From: Protofrankia sp. CiT1
Lineage (GTDB): Bacteria > Actinomycetota > Actinomycetes > Frankiales > Frankiaceae
NCBI RefSeq assembly: GCF_917627385.1
Contig: NZ_CAKJTL010000046.1
Coordinates: 1 to 54,760, forward strand
DNA length: 54,760 nt
Direction: 5' to 3'
This document shows, one piece after another, positions 1-54,760 of this stretch. Position numbers and translations under genes: made by a program. The notes beneath the pieces were generated by a model. The model saw only the letters and a list, made by a program, of their open reading frames with translations, was not told where the DNA came from and made no database searches. Every line of letters begins with the position of its first letter. The stretch's first letter is position 1.

Positions 1-1
1 G

Positions 2-634
2 AAAAGGCTCAATATATTCGACAGAATTAACAGGAACGTCGCGAAGCTCACGCCACAGGAGTTGAGACACGCAAAGTACAGCGGTCTCTTCGCAAAATCT
101 GCTGAGTCGCTCGCGGAACATATGTTCAAAGAGCTTCCGCAGGATTTTCCGCGGATCATCGCGTCCTCCCGGCGACAGATGAAGGACGTCGAACTAGTCG
201 CCGAGCTCTTGCTACTCATCGAGAATGGCCCGTCGAAGAATTCGCAGGGAGATCTCGACGAGGCATATAGTAGGAGAGATGATGAGTGGGAGGAACAGAC
301 GGACATCGAGGGTAGATTCCGGCAGACTGTGAGTCTTCTCAAGGAGTGGTCAGACGATCTGCTATCCGGGGACGGGCGTCGCTACAGAAATCAGGCCGAC
401 TTCTATTCACTTTTTGCCATCGCAAACAACCTTGTGTCGACCGGCTCTCACATCCCAAAGAGCGTCGCTGTCCATCGCCTGAGCGACTTCATGGCGCTCG
501 TCCTAGACGAAGGGGCGCGGGGTGTTAACCCGCCCGCGAAGAGGTATTACGAGGCTACTAGATCTGCCTCGAGCGACTCGCTGCAGCGCCGGGAAAGGAT
601 CGCAATTCTTCAAAAGGTTCTTCTGGAGGACTGA
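2..634 (+). CDS. DUF262 domain protein, C-terminal part (5' end outside window)
   Basis: The reading frame is already open at base 2, and the first residues (FDRINRNVAKLTPQELRHAKYSG) match the conserved end of the DUF262 N-terminal domain, so the TTG at 62 is not the true start. DUF262 proteins are ParB/Srx-fold NTP-dependent nucleases, as in the GmrSD type IV restriction enzymes. Only the helical middle and C-terminal region is visible; the DGQQR-type catalytic motif would lie upstream. The gene ends 3 bp before the RelA/SpoT-like gene, so the two probably form one transcript. Third codon positions are richer in A/T than in the core genes to the right, which suggests acquisition. Family assignment is fairly sure; a role in phage defence is inference. 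Confidence 0.72.
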   Translation, partial: KRLNIFDRINRNVAKLTPQELRHAKYSGLFAKSAESLAEHMFKELPQDFPRIIASSRRQMKDVELVAELLLLIENGPSKNSQGDLDEAYSRRDDEWEEQTDIEGRFRQTVSLLKEWSDDLLSGDGRRYRNQADFYSLFAIANNLVSTGSHIPKSVAVHRLSDFMALVLDEGARGVNPPAKRYYEATRSASSDSLQRRERIAILQKVLLED

Positions 635-637
635 CCG

Positions 638-1705
638 ATGCAAGCGCCGGAGGAAGTCCGGAGGGCGCTCAGCACGGTCGAGCCTCTGATCTCGAGTGTT
701 CAACAGTACGTGCGCGCAACGCTTCGCCCGTATTGTGACGATCGCTACATTTTTGTTGACAGGATAAAGAGCCTGACGTCCCTCAGCGAGAAAATTGAAA
801 CGGGACGGTTCAAAAGGTGGAGCGACATAGAGGATCTCTATGCCTGCACGATCGTAGTGCCTACCGGAAAGGAAGAGGACTCAGTCCTGGATTTTCTCGG
901 CAGTTCCTTCGAGAAAAAGAAGGTGCGAGGCCGGGACGATACCCAGAAGGCGCCCTACGTATTTCGATTTGACGGCTTGAGGTGGTACGGGAGTCTCCGA
1001 GCCGAGGCTGCCGCAACGAGGCTTCCCGGCATCGATCAGGTTGTTTTCGAAGTACAGGTCCTGACTGCGTTCGAGTACGCCTGGGTAACAGTAACTCATT
1101 CTCGCGCGTACAAGTCCGGAGACGCCGACTGGCGACGTCAGCGTCTCGCCGCGCAGCTGAAGGCAGCGGTCGAGCAGATCGATATGATCATTGATGCCTA
1201 CGATACGTCGTCGGCCGCTCTCCGTGAGTCAATTTGGCCAGAGAATATCGCCCAGCAGGCGATAATCGCCCGATTCCAAGGCTGGATTGCCGAGGGTCTC
1301 GTTTCCGAGACATTGGCGCCGGGCAGCTGGGGGAGATTTGCGGAGAACGTCTATGCACTCGTAGGCGAGATTGAGCGGAACCCCCAAGCCCGCCTGTCCT
1401 GGTTGGAGCGATTTCTAGATCATCTGGAAACCGATCTGAAAGGGCCTCGAGAGACCGCGCCTATAATCTCGGGCACCCTTTACCAGTATGTGGTTGCAGC
1501 ACTGGCGAAGAATGGTCACCTAGGTAAGCTTCGGAGATCTTCGATCGTCCTGTCGAGCGAGCTTCGCGATCTCTACGGCGTGACGAACGTGCCAGTCGCT
1601 TTCGAATTCGACCTGCCGAATATTGCCTCTCCAGAGGGCGACGACACGCCAGCGAGCACGGCGCGCCAGCGCCGCGCGGCGTGCCTGATGGAGCTTGACC
1701 CCTAA
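638..1705 (+). CDS. RelA/SpoT-fold nucleotidyltransferase (alarmone-synthetase-like)
   Basis: 355 residues. Residues about 35-160 read as a RelA/SpoT synthetase domain: R42-I-K44 with S46 and E51-K52 of the ATP-binding R-x-K-x-x-S block, D63/D66 in SDIEDLY, E138-V-Q140, and a following W149/H154/Y158 helix. The usual D-x-x-G-x-R segment is DLYACTI, lacking the Gly and Arg, so activity may be altered. There is no HD hydrolase, TGS or ACT domain, so this is a small-synthetase-like protein with a long helical C-terminal half of unknown role. The ATG follows the DUF262 stop by 3 bp. Possible roles are (p)ppGpp or (p)ppApp synthesis or tRNA pyrophosphorylation as in toxSAS toxins; none can be chosen from sequence alone. 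Confidence 0.66.
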   Translation: MQAPEEVRRALSTVEPLISSVQQYVRATLRPYCDDRYIFVDRIKSLTSLSEKIETGRFKRWSDIEDLYACTIVVPTGKEEDSVLDFLGSSFEKKKVRGRDDTQKAPYVFRFDGLRWYGSLRAEAAATRLPGIDQVVFEVQVLTAFEYAWVTVTHSRAYKSGDADWRRQRLAAQLKAAVEQIDMIIDAYDTSSAALRESIWPENIAQQAIIARFQGWIAEGLVSETLAPGSWGRFAENVYALVGEIERNPQARLSWLERFLDHLETDLKGPRETAPIISGTLYQYVVAALAKNGHLGKLRRSSIVLSSELRDLYGVTNVPVAFEFDLPNIASPEGDDTPASTARQRRAACLMELDP

Positions 1706-1750
1706 ATTGGGTAACTCGGCAATCATCGAGACCTACCGCTTGGTATCCCG

Positions 1751-2457
1751 TCATTCGATTTTGCTGAGGTGGGGTTTGAATAGGCTGCTGAGGCTGGCGA
1801 GTAGTGCGGTGCCTTTGGTGGCGGTGGCCTGGGATGGATAGCCGATGACTCCGGTCGGGGTGTAGGTAGGCATCCCGGTGACGAGAAGGTGTGGGCGTTC
1901 GTCGGCTACGTGGTCGCCAGTCTTGTAGCTGGGTCTCACCTGGTCGGGTGCGACGTGTAGAAGAATGGAGACCTCTAGCTCTCCGGCGTGCATGTCTTCG
2001 GAGTGATTGGTCTCCAGGCCGGCGGTCTCGCGGGCTCGGGTCCAGCCGGTCTTGCCAGGGAACAGGATCATTCGCGGGCCGTGGTGTTCGCTTCCTGGAC
2101 GATGTTGGAGAGGACGTAGTTTCCGCCGTGGCCGTTCACGATGACGAGGCGGTCCACCCCGGACGCGCGTAGGGATGTGGCGATGTCGTCGATCATCGCG
2201 ATGAGGGTGCGGGCGCTGATGCTGACCGTGCCGGGGTAGGCGGTGTGCTCGTGGGAGCAGGAAAAGGTGATCGGGGGAAGCAGGAACAGGCTGTAGTCGT
2301 CGGCGATTCGGCGGGCGATGGCCGATGCGATGAGGGTGTCCGTCGTCAGCGGCAGAAAATCGCCGTGCTGCTCGAAGCTCCCGACCGGGAGCACAGCGAC
2401 CCGGGCACTGAGTGCCCGGATGTCGTCGGTGGTGGCCGTGGTGACGAGAGAGTCCAC
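1751..2457 (-). pseudogene. Creatininase-family amidohydrolase, split by a frameshift
   Basis: Two minus-strand frames together make one creatininase-type protein of about 235 residues, the normal family size. The first (2457-2068) has the metal-site motifs GSFEQHGDFLP, D in LTTDT, and VNGHGGNY. The second (2071-1751) continues with the conserved LFPGKTGW block and the EDMHAGELE metal ligands. They meet in an ATGA overlap exactly where related proteins run straight through, so a one-base shift separates them. It may be a true inactivation, a sequencing error or, less likely, a coupled two-subunit gene. The family includes creatinine amidohydrolase and MftE-like enzymes. The gene follows the XRE-TPR regulator by 9 bp and is probably in its operon. 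Confidence 0.7.
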
Positions 2458-2466
2458 GCGATCAGC

Positions 2467-3747
2467 CTACGGCCGACCGCTGTGGGTAGCCGGCGGCAAG
2501 GTCGTGAGTGCGTCGGTCAGCGTGCGGACCTCGTCGGTCTTGCGCCAACGGCCGAGCCAGCCGGGTAGGCGGCGCAGTTCATCGGCGGCTCGGGCGGAAC
2601 CCGTGTCGGCCACGATCGGGATTGCTTCCATCGCCACGGCACAGGCGCGGGCGGGTTCGCGGTGGGCCGCGTAGGCGTTGGCGAGTCGCGCGAGATGCAG
2701 GCCGCGGTCACGCTCGAACTCATCTGGCCAGTTGGTCAGGCATCGTTCGTAGATCGTGATTGCTTCGCCTGTGCGGCCGAGGATGAGCCAGCAGTCGGCA
2801 GCCTCCAGTTCGATGTACGCCGGAGTGCAGTAGCCGGTGAGGGTGCGTTCGGCCTTGCCGTAGTCGTCGGTGACGGCGGCCTGGTCGCGGGCCTTGTCGA
2901 TGGCGTGGGTGCAGGCGTCTGCGTCTCTGGCGAGTGCGTGTCCGCGGGCGATCTGCCGGTAGGCCAAGGCTCGGGTTCGTGGGCTGATGGTGTCGGCGTG
3001 ACGCAAGGCGGCCTCGGCGAGTCCGAGTGTTGCCGGGCGGTCCCGGCGGGCCGCGGCGTGGTGGCTCTTGCGCGTCAGGATGTAGGAGATCATCAACGTG
3101 TCGTCGGCCTCGGTCGCCCACTCCAGAGCTCGGTCTGACCAGCCTGCGGCTTCGCGGTCGTTGCCGGCGTCCTGGTGCAGCCAGCCGGCGAACTCGGCGA
3201 ACGATGATCCGACCTGGAGAACGCGTGTCCGGGTGGATCCGTCCGCCACGGCCAGCAGGCGGCCGATGAAGTCGAGCTGGACGACGGCCATGGCCATGAG
3301 ATGGCGTGGCCCCATCATGTTGTCCAGCCGGGCATACTGGGCGAGCGTGTCGTGTAGCGCGTCCATGGCTTCGGAATTGACCCGGCGCGGCGGCGTGATC
3401 GGACTTGTCAGAGTCCCGAACGACCCGACCGGCTGGCTTTTCTCCACCTCGTCCCCTACGGAGACTTCGAGTAGCCGGCGGGCCTCTGCTGGCATGTCGA
3501 GGCCGTCCGCGATGCGGGTGAAGACCTGCTGTTCCTCCACGCGCCGCTTTCGGCGCACGATCTTGCTGATGTCCGGTTGGGCAATGCCGACCCGTTGGCC
3601 GATCGCGGTCTGACTGGCGTTCGCGTGCTTGCTGTAGAGCAGAAAGAACGTTGCCATGTCACGGTCGTGCAGCGCCCTGCGTACATCGGTCCGGGTCCAG
3701 AAGACGACGGGCGTCTCCTGACCGCGGGCCAGCCCGTCCTGGCTCAT
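2467..3747 (-). CDS. XRE-family HTH regulator with TPR-like C-terminal domain
   Basis: 426 residues. An XRE helix-turn-helix lies near residues 35-75 (SQTAIGQRVGIAQPDISKIV followed by a basic RRKRRV). A long alanine-rich helical region follows with repeated A-x-x-Y/A-x-A-L patterns (for example TLMISYILTRKSHHAAARRD and GEAITIYERCL), typical of the tetratricopeptide half of actinobacterial XRE-TPR regulators. These often respond to small signals or sit beside biosynthetic or stress genes. The downstream partner here is the broken creatininase gene 9 bp away. The ATG at 3747 is the first in-frame start with a full HTH after it. Family call is firm; target and signal are unknown. Confidence 0.85.
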   Translation of the reverse strand: MSQDGLARGQETPVVFWTRTDVRRALHDRDMATFFLLYSKHANASQTAIGQRVGIAQPDISKIVRRKRRVEEQQVFTRIADGLDMPAEARRLLEVSVGDEVEKSQPVGSFGTLTSPITPPRRVNSEAMDALHDTLAQYARLDNMMGPRHLMAMAVVQLDFIGRLLAVADGSTRTRVLQVGSSFAEFAGWLHQDAGNDREAAGWSDRALEWATEADDTLMISYILTRKSHHAAARRDRPATLGLAEAALRHADTISPRTRALAYRQIARGHALARDADACTHAIDKARDQAAVTDDYGKAERTLTGYCTPAYIELEAADCWLILGRTGEAITIYERCLTNWPDEFERDRGLHLARLANAYAAHREPARACAVAMEAIPIVADTGSARAADELRRLPGWLGRWRKTDEVRTLTDALTTLPPATHSGRP

Positions 3748-3944
3748 TCAGCCTCCGCATGACGAATGCGGACCAACACCGGAGTGCCTGATTCTATGCT
3801 CAGCGTATCCGGTCTACGGCTTTGGGAAGCCGGCGGTACGACGCGCTCGGCGAGCACGGCCCGCCAGGCCGCGCGCAGTCGGCCGCGCGGCGTTCCGTCG
3901 GCGACTCCCGGCCGAAGGCCGGGCTTGACCCAGTAGAGAAGGTT

Positions 3945-4188
3945 CTAACCGGCAAGATCTTCCGGGGCTTCGATTCCTGCGATGAGGGCCTGTCCCGGGG
4001 TGTAGCCGCTGCCGGCGTACCGCCACCGGCCGACCCGTGCGGTCTGCTCGTCATCCAGGTCCGGAAGCCTTCGGAGCACGCGGGCGGTCTCGGCGCGTTC
4101 GGCGGCCCGTGCGCGGCGAAGCGCTCCCATGGTTGTGGAGTAGCGCCGGCTCCGGATACGTGCCGGACTGCGTGGCCATACCGATCAC
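3945..4188 (-). pseudogene. C-terminal fragment of a RepSA-like plasmid/AICE replication initiator
   Basis: On the minus strand a frame open from a TGA near 4190 reads ARIRSRRYSTTMGALRRAR, then WRYAGSGYTPGQAL, and stops at 3945. SRRYSTT followed by a basic helix and W-R-(Y/F)-A-G-x-G-(Y/H) is how replication initiators of Streptomyces plasmids and actinomycete integrative elements end. The N-terminal few hundred residues are missing. On the plus strand at 4233-4331 another scrap (IQWLIDARKAGLIAWPDR...) ends at a TAG inside the adjacent palindromic repeat. I read the 3800-4330 stretch as debris of an integrated element. The match is from memory of the family pattern, so confidence is moderate. 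Confidence 0.45.
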
Positions 4189-4317
4189 GCGGCTCCGGCC
4201 GGCCGCGATCTGATCGACTCCAGCCGCTGAGGGTCAATACAGTGGCTCATCGACGCACGCAAGGCGGGTCTGATCGCCTGGCCAGACCGGATCCCCAACG
4301 GCCAGGCGACCATCTGG

Positions 4318-4475
4318 AGCGCCCGGCAATAGGGGCGTGGATCAAGGAGTGGGGCTGGGGTGCGTACGTCGCAAGGCGGAGGAGGGAGTCACCCTGGTGC
4401 TGGGTGGCGACCGACGACAACGATGCGAGGTGCGTGCCCCAGCCCCGCGACGCCGCGTCCCTATTGCCGGGCGCT
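4318..4475. repeat. Palindromic 158-bp element, family 1, copy A
   Basis: Perfect 17-bp terminal inverted repeats at 4318-4334 and 4459-4475 (AGCGCCCGGCAATAGGG and its complement). Inside are further complementary arms around GGGGCTGGGG and CCCCAGCCCC, so the element can fold into one long hairpin. It has no credible ORF. A second full copy of the same length lies in the opposite orientation at 49253-49410. The right end is one base from the TAA stop of the ATPase gene (4477-4479, minus strand). It looks like a MITE or a mobile terminator-like element. Confidence 0.85.
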
Positions 4476-4476
4476 G

Positions 4477-5901
4477 TTAGGGGCGCCAGGCGGTGAGCAG
4501 GTCGTCCGGGCCGAGGGCGAGGATACCGGCCGTCGCCGTGCTGGCACGGGTCACCGCGAGCAGGGGGGTTGCGTCGTCGGCGCCGGGAAGCCGCGACCGG
4601 TGGTGGGCGAGCCGAGCGAGGTCGTGCACGTCAAAGGCGCGGTTGTCCTGCCATTTGATCGATCCGACCACGGTGATCTTTTTGGCGATCGGTTCCCGAT
4701 CCGCGCCGACGATGTCGATTTCCGGGTCGTTGGTACGGGTCCAGTAGCCGCCGATGACGTTCGTGTCGTCCGGTAGTACCCCCGCGGGAAGCCGGTGCAG
4801 CGCATCCCTGATCACCGGCTCGATCGCCCGCCCTCGCCAGGCGGCCCAGGAGGCTTCGATCCGGGCGAGAACCAGGTCGCCGCGGCCCCGCTCGATTTCA
4901 TGGAGGTACGGGCCGAGGAATGTCAGCCAGAACCGAAGATAGGGGTCGGCGATCAGATACCGGGTTTCGCGGGAGGGCCGGACTGACAGCGGAACCATGG
5001 CGGTGACCAGGCGCTTAGCGGCCAACAGCTGCAACGCGCGGCTCAGGGAGCCCGGCGCGATCCCGCCGGCGGCCCGTCCGATAAGCGAGAAGGCCCGTTC
5101 TCCGGATCCGATGGCACCAAGGACCCCGCGGGCCTGCGCTTCGACGGGAAACTCGGCCGCCAGCGCACGTTCGGCGCTGACCAGCAGCGCGGAGGTGGGA
5201 TCGTCGACCGCTTCCCGCAGATAATCGTGCACTGAGGCGCCGCCGGGCCATTCGTCCAGGATTAGCGGCAGCCCGCCGGTCACCAGGTAGGCGTCGAAGG
5301 CATCGGCAGAGTTCAGATCCACCATCGTGGACACGTCGGCCGGGTTCAGTGGCGGGATCACCATCTCGCCAGCGCGTTGGTGAAACGGCCGGCCGTAGGA
5401 ATTGAGCGCCTCCATCATCGCCAGATCCGAGCCGATGCACAGCAGGAGGACCGGCCGCCGGGACAGCTCGCGATCGAACAGCTTCTGCAGCGTCCCCTCG
5501 AAACCGGGGTCGTTGGCGATGAGGTAGGGCATCTCGTCTATGATCACCACGCTGGGTTGGTCCGCGGGCAGCGCACCGGCCAGCAGCCGCAGCGCCGCAT
5601 CCCAGGATCCGGGTTTCTGTTCATGGAACAGGCCGGCGCCTGGAAGATCCGAGCTCGCACCCGCCTCGGTGAACAGGCGGAGATCCATCGCCATGTCCAG
5701 CTGCGCCGACGCGGTGAAGAACAGGTATGGCACGCCCGCGCGGTCGACGAATTCCTCGGCCAATCGTGACTTGCCGACGCGGCGACGTCCGCGCATCAGG
5801 ATAGCCCGACCGGGACGACCCGCCCGGCCGCCGGCCCTTACCCGCCGCAACAGCCGGTCAAGCGTCGCCAGCTCGCGTTCCCGTCCGATGAACTCGGCCA
5901 T
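4477..5901 (-). CDS. AAA ATPase of the ATPase_2/DUF234 type
   Basis: About 474 residues from the ATG at 5901, which has GAGG 9 bases upstream; a GTG at 5922 would add seven residues but falls inside a palindrome. The N-terminus FIGRERELATLDRLL is typical of ATPase_2 proteins. Walker A is GRRRVGKS and Walker B is VVIIDEMPYL. Then come a sensor-like LLLCIGSDLAMME, a winged-helix region, and a C-terminal part ending in a degenerate restriction-like fold (DPEIDIVGADREPIAKKITVVGSIKW) like the DUF234 nuclease-like domain. Such proteins are common in archaea and actinobacteria and have no settled function; many sit in defence or mobile regions. The stop codon abuts palindromic element copy A. Confidence 0.78.
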   Translation of the reverse strand: MAEFIGRERELATLDRLLRRVRAGGRAGRPGRAILMRGRRRVGKSRLAEEFVDRAGVPYLFFTASAQLDMAMDLRLFTEAGASSDLPGAGLFHEQKPGSWDAALRLLAGALPADQPSVVIIDEMPYLIANDPGFEGTLQKLFDRELSRRPVLLLCIGSDLAMMEALNSYGRPFHQRAGEMVIPPLNPADVSTMVDLNSADAFDAYLVTGGLPLILDEWPGGASVHDYLREAVDDPTSALLVSAERALAAEFPVEAQARGVLGAIGSGERAFSLIGRAAGGIAPGSLSRALQLLAAKRLVTAMVPLSVRPSRETRYLIADPYLRFWLTFLGPYLHEIERGRGDLVLARIEASWAAWRGRAIEPVIRDALHRLPAGVLPDDTNVIGGYWTRTNDPEIDIVGADREPIAKKITVVGSIKWQDNRAFDVHDLARLAHHRSRLPGADDATPLLAVTRASTATAGILALGPDDLLTAWRP

Positions 5902-5920
5902 GCTGACCTGCCTCGATCGC

Positions 5921-5964
5921 ACTCATCCAGGATACTCTCACTGATGAGAGTATCCTGGATGAGT
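5921..5964. promoter_or_regulatory. Perfect 20-bp inverted repeat with 4-base loop
   Basis: Arms at 5921-5940 and 5945-5964 (ACTCATCCAGGATACTCTCA and its exact complement) flank CTGA. It is AT-richer than its surroundings and lies just upstream of the ATPase start and 43 bp past the stop of the ABC1 kinase gene. No T-run follows on either strand, so an operator for a dimeric regulator (perhaps autoregulation of the ATPase) is more likely than an intrinsic terminator. Confidence 0.7.
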
Positions 5965-6006
5965 AGGAACGACCGGCGATAGGGGGCGGCGTGATCCGGT
6001 GGATGC

Positions 6007-7659
6007 TCAGGCGCTTTCGGCGGTCGTCCCGGACGGGTTTTGAGCGTGCGTGTCGTCGTCACCGGCTACGAGATCACCAGCTGTGAGATCACCGGATGCC
6101 GCGGTGGCGGGGGCGTCCCGCTCGCCGGTGCCACGCTGGCTGGGCGGCCCGGGGAGGCGCGGCTGCTTCGGCTGCTTCGGCTGCTTCGGCTGCTTCGGTA
6201 CGCGGTGCTCTCCCGCCGATGCTTCCGGCGTCGGCGCGACCGGTGCCGCTGGCGGCCGTGGACGCTCCTGATCCGTTTCGACGGCGAGCGCCGGCAGCGC
6301 GCGTCCGGGCCGGTTCGCCCAGCGCGCATGCTCGGCCGCGGCGGACCCTGGCGGGGCGAAGCCGGGCTGCCATCGTTGCATCTCGGCGCGAAAGGTCCCC
6401 GCGCTGCCGAGCTGGCAGAGGATGCCGACCGCTCCCAGCGTCACTCGGTGGATCAGCAGGTAGGACGGGGGCAGGTTGAGCTGGCGGCCGAGCTGGGCCG
6501 CGGGGGAGCGGGGATCACCCAGCCGGACGGCTTCCCCGCGCAGCCAGTCACGGCAGAAACGGAACTCCTCCGTGGCGATGGGCTCAAGGATGGGCACGAG
6601 GTAGTCCAGGAGGTCCGCGCCGCTGACCTTCGCCGTCGGCAGGACGAATCCCTCCGCCCGCAGACCCGCCATAACCGCGTCCGCATCGCCGTGGAGCGCC
6701 AGCCGGCTGAGCCTGCCGATGGGTTCGGGCAGCCCGTCAGGAAGCCGATTGACCGCGCCGAAGTCGAGGACTCCCAGCCGGCCGTCCGCCAGCAGCCGGA
6801 AGTTGCCCGGATGCGGATCCGCGTGCAGGAGGCCGACCCGGCCGGGACAGGAGTACAGGAACCGCACGAGCAGCAGCCCAGCCCGGTCGCGTTCGGCGGT
6901 GGTGCCATCGCTTATGATTTTTGATAGTGGTCTGCCGTCGATCCATTCGGATATCAGGACGTGCTGCGTGCCCATGATGGCCCTGGGCACGCAGATGTCG
7001 GGATCGCCGTGGAACGCTTCGGCGAAAGCCGCCTGCCAGGCAGCCTCCAGGCGATAGTCGAGTTCCTCGATGATCCGTTCCTTCAGTTCGGCGACCAGGG
7101 GTTTGATGTCCAGCCCAGGGGCCAGCGCGCTGAACAACCGCGCCGCGCGCGCGAGCTGGGTGAGGTCCGCGAGCAACGCGGGCCCGGCTCCCGGGTACTG
7201 AATTTTGACGGCGACCTCGAGCCCGTCCGCCCACACCGCCCGGTGAACCTGGCCGATGCTCGCCGCGGCCGCTGGCGTGTCGTCGAAGTCACGGAACATC
7301 GTCCGCCAGTCCGGGCCCAGGTCGCCCGCCAGCACCCGATGAACCGACGCCGTAGGCAGGGGCGGCGCTGCCTCCTGGAGTTTTGTCAGGGCCGCCCGGT
7401 AGGGCCGGGCCATCTCTTCGGGCAGCGCGGCTTCGAAGACCGACAGCGCCTGGCCAAGCTTCATCGCGCCGCCCTTGAGCTCACCGAGAACCCGGAAGAT
7501 CTGTTCGGCGGTGCGCTGCTGAAGTTCCGTGGCGACGATCTCGGCGGGACGTCCACCGAGCCGCTTACCCATACCAACCGTGGCCCGTCCGGCGATGCCT
7601 AGCGGAAGACCCGCCAGTTTGGCGGTTCTGACGATCGCGCGTTTTGGGATTTCGGACAC
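6007..7659 (-). CDS. ABC1/ADCK (AarF/UbiB) atypical kinase-like protein
   Basis: About 550 residues from the GTG at 7659 (VSEIPKRAIVRTAKLAG), preceded by a GGGG-containing RBS; an ATG at 7716 is possible but adds an unconserved tail. Family motifs run in order: KLGQ (the KxGQ signature), AAASIGQVHRA, AVKIQYPG, EELDY, HADPHPGNF and LDFGA (DFG-like). ABC1 proteins act in quinone and lipid metabolism in other bacteria; the actinobacterial role is unclear. The C-terminal 90 residues are low complexity, with four KQP units encoded by a 9-bp tandem repeat at 6160-6198. The gene shares its direction with the ThiF-like gene 84 bp upstream, an arrangement I recall from other actinobacteria. Confidence 0.88.
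   Translation of the reverse strand: MSEIPKRAIVRTAKLAGLPLGIAGRATVGMGKRLGGRPAEIVATELQQRTAEQIFRVLGELKGGAMKLGQALSVFEAALPEEMARPYRAALTKLQEAAPPLPTASVHRVLAGDLGPDWRTMFRDFDDTPAAAASIGQVHRAVWADGLEVAVKIQYPGAGPALLADLTQLARAARLFSALAPGLDIKPLVAELKERIIEELDYRLEAAWQAAFAEAFHGDPDICVPRAIMGTQHVLISEWIDGRPLSKIISDGTTAERDRAGLLLVRFLYSCPGRVGLLHADPHPGNFRLLADGRLGVLDFGAVNRLPDGLPEPIGRLSRLALHGDADAVMAGLRAEGFVLPTAKVSGADLLDYLVPILEPIATEEFRFCRDWLRGEAVRLGDPRSPAAQLGRQLNLPPSYLLIHRVTLGAVGILCQLGSAGTFRAEMQRWQPGFAPPGSAAAEHARWANRPGRALPALAVETDQERPRPPAAPVAPTPEASAGEHRVPKQPKQPKQPKQPRLPGPPSQRGTGERDAPATAASGDLTAGDLVAGDDDTHAQNPSGTTAESA
6160..6198. repeat. 9-bp tandem repeat coding for KQP units
   Basis: About four copies of CGGCTGCTT on the plus strand, translated as K-Q-P repeats in the C-terminal tail of the ABC1 kinase. 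The unit length keeps frame, so copy number can vary without breaking the protein. Confidence 0.85.
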
Positions 7660-7743
7660 AACCCCATCGTGCCTGTTCGGCGGACGGCAGGCAGGCGGGA
7701 CAGTGGGTCGGGGCAACGTTTTTACTTTTTGTAATGGACATGT

Positions 7744-8967
7744 TCAGGTGGGTGACGACGTGGCCGCCGGCCGGTCCGGTCGGTCGGCGCCCGTGCGCCG
7801 GCCGGTGGGTTGTTTGGTGACTTCGTCACGATTCGTTTCTGTGCGTAATCGAGCGCTCCGGCAGGGGCACGAGGGGTGTACCGGCCACGATCGACGCCGG
7901 ACCCGGAGCTCGGCCGCGGCCATCTCCAGGGTTCCGTTGATGGTCGGCAGATCGCCGCTGGTTGGCGGGTGCGGCTGTCCCCAGGCCCGGGTGCGGGCGT
8001 CGTTGCGACGTCTATCGTGCCGGGCATTGCGCCCGTCGTATTCGACCATGGTGAGTGCCTGCATTGCCGTGATCCCAGCGGCGACGGCGGCGAGTGTCAC
8101 GTCGCAGGCGTCGATCCCGCTGTCCGGACGGCGGGACAGCTGGAGGGCCAGCAGCGGCCAGGCCGGCTCAGCCGCTCGGCGATGCAGGTGCTGACAGTGC
8201 AGACACGAGGTCACACCGGGCAGGACCAGCGGCCCGATCACGGCGGTGGTCTCGCGGATGCCGGCGAGCAGGTGCGGGATGCCGACGCGTTCCAGCTCGA
8301 TGGACTCGTGTGGATGGAGGACGGGAACCCCAGCCGGAGTGATCACGACGAGATCAGGGCGGAACGGTTCGCAAGCCCGCTGCCGGCGGCCGTGAGAGGC
8401 GAGCGGGCGGGCGACCCTGGCGATCGCCGAGGCCGTCGCCGTCGAGCGAGGGCGTCCGACGTCATCGAGACGGGCTCCGCCCGGCGCGACATCGGCCGGC
8501 CTGGTCACGCCGGTGTCGTCCACGACGACACAGCCGATCCCGGCCGCGGCCAACAAGGTCGCGACCTGCGACCCGACCCGGCCTGCCCCGCGGACCTGTA
8601 TCCGTGCGTGGCGCCGGGCCCGCAGAATGCGGTGGACATGGGCCGGGTCGGTTGACCCTAACGAGATCGACGCAAGGTCGGGCAGCAGGCGTTCGTGGTC
8701 CAGCATGGACAGCGGCGAGTGGTCGGCGGAAGCCGCGTCCTCCAGCATGCCGGTGTTCTCCAGAAGAAGCACGAGTTCCCGGTGGGCGGCGTCGAGCGAG
8801 TTCAGCACCTGCTCGCGTGATCGGGTGCCGTCCAGGGCGTCGAGCACGGAGGCGTCCCGCGCCGTGAGCCCGCCGAGGACGATCGCCCGTACCGGATCGA
8901 CACCGATCTGCAGGGTGGACCCGTCACGCCAGAGGCGGCGCAGGCCGGGCTTGAGGATGGGGCGCAT
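7744..8967 (-). CDS. ThiF/E1-like family protein (TOMM cyclodehydratase C-type)
   Basis: 407 residues from the ATG at 8967, preceded by a strong GGAGGAGG. Residues 1-100 (MRPILKPGLRRLWRDGSTLQ, then a leader-peptide-binding-like winged helix) resemble the N-terminal part of TOMM cyclodehydratase partner proteins. An E1/ThiF Rossmann segment follows with RGAGRVGSQVATLLAAAGIG and VVVDDTGVTRPAD. The CLHCQHLHRR pair and a late SCPC may bind zinc. No TOMM precursor or YcaO gene is nearby, so natural-product synthesis is doubtful; it looks like the conserved actinobacterial orphan of this fold. The last 60 residues are Arg/Thr/Pro-rich and probably disordered. Confidence 0.7.
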   Translation of the reverse strand: MRPILKPGLRRLWRDGSTLQIGVDPVRAIVLGGLTARDASVLDALDGTRSREQVLNSLDAAHRELVLLLENTGMLEDAASADHSPLSMLDHERLLPDLASISLGSTDPAHVHRILRARRHARIQVRGAGRVGSQVATLLAAAGIGCVVVDDTGVTRPADVAPGGARLDDVGRPRSTATASAIARVARPLASHGRRQRACEPFRPDLVVITPAGVPVLHPHESIELERVGIPHLLAGIRETTAVIGPLVLPGVTSCLHCQHLHRRAAEPAWPLLALQLSRRPDSGIDACDVTLAAVAAGITAMQALTMVEYDGRNARHDRRRNDARTRAWGQPHPPTSGDLPTINGTLEMAAAELRVRRRSWPVHPSCPCRSARLRTETNRDEVTKQPTGRRTGADRPDRPAATSSPT

Positions 8968-9050
8968 CGCGTCCTCCTCCACGGAAGGCGACCAGATCGT
9001 GCTCAGACGGTCTCATGCCGTTCAGCGTTGTGTACCGATATATAACGATC

Positions 9051-9117
9051 TGTGGATAACGGTCGTATTTGACCGGATTGTCGAGCGACGGCTGTGGATG
9101 GTGACAGCTGTGGATGG
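9051..9117. promoter_or_regulatory. Cluster of three DnaA-box-like sites upstream of the ThiF-like gene
   Basis: TGTGGATAA at 9051-9059 is the exact complement of the consensus DnaA box; TGTGGATGG at 9093-9101 and 9109-9117 are close variants in the same orientation. They lie in the 334-bp gap between the ThiF-like start and the DUF5679 stop, beside an AT-rich stretch (9031-9048) that probably carries the promoter. Chance occurrence is possible but three in 67 bp is unusual. Confidence 0.45.
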
Positions 9118-9232
9118 TGGATGACGGTCGCCAGAAAACCCCACAGCACACCGCGCGAGCCGCTGTCGCCAGTCGTCCGCTGAGGCGCTGGGCCGCTGGG
9201 GCGGGGCCCCGCTCGCCGCCCGGCTCCTGATC

Positions 9233-9285
9233 GTGCCTGCCCGTATCCCCGAGGTCTTAGCGATCTCGCGGATACGGGCAGGCAC
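9233..9285 (-). terminator. Intrinsic-type hairpin after the DUF5679 gene
   Basis: Perfect 16-bp inverted repeat (9233-9248 and 9270-9285, GTGCCTGCCCGTATCC and complement) with a 21-base loop, starting 17 bases after the DUF5679 stop. There is no T-run, as is common for actinobacterial terminators. Confidence 0.65.
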
Positions 9286-9301
9286 TACTCGCCGCTGTGC
9301 T

Positions 9302-9454
9302 TCAGGCCTTGCCGAGGATTCTGTTGATCGTTGTGCCGCAGACCGGGCAGGTACCCCGCGCCATCCGGCGCCCGGACTCACTCACCCGTATTTCGCCCTG
9401 GTAGTGCCGCTTGTCCTTGCACTTGACGCAGTAGCCCTCGAATGTCTCTGCCAC
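9302..9454 (-). CDS. DUF5679 zinc-ribbon-like small protein (50 aa)
   Basis: GTG at 9454, 50 residues. Two CxxC knuckles (CVKC and CPVC) frame a basic middle (KDKRHYQGEIRVSESGRRMARG), and the protein ends INRILGKA. This matches the highly conserved actinobacterial DUF5679 protein almost residue for residue. The pattern suggests a single zinc ribbon, perhaps a nucleic-acid or ribosome-associated factor; function is unknown. It is a stand-alone gene with a terminator hairpin 17 bases after the stop. Confidence 0.85.
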   Translation of the reverse strand: MAETFEGYCVKCKDKRHYQGEIRVSESGRRMARGTCPVCGTTINRILGKA

Positions 9455-9944
9455 CTGTTCTCCCCTCGTACCGTCGGTCGCCGGTGGCCGGCCGCGGGTT
9501 GTTGATGAAGAAGGCCGGCCCGGAAGGCCGCCCTGTCGCTATCTTGTCGGATTCGATGATCTTGATAGCTACCAGGGCCTACGAATGTTGCGGCCGGCCC
9601 GGCGCTGGTGCGCGCGAACGGCTCTCGCGCTAGTGATCGCCGCTGGACGTCCGCCCAGGGTCTGCCGGTGCCTGCCGGTGCCTTGCGTCGTTGCCCCAGG
9701 CCCCGGTAGCACACCGCTGCCGGGGCCTGGGCCGCCTCGCGACGCATCCGCCCGGCATCCGCGCATACCCCCGATGGACCTCCCAGATCGGCTTCGCCAA
9801 GCCGGCGGGAACCCCGGCTTCCGGCAGCGACCGCTAGGGTTGGGAAGGTCCCGGAGCACCGGCCTGGCGGGTCCACGACCGCGCTGGCCGCGCACCCGGC
9901 TGACGTCTGGCCACCGATGTTTTTCGCCATACCAGGAGCCGACC
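9455..9944. other. Intergenic region with two long hairpins
   Basis: No coding sequence is convincing here. An imperfect palindrome spans about 9511-9603 (outer arms GGCCGGCC, inner arms CCCTG/CAGGG and GCTATC/GATAGC). A second hairpin at 9694-9731 pairs CCCCAGGCCCCGG with CCGGGGCCTGGG. The region should also hold divergent promoters for the DUF5679 and enoyl-CoA hydratase genes. Confidence 0.55.
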
Positions 9945-10763
9945 GTGCCCGAACCGTTGCTCGTCGAGCGTCCCGCTGACGGTGTCATGTTGTTGACGCT
10001 GGCCCTGCCCGAGCGGCGTAACGCCATGACCGTGGCACTCACCGAAGCCTGGTCGCGGGCTTTGGACGAGATCATCGCTGATCCTCATGTGCGGGCTGTG
10101 GTCGTGACGGGGCAGGGCAGCGCGTTCTGTGCCGGTGGCGATCTCGACTGGGTCGATCCCCGGACGAACCGGGAGGCCGGTGTCGACCGGCTGCGCGCGA
10201 AGATGCTCACCTTCTACCGGAGCTGGCTGAAGATCAGATCGGTGGAAGTGCCCACGATCGCCGCGGTCAACGGCGCCACCGTGGGCGCCGGGCTGTGTCT
10301 CGCGCTTGCCTGCGACCTGCGTTTCGCGTCGGTGGATGCCAGCTTCTGCGCACCGTTCACCCGACTTGGGATGCATCCGGGGATGGCCGCCACCCGGCTG
10401 CTGCCGGAGGCCGTCGGCGCGGTCCGGGCCAGGGAGCTGATTTTCACCGGCCGGACGGTTGACGCGCGCGAGGCCGCGGCGATCGGCTTGGTCAACGCGG
10501 TGGTGCCCGCCGCCGACCTGGTCGCCGTCGCCGTGAGCACCGCGACTCAGATCGCCGCGGCCGCGCCGGTCGCGACCAGGCTGGCCAAGGTCGCGTTGAG
10601 CGGTGCTGACGATTTTGACCAGGTGCTGCAGTGGGAAGCGCTCGCACAGGCGACGACGATGGCCAACGGCGAGGCCGCTGAGGGGATCCAGGCCCAGCTG
10701 GACCGCCGCCCGCCGTCATTTGTCACCACCACGGCACCGGATGCGGCCATGATCGGCAGCTGA
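9945..10763 (+). CDS. Enoyl-CoA hydratase/isomerase family protein
   Basis: 272 residues from the GTG at 9945, which has AGGAG 6-8 bases upstream; the frame is open further left but without family similarity. Crotonase-fold marks: PERRNAM near the N-terminus (oxyanion-hole region), SAFCAGGDL, then AAVNGATVGAGLCLALACDLRFAS with the second oxyanion-hole Gly, and FTRLGMHPGMAATRLLPEAVG, where the hydratase Glu positions are not clearly kept (MHPG in place of the usual GxxPExG-like segment). Substrate cannot be told. It is monocistronic, convergent with the zincin gene and separated from it by a hairpin terminator. Confidence 0.87.
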   Translation: MPEPLLVERPADGVMLLTLALPERRNAMTVALTEAWSRALDEIIADPHVRAVVVTGQGSAFCAGGDLDWVDPRTNREAGVDRLRAKMLTFYRSWLKIRSVEVPTIAAVNGATVGAGLCLALACDLRFASVDASFCAPFTRLGMHPGMAATRLLPEAVGAVRARELIFTGRTVDAREAAAIGLVNAVVPAADLVAVAVSTATQIAAAAPVATRLAKVALSGADDFDQVLQWEALAQATTMANGEAAEGIQAQLDRRPPSFVTTTAPDAAMIGS

Positions 10764-10830
10764 CAGCGCGGAGCTGACAGCCGACGGCTGGCAGTCAAGC
10801 CGGGTGACACACGGGTACCAGTGTGATGAA

Positions 10831-10901
10831 GAAGCCCCCGGTACGCGGCCGAGCTCTCCAGCTTCCCCTTCTGGAGGGTCCTCCGAATGACCGGGGGCTT
10901 C
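10831..10901. terminator. Bidirectional hairpin terminator between convergent genes
   Basis: GAAGCCCCCGGT at 10831-10842 pairs perfectly with 10890-10901; an inner CTCCAG/CTGGAG stem extends it. It lies between the ends of the enoyl-CoA hydratase gene and the zincin gene, so it can serve both strands. Confidence 0.7.
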
Positions 10902-10973
10902 GTGTCCGTCAAGCTATGGCCGCACAGCGGTGGCGGTCAACGACCGCCACGCGGAGCATTGGTGGGTGCGTCA

Positions 10974-11023
10974 CCGGGGCCTGCGTCATCCGGCGGTTCC
11001 GGGGCCTGCGTCATCCGGCGGTT
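10974..11023. repeat. 25-bp tandem duplication at the 3' end of the zincin gene
   Basis: Two exact 25-bp copies at 10974-10998 and 10999-11023. As 25 is not a multiple of three, the second copy is read in a different frame, which shapes the last residues (PPDDAGPGTAG) and supplies the TGA stop at 10986-10988. Confidence 0.85.
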
Positions 11024-12374
11024 GTGGCCGCGGTGGCTCCTGCTGGGCGGGGGTGTCGCGGAGCCGTTCCAGCTCCGCGAGCGGATCGCCCACCGTGTTG
11101 GCGTCGCCCGCGGCGAACCCCCGCGGGTCAGCGAGATCGTCAGCGTTCGGAAGCAGGTCGGGATGCGCCCACAGGGAGTCGCGTCCGTCGATCCCCCGGG
11201 CGTCCGCCACGGCCTGCCACAGCGCGGCCGCCTCACGCAGCTTGCGCGGGCGCAGGTTGAGGCCCACCAGCGTCGCAAAGGTCTGCTCCGCCGGCCCGCC
11301 CTCGGCGCGGCGGCGGCGTACCATCTCCCGCAGCCTGGAGGCGGCGGGCAGGTTCTTCGCGGCGGCGGCGTCGGTGACCGTCTCCACCCACCCCTCGACC
11401 AGGGCGAGGATCACCTCCAGGCGGGCCAGCGCCGCGGTCTGTTCAGGCGTGGTCGCCTCGTCGAAGACGTCCTCGCCGAGGGCTTCCTGCAGGCTTGCCG
11501 GATCCATGATCCGCATTGGGTCGATCATCTCCATCGCCCGTGAAACCGCTTCCGAGTCGACCGCGATGCCTCGCGCGTATTCCTCGACCGCACCGAGAAC
11601 GTGCGCGCGTAGCCATGGGACATGGCCGTACAGACGCTGGGATGCCGCTTCGCGCAATGCCAGGTAGATCCGGACCTCGCTGGAGTCGATCCCCAGGCCC
11701 GAGCCGAAGGCCTCGACACCCGCGGGGACGAGCGCGGCGGTACGCGGCGGGCTGAGCGGCAGCCCGACATCCGTGGAGGAAACGACCTCACTCGCGAGCA
11801 GGCCGATCGCCTGACCGACCTGAGCGCCGAACAACATTCCACCAACCTGGCTGATCATGTTCATGATCGGCCCACTCGCGGACGCCAGCTGGCCCAGGTC
11901 GATGCCTGGTGGAAGCTGGGCGGCGAACTCGGGCGGCAGCCCGCCGCCCGCGTCACCCATCTGCGCGAGCCCGCTGGAGATCCCGCCACGCATGGCCTCG
12001 GCGATCCTGGTCGCCACCGGATCGCACAATGTCCGCCAGACCGGCAGGGTCACCTCGATCCACCGGTTACGGGTCCATCCTTCGGCGGTTGTCGCCCCGG
12101 CGGGTAGCGTGGTCACCGGATCGAGCCAGATGTCGGCGAGCCGGACCGCCTGGCGAACCTCCTCGACCTCGCTGTCGGACACGGCACGGTCAGCGTCGCC
12201 GAGCGCACGTACCGCGACTTGGCGTGCGAGTTCCCAGTTCACCGGCCCGTCGTGCCAGGCCAGCAGCCGCTCCAGCTCGGCGAAGAACGGCGCCCCGCCG
12301 CCGGACGGCGGGCCGGAGGCACCGCGCGAGGACGAGTCACCCGGGGTGAACCCGAAGGGGAAGCCGCCGCTCAT
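10986..12374 (-). CDS. Zinc-dependent metalloprotease, DUF2342/zincin_2 family
   Basis: 462 residues from the ATG at 12374 (MSGGFPFGFTP); the frame is open 35 codons further but without conservation. Features of this actinobacterial family: the N-terminal FGF/Gly-rich segment, LAWHDGPVNWELARQVA, IWLDPVTTLPAG, the Gly-rich MFGAQVGQAIGLLASEVVSSTDVGLPL core, and the helix ILALVEGWVETVTDAA that stands where zincin metal ligands lie in relatives. The family is often annotated as F420-biosynthesis associated, but its substrate is unknown. It lies head to head with moaE. The C-terminus was altered by a 25-bp duplication. Confidence 0.85.
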   Translation of the reverse strand: MSGGFPFGFTPGDSSSRGASGPPSGGGAPFFAELERLLAWHDGPVNWELARQVAVRALGDADRAVSDSEVEEVRQAVRLADIWLDPVTTLPAGATTAEGWTRNRWIEVTLPVWRTLCDPVATRIAEAMRGGISSGLAQMGDAGGGLPPEFAAQLPPGIDLGQLASASGPIMNMISQVGGMLFGAQVGQAIGLLASEVVSSTDVGLPLSPPRTAALVPAGVEAFGSGLGIDSSEVRIYLALREAASQRLYGHVPWLRAHVLGAVEEYARGIAVDSEAVSRAMEMIDPMRIMDPASLQEALGEDVFDEATTPEQTAALARLEVILALVEGWVETVTDAAAAKNLPAASRLREMVRRRRAEGGPAEQTFATLVGLNLRPRKLREAAALWQAVADARGIDGRDSLWAHPDLLPNADDLADPRGFAAGDANTVGDPLAELERLRDTPAQQEPPRPQPPDDAGPGTAG

Positions 12375-12532
12375 CGTCGGCGTCCCTGCCGGGTGGATGC
12401 GAGTTGAGGCCCAGGGCCCATGGATCCGGACATGCACCAACGGTAGTGCGTTTTCCCGCGGATGCCGAAACGACATCACGATACGACTACTGGAACGGTT
12501 TGGATCGCCCGCCCGAGCGTCCGCTGATAAAG

Positions 12533-13036
12533 ATGATGACGCCGGTCAGGCGGATCCCCTACGGTCGGATCGTGGGCCACATCCATGCTGGGCAGGAGGC
12601 GCAACACAGGACTGCCGGGCAGGTCGTCATCGCGGCGATCCGCGAACGGGAGCTGTCGGTCGACGAGTGCCTGAAGGCCGTGCGCGGGCCTGCCGTGGGC
12701 GGGGTCGCCGTTTTCGTCGGGACAGTACGTGATCATGATGGCGGGCGTGGCGTGGCCGCGCTGGAGTACACCGCCCATCCACGGGCCGGCGGCGAGATCG
12801 TACGGGTGGCCGCTGGCGTGGCCGCCGTCCATCCGGTCCGGGCGGTGGCTGTCACCCACCGGGTGGGGCTGCTCGGTGTCGACGACATCGCCGTGGTTGT
12901 GGCGGTGGGGGCCACGCACCGCGCCGAGGCTTTCACGGCCTGCCGGCGACTGATTGACGACGTCAAGGAACACGTGCCGATCTGGAAGCGCCAGGTATTT
13001 GCAGACGGTTCGTCGGAGTGGGTAGGCGCCTGCTGA
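12533..13036 (+). CDS. moaE: Molybdopterin synthase catalytic subunit MoaE
   Basis: The MoaE core is unmistakable: AAIRERELSVDECLKAVRGPAVGGVAVFVGTVRDHDGG, LEYTAHPRAGGEI, VAVTHRVGLLGVDDIAVVVAVGATHRAEAF and the C-terminal VKEHVPIWKRQVFADG with the catalytic lysines. MoaE joins MoaD thiocarboxylate to precursor Z to form molybdopterin. The start is uncertain: ATG 12533 or 12536 and GTG 12572 are all in frame, none with a good RBS, and family proteins begin close to AAIRE. No moaD or other cofactor gene is adjacent. It probably shares a divergent promoter region with the zincin gene. Confidence 0.9.
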   Translation: MMTPVRRIPYGRIVGHIHAGQEAQHRTAGQVVIAAIRERELSVDECLKAVRGPAVGGVAVFVGTVRDHDGGRGVAALEYTAHPRAGGEIVRVAAGVAAVHPVRAVAVTHRVGLLGVDDIAVVVAVGATHRAEAFTACRRLIDDVKEHVPIWKRQVFADGSSEWVGAC

Positions 13037-13095
13037 ACGGGGCACCTACGATGGTGTCCGCCTCCCTTCTTCCCCGTCTCGACGCCGAGGCCGCC

Positions 13096-13269
13096 ATGTG
13101 GTTTCTGCTCATCCCGCCAATTGCCGTCCTCATCACTCTCGTCTGGCTCGCGTTGCGGTCACGCCCGGAACGCAAACCCGAAGCATTGATCACCGTGGAG
13201 GGCTACCGTCGCAGCATGGCCGCGCTCGCACGGCCCATGGGCGTTCCACGTGATCATTCCGTACGGTGA
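13096..13269 (+). CDS. Small single-pass membrane protein
   Basis: 57 residues from the ATG at 13096 (GAGG 7 bases upstream); an ATG at 13051 would add 15 residues. MWFLLIPPIAVLITLVWLALRSR is one clear transmembrane helix with a basic stop-transfer end, followed by a short cytosolic tail (VEGYRRSMAALARPMG). Small proteins of this form often stand before the PDZ-Lon gene in actinobacteria, as here. Function unknown. Confidence 0.65.
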   Translation: MWFLLIPPIAVLITLVWLALRSRPERKPEALITVEGYRRSMAALARPMGVPRDHSVR

Positions 13270-13341
13270 CATGACCCCCATGTCGCTCATGTCGCCGGGC
13301 CAGCCCGGCGGGCGCTGAATGGCGGGTTCTAGACTGCCAGC

Positions 13342-14385
13342 ATGACGCGGCGTATCCAGACACTTCTCGTCGCGTCTGTCTTGGCGCTGGTGCTCACGGT
13401 AGTGGGTTTGTCGCTGCCTGTGCCGTTCGTGATGCTTTCACCCGGCCCGGTGACCGACACGCTCGGGCGTCCCGACGGCAAGCCGCTGATCGAGATTGTC
13501 GGCCGCGAAACCTATCCGACATCCGGGAAGCTTGAGCTCACCACGGTCGAGGAGGTGCCCAAGCTGAGCGTGCTGGACGCGGTCCACGGCTGGTTCGACA
13601 CCGATCGTGCCGTGGTCCCGCGGGAGCTGCTGCAGCCACCGGGCACGAGCGACGAGGAGGCCCGGCAGGAGAACACCGCGGCTATGATCGATTCGCAGGA
13701 TCAAGCCACCTCCGCGGCTCTCGGCGAGCTCGGCATCACCCCGACCGGCACCTCCGTGCTCGTGCAGCAGATCATGGATGCATCGTCGCCCGCCGCGGGA
13801 AAGCTGCGCGTGGGTGACGTCATCGTGTCGGTCGACGGCACCGCTGTGTCCACTCCGCAACAGGTGCAGGATGCGGTGGTCCGGGTTCATCCCGGTCAGC
13901 CGGTAACCGTCTCCTTCATCCGTGACGGCGGCGCGCCGGCCCAGACCTCGATCACCACCGTGGCGGCGCGCAACGACCCGAGGCGTCCAGTCATCGGCAT
14001 CAGCACGATGGAGAAGCGCAACTACCCTTTCACGGTTAAGATCAAATTGACCGACGTGGGGGGGCCGAGCGCCGGTCTTATGTTCGCTCTCGGCATAGTC
14101 GACCTTCTTACGCCAGGCCAACTCACCAACGGTCGCACAATTGCGGGCACCGGTACCATCGACGCCGGCGGCACGGTCGGCCCGATCGGGGGCATCCAGC
14201 AGAAGCTGCTCGGCGCTCGCAGGTCGGGCGCGGTCGTCTTTCTCGTACCGGCGGCGAACTGTCCGGATGCTCGGGAATCGGCACCGGCGGGCCTCCGGCT
14301 TGTGCGGGTCGAGACCCTCAAGGGGGCTGTCCGCGACCTGACGGCGCTCGTGGATAACCCCCAGGCCGTCGTCCAGAGCTGTTGA
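13342..14385 (+). CDS. Membrane-anchored PDZ domain / Lon-type serine protease (YlbL family)
   Basis: 347 residues. An N-terminal signal anchor (residues 8-33) is followed by MLSPGPVTDTLG, a hallmark of this family. A PDZ domain spans about residues 130-210 (SPAAGKLRVGDVIVSVDGTAVSTPQQV). The C-terminal Lon S16 domain has the catalytic Ser in GGPSAGLMFALG and Lys in GGIQQKLLGARRSGA. The AAA module of true Lon is absent. Related proteins act outside the membrane in protein quality control or intramembrane regulation. It is followed by a convergent PPA1309 gene. Confidence 0.92.
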   Translation: MTRRIQTLLVASVLALVLTVVGLSLPVPFVMLSPGPVTDTLGRPDGKPLIEIVGRETYPTSGKLELTTVEEVPKLSVLDAVHGWFDTDRAVVPRELLQPPGTSDEEARQENTAAMIDSQDQATSAALGELGITPTGTSVLVQQIMDASSPAAGKLRVGDVIVSVDGTAVSTPQQVQDAVVRVHPGQPVTVSFIRDGGAPAQTSITTVAARNDPRRPVIGISTMEKRNYPFTVKIKLTDVGGPSAGLMFALGIVDLLTPGQLTNGRTIAGTGTIDAGGTVGPIGGIQQKLLGARRSGAVVFLVPAANCPDARESAPAGLRLVRVETLKGAVRDLTALVDNPQAVVQSC

Positions 14386-14446
14386 TCATTGCCTTGCCCG
14401 GCTGGCTGGCTGAGCCGCTCCACCAGCCAGCGGCGAACGGGACGGG

Positions 14447-14953
14447 TCAGTGAAAGGTCGCCAGCAGGCCGTCCACGAGGCTGTCCGCGAGGTCCGGATC
14501 GACCACCAGCTCGTCGTCGCCGCGGACCCGCAGGCATGACGCGTGTTGCCCGTCCCGGGTCACTCCGACCGCGAGCCGGACGTCCTGGCGTTCGGGATGG
14601 CTGGCGGCCCAGATCTCGATATCCCGCTCATCGTATGGAGTCTCCTGCTCGGCGCTGGGCGGCAGGACGACGAGTTCGGTGACGAGGACGCAGCCAAGCA
14701 CCTCCGGTGGCCAGCCGATTGCGGCCAGGACCTCGTCGAGACGGCCGGCCGGCAGCGGCTCCTGTTCGACGGGGGTGAGTGAGCCGGGCGCGGTGTCGCC
14801 GATGTGCGAGGCGAGGGCCGGTTCGCGGGCGATGAGCTCGGAGGTGTCGGCCAACGCGTAGACCTGACTGGGCTGATCCCAGCCCAGATCGGCGACGTGC
14901 CGTTCGACCTCCAGCACAACAGCGGTCAACTCGTTGATGTCGGGGCTGGTCAC
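14447..14953 (-). CDS. PPA1309-family conserved protein
   Basis: 168 residues. The N-terminal VVLEVERHVADLGWDQPSQVYALADT and the middle LPAGRLDEVLAAIGWPPEVLGCVLVTELVVLPP match a conserved actinobacterial family of unknown function, usually found beside the UPF0182 gene as here. No signal peptide, membrane segment or cysteine pattern is seen. It is divergent from the UPF0182 gene, with a 96-bp shared promoter region, and convergent with the PDZ-Lon gene. Confidence 0.82.
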   Translation of the reverse strand: MTSPDINELTAVVLEVERHVADLGWDQPSQVYALADTSELIAREPALASHIGDTAPGSLTPVEQEPLPAGRLDEVLAAIGWPPEVLGCVLVTELVVLPPSAEQETPYDERDIEIWAASHPERQDVRLAVGVTRDGQHASCLRVRGDDELVVDPDLADSLVDGLLATFH

Positions 14954-15049
14954 GAGCGCATCCTCTCCGATGGCGCCACCCGGGCACTGGCGTAGGTTGC
15001 CTTCCAGGTGGACAACCCGGTCGTCTGCCCCGGACGCAAGGAGGAGCGA

Positions 15050-18049
15050 GTGGCAGCAGCCCGCAGACCACTGGTGGCGCGTACCCGCATCCTCATCCCC
15101 GCGCTGCTTGTGGTCATTGTTCTGATCGTTTTGCTGGGCGTCTTCACGCGGGTTTACACCGACCTGCTCTTCTTCCGGTCGGTCGGGTTCGGCAAGGTCT
15201 TCAACACCGTCCTGTCAACGCGGATACTGCTGTTCGTCATATTCGGTGCCCTGATGGCGGTGGCGATCGGTACCAACCTTGTGCTTGCGTACAGGCTGCG
15301 ACCACCGATCCGCCCGCTGTCGCTTGAGCAGCAAAACCTCGAGCGCTACCGAGTCGCCGTTGAACCGTACACAGTTCTGATCCTGTTCGGGGTCTCGGCC
15401 CTGTTCGGTATCGTAGCGGGTGTCTCGGCGTCCGGCCGCTGGCGGACGTGGTTGTTGTGGCTGAACGGCGAGCCCTTCGGGCAACGTGACCCGCAGTTTC
15501 ACCGTGACATCAGTTACTATGCTTTCACATACCCGTTCCAGCGGTTCCTGCTGGGTTTCCTGCTGACGACCGTGGTGCTGTCGTTGCTGGTGACGCTGGT
15601 GACGCATTACCTGTTCGGCGGCATCCGGCTGCAGACCCAGGGAGAGCGGGTGGTGCCGGCCGCGAAGGCGCACATATCCGTCCTGCTGGGGCTCCTTGCC
15701 CTGCTCAAGGCGTGGGCCTACTACCTCGACCGCTTCGGGCTCGTGTTCTCCTCGCGGGGAGTTGTCAACGGCGCGTCCTACACCGACACCCATGCCGTCC
15801 TGCCGGCCAAGCTCATCCTCCTGTTCATCTCGCTGTTGTGCGCGGTGCTGTTCATCTACAACATCTTCCAACGTGGCTGGACGCTGCCCCTGCTGTCCAC
15901 GGGGATACTGGTGCTGTCGGCGCTGGTGGTCGGCGGAATCTACCCGGCAATCGTCCAACAGTTCCAGGTCCGGCCGAACGAGGCGTCCCGGGAGGCCCCT
16001 TACATCGCCCGCAACATCGAGGCCACCCGGGCGGCGTACGCGATCCAGCAGATAGCCCCGTTGCCGTATGACGCCAGTACCGTGCCCGACGCCGCGAAAC
16101 TCGGTGCGGATTCGGCGACGCTGTCCAACGCCCGCCTGCTGGACCCCAACCGGCTGTCCCGGACGTACGACCAGCTGCAGCAGATCCGTGGTTACTACGG
16201 CTTCCCGCCGTCGCTGGATATCGACCGCTACACGGCCACCGGACCGGACGGGCAGAGCGCGACCCATGACTATGTGGTCTCGGTCCGGGAACTCGACCAG
16301 AACGGTCTCACCGAGCAGCAGCGTAACTGGATCAATCTGCATCTGACGTATACGCATGGCAAGGGATTCGTCGCGGCGCCGGCGAACACCGTCGACACCT
16401 CCGGGCGGCCGAACTTCGCGGAGCAGAACCTGCCGCCCACCGGGCCGTTGGGCCTGACCGAGAGCCGGATCTACTTCGGCGAGATGTCGCCGGGGTACTC
16501 GATCGTCGGTACGAAGCAGGCGGAGATCGACGGGCCGGGCGTCACCGCGGACAGCCAGTCGACGACAACCTACGACGGTGCCGGCGGCGTGTCGATCGGG
16601 TCGACGTTCCGCCGGGCGTTGTTCGCGCTGCGCTTCCAGGAGAAGAACATACTGCTGTCCAGTGACATCACCGGGAAATCCCGCATCCTGTACGTGCGCA
16701 ATCCGCGTGACCGGGTGAGCCAGGTCGCGCCCTGGCTCACCCTCGACGGCGATCCCTACCCGGCGGTCGTCAACGGGAGGGTCGTGTGGATTCTCGACGG
16801 CTACACCACCTCCGATGGATATCCTTATGCCGAGCGCAAGACACTCGGTTCGGTCACCGCGGACGCCGTGACGAGCCGTGCGTCAAACCGGTCCGCGCAG
16901 GGGGCCAGCGAGGTCAACTACATCCGGAACTCGGTGAAGGCCACCGTTGACGCGTACGACGGAAATGTCACGCTCTACGCCTGGGACGAGTCCGACCCGG
17001 TGCTCAGAACCTGGATGAGCGCGTTCCCCGGCACGGTCAGGGCGAAGAAGGACATTCCGGCCGGGCTGCTGGAGCATCTGCGTTACCCGGAGGACTTCTT
17101 CAAGGTCCAGCGGGATCTCCTTGCCTCCTATCACGTGCGCGACCCGCGTGAGTTCTATTCCCAGGAGGACTTCTGGGCGGTCTCGCCGTCGCCGGACAAC
17201 CAGAACCAGCCCCAGCCGCCCTTCTACGTGTACAGTCAGCTCGTCGATCATTCTCGGCCGTCATTCAACCTGACGTCGCCATTGCTGGCGAAGGGCTCGT
17301 CGAAACTCGCCGCCTACATGGCCGTGTCGAGTGATCCCGGTAATTACGGCGAGTTCCAGGTACTGCGGCTGCCGAAAGGCGTGACCATCAACGGGCCGGT
17401 GCAGGTGCAGAACCTCATCGAGTCCAAGGGCGACATCTCCAAGGAGCTGAGCCTGCTGCGGGGCGAAGGTTCGCAGACGATTCAGGGGAATCTGCTCACT
17501 CTCCCGGTAGCCGGTGGCCTGCTGTATATCGAGCCGTACTACGTCCAGGCGCGGGAAAACGCGGTGTACCCGACGCTGCAACGGGTGGCCGCGGTCTTTG
17601 GTGATCGCATCGGCTTCGCGCCGACGCTGGACGAGGCGCTGAGCCAGGTCTTCGGCGTGACCGGCACGCCACCGAGCACGACGGCCCCACCGAACACGAC
17701 GGCCCCACCGAGTACAGCCCCGCCAGGCACAACAAGCAACACGGAGATCCAACAGGCGATCGCGGACGCGGATCGTGCCTTCGCCGCCGGGCAGGACGCG
17801 TTGCGTAAGTCACCCCCCGACTTCGCTGCCTACGGCGCCGCCCAGAAGGACCTGTCGGACGCGCTGAACCGGTTGGCGCAGCTCACCAGGACGCCACCTG
17901 CCGCCTCGGTGGCCCCCGCACCGTCCGCGCAGGGCTCACCCCCGGCAGCCGTACCACCTTCCTCGCCGGCCGTCGCCGCGGATTCGGCCGCGCCCGCGGC
18001 TCCCGCGGCTCCCGCGGCGACCACCTTGACGGCGGTACCTGGCAGGTAG
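15050..18049 (+). CDS. UPF0182 (COG1615) large multi-pass membrane protein
   Basis: About 999 residues from the GTG at 15050, with GGAGG 6 bases upstream; the frame is open from 15008. The first 330 residues hold about seven hydrophobic helices (for example IPALLVVIVLIVLLGVF and LLGFLLTTVVLSLLVTLVTHYLFGG). A large extracytoplasmic domain follows, with the conserved FFRSVGF, DPQFHRDISYYAF, YGFPPSLDIDRY and AYMAVSSDPGNYGEFQVLRLPKG blocks. The last 130 residues form a Thr/Pro/Ala-rich tail split by a short helix (IQQAIADADRAFAAGQDALR). Family function is unknown; it is near-universal in actinobacteria. Confidence 0.93.
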   Translation: MAAARRPLVARTRILIPALLVVIVLIVLLGVFTRVYTDLLFFRSVGFGKVFNTVLSTRILLFVIFGALMAVAIGTNLVLAYRLRPPIRPLSLEQQNLERYRVAVEPYTVLILFGVSALFGIVAGVSASGRWRTWLLWLNGEPFGQRDPQFHRDISYYAFTYPFQRFLLGFLLTTVVLSLLVTLVTHYLFGGIRLQTQGERVVPAAKAHISVLLGLLALLKAWAYYLDRFGLVFSSRGVVNGASYTDTHAVLPAKLILLFISLLCAVLFIYNIFQRGWTLPLLSTGILVLSALVVGGIYPAIVQQFQVRPNEASREAPYIARNIEATRAAYAIQQIAPLPYDASTVPDAAKLGADSATLSNARLLDPNRLSRTYDQLQQIRGYYGFPPSLDIDRYTATGPDGQSATHDYVVSVRELDQNGLTEQQRNWINLHLTYTHGKGFVAAPANTVDTSGRPNFAEQNLPPTGPLGLTESRIYFGEMSPGYSIVGTKQAEIDGPGVTADSQSTTTYDGAGGVSIGSTFRRALFALRFQEKNILLSSDITGKSRILYVRNPRDRVSQVAPWLTLDGDPYPAVVNGRVVWILDGYTTSDGYPYAERKTLGSVTADAVTSRASNRSAQGASEVNYIRNSVKATVDAYDGNVTLYAWDESDPVLRTWMSAFPGTVRAKKDIPAGLLEHLRYPEDFFKVQRDLLASYHVRDPREFYSQEDFWAVSPSPDNQNQPQPPFYVYSQLVDHSRPSFNLTSPLLAKGSSKLAAYMAVSSDPGNYGEFQVLRLPKGVTINGPVQVQNLIESKGDISKELSLLRGEGSQTIQGNLLTLPVAGGLLYIEPYYVQARENAVYPTLQRVAAVFGDRIGFAPTLDEALSQVFGVTGTPPSTTAPPNTTAPPSTAPPGTTSNTEIQQAIADADRAFAAGQDALRKSPPDFAAYGAAQKDLSDALNRLAQLTRTPPAASVAPAPSAQGSPPAAVPPSSPAVAADSAAPAAPAAPAATTLTAVPGR

Positions 18050-18077
18050 GCCGGCTGGAAAAATTAATCAAGATCGT

Positions 18078-18108
18078 TTGACACCCCCCGCCTGGCGTCC
18101 TGTAAGGT
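18078..18108 (+). promoter_or_regulatory. Vegetative promoter of the initiator tRNA
   Basis: TTGACA at 18078-18083 is a perfect -35; TGTAAGGT at 18101-18108 contains the -10, at 17 or 19 bases depending on the hexamer chosen. It ends 13 bases before the tRNA. Confidence 0.75.
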
Positions 18109-18121
18109 GAACTCACACCGA

Positions 18122-18198
18122 CGCGGGGTGGAGCAGCTCGGTAGCTCGCTGGGCTCATAACCCAGAGGTCACAGGTTCAAATCCTGTCCCCGCTACCA
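18122..18198 (+). tRNA. Initiator tRNA-fMet (CAT)
   Basis: 77 bases including an encoded CCA end. The anticodon loop is CTCATAA on a stem with three G-C pairs (GGG/CCC), and position 1 is a C that does not pair with the T at position 72; both are initiator marks. The T-arm reads GGTTCAAATCC. A strong promoter precedes it and a T-tailed hairpin follows. Broken toxin-antitoxin genes start two bases after the terminator, so this tRNA may have served as an integration boundary. Confidence 0.97.
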
Positions 18199-18204
18199 GC
18201 GAAA

Positions 18205-18237
18205 GGCCCTCGGAGAAGCCCTCTCCGAGGGCCTTTT
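18205..18237 (+). terminator. Rho-independent terminator of tRNA-fMet
   Basis: Perfect 11-bp stem (GGCCCTCGGAG with 18223-18233), seven-base loop, followed by TTTT. Confidence 0.95.
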
Positions 18238-18239
18238 CC

Positions 18240-18344
18240 ATGGGGCGCCGCTTGTCGTTCATCGGGATCATGGATGGTGAACGTGATCTGGCTGAACGTT
18301 CATCTCGGATCCTTCGCGAGGAGTTAGGCGAGCCGGACCGGTGA
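18240..18344 (+). pseudogene. VapB-like antitoxin, N-terminally truncated
   Basis: A 34-codon frame from the ATG at 18240 reads RRLSFIGIMDGERDLAERSSRILREELGEPDR, the toxin-neutralising C-terminal tail of VapB antitoxins; the ribbon-helix-helix DNA-binding half is missing. The stop overlaps the next start in a GTGA junction, the usual vapB-vapC coupling. The truncation falls at the tRNA-fMet terminator. Confidence 0.65.
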
Positions 18345-18580
18345 TAGTTGTCGACACCGGTGTGCTCGTCGCCGCCATCAACAAGCGAGACAAGTTCCAT
18401 CGCGCTGCCCAACTGGTGCGGCGCTACGCCGATCTTCCGCTCGACACAGTCGACGCCGTGGTGGTCGCTACAGCGGAACACCTGGGCACGCCCAAGGTCG
18501 CGACGGTCGACCGCAAGGACTTCCAGATCGTCGTTCCCAGCCACTGCCGCGCTTTCGAGCTTCTGCCGACCCTCGGTTGA
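18341..18580 (+). pseudogene. VapC-type PIN-domain toxin with an internal deletion
   Basis: 79 residues versus about 130 in intact VapC. The N-terminal IVVDTGVLVAA (first acidic residue of the PIN site) is joined directly to the C-terminal half: RYADLPLDTVDAVVVATAEHLGT and ATVDRKDF, which carry the distal acidic residues. The central segment of some 50 residues, including the conserved mid-domain Glu, is absent although the frame is kept. It is coupled by GTGA to the truncated antitoxin. I expect it to be inactive. Confidence 0.7.
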
Positions 18581-18794
18581 CTTCCGCGCACCAGCACGAA
18601 CCCCGATCTTTACTGGCCCCCAGTCGAGGTCCAGGTCCTCAGCCCATTGGCGGTCGTGCGCTCGTACCAGAAGCGCGGGGTCGGCTCGTCCCTTGTTCAC
18701 CATGGCCTCAACATCCTCGCTGAGTCCTCGGTGCCACTCGTCTTCCTCGGATAGTCCCCCTTCGTGGATGTGTGCAGCCCGGGGGTGGTACCGG

Positions 18795-19197
18795 TCACCC
18801 TCGGGCCTGTCGCGCCAGCGGTGACCAGGCGGTCTCGAGGTCGTCTAGGCGGGAGCGGGCGGCGGACGTCAGCGCGTCCGCGGCGGTGACCAGTGCCGTG
18901 TGCCGGACGACAAGCTCGTCGGCGAGTGGCGGCGGGGTCGACGACGGCGCGGAGCCCGTCCCAGGCATCCCAGGCATCCCAGGCATCCCAGGCGCCCTGG
19001 GCTCCCACGGCGCCCTCCGCGACCGCATCGACGACCTTGGCGACGGTCAGGCCACTCGTGGGATCGGTGCCGAGGATGTCCGGGCGCCGTTCCACCAGCG
19101 CGTGGGCTGCGGCGAGAGCGTCGCGCAGCCGGAGGTCGGAGTCGTCGGCCTCCTTCGCGAGGACGCCGAGCCTGTCGGCCTCGGCGGCGGCGGCCAT
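18795..19197 (-). pseudogene. Conserved hypothetical protein, frameshifted, with WDA repeats
   Basis: From the ATG at 19197 the frame reads a helical AEADRLGVLAKEADDSDLRLRDALAAAHALVERRPD and then three W-D-A units encoded by a 9-bp tandem repeat (about 18958-18992). Near 18945 the plausible continuation (LADELVVRHTALVTAADALTSAARSRLDDLETAW) moves to another frame and ends at 18795. A one-base indel in a C-rich stretch explains this. The product would be an about 130-residue helical protein of unknown function. Confidence 0.5.
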
Positions 19198-19357
19198 GTT
19201 CCTGAAATCTCGGATGAAATACGACCTGATTCCGCCAGGCGAGGCGTACTACACGCTCGTCGTCCTCGGTCTGGCCGCGGCGCTGGGAATCATCTCCTCG
19301 ACCCTGCCACTGCTCAAGCGGATCATGGGCCCGGAGGTCATGCGTAACAGCCGATGC
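19196..19357 (+). pseudogene. Fragment of a small membrane protein
   Basis: The frame reads YDLIPPGEAYYTLVVLGLAAALGIISSTLPLLKRIMGPEVMRN: one transmembrane helix followed by LPLLKRI(T/M)GPE, like the end of a small actinobacterial membrane protein that normally stops right after this block. Here the stop is lost and the frame runs into unrelated sequence. Its apparent start overlaps the start of the opposite-strand gene by two bases, which suggests a deletion junction. Confidence 0.45.
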
Positions 19358-19500
19358 TTCCCGCCACGCCCACCGCGACGGTGCCCAACTGTGGCCTGCC
19401 CTATCTGTCGTCCGGATTCGGTGGATGAGCGACGACCACCTTGCCCCGTCCGTCCGGATCGCTGGCCGCTTTCAAGGCCGGCGAACGCGCCATCAGCGCC

Positions 19501-19892
19501 TCATGGCAGCAGTGCGACCGGCCTCGTGAGGCGGACGACGGAGAAGTGTCGCCGGTCGAGGGTTGCGATGGCGTCGGCGCCGAGCCGTTCGGTGATCGCG
19601 AGAACGGAGGCGTCGACGGCGCCGAGTGGGAAGTCGCTGTACTTTTCAACCAGTTCGACCATCCGGGCGAGGTCCTGGCGAGCCAGCGGGATCAGGCTGA
19701 TCTGTCCCGTGCTGATGGAGCGCAGGAACGCGGCTTCGGCGCGGGTGCCTTTCTCCCGTTCGAGCATGAAACAGACTTCGGTCAGGACGGGATAGGGAAC
19801 GAGTAGCGGCCGGGGCGTGCGCCGCATGAGAGCGACGCTGCGGGCGTGGTGTTCGTCGTCGGTGTCGGCGGCCCGGTGTCCCAGACAATCAC
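19501..19892 (-). pseudogene. VapC-type PIN toxin, frameshifted near the start
   Basis: From the GTG at 19892 the frame begins IVWDTGP, the PIN start with its first Asp, but the rest (AADTDDEHHARSVALM ... PYPVLTEVCFMLER ... SDFPLGAVDASVLAITERLGADAIATLDRRHFSVV) lies in another frame. A small deletion removed the usual L-V-A link. Beyond that point all PIN residues, including the mid-domain Glu of LTEVC and Asp of VDASV, are intact. It is coupled to the upstream antitoxin by GTGA. Confidence 0.72.
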
Positions 19893-20110
19893 TCGGGGTC
19901 GCGCCCCAGTTCCGCGCGCAGGATCTCAGCCGAATGGGCGGCGAGATCGCCCTTGCCGCTGGCCAACGCACCGACGAAATCCGGTAGTGGCCACTCGTCG
20001 CCGCCGCTCTCGGCGGGCGCGCTCTCGCGCACGAGAGCCAGGATCGGCGCCACGTGCGACTCGGGCAGGCGGTCGATCAGACTGTGCAGCTCGTCCCGCA
20101 GAGTGCTCAC
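19889..20110 (-). CDS. Antitoxin partner of the second VapC
   Basis: 73 residues from the GTG at 20110: LRDELHSLIDRLPESHVAPILALVRE, then an acidic linker, then LPDFVGALASGKGDLAAHSAEILRAELGRDPE, the usual toxin-binding tail of PIN antitoxins. The N-terminal helices resemble non-ribbon-helix-helix antitoxins. It overlaps the toxin start by four bases. The frame is open upstream to 20263, but that part looks non-coding. It is probably still translated although the toxin is broken. Confidence 0.62.
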   Translation of the reverse strand: MSTLRDELHSLIDRLPESHVAPILALVRESAPAESGGDEWPLPDFVGALASGKGDLAAHSAEILRAELGRDPE

Positions 20111-20362
20111 CCATTGAGGATACGACCGACGCGTGGCCAGCCACCTGGATCCGCCGGGGCCGGGCCGCAGGTTGAGCGTCTTCGTCGGGCCGATGCCGCG
20201 GAAGCCGCGGACCGAGGCGGCCCGGACGGAGATCACCGTGCGCCAGGGCACTCCAAAAGTCATCAGGGGGAACTGATAAACCGGCTTATCACTCGATGGA
20301 GTCGACGACTAGATGCTTCCCAGTAGCCTGTGAGTCGCCGGAGCGATCAGGGGAGGTACGCG

Positions 20363-22175
20363 GTGGAGAGCGCTGGGGCCACTATGGCGCTGCAGGACGT
20401 CGCGGATCTGGCGCGGGTTCGTCGTCCGGTCGTGAGCATGTGGCGTAGCCGCCCGCGCGTACGCGGTCAGCACCTGCCCTTTCCCGACCCGGTGGAGACC
20501 TCCGGCGGAATAGAACGATTCCTGCGCGAAGATATCGTCGCGTGGCTGGCGCGTACCGGCCGGGGCAACAACGCGGAGGCGAATCTCGACGCACCGGCGT
20601 TAAGCGTGCCGGAGGGCGTTTCGCTGGACGAGCTCGTCACCTGGCTCTGCCTGGCGATGCTCACCGGGCAGGGTCGGCCAAGGCCGACCTTGACGCCGCG
20701 CACGCCCAGTTGGCGACGTACCTGCGTGAGTTCCCGATGGCCTTCCGGTTCGCCGTCGTGACGGTGATCAGCGACGGGATCACCGCTCGCTACGGCACCC
20801 CGTTCACGCCGCTGAACCATTACTCGCCGACTACATCGACATCTACGACCTGACCCGGGCCGTCGAGGACGGGGCGACCGTCCCCGTCTACTTCGAACCG
20901 CGGCTGCCGAAGGTCGCCCTGGCCAAGGACGTCAGCGAGGAAGACCTCGACCGGGCCGCCGACGAGGCCACGGCCGGGCTTGACGAGGTGGAGCGGGCGA
21001 AGATCGAGCAATCGGTCGTCGTGATCAACGCCGTGTACGGGGCGCCGGCCCGGCTGGCCTCGCTCGCGGGCGAGATCGTCACGCACTGGGCGGCCCGCTC
21101 GGGGGAGATGCGCAAGTTCATCGGCTCCCCAGGTAAGGCGTTCATCGTCGGCGCGACCCGCGAGATCTGCGCCCGCCTCTACGACGAGATCGTCACGCTC
21201 AGGCCGGAGTGGCACCACGACGCCGTCGACAAGGGCGTGATCAAGGTCGTGTACTCCGGCTCGGTGCAGGACGTCATGCCGGTGGCAAAGCATGTCCGCC
21301 GCGAGGGACAGAACAAGGTCATCCAGAAGCGGCTGCGTGACGCCGAGGACGAACTGCAGATCGTCATCGTCAAGGACATGATGCTCACCGGCTTCGACGC
21401 GCCACCGCTGCACACGCTCTACCTCGACCGCCCGCTCAAGGGCGCCCTGTTGATGCAGACGCTGGCGCGGGTGAACCGCACCTTCCGCGGCAAGCCGGAC
21501 GGGCTGCTCGTCGCCTTCGCCCCCCTGGTCGACAACCTGAGCCGGGCGCTCGCCGAGTACACCGACACCGACCGGGCCACGAAGCCGGTCGGCAGGAGCA
21601 TCGACGAGGCCGTCGACCTCACCACCACGCTCATAGCCTCCCTGGACGAGCTGTGCGCCGGCTATCCGTGGCGCAAGCAGCTGACCGGTGCCCAGAAAAG
21701 CTGGGTCAAGGCTGTCTATGGACTCACCAACTACCTGCGCTCCCCGACCACCCCCGGCAACCAGGTGGCGGAAGGCGAGGAGACCATCGGCGACCGCTTC
21801 CGCACACTGTCCAACCAACTGGCCCGGGCGTGGGCGCTGTGTTCGGGCAGCCAGACTCTCGAGCACCTACGCTCCACGGCGAGGTTCTACGAGGAAGTCC
21901 GGGTCTGGATGGGCAAGTTCGACGCCCAGCAGCGGCAGGCCGAGGGCAAAGCGGTACCGGAGGAGATCCAGCGGATGCTCGCCGCGCTGGTCGCGACCTC
22001 GACCGAGTCCGGCGAGATCATCGACATCTACGAGGCCGCCGGCCTGCCGACCACTGATGTGCCAGGTCGTGCCGCGCCGGCGATGGAGTGGTCCGCGAGC
22101 AGGTCTCGAAGGCGGGTGACGACTTCCCCGATCCGCTGGCTGATCTCGCTCACCTCGTCGCACTTGGCGAGATAG
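20363..22175 (+). pseudogene. Chimeric remnant: 5' of hsdM joined to a deleted, frameshifted hsdR
   Basis: A GTG at 20363 with GGAGG upstream opens a frame (ALQDVADLARVRRPVVSMWRSR ... IERFLREDIVAWLARTGRGN) like the HTH-bearing N-terminus of type I methylases. At about 20675 it joins HsdR sequence: first an N-terminal nuclease-domain piece in another frame ([28 protein letters not shown]), then from about 20820 the C-terminal helicase half ([25 protein letters not shown] ... [23 protein letters not shown] ... [22 protein letters not shown] ... [10 protein letters not shown]). The first motor domain with Walker A and DEAD box is missing. The frame then leaves homology near 22055 and stops at 22175, overlapping the convergent methylase gene. 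It cannot make a working restriction subunit. Confidence 0.75.
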
Positions 22176-24388
22176 GTGATGAGGGCGTCGGTGTTATGGG
22201 GTGGCCGCGGGATGGTCAGGCGGCGGAGGCTGTCGGCGCTGAGGGCACGGACCGTCGCGCCGACGCTCCGCCGGGCCAGGATGTCCTGAACCAAGTGGGT
22301 GCCGAGGTAGTAGTAGAGGTAGTCGGCCGAAAGCCAGTCCGCGGTCGGCCGCAGTCTGATCAGCGCGGTTCCGAACGCCCATCCCTCGTGGTCGGGCTCC
22401 ACTATGGCTCGGTGGCCGCTGTCCCCGATCCGGCTGTAGACGATGTCTCCTGGCTGCAGCAAGTACTGGGCCAGATCCTTCCGGGCCGCCGCGCGGTCGA
22501 TCATGTAAAGGTCGTCGGTCGCGATGCGGTGCTTGTTGATGTCGGGAGGTCGAAGTAGCGGGACCGCGTCCGACTCGCGGCTTCGAGGCAGATATTTTCG
22601 GCCGGATGGCCCGGTCTTCACATCGCATATGGTCCCGAGCTCGCAGGATCCCCGGCTGTCCGCTGCCGACGAGTCCGGACCTAGTTCCGTGAGAAGACCG
22701 CGAAGTGTTTCGCGAGCGTCCGCGACCCGATGGTTGAGTTCCTCAAGCTCCTCATGAAGGGCGTGCGCCGTCACGGTGACACTCTCGGTGGCGGGCGCGA
22801 ACTGCGGAACCATCGGGAGATACAGCCTCGGTTCCAACCGGTAGTCCAGCTGCCCAATCTTTTGCACGGTTGCGGTGGCAGTGACGCCGTCCACCGGGAC
22901 GTACTGTCCGGGTGGGCTGGCCGCCCATGTCTGGTAGGCGCCGACGATCGTGGCATGGGCCGCGTCGCTGAGCTGATGGCGCCGGTCGTGGGCGACCGCG
23001 CCTGTCTCCAGGCGGGTGGCGTCGATGAACAGCACCTCGTCGCGGCAAGGGCGGGTACGGCGATCGAGCACCCACAGGCTCACTCCGACGGGACTCTCGG
23101 AGAACAGCTTCGCGGGTAGCGCGATGACACAGCGGACGATTCCCGCGTCCACCATGTCACCACGGATCCGCTGCTGCTGCGGCTTGGTCTTCGCAGCGGC
23201 GCTGGTGGGCATGATGACAGTCGCCCGACCACGCTCGTCGAGCACGGACAGGCAGTGCTGCAGCCAGGCGAGATTGCCATCGTCCCGTGGCGGCTGGCCG
23301 AACTCCCATCGGTCGCTGCGGACGAATTCCGCGCCCCAATCCTTCTGATTGAACGGCGGGTTGGTCAGGACGACGTCAAAGCTTCCGAGCAGTCCCGCGC
23401 CATGATGGCGTAGCGCGTTTTCGGGCCCGGGGCCCAGATCGGCGGGCAGGCCGTGGATGGCGGCGATCAGCTTCGCCATCCGCCAGGAGTGTGCGCCGCG
23501 GGCCTGACCGTGCAGGACCTGCTCGGGCTCGCTGGTCTCGGCACGTCCGGTCCGGGCCCGCAGTCCAGCGGCGATCAGCAGCTCCCCGGAGCCGCAGCAG
23601 GGGTCGTAGATCCGCTCGCCGGGACGCGGCGCCAGCAGATCGGCGACAAGACGGGCGACGGTGGGCCGGGTGACGAAGTCGGACCCCGGGCGCCTGCGTT
23701 CCTCCGCGTCTTGGTCGAGCACGTACTGGCTGACGACCGGCCCGATCTCCGCCTCCGGTACGCCCGCTCCCGGCAGTGTGCCGAGCGCGTTCTCCATGGC
23801 CCCGGCCAGATGCAGGATCCGCGGTTCTGGCGGCAAGCTGCCGAGAACGTCACGAAGCACATCCCAGAGCCCGGCGGAGTGAACGTGCTGGGCCTTCATC
23901 ATCGCCTCAAGCTGAGCGATGTCCGCGCCCTGCGCATAGGAGCGGCGCAGCGCGGCCCAGCCTTCGGGATCTGCCTGACGAAGATAGGCTAGGGCCAGCA
24001 GGCGCTCCGCCCGGGTTCCGGTGCTTGCCGAATCCCACATCGTCGAGAGCTGCTGCCACAGCGGCGACAGCAGCCGTCTGGACGCGGCCCCGTGGCCCGC
24101 ACCGGAGGCCGCCGCGTCTGCCGGGGGCAGCCGCAGGCTCTCGCGGAACCGGTGACCGAACGTCGACCCCGATGTTTCGTCCGGCCGTCGACGCGGGCGA
24201 TCGATCGTATGCGTGTCGAGCCAGATCGCGACCTCGACCGCCGCGAACCGCTGCGGGCTTGATCGACCTACCGGGCGCGGGAAGTTCGTGTACCGCCGCG
24301 CCCAGTTACTGACCGCCTGCGTCGTCACGCCGGCTGCTGAGGCGATCTCCTCCCGGGTCACGAGCCGTTCGGCCCCTTCACCGGTCAT
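22028..24388 (-). CDS. Type I methylase-specificity fusion (HsdM-HsdS) with N-terminal HTH
   Basis: 786 residues. Residues 8-60 form an HTH with [20 protein letters not shown]. The HsdM N-terminal helical bundle follows, then the methylase core: [15 protein letters not shown], motif I DPCCGSG at 262-268, and motif IV NPPF at 343-346, so N6-adenine methylation is likely. Residues about 590-785 are one HsdS target-recognition half ([49 protein letters not shown]) with a helical dimerising tail. Only one recognition domain is present, so a dimer would read a symmetric site, or the second half was lost at the 3' junction, where the frame ends in antisense hsdR sequence. The upstream membrane gene overlaps its start (ATGA). 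Confidence 0.85.
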
Positions 24389-24636
24389 CCTTGGTCACCC
24401 CGTCGGGAGTGCAGCAGCCGAGCCAGCCGGCGCGTGCGGGCGTCGCTGCCCACCACCCAGCTCAGGAACCCGATGAGAGTGGCAGTGACGAGCACAACCG
24501 CCACCGAGCCCGGCAGCGACGGGCTCCATCCAAGACCCAACACGACCGGAGCGGCTCGAGGCAGCCGCCCATCCCCCCAGGGCCATCCCGGCAGTTTCCA
24601 CGGCGGCCAAGGCCGCCCCGCACCCGTTGATCTCAT
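24385..24636 (-). CDS. Small membrane protein upstream of hsdMS
   Basis: 83 residues from the ATG at 24636. A Pro/Trp/Gly-rich N-terminus (GRPWPPWKLPGWPWGDG) leads into one transmembrane helix (SVAVVLVTATLIGFLSWVVGS) and a basic tail ([17 protein letters not shown]). Its stop overlaps the hsdMS start as ATGA, so the two are translationally coupled. No homology is recognised. A membrane partner of a type I methylase would be unusual. Confidence 0.55.
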   Translation of the reverse strand: MRSTGAGRPWPPWKLPGWPWGDGRLPRAAPVVLGLGWSPSLPGSVAVVLVTATLIGFLSWVVGSDARTRRLARLLHSRRGDQG

Positions 24637-24806
24637 GGCGGCAACGTTCGCAGACGTCCCCTGCCGCAATCAAGTGCGTAGTTCGCTTACGCCCTAATCT
24701 GTTTCATCGGCACACACAGGACGCCGCCGGGCGTCGCGCTGTGAACGCGCGTGAGGCGGTGCCGCAGTCGTGCGGTCGTGGCCTGTCTGGGGGCGATAAT
24801 GGTCGG

Positions 24807-25097
24807 GTGACCGTCGACCTGCGTGACAGCCGGATTGCTGAGGTGTGCCGGCGCTACGGCGTCGCCGAGCTGTCCGTTTTCGGCTCGGTGGCGCGCGGCG
24901 ACGACATCGGTTCCTCAGACGTCGACCTGCTGTATGTGCTGGCATCCGACTCGACGCTTGGCTTCGAGATCGTCGATCTCCGAGACGAGCTTGAGAAGAT
25001 CGTCGGACGTCGCGTCGACCTGGTGCCCAAGTCCCGGCTGAAGTGGGTCATCCGCGATCAGGTGCTCGCGGAGGCGAGGGTCCTCTATGCGGCGTGA
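24807..25097 (+). CDS. mntA: MNT-type minimal nucleotidyltransferase antitoxin
   Basis: 96 residues from the GTG at 24807. The nucleotidyltransferase motif GSVARGDDIGSSDVDLL gives the GS-x-ARG and two metal Asp residues; a later RRVDLVPK supplies the third acidic position. In MntA-HepT pairs this enzyme AMPylates the HEPN toxin. It overlaps the hepT start by 11 bases. All catalytic residues are in place. The name follows the mntA-hepT system and rests on motif and context. Confidence 0.8.
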   Translation: MTVDLRDSRIAEVCRRYGVAELSVFGSVARGDDIGSSDVDLLYVLASDSTLGFEIVDLRDELEKIVGRRVDLVPKSRLKWVIRDQVLAEARVLYAA

Positions 25098-25457
25098 CGA
25101 GCTGTATCTCGTCGACATGATCGAAGCGACGGCGGCCGCGACGACGTTCGTCCAGGACGTCGATGAGGCCACGTTCGCAGCGAGCGACCTGATCCAGAGT
25201 GCTGTTCTCCAGAAGCTGCTGGTGATCGGTGAGGCGGCCGGGCGAGTCTCATCCGGGATCCGCGCGCGCTGGCCGGATGTGCCGTGGCGATCCGTACAGG
25301 CTTCCGCAACATCGCCGTCCACACATACTTCGACGTCGACTGGTCAATCGTGTGGCGCATCGCCACGACCGCGCTGCGCGAACTTCAGGAGCAACTGACA
25401 ACGCTCCTCAAGACGGAGTTCCCGCTCGTCGCCAGCCAACTCGACCAGCCGCACTGA
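25087..25457 (+). pseudogene. hepT: HepT-like HEPN toxin with a one-base frameshift
   Basis: The frame from the ATG at 25087 runs RDELYLVDMIEAT ... LQKLLVIGEAAGRVSSGIRARWPDVPWRSVQ and then leaves homology near 25306. The adjacent frame carries GFRNIAVHTYFDVDWSIVWRIATTALREL and ends at 25457. This second part holds the R-x4-H HEPN RNase motif (RNIAVH) and the Tyr that MntA modifies (HTYF). Loss of one G in a GG/GGG run joins the two. It is either an inactivated toxin or an assembly error; the intact antitoxin upstream fits toxin loss. Confidence 0.78.
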
Positions 25458-25626
25458 CCACGGGCACATCACCCTGGATCCGGAACCGCCGGAAAGTTGA
25501 TAGTCCCGGGCGGATCGGGGTTGTGAGACCCCACACGGTCGGGGTCGAGACGAACGCGGCCGAACCCGATCCCGACAGGGGTTGGGGACCGGGTCCGGCC
25601 GCAGGTGAGTGCCTACCTAGTGCTGG

Positions 25627-26988
25627 CTACTTGAGGGCGACGCCTCCGGAGTTGCGGTAGGCGATCGTCTTGTTGATCAGGTTGCCACCGTCGGTCTCGG
25701 GCGTGGTCTGTTCGGACCATCCCGCGCCGAACAGCAGGGCCGCGACATGGGCATCGGCCACCTGGGTCATGTGCGAGAACAGCCAGTCCACCTTGTCGTC
25801 CTGGTAGTGGCTGGGCGTGTTGTTCTGCGCCATGTTTCCCACCGGGATCTGCCACAGCAGCACCGGCTTGCCGACCGCCTCGGCCATCGTCTTGTAGAAG
25901 CTCAGGGCGGTGGCGGCCTTCTGGTCGGTCCAGAAGGTGTCCTTGCCCCCGTGCGCCGGCTGGGCGTACCAGCCCGCGTCCCGGTCGGAGATGTCGGTGA
26001 CCAGGAAGTCGCCGGCGTTGGCGCCGAGGTCGACGTAGTCGCTCTTGCACTTCTCGATGTTGCTCTGCCAGTCGAAGCAGGACATGTGCAGGCCCACGCC
26101 GGCGTTCGGCGCGTACTTACGGGTCATCGCGATCATGCACTGGGCCAGGCCCGAGGCACTGTTCTCCTGGGAGCCGCAATCGGTCGAGTTCGCCGACCTC
26201 ACCTGCGCCGGAACCTGGTGCAGATTGCCCAGCGATCGGGCGAAGCCCCAGAAGTCCGGCTCAAGGTCGATCAGGTCCCGCGACGTGCCGATCTTCTGCA
26301 GGAAGAACCGGTAGTCGTTCAGGTACTTGCCGAGCAGGTCGGCGTTGTTGATGACCTTGACCTCGTCCGGGCCCTCACTCAGGCCGGCCATACCTGCGAC
26401 GTCGATCAAGGAGTACCAGTCCCAGACCATCCCCTGCGGGTGCGCCTTGCCCTGGTAGGTCGCCTTGGCCACGGAGTTCTCGCGCACGATGATCTGAGTA
26501 CCGGGTGCGGTGGTGGGGCCGGTCCAGCACCCCCACCAGTTCGACCATGCCGAATCGCAGCGCGCCGCCGTGTACGCGGCCGGCGTAGGTGCGGGCTGGC
26601 TGTGCACGTAGCTGTACTGCAGGTCGAACGGAGCGGCGGACATCGAGGCGTCGGACATCGAGCCGCCGACCAGCACCGTGCTGCTGCCCATGAAGGTCTT
26701 GGTCGAGCTGCCGCTACTGGTGGGCGATGCCCCGCCCGGGGTGCTACTGGCAGCCGAGGAGGCCGACGAGGAGGCCGATGGTGTGGTAGCGGGCTGCGTG
26801 GTTACCGCCGAAACCGTCGGCGTCGGCGTCTGCGAAGGGCTAGCCGCGGATGCGGGCACCTTGATCGGGTTACACGCGGTGGCCACGCAGAGCGTCATGC
26901 CAATTCCGAGCATGACCGCGGCGGGCCGCCGGGACTGCGATGGTCGAGCTGCGGCACGGCGTCGTCGCGCGAGGGCGGACAGGGGCAT
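25627..26988 (-). CDS. Secreted lipoprotein, possibly a TIM-barrel glycoside-hydrolase-like protein
   Basis: 453 residues. A basic N-terminus, a hydrophobic helix (AAVMLGIGMTLCVATAC) and a lipobox-like ATAC at Cys39 suggest lipid anchoring. A Ser/Thr/Pro/Ala-rich linker (residues about 45-100) leads to a globular domain: FDLQYSYVHSQ, AWSNWWGCWTG, LIDLEPDFWGFARSLG, GVGLHMSCFDWQSN, DFLVTDISDRDAGWY, KPVLLWQIPVGN and VAALLFGAGWSEQT. The alternating strand-helix pattern with E in LEPDFW and late W/Q strand ends recalls glycoside hydrolases, but I cannot place a family. Cysteines (143, 151, 269, 303, 311) probably form disulfides. No obvious operon partner. Confidence 0.6.
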   Translation of the reverse strand: MPLSALARRRRAAARPSQSRRPAAVMLGIGMTLCVATACNPIKVPASAASPSQTPTPTVSAVTTQPATTPSASSSASSAASSTPGGASPTSSGSSTKTFMGSSTVLVGGSMSDASMSAAPFDLQYSYVHSQPAPTPAAYTAARCDSAWSNWWGCWTGPTTAPGTQIIVRENSVAKATYQGKAHPQGMVWDWYSLIDVAGMAGLSEGPDEVKVINNADLLGKYLNDYRFFLQKIGTSRDLIDLEPDFWGFARSLGNLHQVPAQVRSANSTDCGSQENSASGLAQCMIAMTRKYAPNAGVGLHMSCFDWQSNIEKCKSDYVDLGANAGDFLVTDISDRDAGWYAQPAHGGKDTFWTDQKAATALSFYKTMAEAVGKPVLLWQIPVGNMAQNNTPSHYQDDKVDWLFSHMTQVADAHVAALLFGAGWSEQTTPETDGGNLINKTIAYRNSGGVALK

Positions 26989-27290
26989 GAACTCTCCGTT
27001 GTCGTGTCTACGCGACCGCGAGGTCGCACGGGTTGGGCCCCCAGCCGTTGCGACCCTAATGACAACCTTTGGCGCATGTCTACATCGATGCCCGAGTTGT
27101 TACCAGCTTGAGCTGATGTAGGTGCCTCGTCGACGGTCGTGGCACCGTCGTGAGACCACGGCCCTGCGGCGTCGACCCGGCCCGTGTCGACCGCGTCCTG
27201 GCCGCCGATTCTGGGGTGCGCCGGGACGGCAAGCTACCTGCCCGTACCCTGAAGGGCGCAAGTATGCGATCTCGCTGGTCAGGTGCTTGA

Positions 27291-27560
27291 TCAGACGGCT
27301 CGTTGATATTCGTGGAGGAGGCTGCCGAGGCGGTCGACGCGTCTGATCGGGCCGCTCGGATCGCCGGCTGAGGCCGGCCGATCGGGCATGTCGAGGGCGA
27401 GGCCGTGGTGGGGCCGAGCGGTGTTATGGTGCTCGACGTAGATCGACGGGACCTGTTCCGCGTGGCGCCGATTCCAGATCAAGGTCCAGTCCAGGCACTC
27501 GGCGCGGACGGTGCGCACCCAACGTTCGGCGAAGGCGTTCGCGCGCGGCGCCGGAAACGC
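27291..27560 (-). pseudogene. IS3-family transposase, C-terminal fragment
   Basis: The minus-strand frame reads PRANAFAERWVRTVRAECLDWTLIW ... YVEHHNTARPHHGLAL ... RRVDRLGSLLHEYQRAV and stops at 27291. This is the end of an rve/DDE integrase core (the E of NAFAERWVRT is the third catalytic acid). The upstream two thirds are missing: homology stops at about 27555, where IS1380 sequence begins on the other strand. Confidence 0.85.
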
Positions 27561-28514
27561 TGGACTGCGACTCGGCCGACGTGGAGGTCTACGGCCGTCA
27601 GAAGCGCGGTGTCGCCTATACCCACGACGGGAAGAGGGCCGGCCGTTGCTGGTCAGCTGGGTGCGTACCGGGCTGACGCTGGCGGCCCAGCTGCTCGCCG
27701 GCAACCAGGACCCGCGGCCGTTCGTGACCGCCCTCATGCGTCGGGCGTTGGCGGTGCTGCCTGATGCGGTGTGCGCGCCGCCGCTGTTCCGGTGTGACAG
27801 CGCTTCTTCTCGGCCGGCTTCATGCATGCCATGGTCGCCGCCGGCGGCGACTTCGCGATCGCCGCGCCGCGCAGCCAGGCGCTGTGGCGAGCGTATGCCG
27901 CCATCCCCGAAGACCGGTGGGTCGACGCCCGCGATATGCGCGGCGCGCAGGTCGCCGCCTGCGACTACGCCCCGGCCGGTGCCCCGGCCGGCACCTACAC
28001 GATCGTGCGACGGGTGAAGGTCCGCGCCGACGAGGTCTCCACCGACCCGCGCTCCCGGCTGCGACGCACGATCCCGACCGGCCAGCTACAACTGATGCTC
28101 GACGGCGTCGCCGACCACGGCTGGGCCGTCAGCTTCCTCGTCACGAACATCCCCGCCGACGAGCCCGACGGGATCGTCGCCCTCGAGTGGTGGTTCCGAG
28201 GCCGCGCCGACGTCGAAAAAAGGATCAAGGAACACAAGCTCGGCGCGGGACTACGGCACCTGCCCTCCGCCGACCCGACGATCAACCGGGTCTGGATGTG
28301 GGTGGCGATCCTCGCCGGCTGGATCTCCGCGTTGCTGCAGGCCATCACCGGCTACGACCAGCACACCGGCCGCGCGCACGCCCCGACCCTGCCAATCCCC
28401 GGTGGCCTCGCCCCGCGCCAGACCCATGAATCCAGGACCACGCCAGGACACCACAGAACCCGGCCAGGCCGGGCGTGTCATCCCTCATCTGCCCACAGCA
28501 CGTCATATGTGTGA
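27561..28514 (+). pseudogene. IS1380-family transposase, truncated and frameshifted
   Basis: Homology begins mid-gene (DVEVYGRQKRGVAY) right at the IS3 fragment, shifts frame near 27650 (LLVSWVRTGLTLAAQLLAGNQDPRPFVTALMRRAL), and shifts again near 27800 (FFSAGFMHAMVAAGGDFAIAAPRSQALWRAYAAI). It then stays open through WVDARDMRGAQVAACDYAPAG, SFLVTNIPADE, the Glu-bearing EWWFRGRADVEKRIKEHK and RHLPSADPTINRVWMWVAILA. The last 50 codons (after about 28390) do not match and no IS end is recognisable. At least two frameshifts and loss of both ends make it dead. Confidence 0.82.
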
Positions 28515-28790
28515 ACACACACCACGACGGCGCGGGCTCCCGGCAAGCCGGACCGGTGAACATGAGGGCCGCAACGTCCGACAACTCAAGAACCGCCAGC
28601 GTCGAGGGTATCTGTCCGGAAAAGCCGGAACCCGTCGACGCGGGGCGCAGAACAGGCCAGTGGTGGAAGCAGGCGCTGAACGCGATGGTGATCCTGTTCC
28701 CGGGCAGGCTTCCACTTCACTAATCGAAGAGCAAATCACACGGTAAGGACAATGCTTGCCCATCCTTACACGAAAAACTGGACAGGCCCC

Positions 28791-30166
28791 TTAGCCCCTG
28801 CCTGTCACCGCCGCCAGGATGGTCCGCAAATGCTCGGCGGCCCGGTCATAGGTCACCCGCAGCGCCAGCTCGTCGAACCCGTCGAACAGCAACGCGACTT
28901 TGCCCTGTTCCACCATCCGCCGCACGGCTCGCACGTCCACGCCGTGCTCGCCGAGCTTGGTCAGGTGCAGCGCGAGCAGCTCGTCGACCGAGTGCGTCTT
29001 CTCCAACGCCCGCAACTCGACGAGCAAGGGGGCGACCTGGGCTACCTCGTCAGGCAGCCGGCGCGTCAGCTCCCGCAGCAGAAAACTCTTCCCGTGCCCG
29101 AAGTCGCCCAGGATCAGCAGGAACCGGGCCTGCTCCACATCCAGCCAGTCACACATCGCCGCGAATACGTCCCGTTGCACCGCCGGCCCGCCGGCGTCAC
29201 CAACGGCACGGCCTACAGCATCCTGGGCCACGGTGAACCGCTGCGGCACGTACAGACCTGGCGGGCCAGATAGCGCCGTGGATCCCACCGGCCCTCGAAC
29301 TCGGCGAGGCTGAACAGCCGGACCCGCCGTCGCCGTGCTTGGCGCAGAACCTCCTCCCCTGGTGGCTCACCCAGGTAGACCAGCTCCGAGTCCGGCCACG
29401 GCTCCAGCGGTAAGTACGTCGCCCGCACGACCGTGTCATAGAACGCCTCGACCGCCTCCGCGTCCGGCGCGTTGACACTGATCCCAACAGGCCACCGCCG
29501 CCGTTCCCCATCACGTTCCCCAGACATATCCACATAGGGAAACAGCCCCTCCCGGTGGCTCCCGTGGACCGTCGCTTCGGGGTGCCGCTCCTTGCATACC
29601 TCCTGGACCAGACCAAGCAGCCTGAGCCTCAGCTCCCCGTTGTCCGGCCCTGGAAAACGCGGCGGCTGCCCACGATCACCGGCCGCCGGATACCCCGGAG
29701 CTACCGCGGACGGTGCCGCTTCGCCATTCGTGGCTGTCATCAACCCGTCGACCAGCACACGGTGAGCGTCGGCCGCCGAACGGTCGACAAGACTGATCCG
29801 CCCGATCTCCCGCAACAGCGGCGGAGCCTCGCACGGCGCCACCCGTACCGGAACCAGCAGCTTCTTCCCAGCAACCGCATCCGCCAGCGCCGCGTTCAGC
29901 TCTGCCTTACACCACTTCGAATCCAGATAGGCAGGAGAAAGGATCACCATGACGCAGGACGCTGCCATCAGCTCCGCACGGATCCAGCCGACGAAATTCC
30001 CGCCAGGAACCGAGTGCCAGGCCTGCAGCCGAGGCCGATAGCCCGTCTCCCGCAGCTGCCAGGCAACCCACACCGCCCAAGGCTCGTCCGCTTCCGCGTA
30101 ACTGAGAAAGACCGTCCGCCCGTCACCCACCACGCGCGGAGCCCCACCAAACGCCCCCGAAGTCAC
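28791..30166 (-). pseudogene. TIR-NACHT (STAND) immune-type protein, frameshifted and truncated
   Basis: The first frame (30166 to about 29265, GTG start) opens with a TIR domain: TVFLSYAEADEPWAVWVAWQL, LMAASCVMVILSPAYLDSKWCKAEL with a plausible catalytic Glu, and LLVPVRVAP. A 130-residue linker domain ends EFEGRWDPRRYLARQ. One base later the next frame continues LYVPQRFTVAQ into a NACHT module with Walker A GDFGHGKS and Walker B VALLFDGFDELA, then breaks off at VTGRG in a TAA. The rest of NACHT and the sensor repeats are gone. TIR-NACHT proteins act as NAD-depleting phage sensors in other bacteria; this copy should be non-functional. Confidence 0.8.
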
Positions 30167-30263
30167 CTAACCAGGATGACACCCCAAGGAAACGGAACGC
30201 TGCCCCCTGGCCTCCAACGACGCGCACCCGAATTCGGACATCCCGGCCCACAACGGGCTCAGC

Positions 30264-30527
30264 TCAGGGCCGAGGGGGGTGCCACGGGCTCGCCGGACGC
30301 AGCAGGTCGGCTGATCGCAGCAGTACGTCGGCGAGGGCGCGAGCCTCTTCAGGCGTCAGGTACGCGGCGGACATCGTGTCGAGCATGGGCGTGTCCAGCC
30401 GCAGCAGGACCACCGCGGCCTGCCCCGAGGCCGCGGGTGGTTCCGGCCGGACGGTGATCTCAGCCTGGCCGATCCGGGTAGTGAGGACGCCATCATGTGG
30501 ATCGTGGCGCACCAGGGCCATGGTCAT
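30264..30527 (-). CDS. Hypothetical protein (87 aa)
   Basis: ATG at 30527 (or 30521) preceded by GGAGGAG. Reads as a small alpha/beta protein: VLTTRIGQAEITVRPEP, then VVLLRLDTPMLDTMSAAYLTPEEARALADVLLRSADLL. LTPEEARALADVLLRSA is a pattern common in small actinobacterial proteins of unknown function often near regulators. No close family is recognised. Codon use is normal for the genome. Reality of the gene is likely; function unknown. Confidence 0.55.
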   Translation of the reverse strand: MTMALVRHDPHDGVLTTRIGQAEITVRPEPPAASGQAAVVLLRLDTPMLDTMSAAYLTPEEARALADVLLRSADLLRPASPWHPPRP

Positions 30528-30805
30528 CCACTCCTCCCGAACCGAGTTGGTCTTGGCCGACGCACTTGTTGGACTCCCGTTGGCCGGTCGGGGTTGTCCT
30601 GGCTCGGCGTCCAGAACGCGACCGGTCCAGCGGCATCCTCGCGATCCCGTTGGACTCCCGCTGTCGTTCCGGTGACATCCGGCTACACCGTGGTCCCGAT
30701 AGTGACGATACGGACACGCAGTTGAATGTCGGCGAAGGGAGTTCTGATTTTTTGTGCCAACGGTAGTTCGACTGTCAAGCAACAGTTCGCAAAAGGATGG
30801 CTGCG

Positions 30806-32194
30806 ATGTCAACGATGTCCGAACGGCCCGCCGTCGACGTGCTTGGAAATCATCGGAATGATCCAAATAATTCATGTCACCCGGCTCTGCTGCGCGGCCT
30901 GACCAGGCCACGGATGGCGATGCGACAGCCGGCAGCGCCGCGGTCTGGGCCTGCGGGTGCCCAGGCCGCCCTTGGACGGCGGGAGCTCCTCCGGCTGGCC
31001 GGCATATTGACGGGCGGCGGCGTCCTGCTGGCCGCGTGCGGATCGCAACAGGCGGCTCCGCCACCGGCGCCGACGGGGCCGAGCCCCCTGCCCGAACGCT
31101 CCGTCACCGACTACTGGGCCGGCCGGAGCAGGGCGGGCCATCTGGACTTCGCGAACTGGCCGCTGTACATCGACACGTTCCCCGGCCAGAAGAACGGCCA
31201 CCCGACGCTTGATCTGTTCACCCGGACAACCGGAATCACGGTTTCCTACCGTGAGGTCATCGACAACGACGAGTCGTTCTACGCGGGCATCCAGTCGTTA
31301 CTCGAGGCGGGGCGTCCGATCGGCCACGATCTGATGGTCATCACCAACGGCCAGGTGCTCGCGGAGCTCATCCGGCTGAACTACCTGGCGCCGCTGGACA
31401 GGAACCGGCTGCCCACCTTCTACGCCAACGCCGACGAGACCGTCGTGAGCCCGTCCTATGACCGGGACAACACGTTCACGGTTGCCTGGCAGTCGGGAAT
31501 CACGGGGATCGCCTACGACCTGAACCGCACCGGCCGTGAGATCAGGAGTTTCAACGATCTGTTCGACCCGGCCTTTGCGGGCCGGGTCGGGATGTTCGGA
31601 GATGTTCGGGATCTCCCGAACTTCACTCTGGTGGGGCTGGGCATCATGCCGGAGACCTCCACTCCGGCGGACTGGCACAAAGCCGCCGATGCCCTGCGCA
31701 GACAGCGTGCCGATCATATCGTCCGCAACTACTACCAGCAGGACTACATCGAGCCGCTCAAGAAAGGGGAGGTGTGGTTGTCCATGGCGTGGTCGGGTGA
31801 TATTTTCCAGGCCAATTCCGAAGGGGCGGACCTGCGGTTCGTCGTTCCGGAGGAGGGCGGGATTCTGTGGACGGACAGCATGTGCATCCCGGTCACCGCG
31901 CCCCATCCGGTGGATGCGATCACTTTTATGGACTTCGCCTACCAGCCCGACGTCGCCGCGAAGCTCGCCGAGGGGATCAACTACATCACGCCCGTCCCCT
32001 TCGCGCGTGACCGGATCCTGCGAGACGCGGTCGCGGCCAGCGGCGACCAGCGGACCCAGCTGACCGCCACGGCCAACAGCTCGCTGGTTTTTCCCACGCG
32101 TTCAGACCTTGCCCGGCTGCGCCGTTACCGCGTTCTGGACAGGGCCGAGGCCGCCGAGTGGAATGCGCTGTTCCAGCCGATCTACCAAACCTGA
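30806..32194 (+). CDS. potD: Spermidine/putrescine-type ABC transporter substrate-binding lipoprotein
   Basis: 462 residues from the ATG at 30806 (AAGGA 8 bases upstream); an ATG at 30914 is an alternative closer to the signal. The signal is Tat-like with a lipobox: GRRELLRLAGILTGGGVLLAAC. The mature part is a class I periplasmic-binding fold of the PotD type: LDFANWPLYIDT, TTGITVSYREVIDNDESFYAGI, GHDLMVITNGQVLAELI, VAWQSGITGIAYD, MAWSGDIFQA, EGGILWTDSMCIPVTAPHP and AITFMDFAYQP. It should capture polyamines at the cell surface. The usual potA/B/C genes are not in the window; the neighbours are catabolic genes. Confidence 0.87.
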   Translation: MSTMSERPAVDVLGNHRNDPNNSCHPALLRGLTRPRMAMRQPAAPRSGPAGAQAALGRRELLRLAGILTGGGVLLAACGSQQAAPPPAPTGPSPLPERSVTDYWAGRSRAGHLDFANWPLYIDTFPGQKNGHPTLDLFTRTTGITVSYREVIDNDESFYAGIQSLLEAGRPIGHDLMVITNGQVLAELIRLNYLAPLDRNRLPTFYANADETVVSPSYDRDNTFTVAWQSGITGIAYDLNRTGREIRSFNDLFDPAFAGRVGMFGDVRDLPNFTLVGLGIMPETSTPADWHKAADALRRQRADHIVRNYYQQDYIEPLKKGEVWLSMAWSGDIFQANSEGADLRFVVPEEGGILWTDSMCIPVTAPHPVDAITFMDFAYQPDVAAKLAEGINYITPVPFARDRILRDAVAASGDQRTQLTATANSSLVFPTRSDLARLRRYRVLDRAEAAEWNALFQPIYQT

Positions 32195-32225
32195 CCAGCC
32201 GCCGGCCACTCAACGCTGTGCGGGC

Positions 32226-33503
32226 TCACTGGCCCGACAGGGCCGCGGCGAGGGCGGCCGAGAGCAGGTCCACGTCGGCGAGGTCGATGACCAGCGGGGG
32301 GCAGAAGGCCAGTGTGGAGGTGCCGAGCGGGCGGACGATGACACCATGGGCGAGCATCCGGTCGCGGATCTCGGTGGCGGTCGGGCCGTCGGGCAGGTCC
32401 ACCGCCCACATCGCGCCGTGGCCGCGGACGTCGCTGAGACCGTGCGTGCTCGCTACCGCCCGCAGCCCGGCCTCGAGGCGCTCGCCGATCACGGATGCCC
32501 GGCCTGGCAGGTCCTCGGTCTCGAGGACGGCGATGTTGGCCAGCGCGGCGGCGCACGCCGCCGGATGCCCGGAATAGGTGCCGCCGTGGCGCAGTACGAC
32601 GTCCGGGCGGCGCAGCGGCTCGTGCGCCGCGGGGCCGATGAGTACGCCACCAAGGGGCTGATAGCCGCTGGTCGCGGCCTTCGCGAACGTGACGAGGTCA
32701 GGCCGGACGCCGAAGTGCTGAGCACCGAACCAGCCGCCCAGCCGGCCGAAACCGGTGATCACTTCATCCATGATCAGAAAGGCGCCGTGGGCGTCGCAGA
32801 GATCCCGCAGGCCCGTGAGGTAGCCGGGGCGGGGCGGATACACGCCGCCGGCCCCGATCACGGGCTCGGCGATGACCGCGGCCACCCGGCCGGGCTTGCT
32901 CGCCATGACGTCGGCCACCGCGTCGAGGTCGTCCTTGCCCACGTGGACGATGTTGCCGACACCGGGACCGAAGCCGGCCTGGTTCGCGGGAAGCCCGGTC
33001 AGGCTCATGCCGCCGTAGGTCACGCCGTGGTAGCTCGGCGATCGGCTGATGATGATCGTTCGTTCCGGCTCGCCGGTGACGGCGTGCGCCAGGCGGGCGA
33101 TCTTCATGGCGGTGTCCACCGCTTCCGATCCGCCACAGGTCAGGAACACCCGGGCAGCGGGCATGGGCGCCAGCTCGGCGAGCCGCTCGGCGAGCGCTTC
33201 CGCCGGCGGGTTGCTGAAGCGTTCGAACAGGTGGAAGGCGTCCAGCGTGCGCAGCTGCGCCGTCACCGCTTCGATGATCTCTGTGCGGCCGTGCCCGGCC
33301 GCGCAGTACCACAGGCCCGCCAGGGCATCGACGTAGCGCCGGCCGGAGTCGTCCACGACGTGCGCGCCCCTGCCGGAGACGATCCGGATGAACGAGTCCT
33401 GGGCTGCCGCCGGGCGGGCAAAGGGGTGCAGGAGCGGGTACGGCGCCGTGGTCGGATCGGTACCAGCGGCGGAGCCACCGGTCCTTGACGGCGTGATGTG
33501 CAC
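32226..33503 (-). CDS. Class III aminotransferase (omega-amino acid/diamine type)
   Basis: 425 residues. PLP fold marks: GLWYCAAGHGRTEI, FLTCGGSEAVDTAMKIAR, SRSPSYHGVTYGGMSLTG, the Asp of FLIMDEVITGFGRLG, and the Schiff-base Lys in VTFAKAATSGYQPLGGV. Similar enzymes transfer amino groups from putrescine, beta-alanine or taurine to pyruvate. It is convergent with potD (31 bp apart) and followed upstream on the same strand by an Lrp/AsnC regulator, which supports amine catabolism. Exact substrate cannot be told. Confidence 0.88.
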   Translation of the reverse strand: MHITPSRTGGSAAGTDPTTAPYPLLHPFARPAAAQDSFIRIVSGRGAHVVDDSGRRYVDALAGLWYCAAGHGRTEIIEAVTAQLRTLDAFHLFERFSNPPAEALAERLAELAPMPAARVFLTCGGSEAVDTAMKIARLAHAVTGEPERTIIISRSPSYHGVTYGGMSLTGLPANQAGFGPGVGNIVHVGKDDLDAVADVMASKPGRVAAVIAEPVIGAGGVYPPRPGYLTGLRDLCDAHGAFLIMDEVITGFGRLGGWFGAQHFGVRPDLVTFAKAATSGYQPLGGVLIGPAAHEPLRRPDVVLRHGGTYSGHPAACAAALANIAVLETEDLPGRASVIGERLEAGLRAVASTHGLSDVRGHGAMWAVDLPDGPTATEIRDRMLAHGVIVRPLGTSTLAFCPPLVIDLADVDLLSAALAAALSGQ

Positions 33504-33604
33504 GGTGATCGGGCTCCTTTCCTGGATGGTCCACGCTATGCGGTATCTGTCCCCGCGGCGCGTTCATCCCCGCGTTGAGTCGTGTCCGTGCGTAACCGTT
33601 CGGA

Positions 33605-34096
33605 TCAGCGCGCGCCCCAGGTGTAGGTCTGCTTCACCAAGCGCAGGTACACGAACGTCTCGGTCTCCCGTACCTGCGGCAGCGCGCGGATGCTGTCGTT
33701 GATCAATGACAGCAGGTGCTCATCATCCTCGGCGACGATCTCCAGTAGGAGATCGAACGATCCAGCGGTGAGCACCACGTAATCGACCTCCGGCAGCGCC
33801 GCGATGATGTCGGCCACCTCCCGGGCGTCGCCCGACACCTTGACGCCGATCATGGCTTCACGCCGGAAGCCCACCCGCAGCGGGTCGGTCACCGCGACGA
33901 TCTGCATGATCCCGGAGTCGAGCAGCCGCTGGACCCGCTGGCGGACCGCGGCCTCGGACAGGCCCACGGCCGTGGCCATGGCCGCATAGGAGCGCCTGCC
34001 ATCCTCCTGGAGCTGTTCGATGATTGCTTTGTTGATGTCGTCGAGGAGGGGTTCCGGCGCGGCCCTCGCGACGCTCGGCTTACGTTCCTGGGACAA
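33605..34096 (-). CDS. Lrp/AsnC-family transcriptional regulator
   Basis: 163 residues from a TTG at 34096, with AAGGAAG just upstream; no ATG or GTG fits the family start. Residues 14-60 hold the winged HTH (DDINKAIIEQLQEDGRRSYAAMATAVGLSEAAVRQRVQRLLDSG). The RAM effector domain follows (MIGVKVSGDAREVADIIAALPEVDYVVLTAGSFDLLLEIVAED). It is divergent from the second aminotransferase (187 bp shared region) and reads toward the first, so it probably controls both and the dehydrogenase. Confidence 0.88.
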   Translation of the reverse strand: MSQERKPSVARAAPEPLLDDINKAIIEQLQEDGRRSYAAMATAVGLSEAAVRQRVQRLLDSGIMQIVAVTDPLRVGFRREAMIGVKVSGDAREVADIIAALPEVDYVVLTAGSFDLLLEIVAEDDEHLLSLINDSIRALPQVRETETFVYLRLVKQTYTWGAR

Positions 34097-34283
34097 AGTC
34101 TTCCTTATCGGGTCCTGAACGGCAGGAGCGGATCTCGGGTGGTGGCAGTCGCACGGTTGCGCGAAGCGGAACACGCGGTGCGGGCCCGGCATTTTCCCCG
34201 CTCGAGTGTTCCGTGGATTCCCTTGTCAGTGGCCGGGGCGGGCTACGCTTTCCGTACCTGGCTACCGGAAGGGGAGCGGGAAC

Positions 34284-35714
34284 ATGGGCGGGACGATATC
34301 CGAGTCGAGGGCATACGCGGCGCCCGCCGGCATCGCCGAGCGCGCTGCTGCCCTCACCCGGCAGGAGGAGCGCCGGCTGGCCGAACGCACCCCGGGCTCC
34401 CGGGCGATGCACGACCGGGCGCTGCGGTCGATGACCGGTGGGGTGCCGTCGTCCTACCAGGCCCGCGACCCCTGGCCGATCTACCTGACGCACGGGCGGG
34501 GCTCGCTGGTGTGGGACGTCGACGGAACCGAGTATTCCGACTTCCACAATGGTTTCGGCTCGATGGTGCAGGGGCACGCGCACCCGGCCATTGTTCGCGC
34601 GGTGCGTGAGCGGATAGGCCTGGGTAGCCACTTCGCGATGCCGACCGAGGATTCGGTGATCGTTAGTGAGGAACTGGTCCGTCGCTTCGGGCTGCCGCAG
34701 TGGCGCTATGTCAACTCGGGGTCGGAAGCGACCATGGATGCGATCCGAATCGCCCGGGCGGTGACCGGACGCGAGACGATCGTCAAGATTTTCGGTTCCT
34801 ACCACGGTCATCATGACTACGTGATGGTCTCGATCGGGACCCCCTACGAGGACATCGGCCCCGTCGATCACATGGCGTCGCTTGCCTACGGCGAGGGCAT
34901 TCCATCGACAGTGATCGATCTGACTGTGCCGGTGCCGTTCAACGACGCCCCGGCCATGGAGCGGCGGATTGAGGCGTTGGTGGCCGAGGGGCGTCCGCCA
35001 GCCTGTGTGATCATGGAACCGGCCATGATGAACCTCGGCGTGGTCCTGCCCGAGCCCGGCTATCTGGAGGCTGTCCGGAGCATCACTCGCCGGCACGGCG
35101 TGATATTGATTTTCGATGAGGTCAAGACCGGTCTGTGCGTGGCGGCCGGGGGCGCCACCGAACGCTTCGGCGTGCTGCCGGATATGATCACTCTGGCCAA
35201 GGCGCTCGGCGGCGGGCTGCCGTCCGGGGCCATCGGCGCCACGGCGGACATCATGGCGGCTGTTGCCTGCGGCCGGGTCAAACAGGTGGGGACGTTCAAC
35301 GGCAACCCACTGGTCATGGCCGCTGCCCGGGCCAGCCTGCTGGAGGTCCTCATCCCGGAGGCGTATGCCCATCTCGATCGGCTGGGCGACCGGCTCATCG
35401 CCGGCTGCGATGACATTCTCCGGCGCCACGAGCTGCCTGGCTACACGGTCGGCATCGGCTCCAAGGGGTGCGTGCACTTCGCCGATGCCCCGATCCGCGA
35501 CTACACGTCCTTCATGGCGCTCCAGAATCCGGCTCTGCCGGAGCTCGCCTGGCTCTACAACGCCAATCGGGGCGTCCTGATGGCTCCGGGCCGGGAGGAG
35601 GAGTGGACGCTGTCGGTGCAGCACTCCGACGCCGATGTTGACCGCTACCTCGACTCCTTCGCGGCGTTGGCCCGTGACCTCGCCGGCACCACCGGCGGCG
35701 GACAGCCAGGTTAG
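34284..35714 (+). CDS. Class III aminotransferase resembling glutamate-1-semialdehyde aminomutase
   Basis: 476 residues from the ATG at 34284 (GGGGAG upstream). GSA-aminomutase-like segments: RSMTGGVPSSYQARDPWPIYLTHGRGSLVWDVDG, YSDFHNGFGSMVQGHAHPAI, RYVNSGSEATMDAIRIARAVTGR, SYHGHHDY, ILIFDEVKTGLCVAAGGATERFG, and Lys in ITLAKALGGGLPSGAIG. No haem pathway genes are near and the C-terminal region differs from HemL, so it is more likely an amine or amino-acid aminotransferase of the polyamine locus. It is 74 bp upstream of the dehydrogenase, probably in one operon. Confidence 0.85.
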   Translation: MGGTISESRAYAAPAGIAERAAALTRQEERRLAERTPGSRAMHDRALRSMTGGVPSSYQARDPWPIYLTHGRGSLVWDVDGTEYSDFHNGFGSMVQGHAHPAIVRAVRERIGLGSHFAMPTEDSVIVSEELVRRFGLPQWRYVNSGSEATMDAIRIARAVTGRETIVKIFGSYHGHHDYVMVSIGTPYEDIGPVDHMASLAYGEGIPSTVIDLTVPVPFNDAPAMERRIEALVAEGRPPACVIMEPAMMNLGVVLPEPGYLEAVRSITRRHGVILIFDEVKTGLCVAAGGATERFGVLPDMITLAKALGGGLPSGAIGATADIMAAVACGRVKQVGTFNGNPLVMAAARASLLEVLIPEAYAHLDRLGDRLIAGCDDILRRHELPGYTVGIGSKGCVHFADAPIRDYTSFMALQNPALPELAWLYNANRGVLMAPGREEEWTLSVQHSDADVDRYLDSFAALARDLAGTTGGGQPG

Positions 35715-35760
35715 CCGGATGAGCCAGGTTGGCCAAGTTAGCTGGATTAGCCGGATTCGC
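35706..35760. repeat. Short imperfect AGCCGGAT/AGCCAGGT repeats between aminotransferase and dehydrogenase
   Basis: Five or six degenerate 9-12-bp units based on GTTAGCCGGAT and GAGCCAGGTT fill most of the 74-bp gap. They encode nothing recognisable; slippage-prone spacer DNA or a regulator array are possible. Confidence 0.5.
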
Positions 35761-35788
35761 CAGGTAAGGGGCGTGATGCGGAGTGCGT

Positions 35789-37219
35789 ATGGATAAGATC
35801 CTCACGAATTTCATCGGCGGTGCCAGCGTCGTGGCTATGGACGGGCGGACGACGCCCGTGGTGAACCCGTCCACGGCAGCGGTCTTCGCCGAGGCACCGG
35901 TATCCGGCGCGGTTGATGTGGACGCGGCGGTGCGGGCCGCGTCGGACGCCTTCGAATCCTGGCGCGCCACCACACCGGGTGAGCGGGCCAGAGCCCTGCT
36001 CACGCTCGCTGACGCCATCGAGGAACGCGCGGACGACCTCGTCCGGGCGGAGTGCGAGAACACCGGGAAGCCGATCGCGCTCACCCTGGCCGAGGAGATT
36101 CCGCCCGCCGCGGATCAGATCCGCTTTTTCGCCGGTGCGGCCCGGTTGCTCGAGGGACGGTCGGCGGGTGAGTACATGACCGGGTACACAAGTTTTACGC
36201 GGCGCGAGCCGGTGGGCGTGTGCGCGCAGGTGACCCCGTGGAACTACCCGCTGATGATGGCGGTGTGGAAGCTCGCGCCGGCGATCGCCGCGGGCAACAC
36301 CGTGGTGCTCAAGCCGTCGGAGACGACCCCGGTCAGCACCTTGCTGCTCGCCGAGATCGCGGCCGAGTTCCTGCCCGCGGGCGTCCTCAATGTGGTGTGC
36401 GGTGATCGGGACACCGGCCGAGCCCTGATCGCTCACCCGCTGCCGGCGATGGCGTCGGTCACCGGCAGTGTCCGGGCCGGCATGGAGGTTGCCCAGGCGG
36501 CGGCCGGCACCCTCAAGCGGGTCCATCTGGAACTGGGCGGCAAGGCACCGGTGATCGTTTTTGACGACGTCGATGTCGCCGCGGCCGCGGCGGGGATCGC
36601 GGGCGCCGCCTACTTCAATGCCGGGCAGGACTGCACCGCCGCCACCAGGATTCTAACCGCGCCGGGCGTCCATGATGATCTCGTCGCGGCCCTGACCGAA
36701 CAGGCACGAGCGACCAGAACCGGCGGCCCGGACGAGCCGAGCGCAGCCTACGGCCCGTTGAACAACGTCGGTCAGCTCGGCCGCGTGCAGGCAATGGTGG
36801 ATCGCGCGCCGAGGCATGCCGAGGTGCTCACCGGCGGGGCGCCGTTGAACCGCTCCGGGTTCTTCTACCCGGCGACGGTTATCGCGGGCCTGCGCCAGGA
36901 TGACGAGCTGATCCAGCAAGAGATCTTCGGGCCGGTTGTGACGGTCCAGCGGTTCGGTTCTGAGGACGAGGCCGTGGCCTGGGCAAACGGAGTCGAATAC
37001 GGGCTCGCGGCCAGCGTGTGGACACGTGATCACTCCCGGGCGATGCGGGTTGCCCGCCGGCTGGACTTCGGCTGCGTGTGGATCAATACCCACCTCCCGC
37101 TGGTTGCCGAGATGCCGCACGGAGGCTTCAAGAAGAGCGGATACGGGAAGGACCTGTCAGTCTACGGCCTCGAGGATTACACCCGGATCAAGCACGTGAT
37201 GAGCAACATCGAGTTTTGA
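35789..37219 (+). CDS. Aldehyde dehydrogenase, gamma-aminobutyraldehyde type
   Basis: 476 residues from the ATG at 35789 (GGAG 6 bases upstream). ALDH marks: VTPWNYPLMMAVWKLAPAIAAGNTVVLKPSE, catalytic Glu in LELGGKAPVIVF, catalytic Cys in NAGQDCTAATR, EIFGPVVTVQRF, and C-terminal PHGGFKKSGYGKDLSVYGLEDYTRIKHVM. This form is closest to aminobutyraldehyde dehydrogenases of putrescine breakdown. With the aminotransferases it would convert putrescine through 4-aminobutanal to GABA. Its TGA stop overlaps the start of a palindromic repeat. Confidence 0.88.
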   Translation: MDKILTNFIGGASVVAMDGRTTPVVNPSTAAVFAEAPVSGAVDVDAAVRAASDAFESWRATTPGERARALLTLADAIEERADDLVRAECENTGKPIALTLAEEIPPAADQIRFFAGAARLLEGRSAGEYMTGYTSFTRREPVGVCAQVTPWNYPLMMAVWKLAPAIAAGNTVVLKPSETTPVSTLLLAEIAAEFLPAGVLNVVCGDRDTGRALIAHPLPAMASVTGSVRAGMEVAQAAAGTLKRVHLELGGKAPVIVFDDVDVAAAAAGIAGAAYFNAGQDCTAATRILTAPGVHDDLVAALTEQARATRTGGPDEPSAAYGPLNNVGQLGRVQAMVDRAPRHAEVLTGGAPLNRSGFFYPATVIAGLRQDDELIQQEIFGPVVTVQRFGSEDEAVAWANGVEYGLAASVWTRDHSRAMRVARRLDFGCVWINTHLPLVAEMPHGGFKKSGYGKDLSVYGLEDYTRIKHVMSNIEF

Positions 37220-37380
37220 GCGGCCACGAACGACCGGTGACAACGCGGCGAGGTACGTGCCCCAGCCTCGCGCCGCCATGTCCCTGTTACCGGTCGCGCT
37301 ATGGCGTGTTTCGGAAGTCGTCGTTCGGCCAGGGGCCGCCTGGACGCGGCGGGCCGGACAGCTGGCTTCCGGAACACGTC
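37218..37380. repeat. Compound palindromic repeat: family-1 derivative next to a shortened family-2 copy
   Basis: Beginning in the dehydrogenase TGA (GAGCGGCC...), 37218-37300 shares the GACAACG-GCGAGG-ACGTGCCCCAGCC core and the ACCGGTCGCGCT end of family 1 but lacks about half the element. Right after it, 37303-37380 has family-2 ends (GGCGTGTTTCGGAAG and the complement-like CTTCCGGAACACG) around a shortened core containing GCCTGGACGCGGCG. Both look internally deleted. Confidence 0.65.
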
Positions 37381-37584
37381 CGCAAGGCGGTGGGAGGGTG
37401 ATCCCCGCGTTGTCGAGGTGCACAGGGTGCCAACCAGCCGAAGCCGGCGCGATGCTGGTCCCGTCGCGCCCGCCGGAGGCGCTGTGGGACCAATAGGCCG
37501 AAGACGGGTTTTCCGGACCTGGTTGGTGGCTTTACTGTCTGGTTTGCCCGCCAGCCGGCCTGGACGAGTAGGCGGAGGGCGGCT

Positions 37585-38742
37585 ATGCGCGAAACTCGTA
37601 TCCGCGTTGCGGGTGACCTGGCACGTGTGCCCACGGATCGTCCAGATGACCTTACCGGCACCGCGACCGGCGCGGAAACGGAGCGGGCACGCCCACCCGG
37701 CTCCTCCCGCTATGTCATACGGTATGTAACCGTGCACGGATATCGTCGGGCTTACATCCGTGCCGGGCACGGACCGGCGTTGTTGCTCATCCACGGGATC
37801 GGGGACAGTTCGCAGACCTGGGCGGACCTCATTCCGTTGCTTGCCCGCGGCCGAACGGTGATCGCGCCGGATCTTCTCGGGCACGGCCGGTCGGACAAGC
37901 CCCGGGGCGACTATTCCATTGGTGGATACGCCTGCGGAATGCGTGACCTGTTGACGGTACTCGGCATCGACCGGGTGACGGTGGTCGGCCACTCCCTGGG
38001 CGGCGGGGTGGCCATGCAGTTCGCCTATCAGTTTCCCGAACGGTGCGAGCGGGTGGTGCTGGTAGCCACCGGGGGAGTGCGTTCCGACATCCATCCGCTG
38101 CTGCGGGCCGCGGCGATTCCAGGTTCAGGAGCGGTGCTCTCACTGCTTACCACGGCATCCCTGCGCCATATCGGTTGGGCGGTGACGCGGGCGTTGCGCT
38201 GGCTGCACACCGATCTGGGGCGCGATGTCGACGACCTCATGCGCACCTTGGAAGATCTGCATGTGGACACCGCTCGAGCGGCATTCCTCCGGACGTTGCG
38301 GACCGCCGTGGACGGCCATGGCCAGGCAATCACGATGTTGGACCGCTGTTACCTCGCGGCCGGAATGCCTTCTCTGATCATTTGGGGTGGGCATGACGCG
38401 GTGATCCCGCCTGAACATGCGCGGATCCTGCACGCGGCGATGCCCGGCAGCCGGTTGGAGATCTTCGCGGACGCCGGGCATTTCCCGCATCGCAGTAACC
38501 CGGAGCGCTTTCGGACGGTGCTGGAGGAGTTTTTGTCCTCGACTCGCCCGGCAACGTACTCGGCTCGCCAGTGGCGGGATCTGATGCGTTCCAGCGGGCG
38601 TCGCCCGCAGCAGCCGCCGGGCCGAAGCCGGAGCCGGCGGATGAGAGCGGCCACCGGTGAGGAAAGCGCGTTGGCCGCGGCTTCGAGCACGCCGCTCGGC
38701 ACCCGTCACGGGGAAGGGCCGGTCCCGCGTGGGCCGAGGTGA
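37585..38742 (+). CDS. Alpha/beta hydrolase
   Basis: 385 residues. Canonical fold: LLLIHGIGDSSQTWADLIPLLA (oxyanion HG), APDLLGHGRSDKP, nucleophile Ser in GHSLGGG, acid Asp in IIWGGHDAVIP, and His in GHFPHRSNPERF. A 50-residue N-terminal extension and a basic Arg/Ser-rich C-terminal tail (about 60 residues) lie outside the fold; the real start may be nearer YVIRYVTVHGYRRAYI. It could be a lipase, esterase or epoxide/haloalkane-type hydrolase; substrate cannot be told. Stand-alone gene. Confidence 0.85.
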   Translation: MRETRIRVAGDLARVPTDRPDDLTGTATGAETERARPPGSSRYVIRYVTVHGYRRAYIRAGHGPALLLIHGIGDSSQTWADLIPLLARGRTVIAPDLLGHGRSDKPRGDYSIGGYACGMRDLLTVLGIDRVTVVGHSLGGGVAMQFAYQFPERCERVVLVATGGVRSDIHPLLRAAAIPGSGAVLSLLTTASLRHIGWAVTRALRWLHTDLGRDVDDLMRTLEDLHVDTARAAFLRTLRTAVDGHGQAITMLDRCYLAAGMPSLIIWGGHDAVIPPEHARILHAAMPGSRLEIFADAGHFPHRSNPERFRTVLEEFLSSTRPATYSARQWRDLMRSSGRRPQQPPGRSRSRRMRAATGEESALAAASSTPLGTRHGEGPVPRGPR

Positions 38743-39198
38743 ACAAGACACGGCGGAAAGTGAGGATTCGCCACCGGCGAGCGTACGGAAGCCGGCGAGC
38801 CGGGATCCACCGATCGTGGGCAGTATCTTCGGCGCGGCCTCGTCCGGGGTGCCCAGCCAGGGTTCCGTAGGTCCGCGGAGCTGTGGGAAGAGCCATGACC
38901 GTGCGTCCATTGGCCCGGGAGGTTCATACTGGCTGGGAGCCATGGAACGTTCTCCGGAGCGAACAACCGCGGATCGGTTCGTGACCCGTACGCCGCTGAC
39001 CGCACATGATACCCGCTTCATCCCGCTCAACCGGCTACCGCGCCGGATCGTCGAGACAGATGCCACTTCTTTGTTCCAACCCGCTATCGCATTGGGACAC
39101 CGCGGCCCGCTATCGTGGACTTCGTCGGGCGCGGTCATGCCAATATGGCCTATCCTCGCTGTAGTAACTGAAGTCAGAGATATATCGGAGGTCGACCG
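38743..39198. other. 456-bp region with no convincing gene
   Basis: Frames here are open on both strands because of base composition, but none has a good start, an RBS or recognisable motifs. The last 60 bases (AT-rich ATGGCC...GTAGTAACTG...ATATATCGGAGG) look like the promoter and RBS of the small gene that follows. Confidence 0.5.
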
Positions 39199-39396
39199 TT
39201 GGCACGTCGTGCGCGTCTGAGCTGGCCGGAAGAGCGTCGCCAGGCAGGTGAGGTCGTCGTTCGCCGGGTTGACCCCGGCCGTGGCTGGACCCTTGAGCAG
39301 GCTCGTGACCTGGTACGGCAGGGTTACTCTGTCGAACATGTAGCGGAACGGACGGGATTTCCGGCGCAGATGCTGAAAGTGGCTGCCGAGGAGTGA
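39199..39396 (+). CDS. Small HTH-like protein (65 aa)
   Basis: TTG start at 39199 with a strong GGAGG 8 bases upstream. RRARLSWPEERRQAGEVVVRRVDPGRGWTLEQARDLVRQGYSVEHVAERTGFPAQMLKVAAEE: a basic N-terminus and a C-terminal helix-turn-helix pattern (ARDLVRQGYSVEHVAERTGFPAQML) like small transposon-free DNA-binding proteins. Unknown family. The AT-rich upstream promoter and good RBS support expression. It could be a nucleoid or regulatory factor. Confidence 0.65.
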   Translation: MARRARLSWPEERRQAGEVVVRRVDPGRGWTLEQARDLVRQGYSVEHVAERTGFPAQMLKVAAEE

Positions 39397-39646
39397 ACGT
39401 TTCGACGAAGCGGCGCCAGTCATGAAATATGCACTCTCGGCTATGCGAATGTGGTCGGCTCGGACTCATTCACCCGCGGTGAACCAGGGTGGTGAACCAG
39501 GCCTGGCCGAGGTCACGCCAATGCGTCGAGCTGGTCACTCTGCGCAGTGCGGGGGATTGTGCTGGCGGTTGTGTTCGGATTTTATTGAGTGATTGGATTT
39601 TGCGCCGGCTATTTCCTGTCGGCGATGATCGGGCGTTGTTTTTTGG

Positions 39647-40423
39647 TCACTGCACGTGACGTGTACGCGCGATTGTTGCTTCGTCGTTGGTGGCGCGTAC
39701 AAGCCGGCCGAGGTGGTCGGAGTAGACACCGTCCACGCCGAAACCCAGCAGGCGGTTCAGGGCTCGGGAGGACTGGGCATGCCAGCCGAACGCAAGAAGC
39801 CCGTGAGCGTGCACCAACGGCACCATCGCGGCGGACCAGTCGTTGGCACGCAGGTTCAGCACGGTGGCTCCGGCGGCGGCCGCACGTCGCGCGTACGCCT
39901 CCAGGCCTCCGCCGATCGCCCGGTGGGAGCGGATCTCCCGGCTGGCTGCGGAGTTCACGAATTTCACCGTGTCATCCAGCGCCTCCAGGCTGATGATCGA
40001 CTGCCAGGAGCGGATCGCGTCAAGATCCCCACACAGCCACAGGCGGTCCGCCGCACCAGCCGCGCGGGCGGTTTCGACCACCGCGCGCACGGCGTGGCGC
40101 GTGGTGGCGGGTGGGTCCTTCAGGTCCAGGCTGAGCTCGAAGGCGTTGCCACAGGCGGCGTAGAGGCCGGCCAGGCGTGGAAGCCACCCCGGGAGCGCCG
40201 CGGCCGGTGTCTCGCTGAGCCGGCGGCGCCGGCCCGGCGGTCCGAGCACGCCATCATGGTGCAGTACCGCCACGCCGTCCGCCGTGAGCCACACATCCGA
40301 TTCCAGCCCACCGGCACCGCCCGCCAACGCCCGCTGGAAGGCCGCTACGGTGTTCTCCCGCTGGAACAGCGCGGGCGAGCCCCGATGGGCAAAGCCGATC
40401 GGACGGCGCGCGGTACGGGTCAC
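39647..40423 (-). CDS. Glycerophosphodiester phosphodiesterase
   Basis: 258 residues from a GTG at 40423 that overlaps the hisN stop as GTGA. GDPD motifs: FAHRGSPALFQRENTVAAFQRAL (HRG and E-N-T), ESDVWLTADGVAVLHHDG (metal E/D and catalytic His), then FELSLDLKDP, ANDWSAAMVPLVHAHGLLAFGWHA and GVDGVYSDHLGRL. Only cytosolic residues are present, without a signal peptide. It hydrolyses glycerophosphodiesters to glycerol-3-phosphate. Coupled translation with hisN is likely, though no metabolic link is evident. Confidence 0.9.
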   Translation of the reverse strand: MTRTARRPIGFAHRGSPALFQRENTVAAFQRALAGGAGGLESDVWLTADGVAVLHHDGVLGPPGRRRRLSETPAAALPGWLPRLAGLYAACGNAFELSLDLKDPPATTRHAVRAVVETARAAGAADRLWLCGDLDAIRSWQSIISLEALDDTVKFVNSAASREIRSHRAIGGGLEAYARRAAAAGATVLNLRANDWSAAMVPLVHAHGLLAFGWHAQSSRALNRLLGFGVDGVYSDHLGRLVRATNDEATIARTRHVQ

Positions 40424-41304
40424 CGCACGGAAGGCTGGTTCAGGATATCCAGCGCCCGGGCATGCAGCCGGCTGTTGGTTGTCAGAACCGAGCCACCGGC
40501 CGGCCCAGGGCGTCCGGTGAGATCCGTGAAGGTGCCCCCGGCTTCCTCGATGATCACCTGGAGGGCGGCCATGTCCCACAGCGAGACATCGGGCTCGCAG
40601 GCAAGGTCGACAGCTCCCTCGGCGACCATCATGTGCGACCAGAAGTCACCGAAGGCCCGGGTCCGCCACACCGCGGCCACGAGATCGAGGAAGGGCTCCA
40701 GCCGACCGGCCGCCGACCAGTTCTCGATGGAGGCGAACGACAGGTAGGCGTCGGCAAGGTCTGTCACCGCTGACACGGCCAGTGAACGGATCTCGCCGGC
40801 CACCGTCCGGGTGTGAGCCCCGTGACCGCGTGCCGCCCACCAGCGCCGGCCCATTGCGGGCGCGCTGGCCACACCGACGACGACCGTACCGTCGATCTCG
40901 AGAGCGAGCAGCGTCCCCCACACCGGCACCCCGCGGACAAAGTTCTTGGTACCGTCCACCGGGTCGACCACCCAACGGCGCCGGGCCTCACCGACCAGCC
41001 CCTGTTCCTCGCCCAGGACCGCGTCGCCGGGCCGGACCTGCGCCAGCCGGGCCCGGATCATCGCCTCCACCGCGGTGTCGGCGTCGGTCACGGGAGTGGC
41101 GTCGGGCTTTGCCTCGACCAGCAGGTCAACAGCTTGAAAACGGGCCATCGTGATGGCGTCGGCGGCATCCGCCAGGGCCAGGGCCAAGGCCAGATCATCG
41201 GTGACCGGGTGGTCGTCGGCAGCCGGGTTCGCCGGGATTTCGACGTTACTAGCCGGTAGGCCGCTGGGGCGGGGATCCGGATCTGTCTGTGCGGCACGGG
41301 TCAC
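40420..41304 (-). CDS. hisN: Histidinol-phosphatase of the inositol-monophosphatase family
   Basis: 294 residues. Lithium-sensitive phosphatase motifs: VTDADTAVE, GEEQGLVG, WVVDPVDGTKNFVRGVPVWGTLLAL (metal DPxDGTxNF) and CEPDVSLWDMAALQVIIEEAGG. The F-V-R-G-V form and neighbours rsgA and aroA match the actinobacterial histidinol-phosphatase HisN, which dephosphorylates histidinol-phosphate. The first 40 residues are not conserved and the true start may be internal. gdpD follows with a four-base overlap. Confidence 0.85.
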   Translation of the reverse strand: MTRAAQTDPDPRPSGLPASNVEIPANPAADDHPVTDDLALALALADAADAITMARFQAVDLLVEAKPDATPVTDADTAVEAMIRARLAQVRPGDAVLGEEQGLVGEARRRWVVDPVDGTKNFVRGVPVWGTLLALEIDGTVVVGVASAPAMGRRWWAARGHGAHTRTVAGEIRSLAVSAVTDLADAYLSFASIENWSAAGRLEPFLDLVAAVWRTRAFGDFWSHMMVAEGAVDLACEPDVSLWDMAALQVIIEEAGGTFTDLTGRPGPAGGSVLTTNSRLHARALDILNQPSVR

Positions 41305-41409
41305 GCGGCGAGCGTACCGGGGCGCCGGCCGGTAATGACGGATATCCCCACCGAGTTCGGGCCTGGTGTGCCAGGCGGGTTCGTTGCCCCGCTATGGCTG
41401 GCCCCCCCG

Positions 41410-42483
41410 CTATGCCGGGTCGGCACCGGAGCGGGCGACAAGGAGCCTGCGCAGGCTCGCGAGCCGGCCGGGCTCCGCCAGCCCGTCATCGACGGCGCGG
41501 TCGACCGCGCAGTCCGCGAGGCCCGCCTGATGGGTACAGCCACCCGGGCACGCGGCCGCGGCCGGAGCCAGATCGGGAAAAGCGGCCAGTACCCGCTCCG
41601 CGCGGACCGCGCCCAGCCCGAACGAGCGCACCCCCGGGGTGTCGACGACCCAGCCCCCACCGGGCATCGGCAGGGCGATGGCCGCGGACGATGTGTGCCG
41701 GCCTCGTCCGGTGACCGCGTTGACCGCGCCAATTGTCTGGGCGGCATCCGGTACCAGCCGGTTGACCAGCGTTGACTTGCCGACACCGGAATGACCGAAC
41801 AGGACGCAGACACGGCCGCGGAGCAGCGCGGTCAGCGCTTCGACGCTCCTGTCCGGCCGGGTGGTCACCACCGGGAGGCCGAGCGGTCCGTAGAGCTCCC
41901 GCAATGGCGCGTCGCCGGCGAGATCGGCCTTGGTGAGGCAGAGCACCGGTTCCAGGCCACCGTCGTAGGCCGCGACCAGGCATCGGTCGATCATCCCGGT
42001 GCGCGGTGGTGGGTCCGTGAGGGCGCAGACGATGATGAGCCGGTCGGCATTGGCGACGATCGGGCGTTCGAGGGGGTCGGTGTCGTCGGCGGTGCGCCGC
42101 AGCACGCTCCGGCGTTCAGCTCGCGCGACGATCCGGGCCAGGCTGCCAGGCGAGCCGGAGACGTCCCCGACCAGGGCGACCTCATCGCCGACGATCACGC
42201 TCGTCCGGCGTAACGAGCCGCCGCGGACGGCGGCGACCAGGATACCGGTGGACTGCGGCGGGCCGGTCGACCCATCGTCCGCCCGCGCCTTCGCCCTGGT
42301 CGCCCGCACGGTCGCTGCCGTCGCCGCGATCCGTCCGGTGACATGGCAGGTGTAGCGGCCGCGATCGACCGCGACGATGCTCGCCGCCACCGCGTCGGCG
42401 TGGTCGGGCCGCTCCCGGGTACGTGGCCGTGACCCGCGCCCAGCTCGGACCCGTACGTCGTCCTCGTCCAGCTCCCGCGGCAT
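41410..42483 (-). CDS. rsgA: Ribosome small subunit-dependent GTPase RsgA
   Basis: 357 residues. An OB-fold N-terminal part precedes the circularly permuted GTPase order: G4 LCLTKADL, G1 GHSGVGKSTLVN, G2 region GRGRHTSSAA, G3 DTPG. The zinc cluster CPGGCTHQAGLADC follows. RsgA helps late 30S maturation. The N-terminal 60 residues are Arg-rich. It lies 35 bp from aroA, with which it probably shares a transcript, and 105 bp from hisN. Confidence 0.95.
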   Translation of the reverse strand: MPRELDEDDVRVRAGRGSRPRTRERPDHADAVAASIVAVDRGRYTCHVTGRIAATAATVRATRAKARADDGSTGPPQSTGILVAAVRGGSLRRTSVIVGDEVALVGDVSGSPGSLARIVARAERRSVLRRTADDTDPLERPIVANADRLIIVCALTDPPPRTGMIDRCLVAAYDGGLEPVLCLTKADLAGDAPLRELYGPLGLPVVTTRPDRSVEALTALLRGRVCVLFGHSGVGKSTLVNRLVPDAAQTIGAVNAVTGRGRHTSSAAIALPMPGGGWVVDTPGVRSFGLGAVRAERVLAAFPDLAPAAAACPGGCTHQAGLADCAVDRAVDDGLAEPGRLASLRRLLVARSGADPA

Positions 42484-42518
42484 TCACCCGCGCCGTTCCA
42501 GCCCGCGACGGCGGGCTT

Positions 42519-43874
42519 TCATGGTTGCCGGACCGTCTCGTCCAGCATTCTGCTACCGGCCAGCATGCGTGCCCACAGCCGGTCGAAGTGTGGCACGGTC
42601 TTGCCGGTCGTGGCGATGTCGTGGACGAGCACCCCGGGCACGACCAGCCCCACCACGGCATAGGCCATGGCGAGCCGATGGTCGGCCCGTGGGTCGAGCC
42701 GGGCGCCGGACAGTGGCGCGGGAGAGATGGCCAGCCCGTCATCGGTCACGGTGATCGCCGCACCCAGGCGCCCCAGCTCCGCCGCGAGCGCCGCGAGCCG
42801 GTCGGTCTCCTGTAGCCGCAGGTGCGCGATGCCCCGCAGGCGGCTGGGTGAATCGGCGAGGACGGCGAGCGCCGCGAGGGTGGGCGCGGCCTCGCCGTAG
42901 TCGGTGAGGTCGACGTCGATGCCCCGCAGGCGTTGCGGCCCGCGTACCTCGAGACCGGCCGCTGTCCGGGTGACGGCGCACCCCATCGCGGCCAGCAGGT
43001 CCGGGAGCATCCGGCCGGGTTGCACGGTCGCGGCTGGCCAGTCGGCGAGAACAACACGACCGCCGGTCGCGGCCGCCGCCGCGAGGAAGGCGGCGGCACT
43101 GTTGATGTCGGGTTCGATGACGCGGTCGTGGGCGAGCATCCGGCCGGGCGCGACCGACCAGCGCGCCGTCACCGCGGCCCCCGCGGCCCCCGCCCGCCGG
43201 TCGGTATCAACCTCGACCAGGGCACCGGCCGCACGCAGGTCCGCGACGGTCATCTCCAGGTACGGCCAGGACGGCAGCCGCGAGCCCACATGGCGGACGG
43301 TCACACCATGATCGTAGCGGGGTGCCGCGAGCAGCAGCCCGGACACAAGCTGGCTGGACGCGGACGCGTCCACCGTCACCTCGCCTCCGGTAAGGCGCCC
43401 GCGTCCGTGGACGGTCAGCGGCATCCGGTCGCCGTCGATGCGCGCGCCGAGTGCCCGCAACGCGTCAAGCAGCGGGCCGAGCGGACGTTCACGCATGTGC
43501 GGGTCGCCGTCGAATACCAGGTCGCCGTGGGCAAGCGTGGCCAGCGCCGGGGTGAACCGGGCGACGGTGCCGGCGTTGCCGCAGTCGATCAGAGCGCCCT
43601 GGGCCGCCCGCAGCGGGAGCTCACCATGGACTACCCAGTCGCCGTCGTCGTCGACGACAGCAACCCCGAGCCGGCGGAGCGCGGCGGCCATGAGCAACGT
43701 GTCACGTGATCGTAGGGGCCGGCGCAGCCGGCTCGTGCCGTCCGAGATCGCCGCCAGCACCAGCGCTCTGTTGGTTGCGGACTTCGAGCCGGGCATCATC
43801 ACGGTCGCGTCGACCGGTCGATCCACGCTGGGCGCCGGCCAGGGGTCGATGGGCACGTCCGTGGTGGCGGTCAT
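42519..43874 (-). CDS. aroA: 3-phosphoshikimate 1-carboxyvinyltransferase (EPSP synthase)
   Basis: 451 residues from the ATG at 43874 (an ATG at 43892 is possible). Signature PGSKSATNRALVLAA, GNAGTVARFTPALA, RERPLGPLLDALRALGA, SASSQLVSGLLLAAP, LPSWPYLEMT, EPDINSAAAFLAAAAATGG, and QETDRLAAL near the C-terminus. It makes EPSP from shikimate-3-phosphate and PEP. The G in the GNAGT loop is present, as in class I glyphosate-sensitive enzymes, but sensitivity cannot be inferred further. rsgA follows in the same direction. Confidence 0.95.
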   Translation of the reverse strand: MTATTDVPIDPWPAPSVDRPVDATVMMPGSKSATNRALVLAAISDGTSRLRRPLRSRDTLLMAAALRRLGVAVVDDDGDWVVHGELPLRAAQGALIDCGNAGTVARFTPALATLAHGDLVFDGDPHMRERPLGPLLDALRALGARIDGDRMPLTVHGRGRLTGGEVTVDASASSQLVSGLLLAAPRYDHGVTVRHVGSRLPSWPYLEMTVADLRAAGALVEVDTDRRAGAAGAAVTARWSVAPGRMLAHDRVIEPDINSAAAFLAAAAATGGRVVLADWPAATVQPGRMLPDLLAAMGCAVTRTAAGLEVRGPQRLRGIDVDLTDYGEAAPTLAALAVLADSPSRLRGIAHLRLQETDRLAALAAELGRLGAAITVTDDGLAISPAPLSGARLDPRADHRLAMAYAVVGLVVPGVLVHDIATTGKTVPHFDRLWARMLAGSRMLDETVRQP

Positions 43875-43952
43875 CACCTCAGCATGCCGCACGCCACCTC
43901 CCGCGGATAGCGGCTGCCGGCGCCGTGCCCGAAGCCCTGGGGATGATCTTTG

Positions 43953-44771
43953 TCAGCCGGGGCGGCGGGCGCTGGCGACAAGGTGGATGCCGATGGACTC
44001 GCCCTCGCGTTCGGCGGAGAGCTCGACTTCGGTCCGGACGAGGGTGGGGAAGCAGGACACATCCGAGGCGACGGCGCGCGTCACCGCTTCGGCGGACAGC
44101 ACCGTTCGCGGCCGGATCCAGTCGACGTCCAGGCCCGCGCTGGTCAGCAGCGCGTGCAGCTCCTCTGGCCAGAAACAGCGGGTGATGGAGCCGTCCTCAG
44201 CGGGGACGAGGACGACGTCAGCCCGCGGCACGTCCGACAGCTCGGCCCAGCGGTGCTGTTCGGCGAGGCGGGCAAGGCCGAGCAACAGCGAGTCGACACA
44301 CAGCAGCAGCCGCCCGCCGGGGCGCAGCATCCGGTAGATCTCTTCCAGGGTCGTCTCGGTCGCCAGGCAGAACGACAGCGTCCGCCCTTCGGCGAGGACA
44401 GCGTCGAAACTTGCCGGAGCGAACCAGTCGAGAGAGCGGGAATCGCCCGCGACCTGAAGGAACCTGCCCTGGTCGGGGGCGGGCCCGCCCAGTTGCTCCC
44501 GGCCGTGCACGGGGCTCGGCCGGTCCACCGAGGGGACGACCCGCACGACGTCGTGCCCGGCCGCGACCATTTGGCGCGCGAACCGCGTCCGTGGGCCGGA
44601 GACGTCCAGCACCCGGATCTGTGCCGTTGGCAGCCAGCTGGCCAGCTGAGTTGCGGCGACATCCTCGTAGAACGCCCAGTACGGATCATCGCTGTCCGCG
44701 GGCGCCTCATAGACGAGGGTCGTGGTTCGTCCGCGCGGCTGATCTGGCTCGGCGTCGAGGCGGGGCAGCAT
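43953..44771 (-). CDS. Class I SAM-dependent methyltransferase
   Basis: 272 residues. YWAFYEDVAATQLASWL precedes motif I, degenerate here as IRVLDVSGPRTRFARQMVAAGHDVVRVVP; FDAVLAEGRTLSFCLATETTLEEIYRMLRPGGRLLLCVDSLLLGL is motifs IV-VI. This is a conserved actinobacterial methyltransferase that I recall between aroA and sigR. The Gly-rich loop is modified (DVSGPRTRFA in place of DxGxGxG), so SAM binding may be altered. Substrate unknown. Confidence 0.82.
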   Translation of the reverse strand: MLPRLDAEPDQPRGRTTTLVYEAPADSDDPYWAFYEDVAATQLASWLPTAQIRVLDVSGPRTRFARQMVAAGHDVVRVVPSVDRPSPVHGREQLGGPAPDQGRFLQVAGDSRSLDWFAPASFDAVLAEGRTLSFCLATETTLEEIYRMLRPGGRLLLCVDSLLLGLARLAEQHRWAELSDVPRADVVLVPAEDGSITRCFWPEELHALLTSAGLDVDWIRPRTVLSAEAVTRAVASDVSCFPTLVRTEVELSAEREGESIGIHLVASARRPG

Positions 44772-44834
44772 GGACCTTTCCTACCCTTCGAAGGGAGAAG
44801 ATGCGAAACACGTCACACGGACTCCCGGGAAGTC

Positions 44835-44871
44835 TGACAGATGTGAATGATCAACAGTGGCATATCTGTCA
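44835..44871. promoter_or_regulatory. Inverted repeat upstream of the methyltransferase gene
   Basis: TGACAGAT at 44835-44842 and its complement ATCTGTCA at 44864-44871, 64 bp upstream of the methyltransferase start. Possible operator; the 21-base spacing is wide for one dimer. Confidence 0.35.
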
Positions 44872-45144
44872 CGGCGATGACCGTGGCTGGTGGATCCCCT
44901 CCCGGCGTGCCCTTGCTGGAGATAGCCGGCGGGTGAGTGCCACGGGTTTCCCGCCGCGCCCGCGGCTGTAGGTTTTGTAGTGTTTTTGTGTGGTATTAGT
45001 AGTTGAATGCATGGTGCCGTGTTGGCTGTCCTGTCATGTTTTGTTGCCCGTACGGGAGGCGTCACGGGATCGGGGCTGGCCGGCCCGCGCGCCGCCTCGG
45101 TGGTGGTCCGTTGGTACGGCGGCCCTCGGCCCGGCCCGGCTGGC

Positions 45145-45172
45145 GGGAATCCCGGCGCCCGGCCGGACGGTT
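45145..45172 (+). promoter_or_regulatory. SigR-type promoter (GGGAAT-N19-GTT)
   Basis: GGGAAT at 45145-45150 and GTT at 45170-45172 match the sigma-R consensus GGGAAT-N18/19-GTT, 116 bp upstream of the sigR long start. In Streptomyces and mycobacteria sigR/sigH is transcribed from such a promoter by its own product. This supports positive feedback here. The spacer is 19 bases if GTT is taken exactly. Confidence 0.6.
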
Positions 45173-45287
45173 ACGCAACCTACAAGGCACTTCGGGCCGT
45201 CGACGCGAACAGCCTGCTCACCGGGGCATTTCGTCCCCGAGCGGCCGCGTCGTTCCCCGTCGGCGGGGACATCCACTCGGAGGTTTG

Positions 45288-46169
45288 ATGACTGCTCAGT
45301 TCGCGAGTGGGCCGGTGTCCGGTACCGGCCCCGGCATCACCCCCGGTATCGGCGGCGCCGTGCCGGTACCGGTCGTCCCCGCGCGGCCGCGCGCCGGGGA
45401 CGGGAGCGATCCCGGTCGTTGTCGCAGCGCGCCGGCCGTTGGTTCCCTCGGTGGTTTTTCCGCCCGCGTGACCGCACCCGGCAAGGTATCGTCCGTTTCA
45501 ATGGTCGGCTGTGTGCCTGTCAGCCGGCGCCCCGCGGACGACCCGAGGTACGAGGGAGTGGTCCTGGTCGAAGAGACTGCCGAAGAGCGGGCCAGCCGTT
45601 TCGAGCAAGACGCCCTGCCTTTTCTCGATCAGCTCTATGCGGCGGCGCTGCGCATGACGCGGAACCCTGCCGATGCCGAGGATCTGGTTCAGGAGACCTT
45701 TGTCAAGGCCTTTGCGGCTTTTCATCAGTTTCAGGAGGGTACGAACCTCAAGGCCTGGCTGTACCGCATCCTGACGAACACGTTCATCAACACCTATCGC
45801 AAGCGGCAGCGCCAGCCGTTGCAGAGCCCGACCGAGCAGGTCGAGGACTGGCAGCTGGCCGACGCGGAGTCGCATACGTCCAGCGGGCTCAAGAGTGCTG
45901 AGACCGAGGCGTTGGAGCATCTGCCGGACAGCGATATCAAGGAGGCCCTCCAGGCGCTGCCCGAGGATTTCCGGATTGCGGTCTACCTCGCGGATGTCGA
46001 GGGCTTCGCCTATAAGGAGATCGCGGAGATTATGGGTACCCCGATAGGTACCGTGATGTCCCGGCTGCACCGCGGCCGCCGCAGCCTGCGTACTTCGCTC
46101 GAGCACTATGCCCACGAGCGGGGCTTGGTGCGTGCCGGCCGCTCCGAAGGCGATGGCGGTGGATTGTGA
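45288..46169 (+). CDS. sigR: ECF RNA polymerase sigma factor SigR (SigH-like)
   Basis: The frame from the ATG at 45288 (GGAGG 5 bases upstream) gives 293 residues; internal starts at 45501 (ATG) and 45558 (GTG) would give the usual about 205-225. Sigma region 2 is [64 protein letters not shown]; region 4 is [46 protein letters not shown]. These are near-identical to SigR of Streptomyces, the thiol-oxidative-stress factor. rsrA overlaps its stop. The 70-residue Pro/Gly-rich extension resembles the unstable long form sigma-R' known in S. coelicolor, but whether both forms are made is inference. Confidence 0.95.
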
Positions 46170-46450
46170 CCTGTGGTGACCCGCATGCTGTCGACTGCCG
46201 GAAGGTGCTGGAAGCCGTCTATCTGTATCTCGACGGTGAGATCGATTTTGATCACAAGTATCTGATTCGTTCACATCTGGACGAATGTTCCCCGTGTCTT
46301 CGCCAGTTCGGCGTGGAGCACGAGGTGAAGCTCCTGGTAGCCCGCGGATGCGGGGGTGAGCGAGCTCCCGACGCCCTGCGCAGGAGTGTACTGGAGCGTT
46401 TGCGGGCCGCGAGAGCCGACGCGGCCAGGTCGGAGTTTCGCGCCGAGTAG
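46166..46450 (+). CDS. rsrA: Zinc-binding redox anti-sigma factor RsrA
   Basis: 94 residues; the GTG start overlaps the sigR TGA by four bases. The ZAS motif is HLDECSPC (H37, C41, C44), with C11 as fourth ligand. In reduced form it binds SigR; a disulfide between C11 and C44 releases Zn and the sigma factor under thiol stress. All four ligands are intact. A basic helix ([17 protein letters not shown]) ends the protein. Confidence 0.95.
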
Positions 46451-46498
46451 GGCGCCTGTCCGCTGATGTTCAGTCCGTAGTGGTTAGGCTGTGGTGCC

Positions 46499-47449
46499 GT
46501 GCGTATTCTTGTCTCTGGCGCGGCTGGTTTTATCGGCTCCACGGTTACTGACCGTATGCTGGCTGATGGCCACGACGTCGTCGGAATCGACGATTTGTCC
46601 ACCGGACGCCTTGAGAACCTGGCCCAGGCCTCCGGTGATGTCCGGTTTTCGTTCGAGAAGATCGATATCACCTCGCCTGAAGTGGTGGATATGGTGGGGC
46701 GCGTTCGCCCGGATGCGGTGTTGCATCTGGCGGCGCAGATCGATGTGCGGGTGAGTATCCGGGACCCACTTCTTGATGCCCGCCTGAACGTGCTTGGAAC
46801 GATCAACATGCTGGAGGCGAGCCGGCGGGCCGGCGTCGCGAAGTTCGTCCATACATCGTCCGGTGGTTCGATCTACGGGACGCCCCGGCGGCTGCCGGTC
46901 GACGAGACCGCCGCGGTGGCTCCCGAGTCGCCGTACGCGGCTGGGAAGGCCGCTGGCGAGCTGTACCTGTCCGTGTATCGATCGACCTACGGCCTGGGGA
47001 CGACCGCGCTGGCGCTTGGCAACGTCTACGGGCCACGCCAGGATCCGCACGGCGAGGCCGGTGTGGTAGCGATCTTCGGGACGGCGATGCTCGAGGGGCG
47101 GCCGACCGTTATTTTCGGTGATGGTTTGACCACCCGTGACTATGTCTTCGTCGGTGATGTCGCGGACGCGTTCGCCCGCTCGGTCTCGGCGGCGGCGGCC
47201 AACGGCGAACGGCTCAACATCGGGACCGCTACCCAGACGGCCGTCCGGGAGCTGCACAGCAGAATCGCGGGGATCATCGGGGTGGCCGACGTCCCGGAGT
47301 TCGCCCCGTCCCGTCCCGGGGAGCTCCAGCGGATCGAGCTCGATATCAGCAAGGCACGGCGGCTGGTCGGGTGGCAGCCGCGGGTTCATCTTGATGACGG
47401 TCTGGGCCAGACCGTCGCCTGGCTGCGGCCCCGCGTCAGCACCCGCTGA
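46499..47449 (+). CDS. NAD-dependent epimerase/dehydratase (UDP-glucose 4-epimerase-like)
   Basis: 316 residues from a GTG at 46499. SDR-extended marks: VSGAAGFIGSTV (Rossmann GxxGxxG), DDLSTGRLENL, LHLAAQIDVRVSIRDP, TSSGGSIYG (Ser), SPYAAGKAAGELY (YxxxK), GNVYGPRQDP and DGLTTRDYVFVGDVADA. Closest to actinobacterial GalE-like enzymes often used for galactan or glycan precursors. It follows rsrA by 49 bp but the link is unclear. The TGA stop lies within the target duplication of repeat copy 47451. Confidence 0.88.
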   Translation: MRILVSGAAGFIGSTVTDRMLADGHDVVGIDDLSTGRLENLAQASGDVRFSFEKIDITSPEVVDMVGRVRPDAVLHLAAQIDVRVSIRDPLLDARLNVLGTINMLEASRRAGVAKFVHTSSGGSIYGTPRRLPVDETAAVAPESPYAAGKAAGELYLSVYRSTYGLGTTALALGNVYGPRQDPHGEAGVVAIFGTAMLEGRPTVIFGDGLTTRDYVFVGDVADAFARSVSAAAANGERLNIGTATQTAVRELHSRIAGIIGVADVPEFAPSRPGELQRIELDISKARRLVGWQPRVHLDDGLGQTVAWLRPRVSTR

Positions 47450-47450
47450 G

Positions 47451-47612
47451 AGCGCGTGTGAGATCGTCATTCCGGCTTGCCGCGTCCAGGTGCCCCCTGG
47501 CCGCGTTGTCGGCCACACCGAGACAACTCATCCGGTATCGCTTCGGCCTGCCGCCTTGCCAGGCGGCGCCTGGACGCGGCTCACTGATCGAAAGCCCGAT
47601 CTCACACACGCT
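47451..47612. repeat. Palindromic element, family 2, full copy with CTGAG target duplication
   Basis: Ends AGCGCGTGTGAGATCG and CGATCTCACACACGCT are complementary with one mismatch. CTGAG flanks it on both sides (47446-47450 and 47613-47617), a likely 5-bp (or TGA 3-bp) duplication. Inner arms GCGTCCAGGTGCCCCCTGG and GGCGCCTGGACGC pair. The left CTGAG includes the epimerase stop codon. Confidence 0.85.
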
Positions 47613-47722
47613 CTGAGGCTGTCGACGGCGGGTAGCCGTCGCGCCGCCTGGCCGGGCGAGAGCGGGGACCGGACCGCGGTGGATCCTGGTAAGACGTTCA
47701 ACCGCGGCCCGCCGGCGCCGGC

Positions 47723-47797
47723 TCAGGTGTTGGGGCGCTTGCCGTGGTTGGCCTTGTGCTTGGCGCGGGCGCGTCGCTTGCGCTTCTTCTTCGCCAC
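47723..47797 (-). CDS. Ribosomal protein bL37 (24 aa)
   Basis: GTG at 47797 with AAAGGAGGT 8 bases upstream. AKKKRKRRARAKHKANHGKRPNT: a 24-residue, extremely basic peptide ending in the conserved KANHGKRPN, which matches actinobacterial bL37 seen in mycobacterial 50S structures. Easily missed by size cut-offs. Stand-alone gene between the epimerase and a DUF5317 gene. Confidence 0.9.
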   Translation of the reverse strand: MAKKKRKRRARAKHKANHGKRPNT

Positions 47798-47851
47798 GTC
47801 GGGTACCTCCTTTCTCCTTCCGTTTCGATCAACTCGGCTCCGGTCATCCTG

Positions 47852-48535
47852 TCACGGGCCGTCGGTTGACAGTGCCGCTGCGGTCGAGGCCAGGGGATCT
47901 GGAGCCGCGGGACCGGCCGCGCCGGGGTGTCCGGGCCGTGCGGTATGGATGCGGCGGGCTGCCAGCGTGCGGCGCGCCCGCACTGGCGCGACCGCCGCGA
48001 ACAGCCCTGCCCCGGCGGCGACCAGGACGTCGCCGATGCTGACCACCGCTGGCGCGGGTGGGAACGCCAGCGGTATTGCGTCCGTTGCCGGGCGCAGGAC
48101 CGTGGCGGTGTCCCCGGGGGTGTACTGGGATGACCCCCGCACGTCGCTGAACGCGACGCCAGCGCGGTCGGCTCCCCAGCGCGACACCGGCATCTGACCG
48201 CTGTTGGCGAGGACCACCACTGTGTTCAGCGTGATGCCTGCCAGCAGCAGGCCGAGGCCTGGCAGCCGGGGGTTCGCCGCCGCGAAGAATGCCACCGCGA
48301 CCGTTGCCACCACCCAGCCGGCCGCGTAGGTGCCGGGGACGACCTGCCCGAGGAGCAGCGCCGCGAACGCGGCCGCGAGCGCCCGTGGGCGCGCCACATA
48401 GATCCGCACCAGGGCAGCTGGCGTCCCACCGCGAATCAGCCCGACCGTGGCACCACCGACCAGGACGAGCACAAGGAGAACGAACACCCTCGTAGTGTGC
48501 TTCGTCCGCGCCGTGCCGCGGCGCAGGGGCGACAT
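47852..48535 (-). CDS. DUF5317 membrane protein
   Basis: 227 residues with five hydrophobic segments: VFVLLVLVLVGGATVGLI, ALAAAFAALLLGQVV, GWVVATVAVAFFAAA, LPGLGLLLAGITLNTVVVLANSG and VSIGDVLVAAGAGLFAAVAPV. NSGQMPVS and SIGDVLVAAG match the DUF5317 pattern found next to ribosomal or two-component genes in actinobacteria. The last 40 residues are Ala/Pro-rich. Function unknown. Confidence 0.78.
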   Translation of the reverse strand: MSPLRRGTARTKHTTRVFVLLVLVLVGGATVGLIRGGTPAALVRIYVARPRALAAAFAALLLGQVVPGTYAAGWVVATVAVAFFAAANPRLPGLGLLLAGITLNTVVVLANSGQMPVSRWGADRAGVAFSDVRGSSQYTPGDTATVLRPATDAIPLAFPPAPAVVSIGDVLVAAGAGLFAAVAPVRARRTLAARRIHTARPGHPGAAGPAAPDPLASTAAALSTDGP

Positions 48536-48723
48536 TCCGGCATGTCTGATTTGCCCGCGCCGCCTCCCTGGCCGAGCGTCGGAAGATCACAATCAGCTGC
48601 CGGCCAGTACTGGATTTGGGTGAATCAGTGCTCTAACCGGGATTTTCTTTGTCGCCGTGGCGCGCAGCGGTCAGGTCCACGTGCGCACTACGCTCACGGT
48701 GCGCGTTTGTCCGGTCGGGACTA

Positions 48724-48890
48724 CGGCGTGTTTCGGAAGTCGTGGTTCGATCAGGGAGCCGCGTCCAGGTGGTTCCTGGCAAGGCCGCAGGCCACACCGA
48801 TACCGGATGAGTTGTATCGGTGTGGCCGAGAACGCAGCCAGAGGCCGCCTGGACGTGGCGAGCCGGACAGATGGCTTTCGAAACACGCCC
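48724..48890. repeat. Palindromic element, family 2 variant, full copy
   Basis: Ends GGCGTGTTTCG (48725-48735) and CGAAACACGCC (48879-48889) pair perfectly; CTA follows on the right and CTAC precedes on the left. The core shares GCCGCGTCCAGGTGG, GGCCACACCGATA and CGCCTGGACGTGGCGAGCC with the 47451 copy. It ends right at the RBS of the biotin carrier gene (start 48905). Confidence 0.8.
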
Positions 48891-48904
48891 TAGGAAGGGG
48901 AGCC

Positions 48905-49135
48905 GTGGCCGAGGAAGTTCGAGCCGAGATGGTCGCCAACGTGTGGAAGGTCGTGGTCGGTGTCGGTGACACGGTGTCGGCCGGGGACACACTGGTGATT
49001 CTCGACTCCATGAAGATGGAGATCCCGGTACTCAGCGAGGACGGCGGCCGGGTCGCCCAGATCGCGGTGCGGGAGGGAGACGTCGTTCAGGAAGGAGACC
49101 TGATCGCCCTTCTTGACGGCCTGCCAGCGGCCTGA
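48905..49135 (+). CDS. Biotin/lipoyl carrier protein (BCCP-like, 76 aa)
   Basis: GTG at 48905 with GGAAGGGGAG ending 3 bases upstream. EEVRAEMVANVWKVVVGVGDTVSAGDTLVILDSMKMEIPV places the biotinyl Lys in the SMKME motif; VREGDVVQEGDLIALLD completes the barrel. Stand-alone carriers of this size serve acyl-CoA carboxylases or act as orphan biotin proteins in actinobacteria. It lies beside biotin-synthesis genes. A palindromic repeat ends immediately before its RBS. Confidence 0.92.
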   Translation: MAEEVRAEMVANVWKVVVGVGDTVSAGDTLVILDSMKMEIPVLSEDGGRVAQIAVREGDVVQEGDLIALLDGLPAA

Positions 49136-49189
49136 CCGCGACCGCGCCGTGACGATCCCGGCGGCGGCCGCTCAAGAGGGGACGCGACG

Positions 49190-49252
49190 TCGCGGGGCCA
49201 GGGGGCGCCTGGACGCGGCGAGCCGGAATGACGGTCTCACACGCGCTCTTAG
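49190..49252. repeat. Family-2 repeat, right half
   Basis: GGGGCGCCTGGACGCGGCGAGCCGGAATGACGG and TCTCACACGCGCT match the right half of the 47451 element; the left half is absent. It ends in CTTAG, directly joined to family-1 copy B. Confidence 0.7.
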
Positions 49253-49410
49253 AGCGCCCGGCAATAGGGGAGCGGCGTCGCGGGGCCAGGGTACGCACCT
49301 CGCATCGTTGTCGTCGGTCGCCACCCAACACCAGGGTGGCTCCCTCCTCCGCCTTGCGATGCACGCACCCCAGCCCCGCTCCTTGATCCACACCCCTATT
49401 GCCGGGCGCT
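49253..49410. repeat. Palindromic 158-bp element, family 1, copy B (inverted)
   Basis: Same length and ends as copy A at 4318 but in reverse orientation: AGCGCCCGGCAATAGGG at 49253-49269 and complement at 49394-49410. CTTAG flanks it on both sides (49248-49252 and 49411-49415). The right CTTAG contains the TAA stop of bsaP on the minus strand. Confidence 0.88.
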
Positions 49411-49411
49411 C

Positions 49412-49612
49412 TTAGCTGGTAGTTACGCCGTGCTCGCTGCAGCGCGCCGTCCACTCGGTGGGTGTTACCTGCACGATCAGCCGTCGGCGGCAGGTCGTGC
49501 AGAAGCGCGGCGGTTCCAGCAGCCGGGCCCGCCCACAGGTGTCGTGCGCGCCATCGGTGCGCGGGCGTCCGCACCGGTCACAGAAGGTCGTCTCGGTCCC
49601 GCTGATGGTCAT
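49412..49612 (-). CDS. bsaP: Biotin synthase auxiliary protein BsaP
   Basis: 66 residues. Two cysteine knuckles and a Cys-His pair: [29 protein letters not shown], then [16 protein letters not shown]. This fits BsaP of mycobacteria, needed to support the [2Fe-2S] cluster of their BioB. It is downstream of bioB in the same direction, 101 bp away, separated by two hairpins. Six cysteines could carry iron-sulfur or zinc. Confidence 0.85.
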
Positions 49613-49639
49613 GCTGGTGAGCGTAGGGCGTGTTGGGGT

Positions 49640-49726
49640 CTCCGGGCGCGCGGAAGGACCGTGGTCGCGCGCCCGGAGGAGGCCACCTTCTGGCCGGGCC
49701 GGTGCCGCTCCGGTCAGAAGGTGGCC
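49640..49726. terminator. Two consecutive hairpins between bioB and bsaP
   Basis: A 13-bp perfect stem at 49640-49652/49666-49678 (CTCCGGGCGCGCG) and a 12-bp perfect stem at 49681-49692/49715-49726 (GGCCACCTTCTG). The second includes the bioB stop and last codons. They could end bioB transcription or attenuate bsaP. Confidence 0.65.
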
Positions 49727-50799
49727 TGCATCGACTTGATCGGCATTTTGAGGTCGGCGAGCATCGCGAGGTCCGCTTCGGCCGGGCGTCCCAACGTCGT
49801 CAGGTAGTTGCCGACGATGACGGCGTTGATGCCGCCGAGCATGCCGTCAACAGCCAGGTCGCCGAGGGTGATTTCACGGCCGCCGGCATAACGCAGGATG
49901 GTGCGCGGCAGCGCGAGCCGGAACGCGGCGATCGTCCGCAGGGCGTCGGTGGCGTCGAGAACCGGCAGATCCGCGAAGGGCGTGCCAGGCCGCGGGTTGA
50001 GGAAGTTCAGCGGCACCTCGTCGGGCTCCAGGGCGGCCAGCTGCCCGGCGAGCTCCGCCCGTTGTTCCAGCGTCTCGCCGACACCGATGATCGCTCCGCA
50101 GCACAGCTCCATGCCGGCCGCGCGCACCATCTCGCAGGTGTCCCACCGTTCCTGCCAGCTGTGCGTGGTCACGACCTGGGGGAAGTGCGAACGCGCCGTC
50201 TCCAGGTTGTGGTTGTAACGGTGCACGCCCATGTCAACGAGGGCGTCAACGTGTTCTTGGGTGAGCATCCCGAGTGAACAGGCGATGTTGATGTCCACGG
50301 CGGCGTGGATCGCGGCGATGCCCGCGCGGACCTGGCTCATCAGCCGTTCGTCCGGGCCCCGTACAGCCGCGACGATGCAGAACTCGCTGGCTCCGGTGTC
50401 CTTGGTTGCCTGTGCGGCCTGGACCAGCGACGGGATGTCCAGCCAGACCGCACGGACCGGTGAGTCGAACTGCCCGGACTGGGAGCAGAAGTGGCAGTCC
50501 TCGGGGCAGCCGCCGGTCTTGAGACTGACGATTCCCTCGACCTCGACGTCCGGGCCGCACCAGCGCATCCGCACCTCATGCGCGAGCGCGAGCGCTTCGC
50601 TGATCCGGTCGTCACCGAGCCGCAGCACGGCGAGTGTCTGCTCGGCCGACAGGCCGTTGCCGTCCTCCAGCACCTGCCTGCGAGCTGTCTGGAGGATGTC
50701 GTCGTCGGTGCCGGCGTCACTGCCCGCCGGCTGGGCGGCGGGCAGTTCAGCCATGGGCGGTTCAGCCGTGGGCGGGACGGTCGCTGACGATGGCGGCAC
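49714..50799 (-). CDS. bioB: Biotin synthase
   Basis: 361 residues from a GTG at 50799 (GGAGA 6-7 bases upstream); the frame is open to 50916, and an ATG at 50754 is also possible. Radical SAM Cys motif [12 protein letters not shown] (Cys 98, 102, 105), then [60 protein letters not shown] and [10 protein letters not shown]. It inserts sulfur into dethiobiotin. This is the form that works with BsaP. A 218-bp gap from bioD suggests its own promoter. Tandem GGGCGGTTCAGCC repeats lie near its 5' end. Confidence 0.95.
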
Positions 50800-51016
50800 G
50801 GTGGTCTCCCTGTGGTCCGACGCGGACCTCGACTCGTCTGAAGGTACGGAGATGAGGCGGTGCGGGGATGGGCCCACGCTCGGCTGGACTCGTTTCCCCA
50901 CGGTGGACGCTCGCACACCGGCCGAGGCTCACGCTCGCCCGCCGGCGATAGTTCTCAGCCGAGCCCGATCCGTCGGTCCGTGAACAATCATTCGACACCT
51001 GCTATTGGTATGTTTG

Positions 51017-51733
51017 TCACGGGCTGTGCCTTTTTCGAAATTCATGAGCGTCGAACGTACCGCCGAGCGCCGGTGCGAGACATGCTCGGGCGGTGTCCTG
51101 GAAGGACACCGCATCCGCCGCGCCGGCCCCAGCCGGGAGCGCTCCGGCGAGCGGGCGGGCAGCCAGCATCTCCAGGTCGCTGATGTTCGACCGGCAGGCG
51201 AGGTTCGGATCGGGCGGCCAGGAACCGATGACCAGACCGGCCAGCTCCAGCCCACGGTGGGCCAGCGCCTCCAGCGTCAGGGCCGTGGCGTTGAGCGTGC
51301 CGAGGCCTGCCTCGCTGACCAGCAGTACCGGCGCTGCCAGCGCGCGGGCGAGATCGGCCAGGGTGGCGCCGTCATCGTTATAGCGAACCAGCAGCCCGCC
51401 CGCGCCCTCCACCAGGACAAGCCGGCGGCCCCGGGCGAGGCCGGCCACTCGCCGGGCGACGTCGGTGAGTGCCACCGGCGGGCGCCGCGCGAGCCGGGCC
51501 GCCGCGGCCGGCGACAACGCAGCCGGGAAACGGGCGTACTCGTGTAGATCATCGATGCCGGACAGCCGCCGTACGTGCTCGAGGTCGCCGGGCTCACCCG
51601 GTCCGAGACCGGTTTGGGCGACCTTCACCACGGCGACGTCCGCGTCCCGGTCACGGGCCAGCGTGGCTACGGCGGCGGTGACAACGGTCTTGCCGACACC
51701 GGTCCCGGTCCCGGTTACCATGATCACTGTCAT
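51017..51733 (-). CDS. bioD: Dethiobiotin synthetase
   Basis: 238 residues. P-loop GTGTGVGKT, then VVKVAQTGLGPGEPGD, RLSGIDDLHEYARF, and LVLVEGAGGLLVRYNDDG with the catalytic region. It closes the ureido ring of DAPA to dethiobiotin using CO2 and ATP. It lies between bioF (upstream) and bioB, all in one direction, with a 170-bp repeat-bearing gap to bioF. The usual VEGAGG motif is intact. Confidence 0.95.
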   Translation of the reverse strand: MTVIMVTGTGTGVGKTVVTAAVATLARDRDADVAVVKVAQTGLGPGEPGDLEHVRRLSGIDDLHEYARFPAALSPAAAARLARRPPVALTDVARRVAGLARGRRLVLVEGAGGLLVRYNDDGATLADLARALAAPVLLVSEAGLGTLNATALTLEALAHRGLELAGLVIGSWPPDPNLACRSNISDLEMLAARPLAGALPAGAGAADAVSFQDTARACLAPALGGTFDAHEFRKRHSP

Positions 51734-51789
51734 GAGAGGCTCCGGCGGTAGGGCGTTCGATCAGGCAACGGCGTCCGGGTGGATGGATC

Positions 51790-51903
51790 GCGAGGCTGCG
51801 CGGGGAGGCACCGGATGCGCTGGGCGTCGGCCGAGGGCAACGACGCGAGGCGCGTCCCCAGCCCCACGCCGCCGCAGCCTCCTCCCCTGCTGCCCGGTCG
51901 CTC
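51790..51903. repeat. Diverged family-1 palindromic repeat after bioF
   Basis: Shares GGGCAACGACGCGAGGCGCGT and CCCCAGCCCCACGCCGCCGC with copies A and B, and ends CTGCCCGGTCGCTCTCAG, where CTCAG carries the bioF TGA stop. The left terminus is not clear, so the copy may be truncated. Confidence 0.6.
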
Positions 51904-53091
51904 TCAGGGCGCGGCCAGTGCCGGTGGGCACAGCGCGGCGGCGAAGGCGGTGGCGGCGCGGGCCATGTCAGCGTCGGTGAGGTCAGCGCGGGCCGCGATC
52001 CGCAGCCGGCTCGTCCCCGGCGGCACGGTCGGGGGACGGAAGCAGCCGACCATCACACCATGCGCCCGGCAGATCGCTGTCGCCTCCACCGCGCGTCCGG
52101 GCTCGCCCAGCACAACCGATACCACGGCCCCGGCGGGGTGGGGGGCACCCGTGAGCGCGGCGAGCTGGCCGGCTCGCTGCCGTACCGCGGTGGCGAGGGC
52201 GGGCGTGGCGGTCAGCAGCTCGAGCGCTGCCAGCGCGGAACCAGCGCAGGCTGGGGCGAGCCCGGTGTCGAAGATGAACGTACGGGCAGTGTCGATCAGA
52301 TGCGCGCGCACCGCGGGCGGGCCGAGCACCGCGCCGCCCTGGCTACCCAGTGCCTTGGACAGCGTGACGGTGGCCACCACGTCCGGCTCGCCGGCAAGCC
52401 CGGCGTCCGCGAGCGCTCCCCGGCCGCCCGGGCCAACCACACCGAGGCCGTGCGCGTCGTCGACGAGCAGCAGCGCGCCGCGGGCCCGGGTGACGCTGTG
52501 CAGCGCTGGCAGTGGCGCGAGGTCGCCGTCGGCGGAGAACACCGAGTCGGTGACGACGACAGCGTTGCGCCATGGCTGCCCAGCCAGCGCCGTGTCGATC
52601 GCCTCGACATCGGTATGCGGGACGATCAGCACCCGCGCGCGGGAGAGGCGGCAGGCGTCGACCAGCGACGCGTGATTGCGTTCGTCTGAGACGATCAGGT
52701 CGTCAGGACCTGTCAGTGCGGTGAGGACGCCCAGGTTGGCCGCGTATCCGGAGGCGAAGACCAATGCGGAGGCGAAGCCGGTGTGGCTGGCGAGAGCGTC
52801 CTCAAGGTCGCTGTGCAGGGCTGTTGTTCCGGTCACCAGCCGGCTCCCGGTAGCGCCGGCACCCCAGGTCCGTAGTGCCCGCACCCCGCCTTCGACCACC
52901 TCGGGATGACGTGACAGCCCCAGGTAGTCGTTGCCGGCCAGGTCCAGCTGACCGGGCGGGTCACCGGCGGCCCACCCGCCGGGCAGGCGCGGGCGCACAG
53001 CGCGCCGCAGCCCGGCCTCCTCCCGGCTGCGGGCATGGCTGACCAACCATGCGAGCGGGTCGTGGGCCGTGTGACCTGCGGGGGGATGCAC
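51904..53091 (-). CDS. bioF: 8-amino-7-oxononanoate synthase
   Basis: 395 residues. Class II aminotransferase-fold marks: LDLAGNDYLGLSRHPEV, GAGATGSRLVTGTTALHSDLEDALA, DERNHASLVDACRLSRA, DSVFSADGDLAPL, LLVDDAHGLGVVGPGGRG and PLP Lys in VTLSKALGSQGGAVLG. It condenses pimeloyl-ACP with alanine to KAPA. It is the first gene of the bio group; bioA, which often precedes it in mycobacteria, is missing. It is divergent from the PdtaS-like kinase. Confidence 0.95.
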   Translation of the reverse strand: MHPPAGHTAHDPLAWLVSHARSREEAGLRRAVRPRLPGGWAAGDPPGQLDLAGNDYLGLSRHPEVVEGGVRALRTWGAGATGSRLVTGTTALHSDLEDALASHTGFASALVFASGYAANLGVLTALTGPDDLIVSDERNHASLVDACRLSRARVLIVPHTDVEAIDTALAGQPWRNAVVVTDSVFSADGDLAPLPALHSVTRARGALLLVDDAHGLGVVGPGGRGALADAGLAGEPDVVATVTLSKALGSQGGAVLGPPAVRAHLIDTARTFIFDTGLAPACAGSALAALELLTATPALATAVRQRAGQLAALTGAPHPAGAVVSVVLGEPGRAVEATAICRAHGVMVGCFRPPTVPPGTSRLRIAARADLTDADMARAATAFAAALCPPALAAP

Positions 53092-53205
53092 AGCGGAAGC
53101 CTATGGCCGACTGGTGCGAGCTGACGAGGGATCGGGTGTTCGAACGTGGTACCGACAGACGACGCACGTTCCGGCGATGGCACCACGTCTGGCAGTCTGC
53201 CTTCT

Positions 53206-54678
53206 GTGGGAACGCTGGCGGACCTTCTGCGCGAGAGTACCGATCTTGGTGCGGACGACATCGACCATCTGCACGCTCTGGTGGCTGACTGGGCGCTGCT
53301 GGCCGACCTGTCCTTCGCGGACCTGTTGCTGCTGGTTCCGAGCAGGGCCGCGGCGGCCCGCGGCGGATCCGGTCCAGGGGCTGAGTTTCTGGTGGTGGCG
53401 CAGGTGCGGCCAACCACCGGACCGACGGCCTATCACAACGATGAGGTCGGCAGCGTCATGATCAACAGATGGGTGGTGCAGAACTCGTGGCGGGAACGCC
53501 GGATCGCCCGTGAGGGCGAGCCGGAGTGGGACGGCGGGGTACCGGTCCGGACCGAGGCGATCCCGGTCCTGCACTCCGATCGGGTGATCGCGGTGCTGGC
53601 GCGGGACACGAATCTGGCCACTACCCGGACGCCCAGCGCGCTGGAATCGGCCTACCTGCAGTGCGCGAACAACTTGGCACTGATGATCGCGCAGGGGGCC
53701 TTCCCGTTCCGGGGAAGCGCGGCCGAGCTGCCCGAAGCGCCCCGGGTCGGGGACGGGATGCTTCGACTGGACGGCTCAGGAAAGGTCATCTTCGCCAGCC
53801 CCAACGCGCTGTCGGCCTATCGTCGCCTTGGCTATACCGGCAATGTCACCGGTGAGGATCTTCGCTCGGTGCACCGGACGCTGAATCTGCCGGCGACCAC
53901 GCCCGCTGTCTGGCACGCGATCGGCCGCCGCCGGCCGGTCGAGGTGGAACTCGCGGTTGCCAGCACGGTGGTGCTGTTGCGCGCGATCCCGCTGTTCCCC
54001 GGTGCCACCCGGGAGGTGCTCGTCCTGGTCCGTGACGTCTCCGATCTTCGCCGGCGGGAGGCGCAGCTGCTCAGCAAGGACGCGACCATCCGGGAGATCC
54101 ATCATCGGGTGAAGAACAACTTGCAGACCGTCGCGGCTCTGCTGCGGCTGCAGATGCGCCGGACCAAGGTGGACGAGGCCCGGCTGGCGTTGCGGGAGTC
54201 CGTGCGCCGGGTGACATCGATAGCCGTGGTTCACGAGACGCTTTCGCAGAGTCTCGGCGAATCCGTGCCTTTTGATGAGATCGCTGATCAGATCACGTCG
54301 GTCACCGTTGATCTCGCTTCGACCGGGACCCGCGCCAACACGACCCGCAAGGGATCGTTCGGGCGATTGCCCGGCGAACTCGCCACGCCGCTGGCGCTGG
54401 TGCTCTCCGAGCTTCTGCAGAATGCTGTCGAACATGCGTTTGAAGGATCGGCTGGCATGATTGAACTCCGTGTCCATCGTGATGCTGATCGACTGGATGT
54501 GGTGGTCGCCGATGACGGCGCGGGGCTGCCCGACGATTTCCAGCTGGAGCACTCGCCCAGGCTGGGCCTCCAGATCGTCCGCCAGCTCGTGCTTGGTGAG
54601 ATGCAGGGAGCGATTCGGCTCCAGGCGGGACCGGATCGTGGTACGGAGGCCCTGTTGTCCATCCCGTTGCGGGTATGA
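53206..54678 (+). CDS. pdtaS: PdtaS-like sensor histidine kinase
   Basis: About 490 residues from a GTG at 53206 (VGTLADLLREST), which fits the family start; a GTG at 53146 would add 20 residues. Order: N-terminal GAF-like domain (HALVADWALLADLSFADLLLLV), PAS-like domain (DGMLRLDGSGKVIFASPNALSAYRRLG), HisKA_2 with phospho-His in IREIHHRVKNNLQTVAALLRLQMRR, and HATPase_c with N box ELLQNAVEHAF and G box DDGAGLPDDF. It is soluble, and its partner in mycobacteria is the ANTAR regulator PdtaR. The 3' end is complete; the last 80 bases of the window hold no gene. Confidence 0.9.
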   Translation: MGTLADLLRESTDLGADDIDHLHALVADWALLADLSFADLLLLVPSRAAAARGGSGPGAEFLVVAQVRPTTGPTAYHNDEVGSVMINRWVVQNSWRERRIAREGEPEWDGGVPVRTEAIPVLHSDRVIAVLARDTNLATTRTPSALESAYLQCANNLALMIAQGAFPFRGSAAELPEAPRVGDGMLRLDGSGKVIFASPNALSAYRRLGYTGNVTGEDLRSVHRTLNLPATTPAVWHAIGRRRPVEVELAVASTVVLLRAIPLFPGATREVLVLVRDVSDLRRREAQLLSKDATIREIHHRVKNNLQTVAALLRLQMRRTKVDEARLALRESVRRVTSIAVVHETLSQSLGESVPFDEIADQITSVTVDLASTGTRANTTRKGSFGRLPGELATPLALVLSELLQNAVEHAFEGSAGMIELRVHRDADRLDVVVADDGAGLPDDFQLEHSPRLGLQIVRQLVLGEMQGAIRLQAGPDRGTEALLSIPLRV

Positions 54679-54760
54679 AAAATTCTTTTGAAGATCGATG
54701 TTATGCGGACCGTCGAGGTGGGTACAGCACCACCGTGCCTGGCGCCGTCCCACCCCGTTC

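Follow-up and report, generated by a model that had tools for sequence, protein, structure and literature searches.

The closest described systems to the locus studied here are two candidate phage-defence families in PADLOC: PDC-S27, represented in this work by DUF234 proteins, and PDC-S01, to which we assign the DUF4143 proteins by inference from their ATPase plus PD-(D/E)XK make-up. PDC-S27 proteins are described as fusions of an ATPase with a PD-(D/E)XK-type domain; 3,503 archaeal and 4,562 bacterial instances are given for this family, and 9,986 and 29,494 for PDC-S01, and most such phage-defence candidates await validation (PMC12988326). The part of that account available to us makes no mention of an upstream array (PMC12988326). 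In the literature searched, we found neither a ligand nor a mechanism for the ATPases of the two families, nor a self-matched array of family-specific pitch for archaeal and bacterial ORC-like ATPase–nucleases.

By fold, the nearest relatives are the solved archaeal ATPases SSO1545 (2fna) and PABY2304 (2qen), for which no operator appears in the literature searched. Archaeal Cdc6/Orc1 initiators have ORB repeats beside their own genes. They resemble the system described here in their AAA+ and winged-helix fold, which has been solved on origin DNA, and in having multi-copy boxes near their own gene, whereas the present ATPase has a C-terminal nuclease-like domain and 15-bp boxes at its start codon. 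Self-regulated multi-box operators are a known kind: toxin–antitoxin and restriction–modification (R-M) controller systems have dyadic ones over the gene start of their own binder. The likeness is a putative dyadic multi-box operator at the start of the putative binder's gene, but here there is a single gene, with no separate antitoxin or controller, and binder and effector would be one protein.

IniR of mycobacteria is an SSO1545-like ATPase and a promoter-binding transcription regulator, which, in the part of its description available, differs in its C-terminal SdiA-like DNA-binding domain and in activating another operon (PMC5760070).

The window, a 54,760-nucleotide stretch of DNA from Protofrankia sp. 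CiT1, contains an ATPase gene of the PDC-S27 type with a long palindrome at its start.

The ATPase gene and its protein

The gene and the domains of its product are as follows.

4477-5901, minus strand: gene for an AAA+, winged-helix and DUF234 ATPase of 474 amino acids; start codon ATG 5899-5901
5317-5901, minus strand: AAA+ ATPase domain, residues 1-195; Walker A RGRRRVGKS, Walker B VVIIDE; fold nearest to 2qen and 2fna
4942-5151, minus strand: predicted winged-helix DNA-binding domain, residues 251-320, from an AlphaFold2 model and the regression below
5017-5055, minus strand: predicted recognition helix, residues 283-295, from the AlphaFold2 model
4480-4884, minus strand: PD-(D/E)XK-like DUF234 domain with D396 and S414-I-K416, from Pfam, alignment and model

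The first in-frame start of the open reading frame is GTG 5922, which lies inside the palindrome, as the initial annotation had pointed out. Most of 80 homologues have their start at the counterpart of ATG 5901 (protein start M-x-x-F-I/V-G-R), which makes 5901 the better start, in agreement with that annotation. At the C-terminus, PF03008 (DUF234) matched with an E-value of 5e-11 and 43.3 bits against a curated cut-off of 22.5, and the Pfam families AAA_16 and AAA_14 fell just under their cut-offs. Walker A and Walker B motifs, aligned over 25 proteins, identify the protein as AAA+. The PADLOC models for PDC-S27 matched at E-values of 2.9e-22 and 1.1e-13, in a library that lists no cut-off.

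In the AlphaFold2 model (mean pLDDT 89), an AAA+ core is followed by a winged helix and, at the C-terminus, by an alpha/beta domain. The winged helix, a region of the protein already suspected from sequence alone, is predicted to consist of helices 256-265, 271-277 and 283-295, with wing strands 299-302 and 314-317. The nearest solved fold is 2qen (Z 19.4, 3.5 Å, 300 residues aligned), together with 2fna/SSO1545 (Z 18.2, 3.8 Å, 295 residues aligned); the alignment to both covers residues 1-328 and ends ahead of the DUF234 domain. ORC subunits and Cdc6/Orc1 proteins come next, with Z up to 16.6 and complexes with DNA among them, and 2qby and 2v1u were among the top Foldseek matches.

In a 66-row alignment, D396, S414 and K416 are invariant, which places a serine at the ExK acid position, so that the window clade departs from the canonical D...(E/D)xK catalytic signature and from the ExK glutamate of the PADLOC systems. 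Haloarchaeal, rhizobial and distant paralogues keep E or D there (ECK, DCK, EAK, EVK). Nuclease activity is therefore uncertain in the window clade. D427 is invariant in the actinobacterial S-x-K clade, and a relocated catalytic acid, for example D427, is possible.

The palindrome is a 15-bp-periodic box array

Upstream of the ATPase gene, positions 5921-5940 and 5945-5964 are exact reverse complements separated by CTGA, and together form a 44-bp perfect dyad of 20 + 4 + 20 bp, about 20-63 bp before ATG 5901 of the minus-strand gene. Its parts are listed below.

5921-5964, no strand assigned: 44-bp perfect dyad, a 15-bp-periodic putative operator array (reverse complement, lag 15)
5931-5939, no strand assigned: inner box 1, GATACTCTC on the plus strand; box and spacer pattern also found in homologues
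5946-5954, no strand assigned: inner box 2, GAGAGTATC on the plus strand; centre 15 bp from that of box 1, with a 6-bp spacer between
5922-5930, no strand assigned: outer half-box CTC and 6-bp spacer ATCCAG, 15 bp outside the inner box; likewise in L079 and L005
5955-5963, no strand assigned: outer 6-bp spacer CTGGAT and half-box GAG; module homology to congeners stops at 5963

With mismatches tolerated, the arms grow to 28 nt at 89% identity (5913-5972), the longest inverted repeat in the window. The dyad has a GC content of 45%, as against 68% for the window. The initial annotation had called such a dyad rare in this GC-rich DNA, and the expected count from base composition (GC 0.68, pairing probability 0.28) is ~6e-6 per window and 5e-4 per 5.02 Mb. 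In agreement with the T-tract reported missing there, a scan of 5850-6150 detected no T-tract, no terminator-like site and no sigma-70-like site.

Read on the coding strand, the region forms the lattice CTC-ATCCAG-GATACTCTC-ATCAGT-GAGAGTATC-CTGGAT-GAG, with p=0.010 in the lag-15 test at this locus. The dyad is not an isolated palindrome but an array of boxes with a 15-bp period, made up of two inner boxes and outer half-boxes; it spans four lattice positions, and it is by chance that their outer letters complete a perfect palindrome.

The period is conserved in close homologues

We compared 108 homologue upstream regions, 78 from named loci and 30 from further genomes. L126 and L134 were dropped from the 80 named loci, as their match begins upstream of the gene. 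DUF234 loci of about 39% identity or more were considered for the further set, and those left out were L009, L010 and L011 (N runs or partial), L070, L072 and L074 (partial), L073 and L075 (lower identity, with short or doubtful upstream DNA) and L059 (79% identical, no array seen, probably the same record as L081). The 108 count one locus twice (L004 and L079) and include the identical copies L088 and L089.

The best repeat lag was 15 bp in 89 of the 108 regions, and lag 15 reached p<=0.01 in 87. When the test was rerun, it did so in 86 of 108, against 20 of 293 upstream regions of other genes in the same loci. Across 76 distinct upstream regions, the mean excess identity was +0.147 at lag 15 and +0.062 at lag 30, compared with 0.01-0.03 in controls. 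A common unit, read by eye, is a 9-bp dyadic box (for example, GATASTATC) followed by a 6-bp spacer (for example, ATYRAT), and dyad axes occur once every 7.5 bp.

The initial annotation had proposed a search for the dyad upstream of homologous ATPases. The same dyad stands at the equivalent position in the nearest intact orthologues, L004/L079 (81% identical) and L005 (79%), and nearly all homologues have a related array there. At lag 15, 21 of the 108 regions miss p<=0.01, and no array is visible upstream of L081 (79% identical) or L093. In some loci the test fails because the boxes form one asymmetric dyad, as in the Nonomuraea loci L142, L155 and L156, which have GTTAGTCTC-N6-GAGACTAAC or close variants.

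One site in the genome, one module with the gene

At up to 3 mismatches, the array core occurs at one site in the 5.02-Mb genome, directly before the ATPase start, as expected for a self-regulator; a regulon was rejected on the same result. The dyad is accordingly neither missing from homologous loci nor widespread apart from the gene, and its initial reading as an operator gains support, as an interpretation, from the homologue arrays and the single genomic site. Among 35 genomes of the family, the core at up to 3 mismatches was found at 20 places and a reversed control pattern at 3. Six of the 20 lie before DUF234 ATPases, including both places with 0 mismatches.

In blastn comparisons of the window with two congener loci, 4479-5963 aligned and nothing outside it did; the shared DNA begins at the stop codon and ends at the margin of the palindrome. 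The ABC1-kinase gene, which ends at 6007 upstream of the ATPase gene on the same strand, and a ThiF neighbour are kept in 4 of 4 congeners, which have no adjacent ATPase or array. These homology limits and neighbours indicate that gene and array behave as a unit, which moves or disappears without its neighbours. An ATPase match at 1e-60 was present in 21 of 396 genomes drawn from the phylum. Two candidate vehicles were rejected: a transposon end or repeat family, given that the 121-bp region has a single match in the genome, where it also matches its own reverse complement, and a tRNA-linked insertion, there being no tRNA near the ATPase gene.

Several other features of the window were recorded. 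Positions 4159-4230 (72 bp) are 89% identical to a piece that congener G003 has in two copies near its ABC1 gene; the stretch occurs at a single place in its own genome, with no tRNA there. A RelA_SpoT-domain reading frame (638-1705) lies beside an unassigned one at 62-634, possibly as a synthetase module. A creatininase-like reading frame at 2068-2457 matches just positions 3-125 of a 238-position family and looks truncated. Within 18122-18236, a tRNA-Met is directly followed by a perfect 15-bp hairpin (18202-18236), probably its terminator.

The array word follows the winged helix

Operator similarity climbs with protein identity (rho 0.37, 0 of 500 permutations), whereas control DNA 120-190 bp upstream gave a rho of 0.04. 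In a regression on four domains, the winged helix had a beta of 0.31, reached by 0 of 500 permutations, whereas the ATPase, lid and nuclease domains had betas of 0.04, 0.03 and 0.04 (179, 188 and 185 of 500 permutations, respectively); the permutations ignore phylogeny, and phylogenetic non-independence is only partly controlled in the analysis as a whole. A sliding window peaked around residues 229-300 and 313-336, with parts of the ATPase domain (about 49-108) nearly equal, and column-wise mutual information separated the domains weakly.

At the start of the predicted recognition helix, N282 accompanies the word GAAAGT in 13 of 13 rows (4 of 94 with other residues at 282), and P285 accompanies at least two words of the GTTAGT type in 8 of 9 (4 of 98 with other residues at 285), links that alone are not significant because they represent 2-3 independent events on supported branches. 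Streptomyces loci have GATAGTATC, CCAAATTTGG or GAAAGT words, split by protein clade, and three paralogues in the window's own genome (L003, L014 and L020) have three different words. The array word follows the protein and not the host, and it tracks the winged-helix domain and not the ATPase or nuclease domains.

Arrays beyond the close family

Plasmid-borne genes were sampled for spread (10 of 141 DUF234 records and 11 of 362 DUF4143 records). Lag 15 was best upstream of 8 of the 10 DUF234 genes, from Streptomyces and, with other words, from Rhodothermus, four haloarchaea, Sinorhizobium and Rhizobium; the two remaining genes are haloarchaeal as well, and before these the word TCATTA repeats at 15 bp by eye. 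A 15-bp array before the ATPase gene is a family-wide feature that crosses domains, from bacteria to archaea.

Remote DUF234 paralogues (n=18, about 29-34% identical) had a best lag of 16 in 8 cases and 15 in 4. The 16-bp-array paralogues L020, L044, L052, L045 and L046 have in common a three-residue gap in the winged-helix turn; the gap is absent from the 15-bp clades, and L066 and L068 have lag 16 without it.

For the sister DUF4143 ATPases of the same host family, lag 23 was found in 21 of 25 loci (25 of 30 were used, those omitted being mostly partial genes). Tandem 23-bp arrays of about 3-10 units lie directly upstream of the DUF4143 genes in L174-L203, for example CCTCCAGATCCGTAGCTC... 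and GGCAGATCGACCG... Among the plasmid DUF4143 genes, lag 22 was found in 3 of 11, the three nearest to the query (its nearest proteobacterial relatives); most of the remaining eight had no clear array by the lag test, and L222 has a 45-bp dyad in place of an array. In the last 100 bases before the start, the distant plasmid DUF4143 genes L219, L220, L221 and L224 have start-codon inverted repeats, CCTTGYAA...TTGCAAGG or variants, and no array. On contig C137 of G004, a DUF234 and a DUF4143 ATPase gene (L022 and L180) lie close together and divergent, each with its own array type.

Discussion

We consider it probable that the ATPase binds the array via its winged helix and acts as repressor of the gene that encodes it, the array being its operator. 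This reading builds on the computed array, period, conservation, single site and winged-helix link, from which we infer direct binding, an oligomer and repression. The DNA-linked character of the closest folds, SSO1545 and PABY2304 followed by ORC and Cdc6/Orc1, speaks for it as well. The ATPase would read the boxes through its winged helix. Because boxes and spacers are both dyad-symmetric at the 15-bp period, half-sites face each other every 7.5 bp, and a row of subunits in alternating orientation may assemble along the DNA with a pitch set by protein geometry. Occupancy of an array placed about 20-63 bp ahead of the start codon should block transcription; the overlap of array and promoter is deduced from that distance, as no promoter was recognised in 5850-6150. 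The outcome would be negative feedback on a potentially harmful ATPase–nuclease, with gene and array travelling together. Winged helices of STAND and ORC-like proteins do not always bind specific DNA. A phage-defence role of the family is a database candidacy, through PDC-S27.

Might the array instead be the operator of another host regulator? It is common for an operator to be bound by the product of a regulator gene located elsewhere, and some loci have an HTH gene downstream. However, the word tracks the ATPase's own winged helix, differs among paralogues within one genome and takes at least three forms by protein clade in Streptomyces, and the neighbours vary from locus to locus, all of which leaves a different binder quite improbable. 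We also regard it as unlikely that the array is a site of action, serving either assembly, in the manner of iterons or ORBs, or the nuclease domain as a self-marked target, with any effect on expression secondary. ORC and Cdc6/Orc1 being the closest folds after SSO1545, DNA complexes included, points in that direction, as do DUF4143 arrays of up to about 6-10 lag-23 units, beyond what a simple operator needs, and the joining of gene and array in one block. Set against this are the fixed place of the array directly before the start codon, the mostly chromosomal and solitary occurrence of the examined DUF234 genes, and a clade that lacks the canonical ExK glutamate.

An RNA hairpin, whether a 5'-UTR structure or one that terminates or attenuates transcription of the upstream ABC1-kinase gene, would suit the very stable transcript fold (-51.7 kcal/mol, z -7.9) and the same-strand gene ending at 6007. 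Yet there is no T-tract, homologues keep the direct 15-bp period, the L135 region folds just slightly better than shuffled copies of it (z -1.75; 11 of 200 do as well), and the ABC1 gene stands without ATPase or array in all four congeners, so that we hold this explanation to be very unlikely; the terminator or attenuator was rejected as the main reading on the missing terminator-like site, the fold comparison and the homologue arrays. A chance palindrome, at about 6e-6 expected occurrences and with orthologues conserving the dyad at the same place, has a negligible probability.

Beyond self-repression by the ATPase, a wider proposal is put forward tentatively and is doubtful as a whole: cross-domain ORC-like ATPase–nucleases may be one-gene modules that carry their own DNA lattice, with a pitch that is fixed within each family (15, 16, 22 or 23 bp) and letters set by the winged helix. 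An ATPase polymer on this lattice might both silence the gene and hold the enzyme inactive, and the enzyme might be released or aimed when the lattice complex is lost or when an invader brings in a second lattice copy. The array would then be a sensor of self and non-self or of copy number, not a plain operator.

The ATPases of PDC-S27 and PDC-S01 are among the commonest candidate defence genes. If the putative operator is what it appears to be, each would have a cognate DNA ligand, and the sequence next to each gene would supply the exact DNA for a binding assay or a structure. The fixed pitch predicts an oligomer, and the link between word and winged helix offers a natural specificity code.
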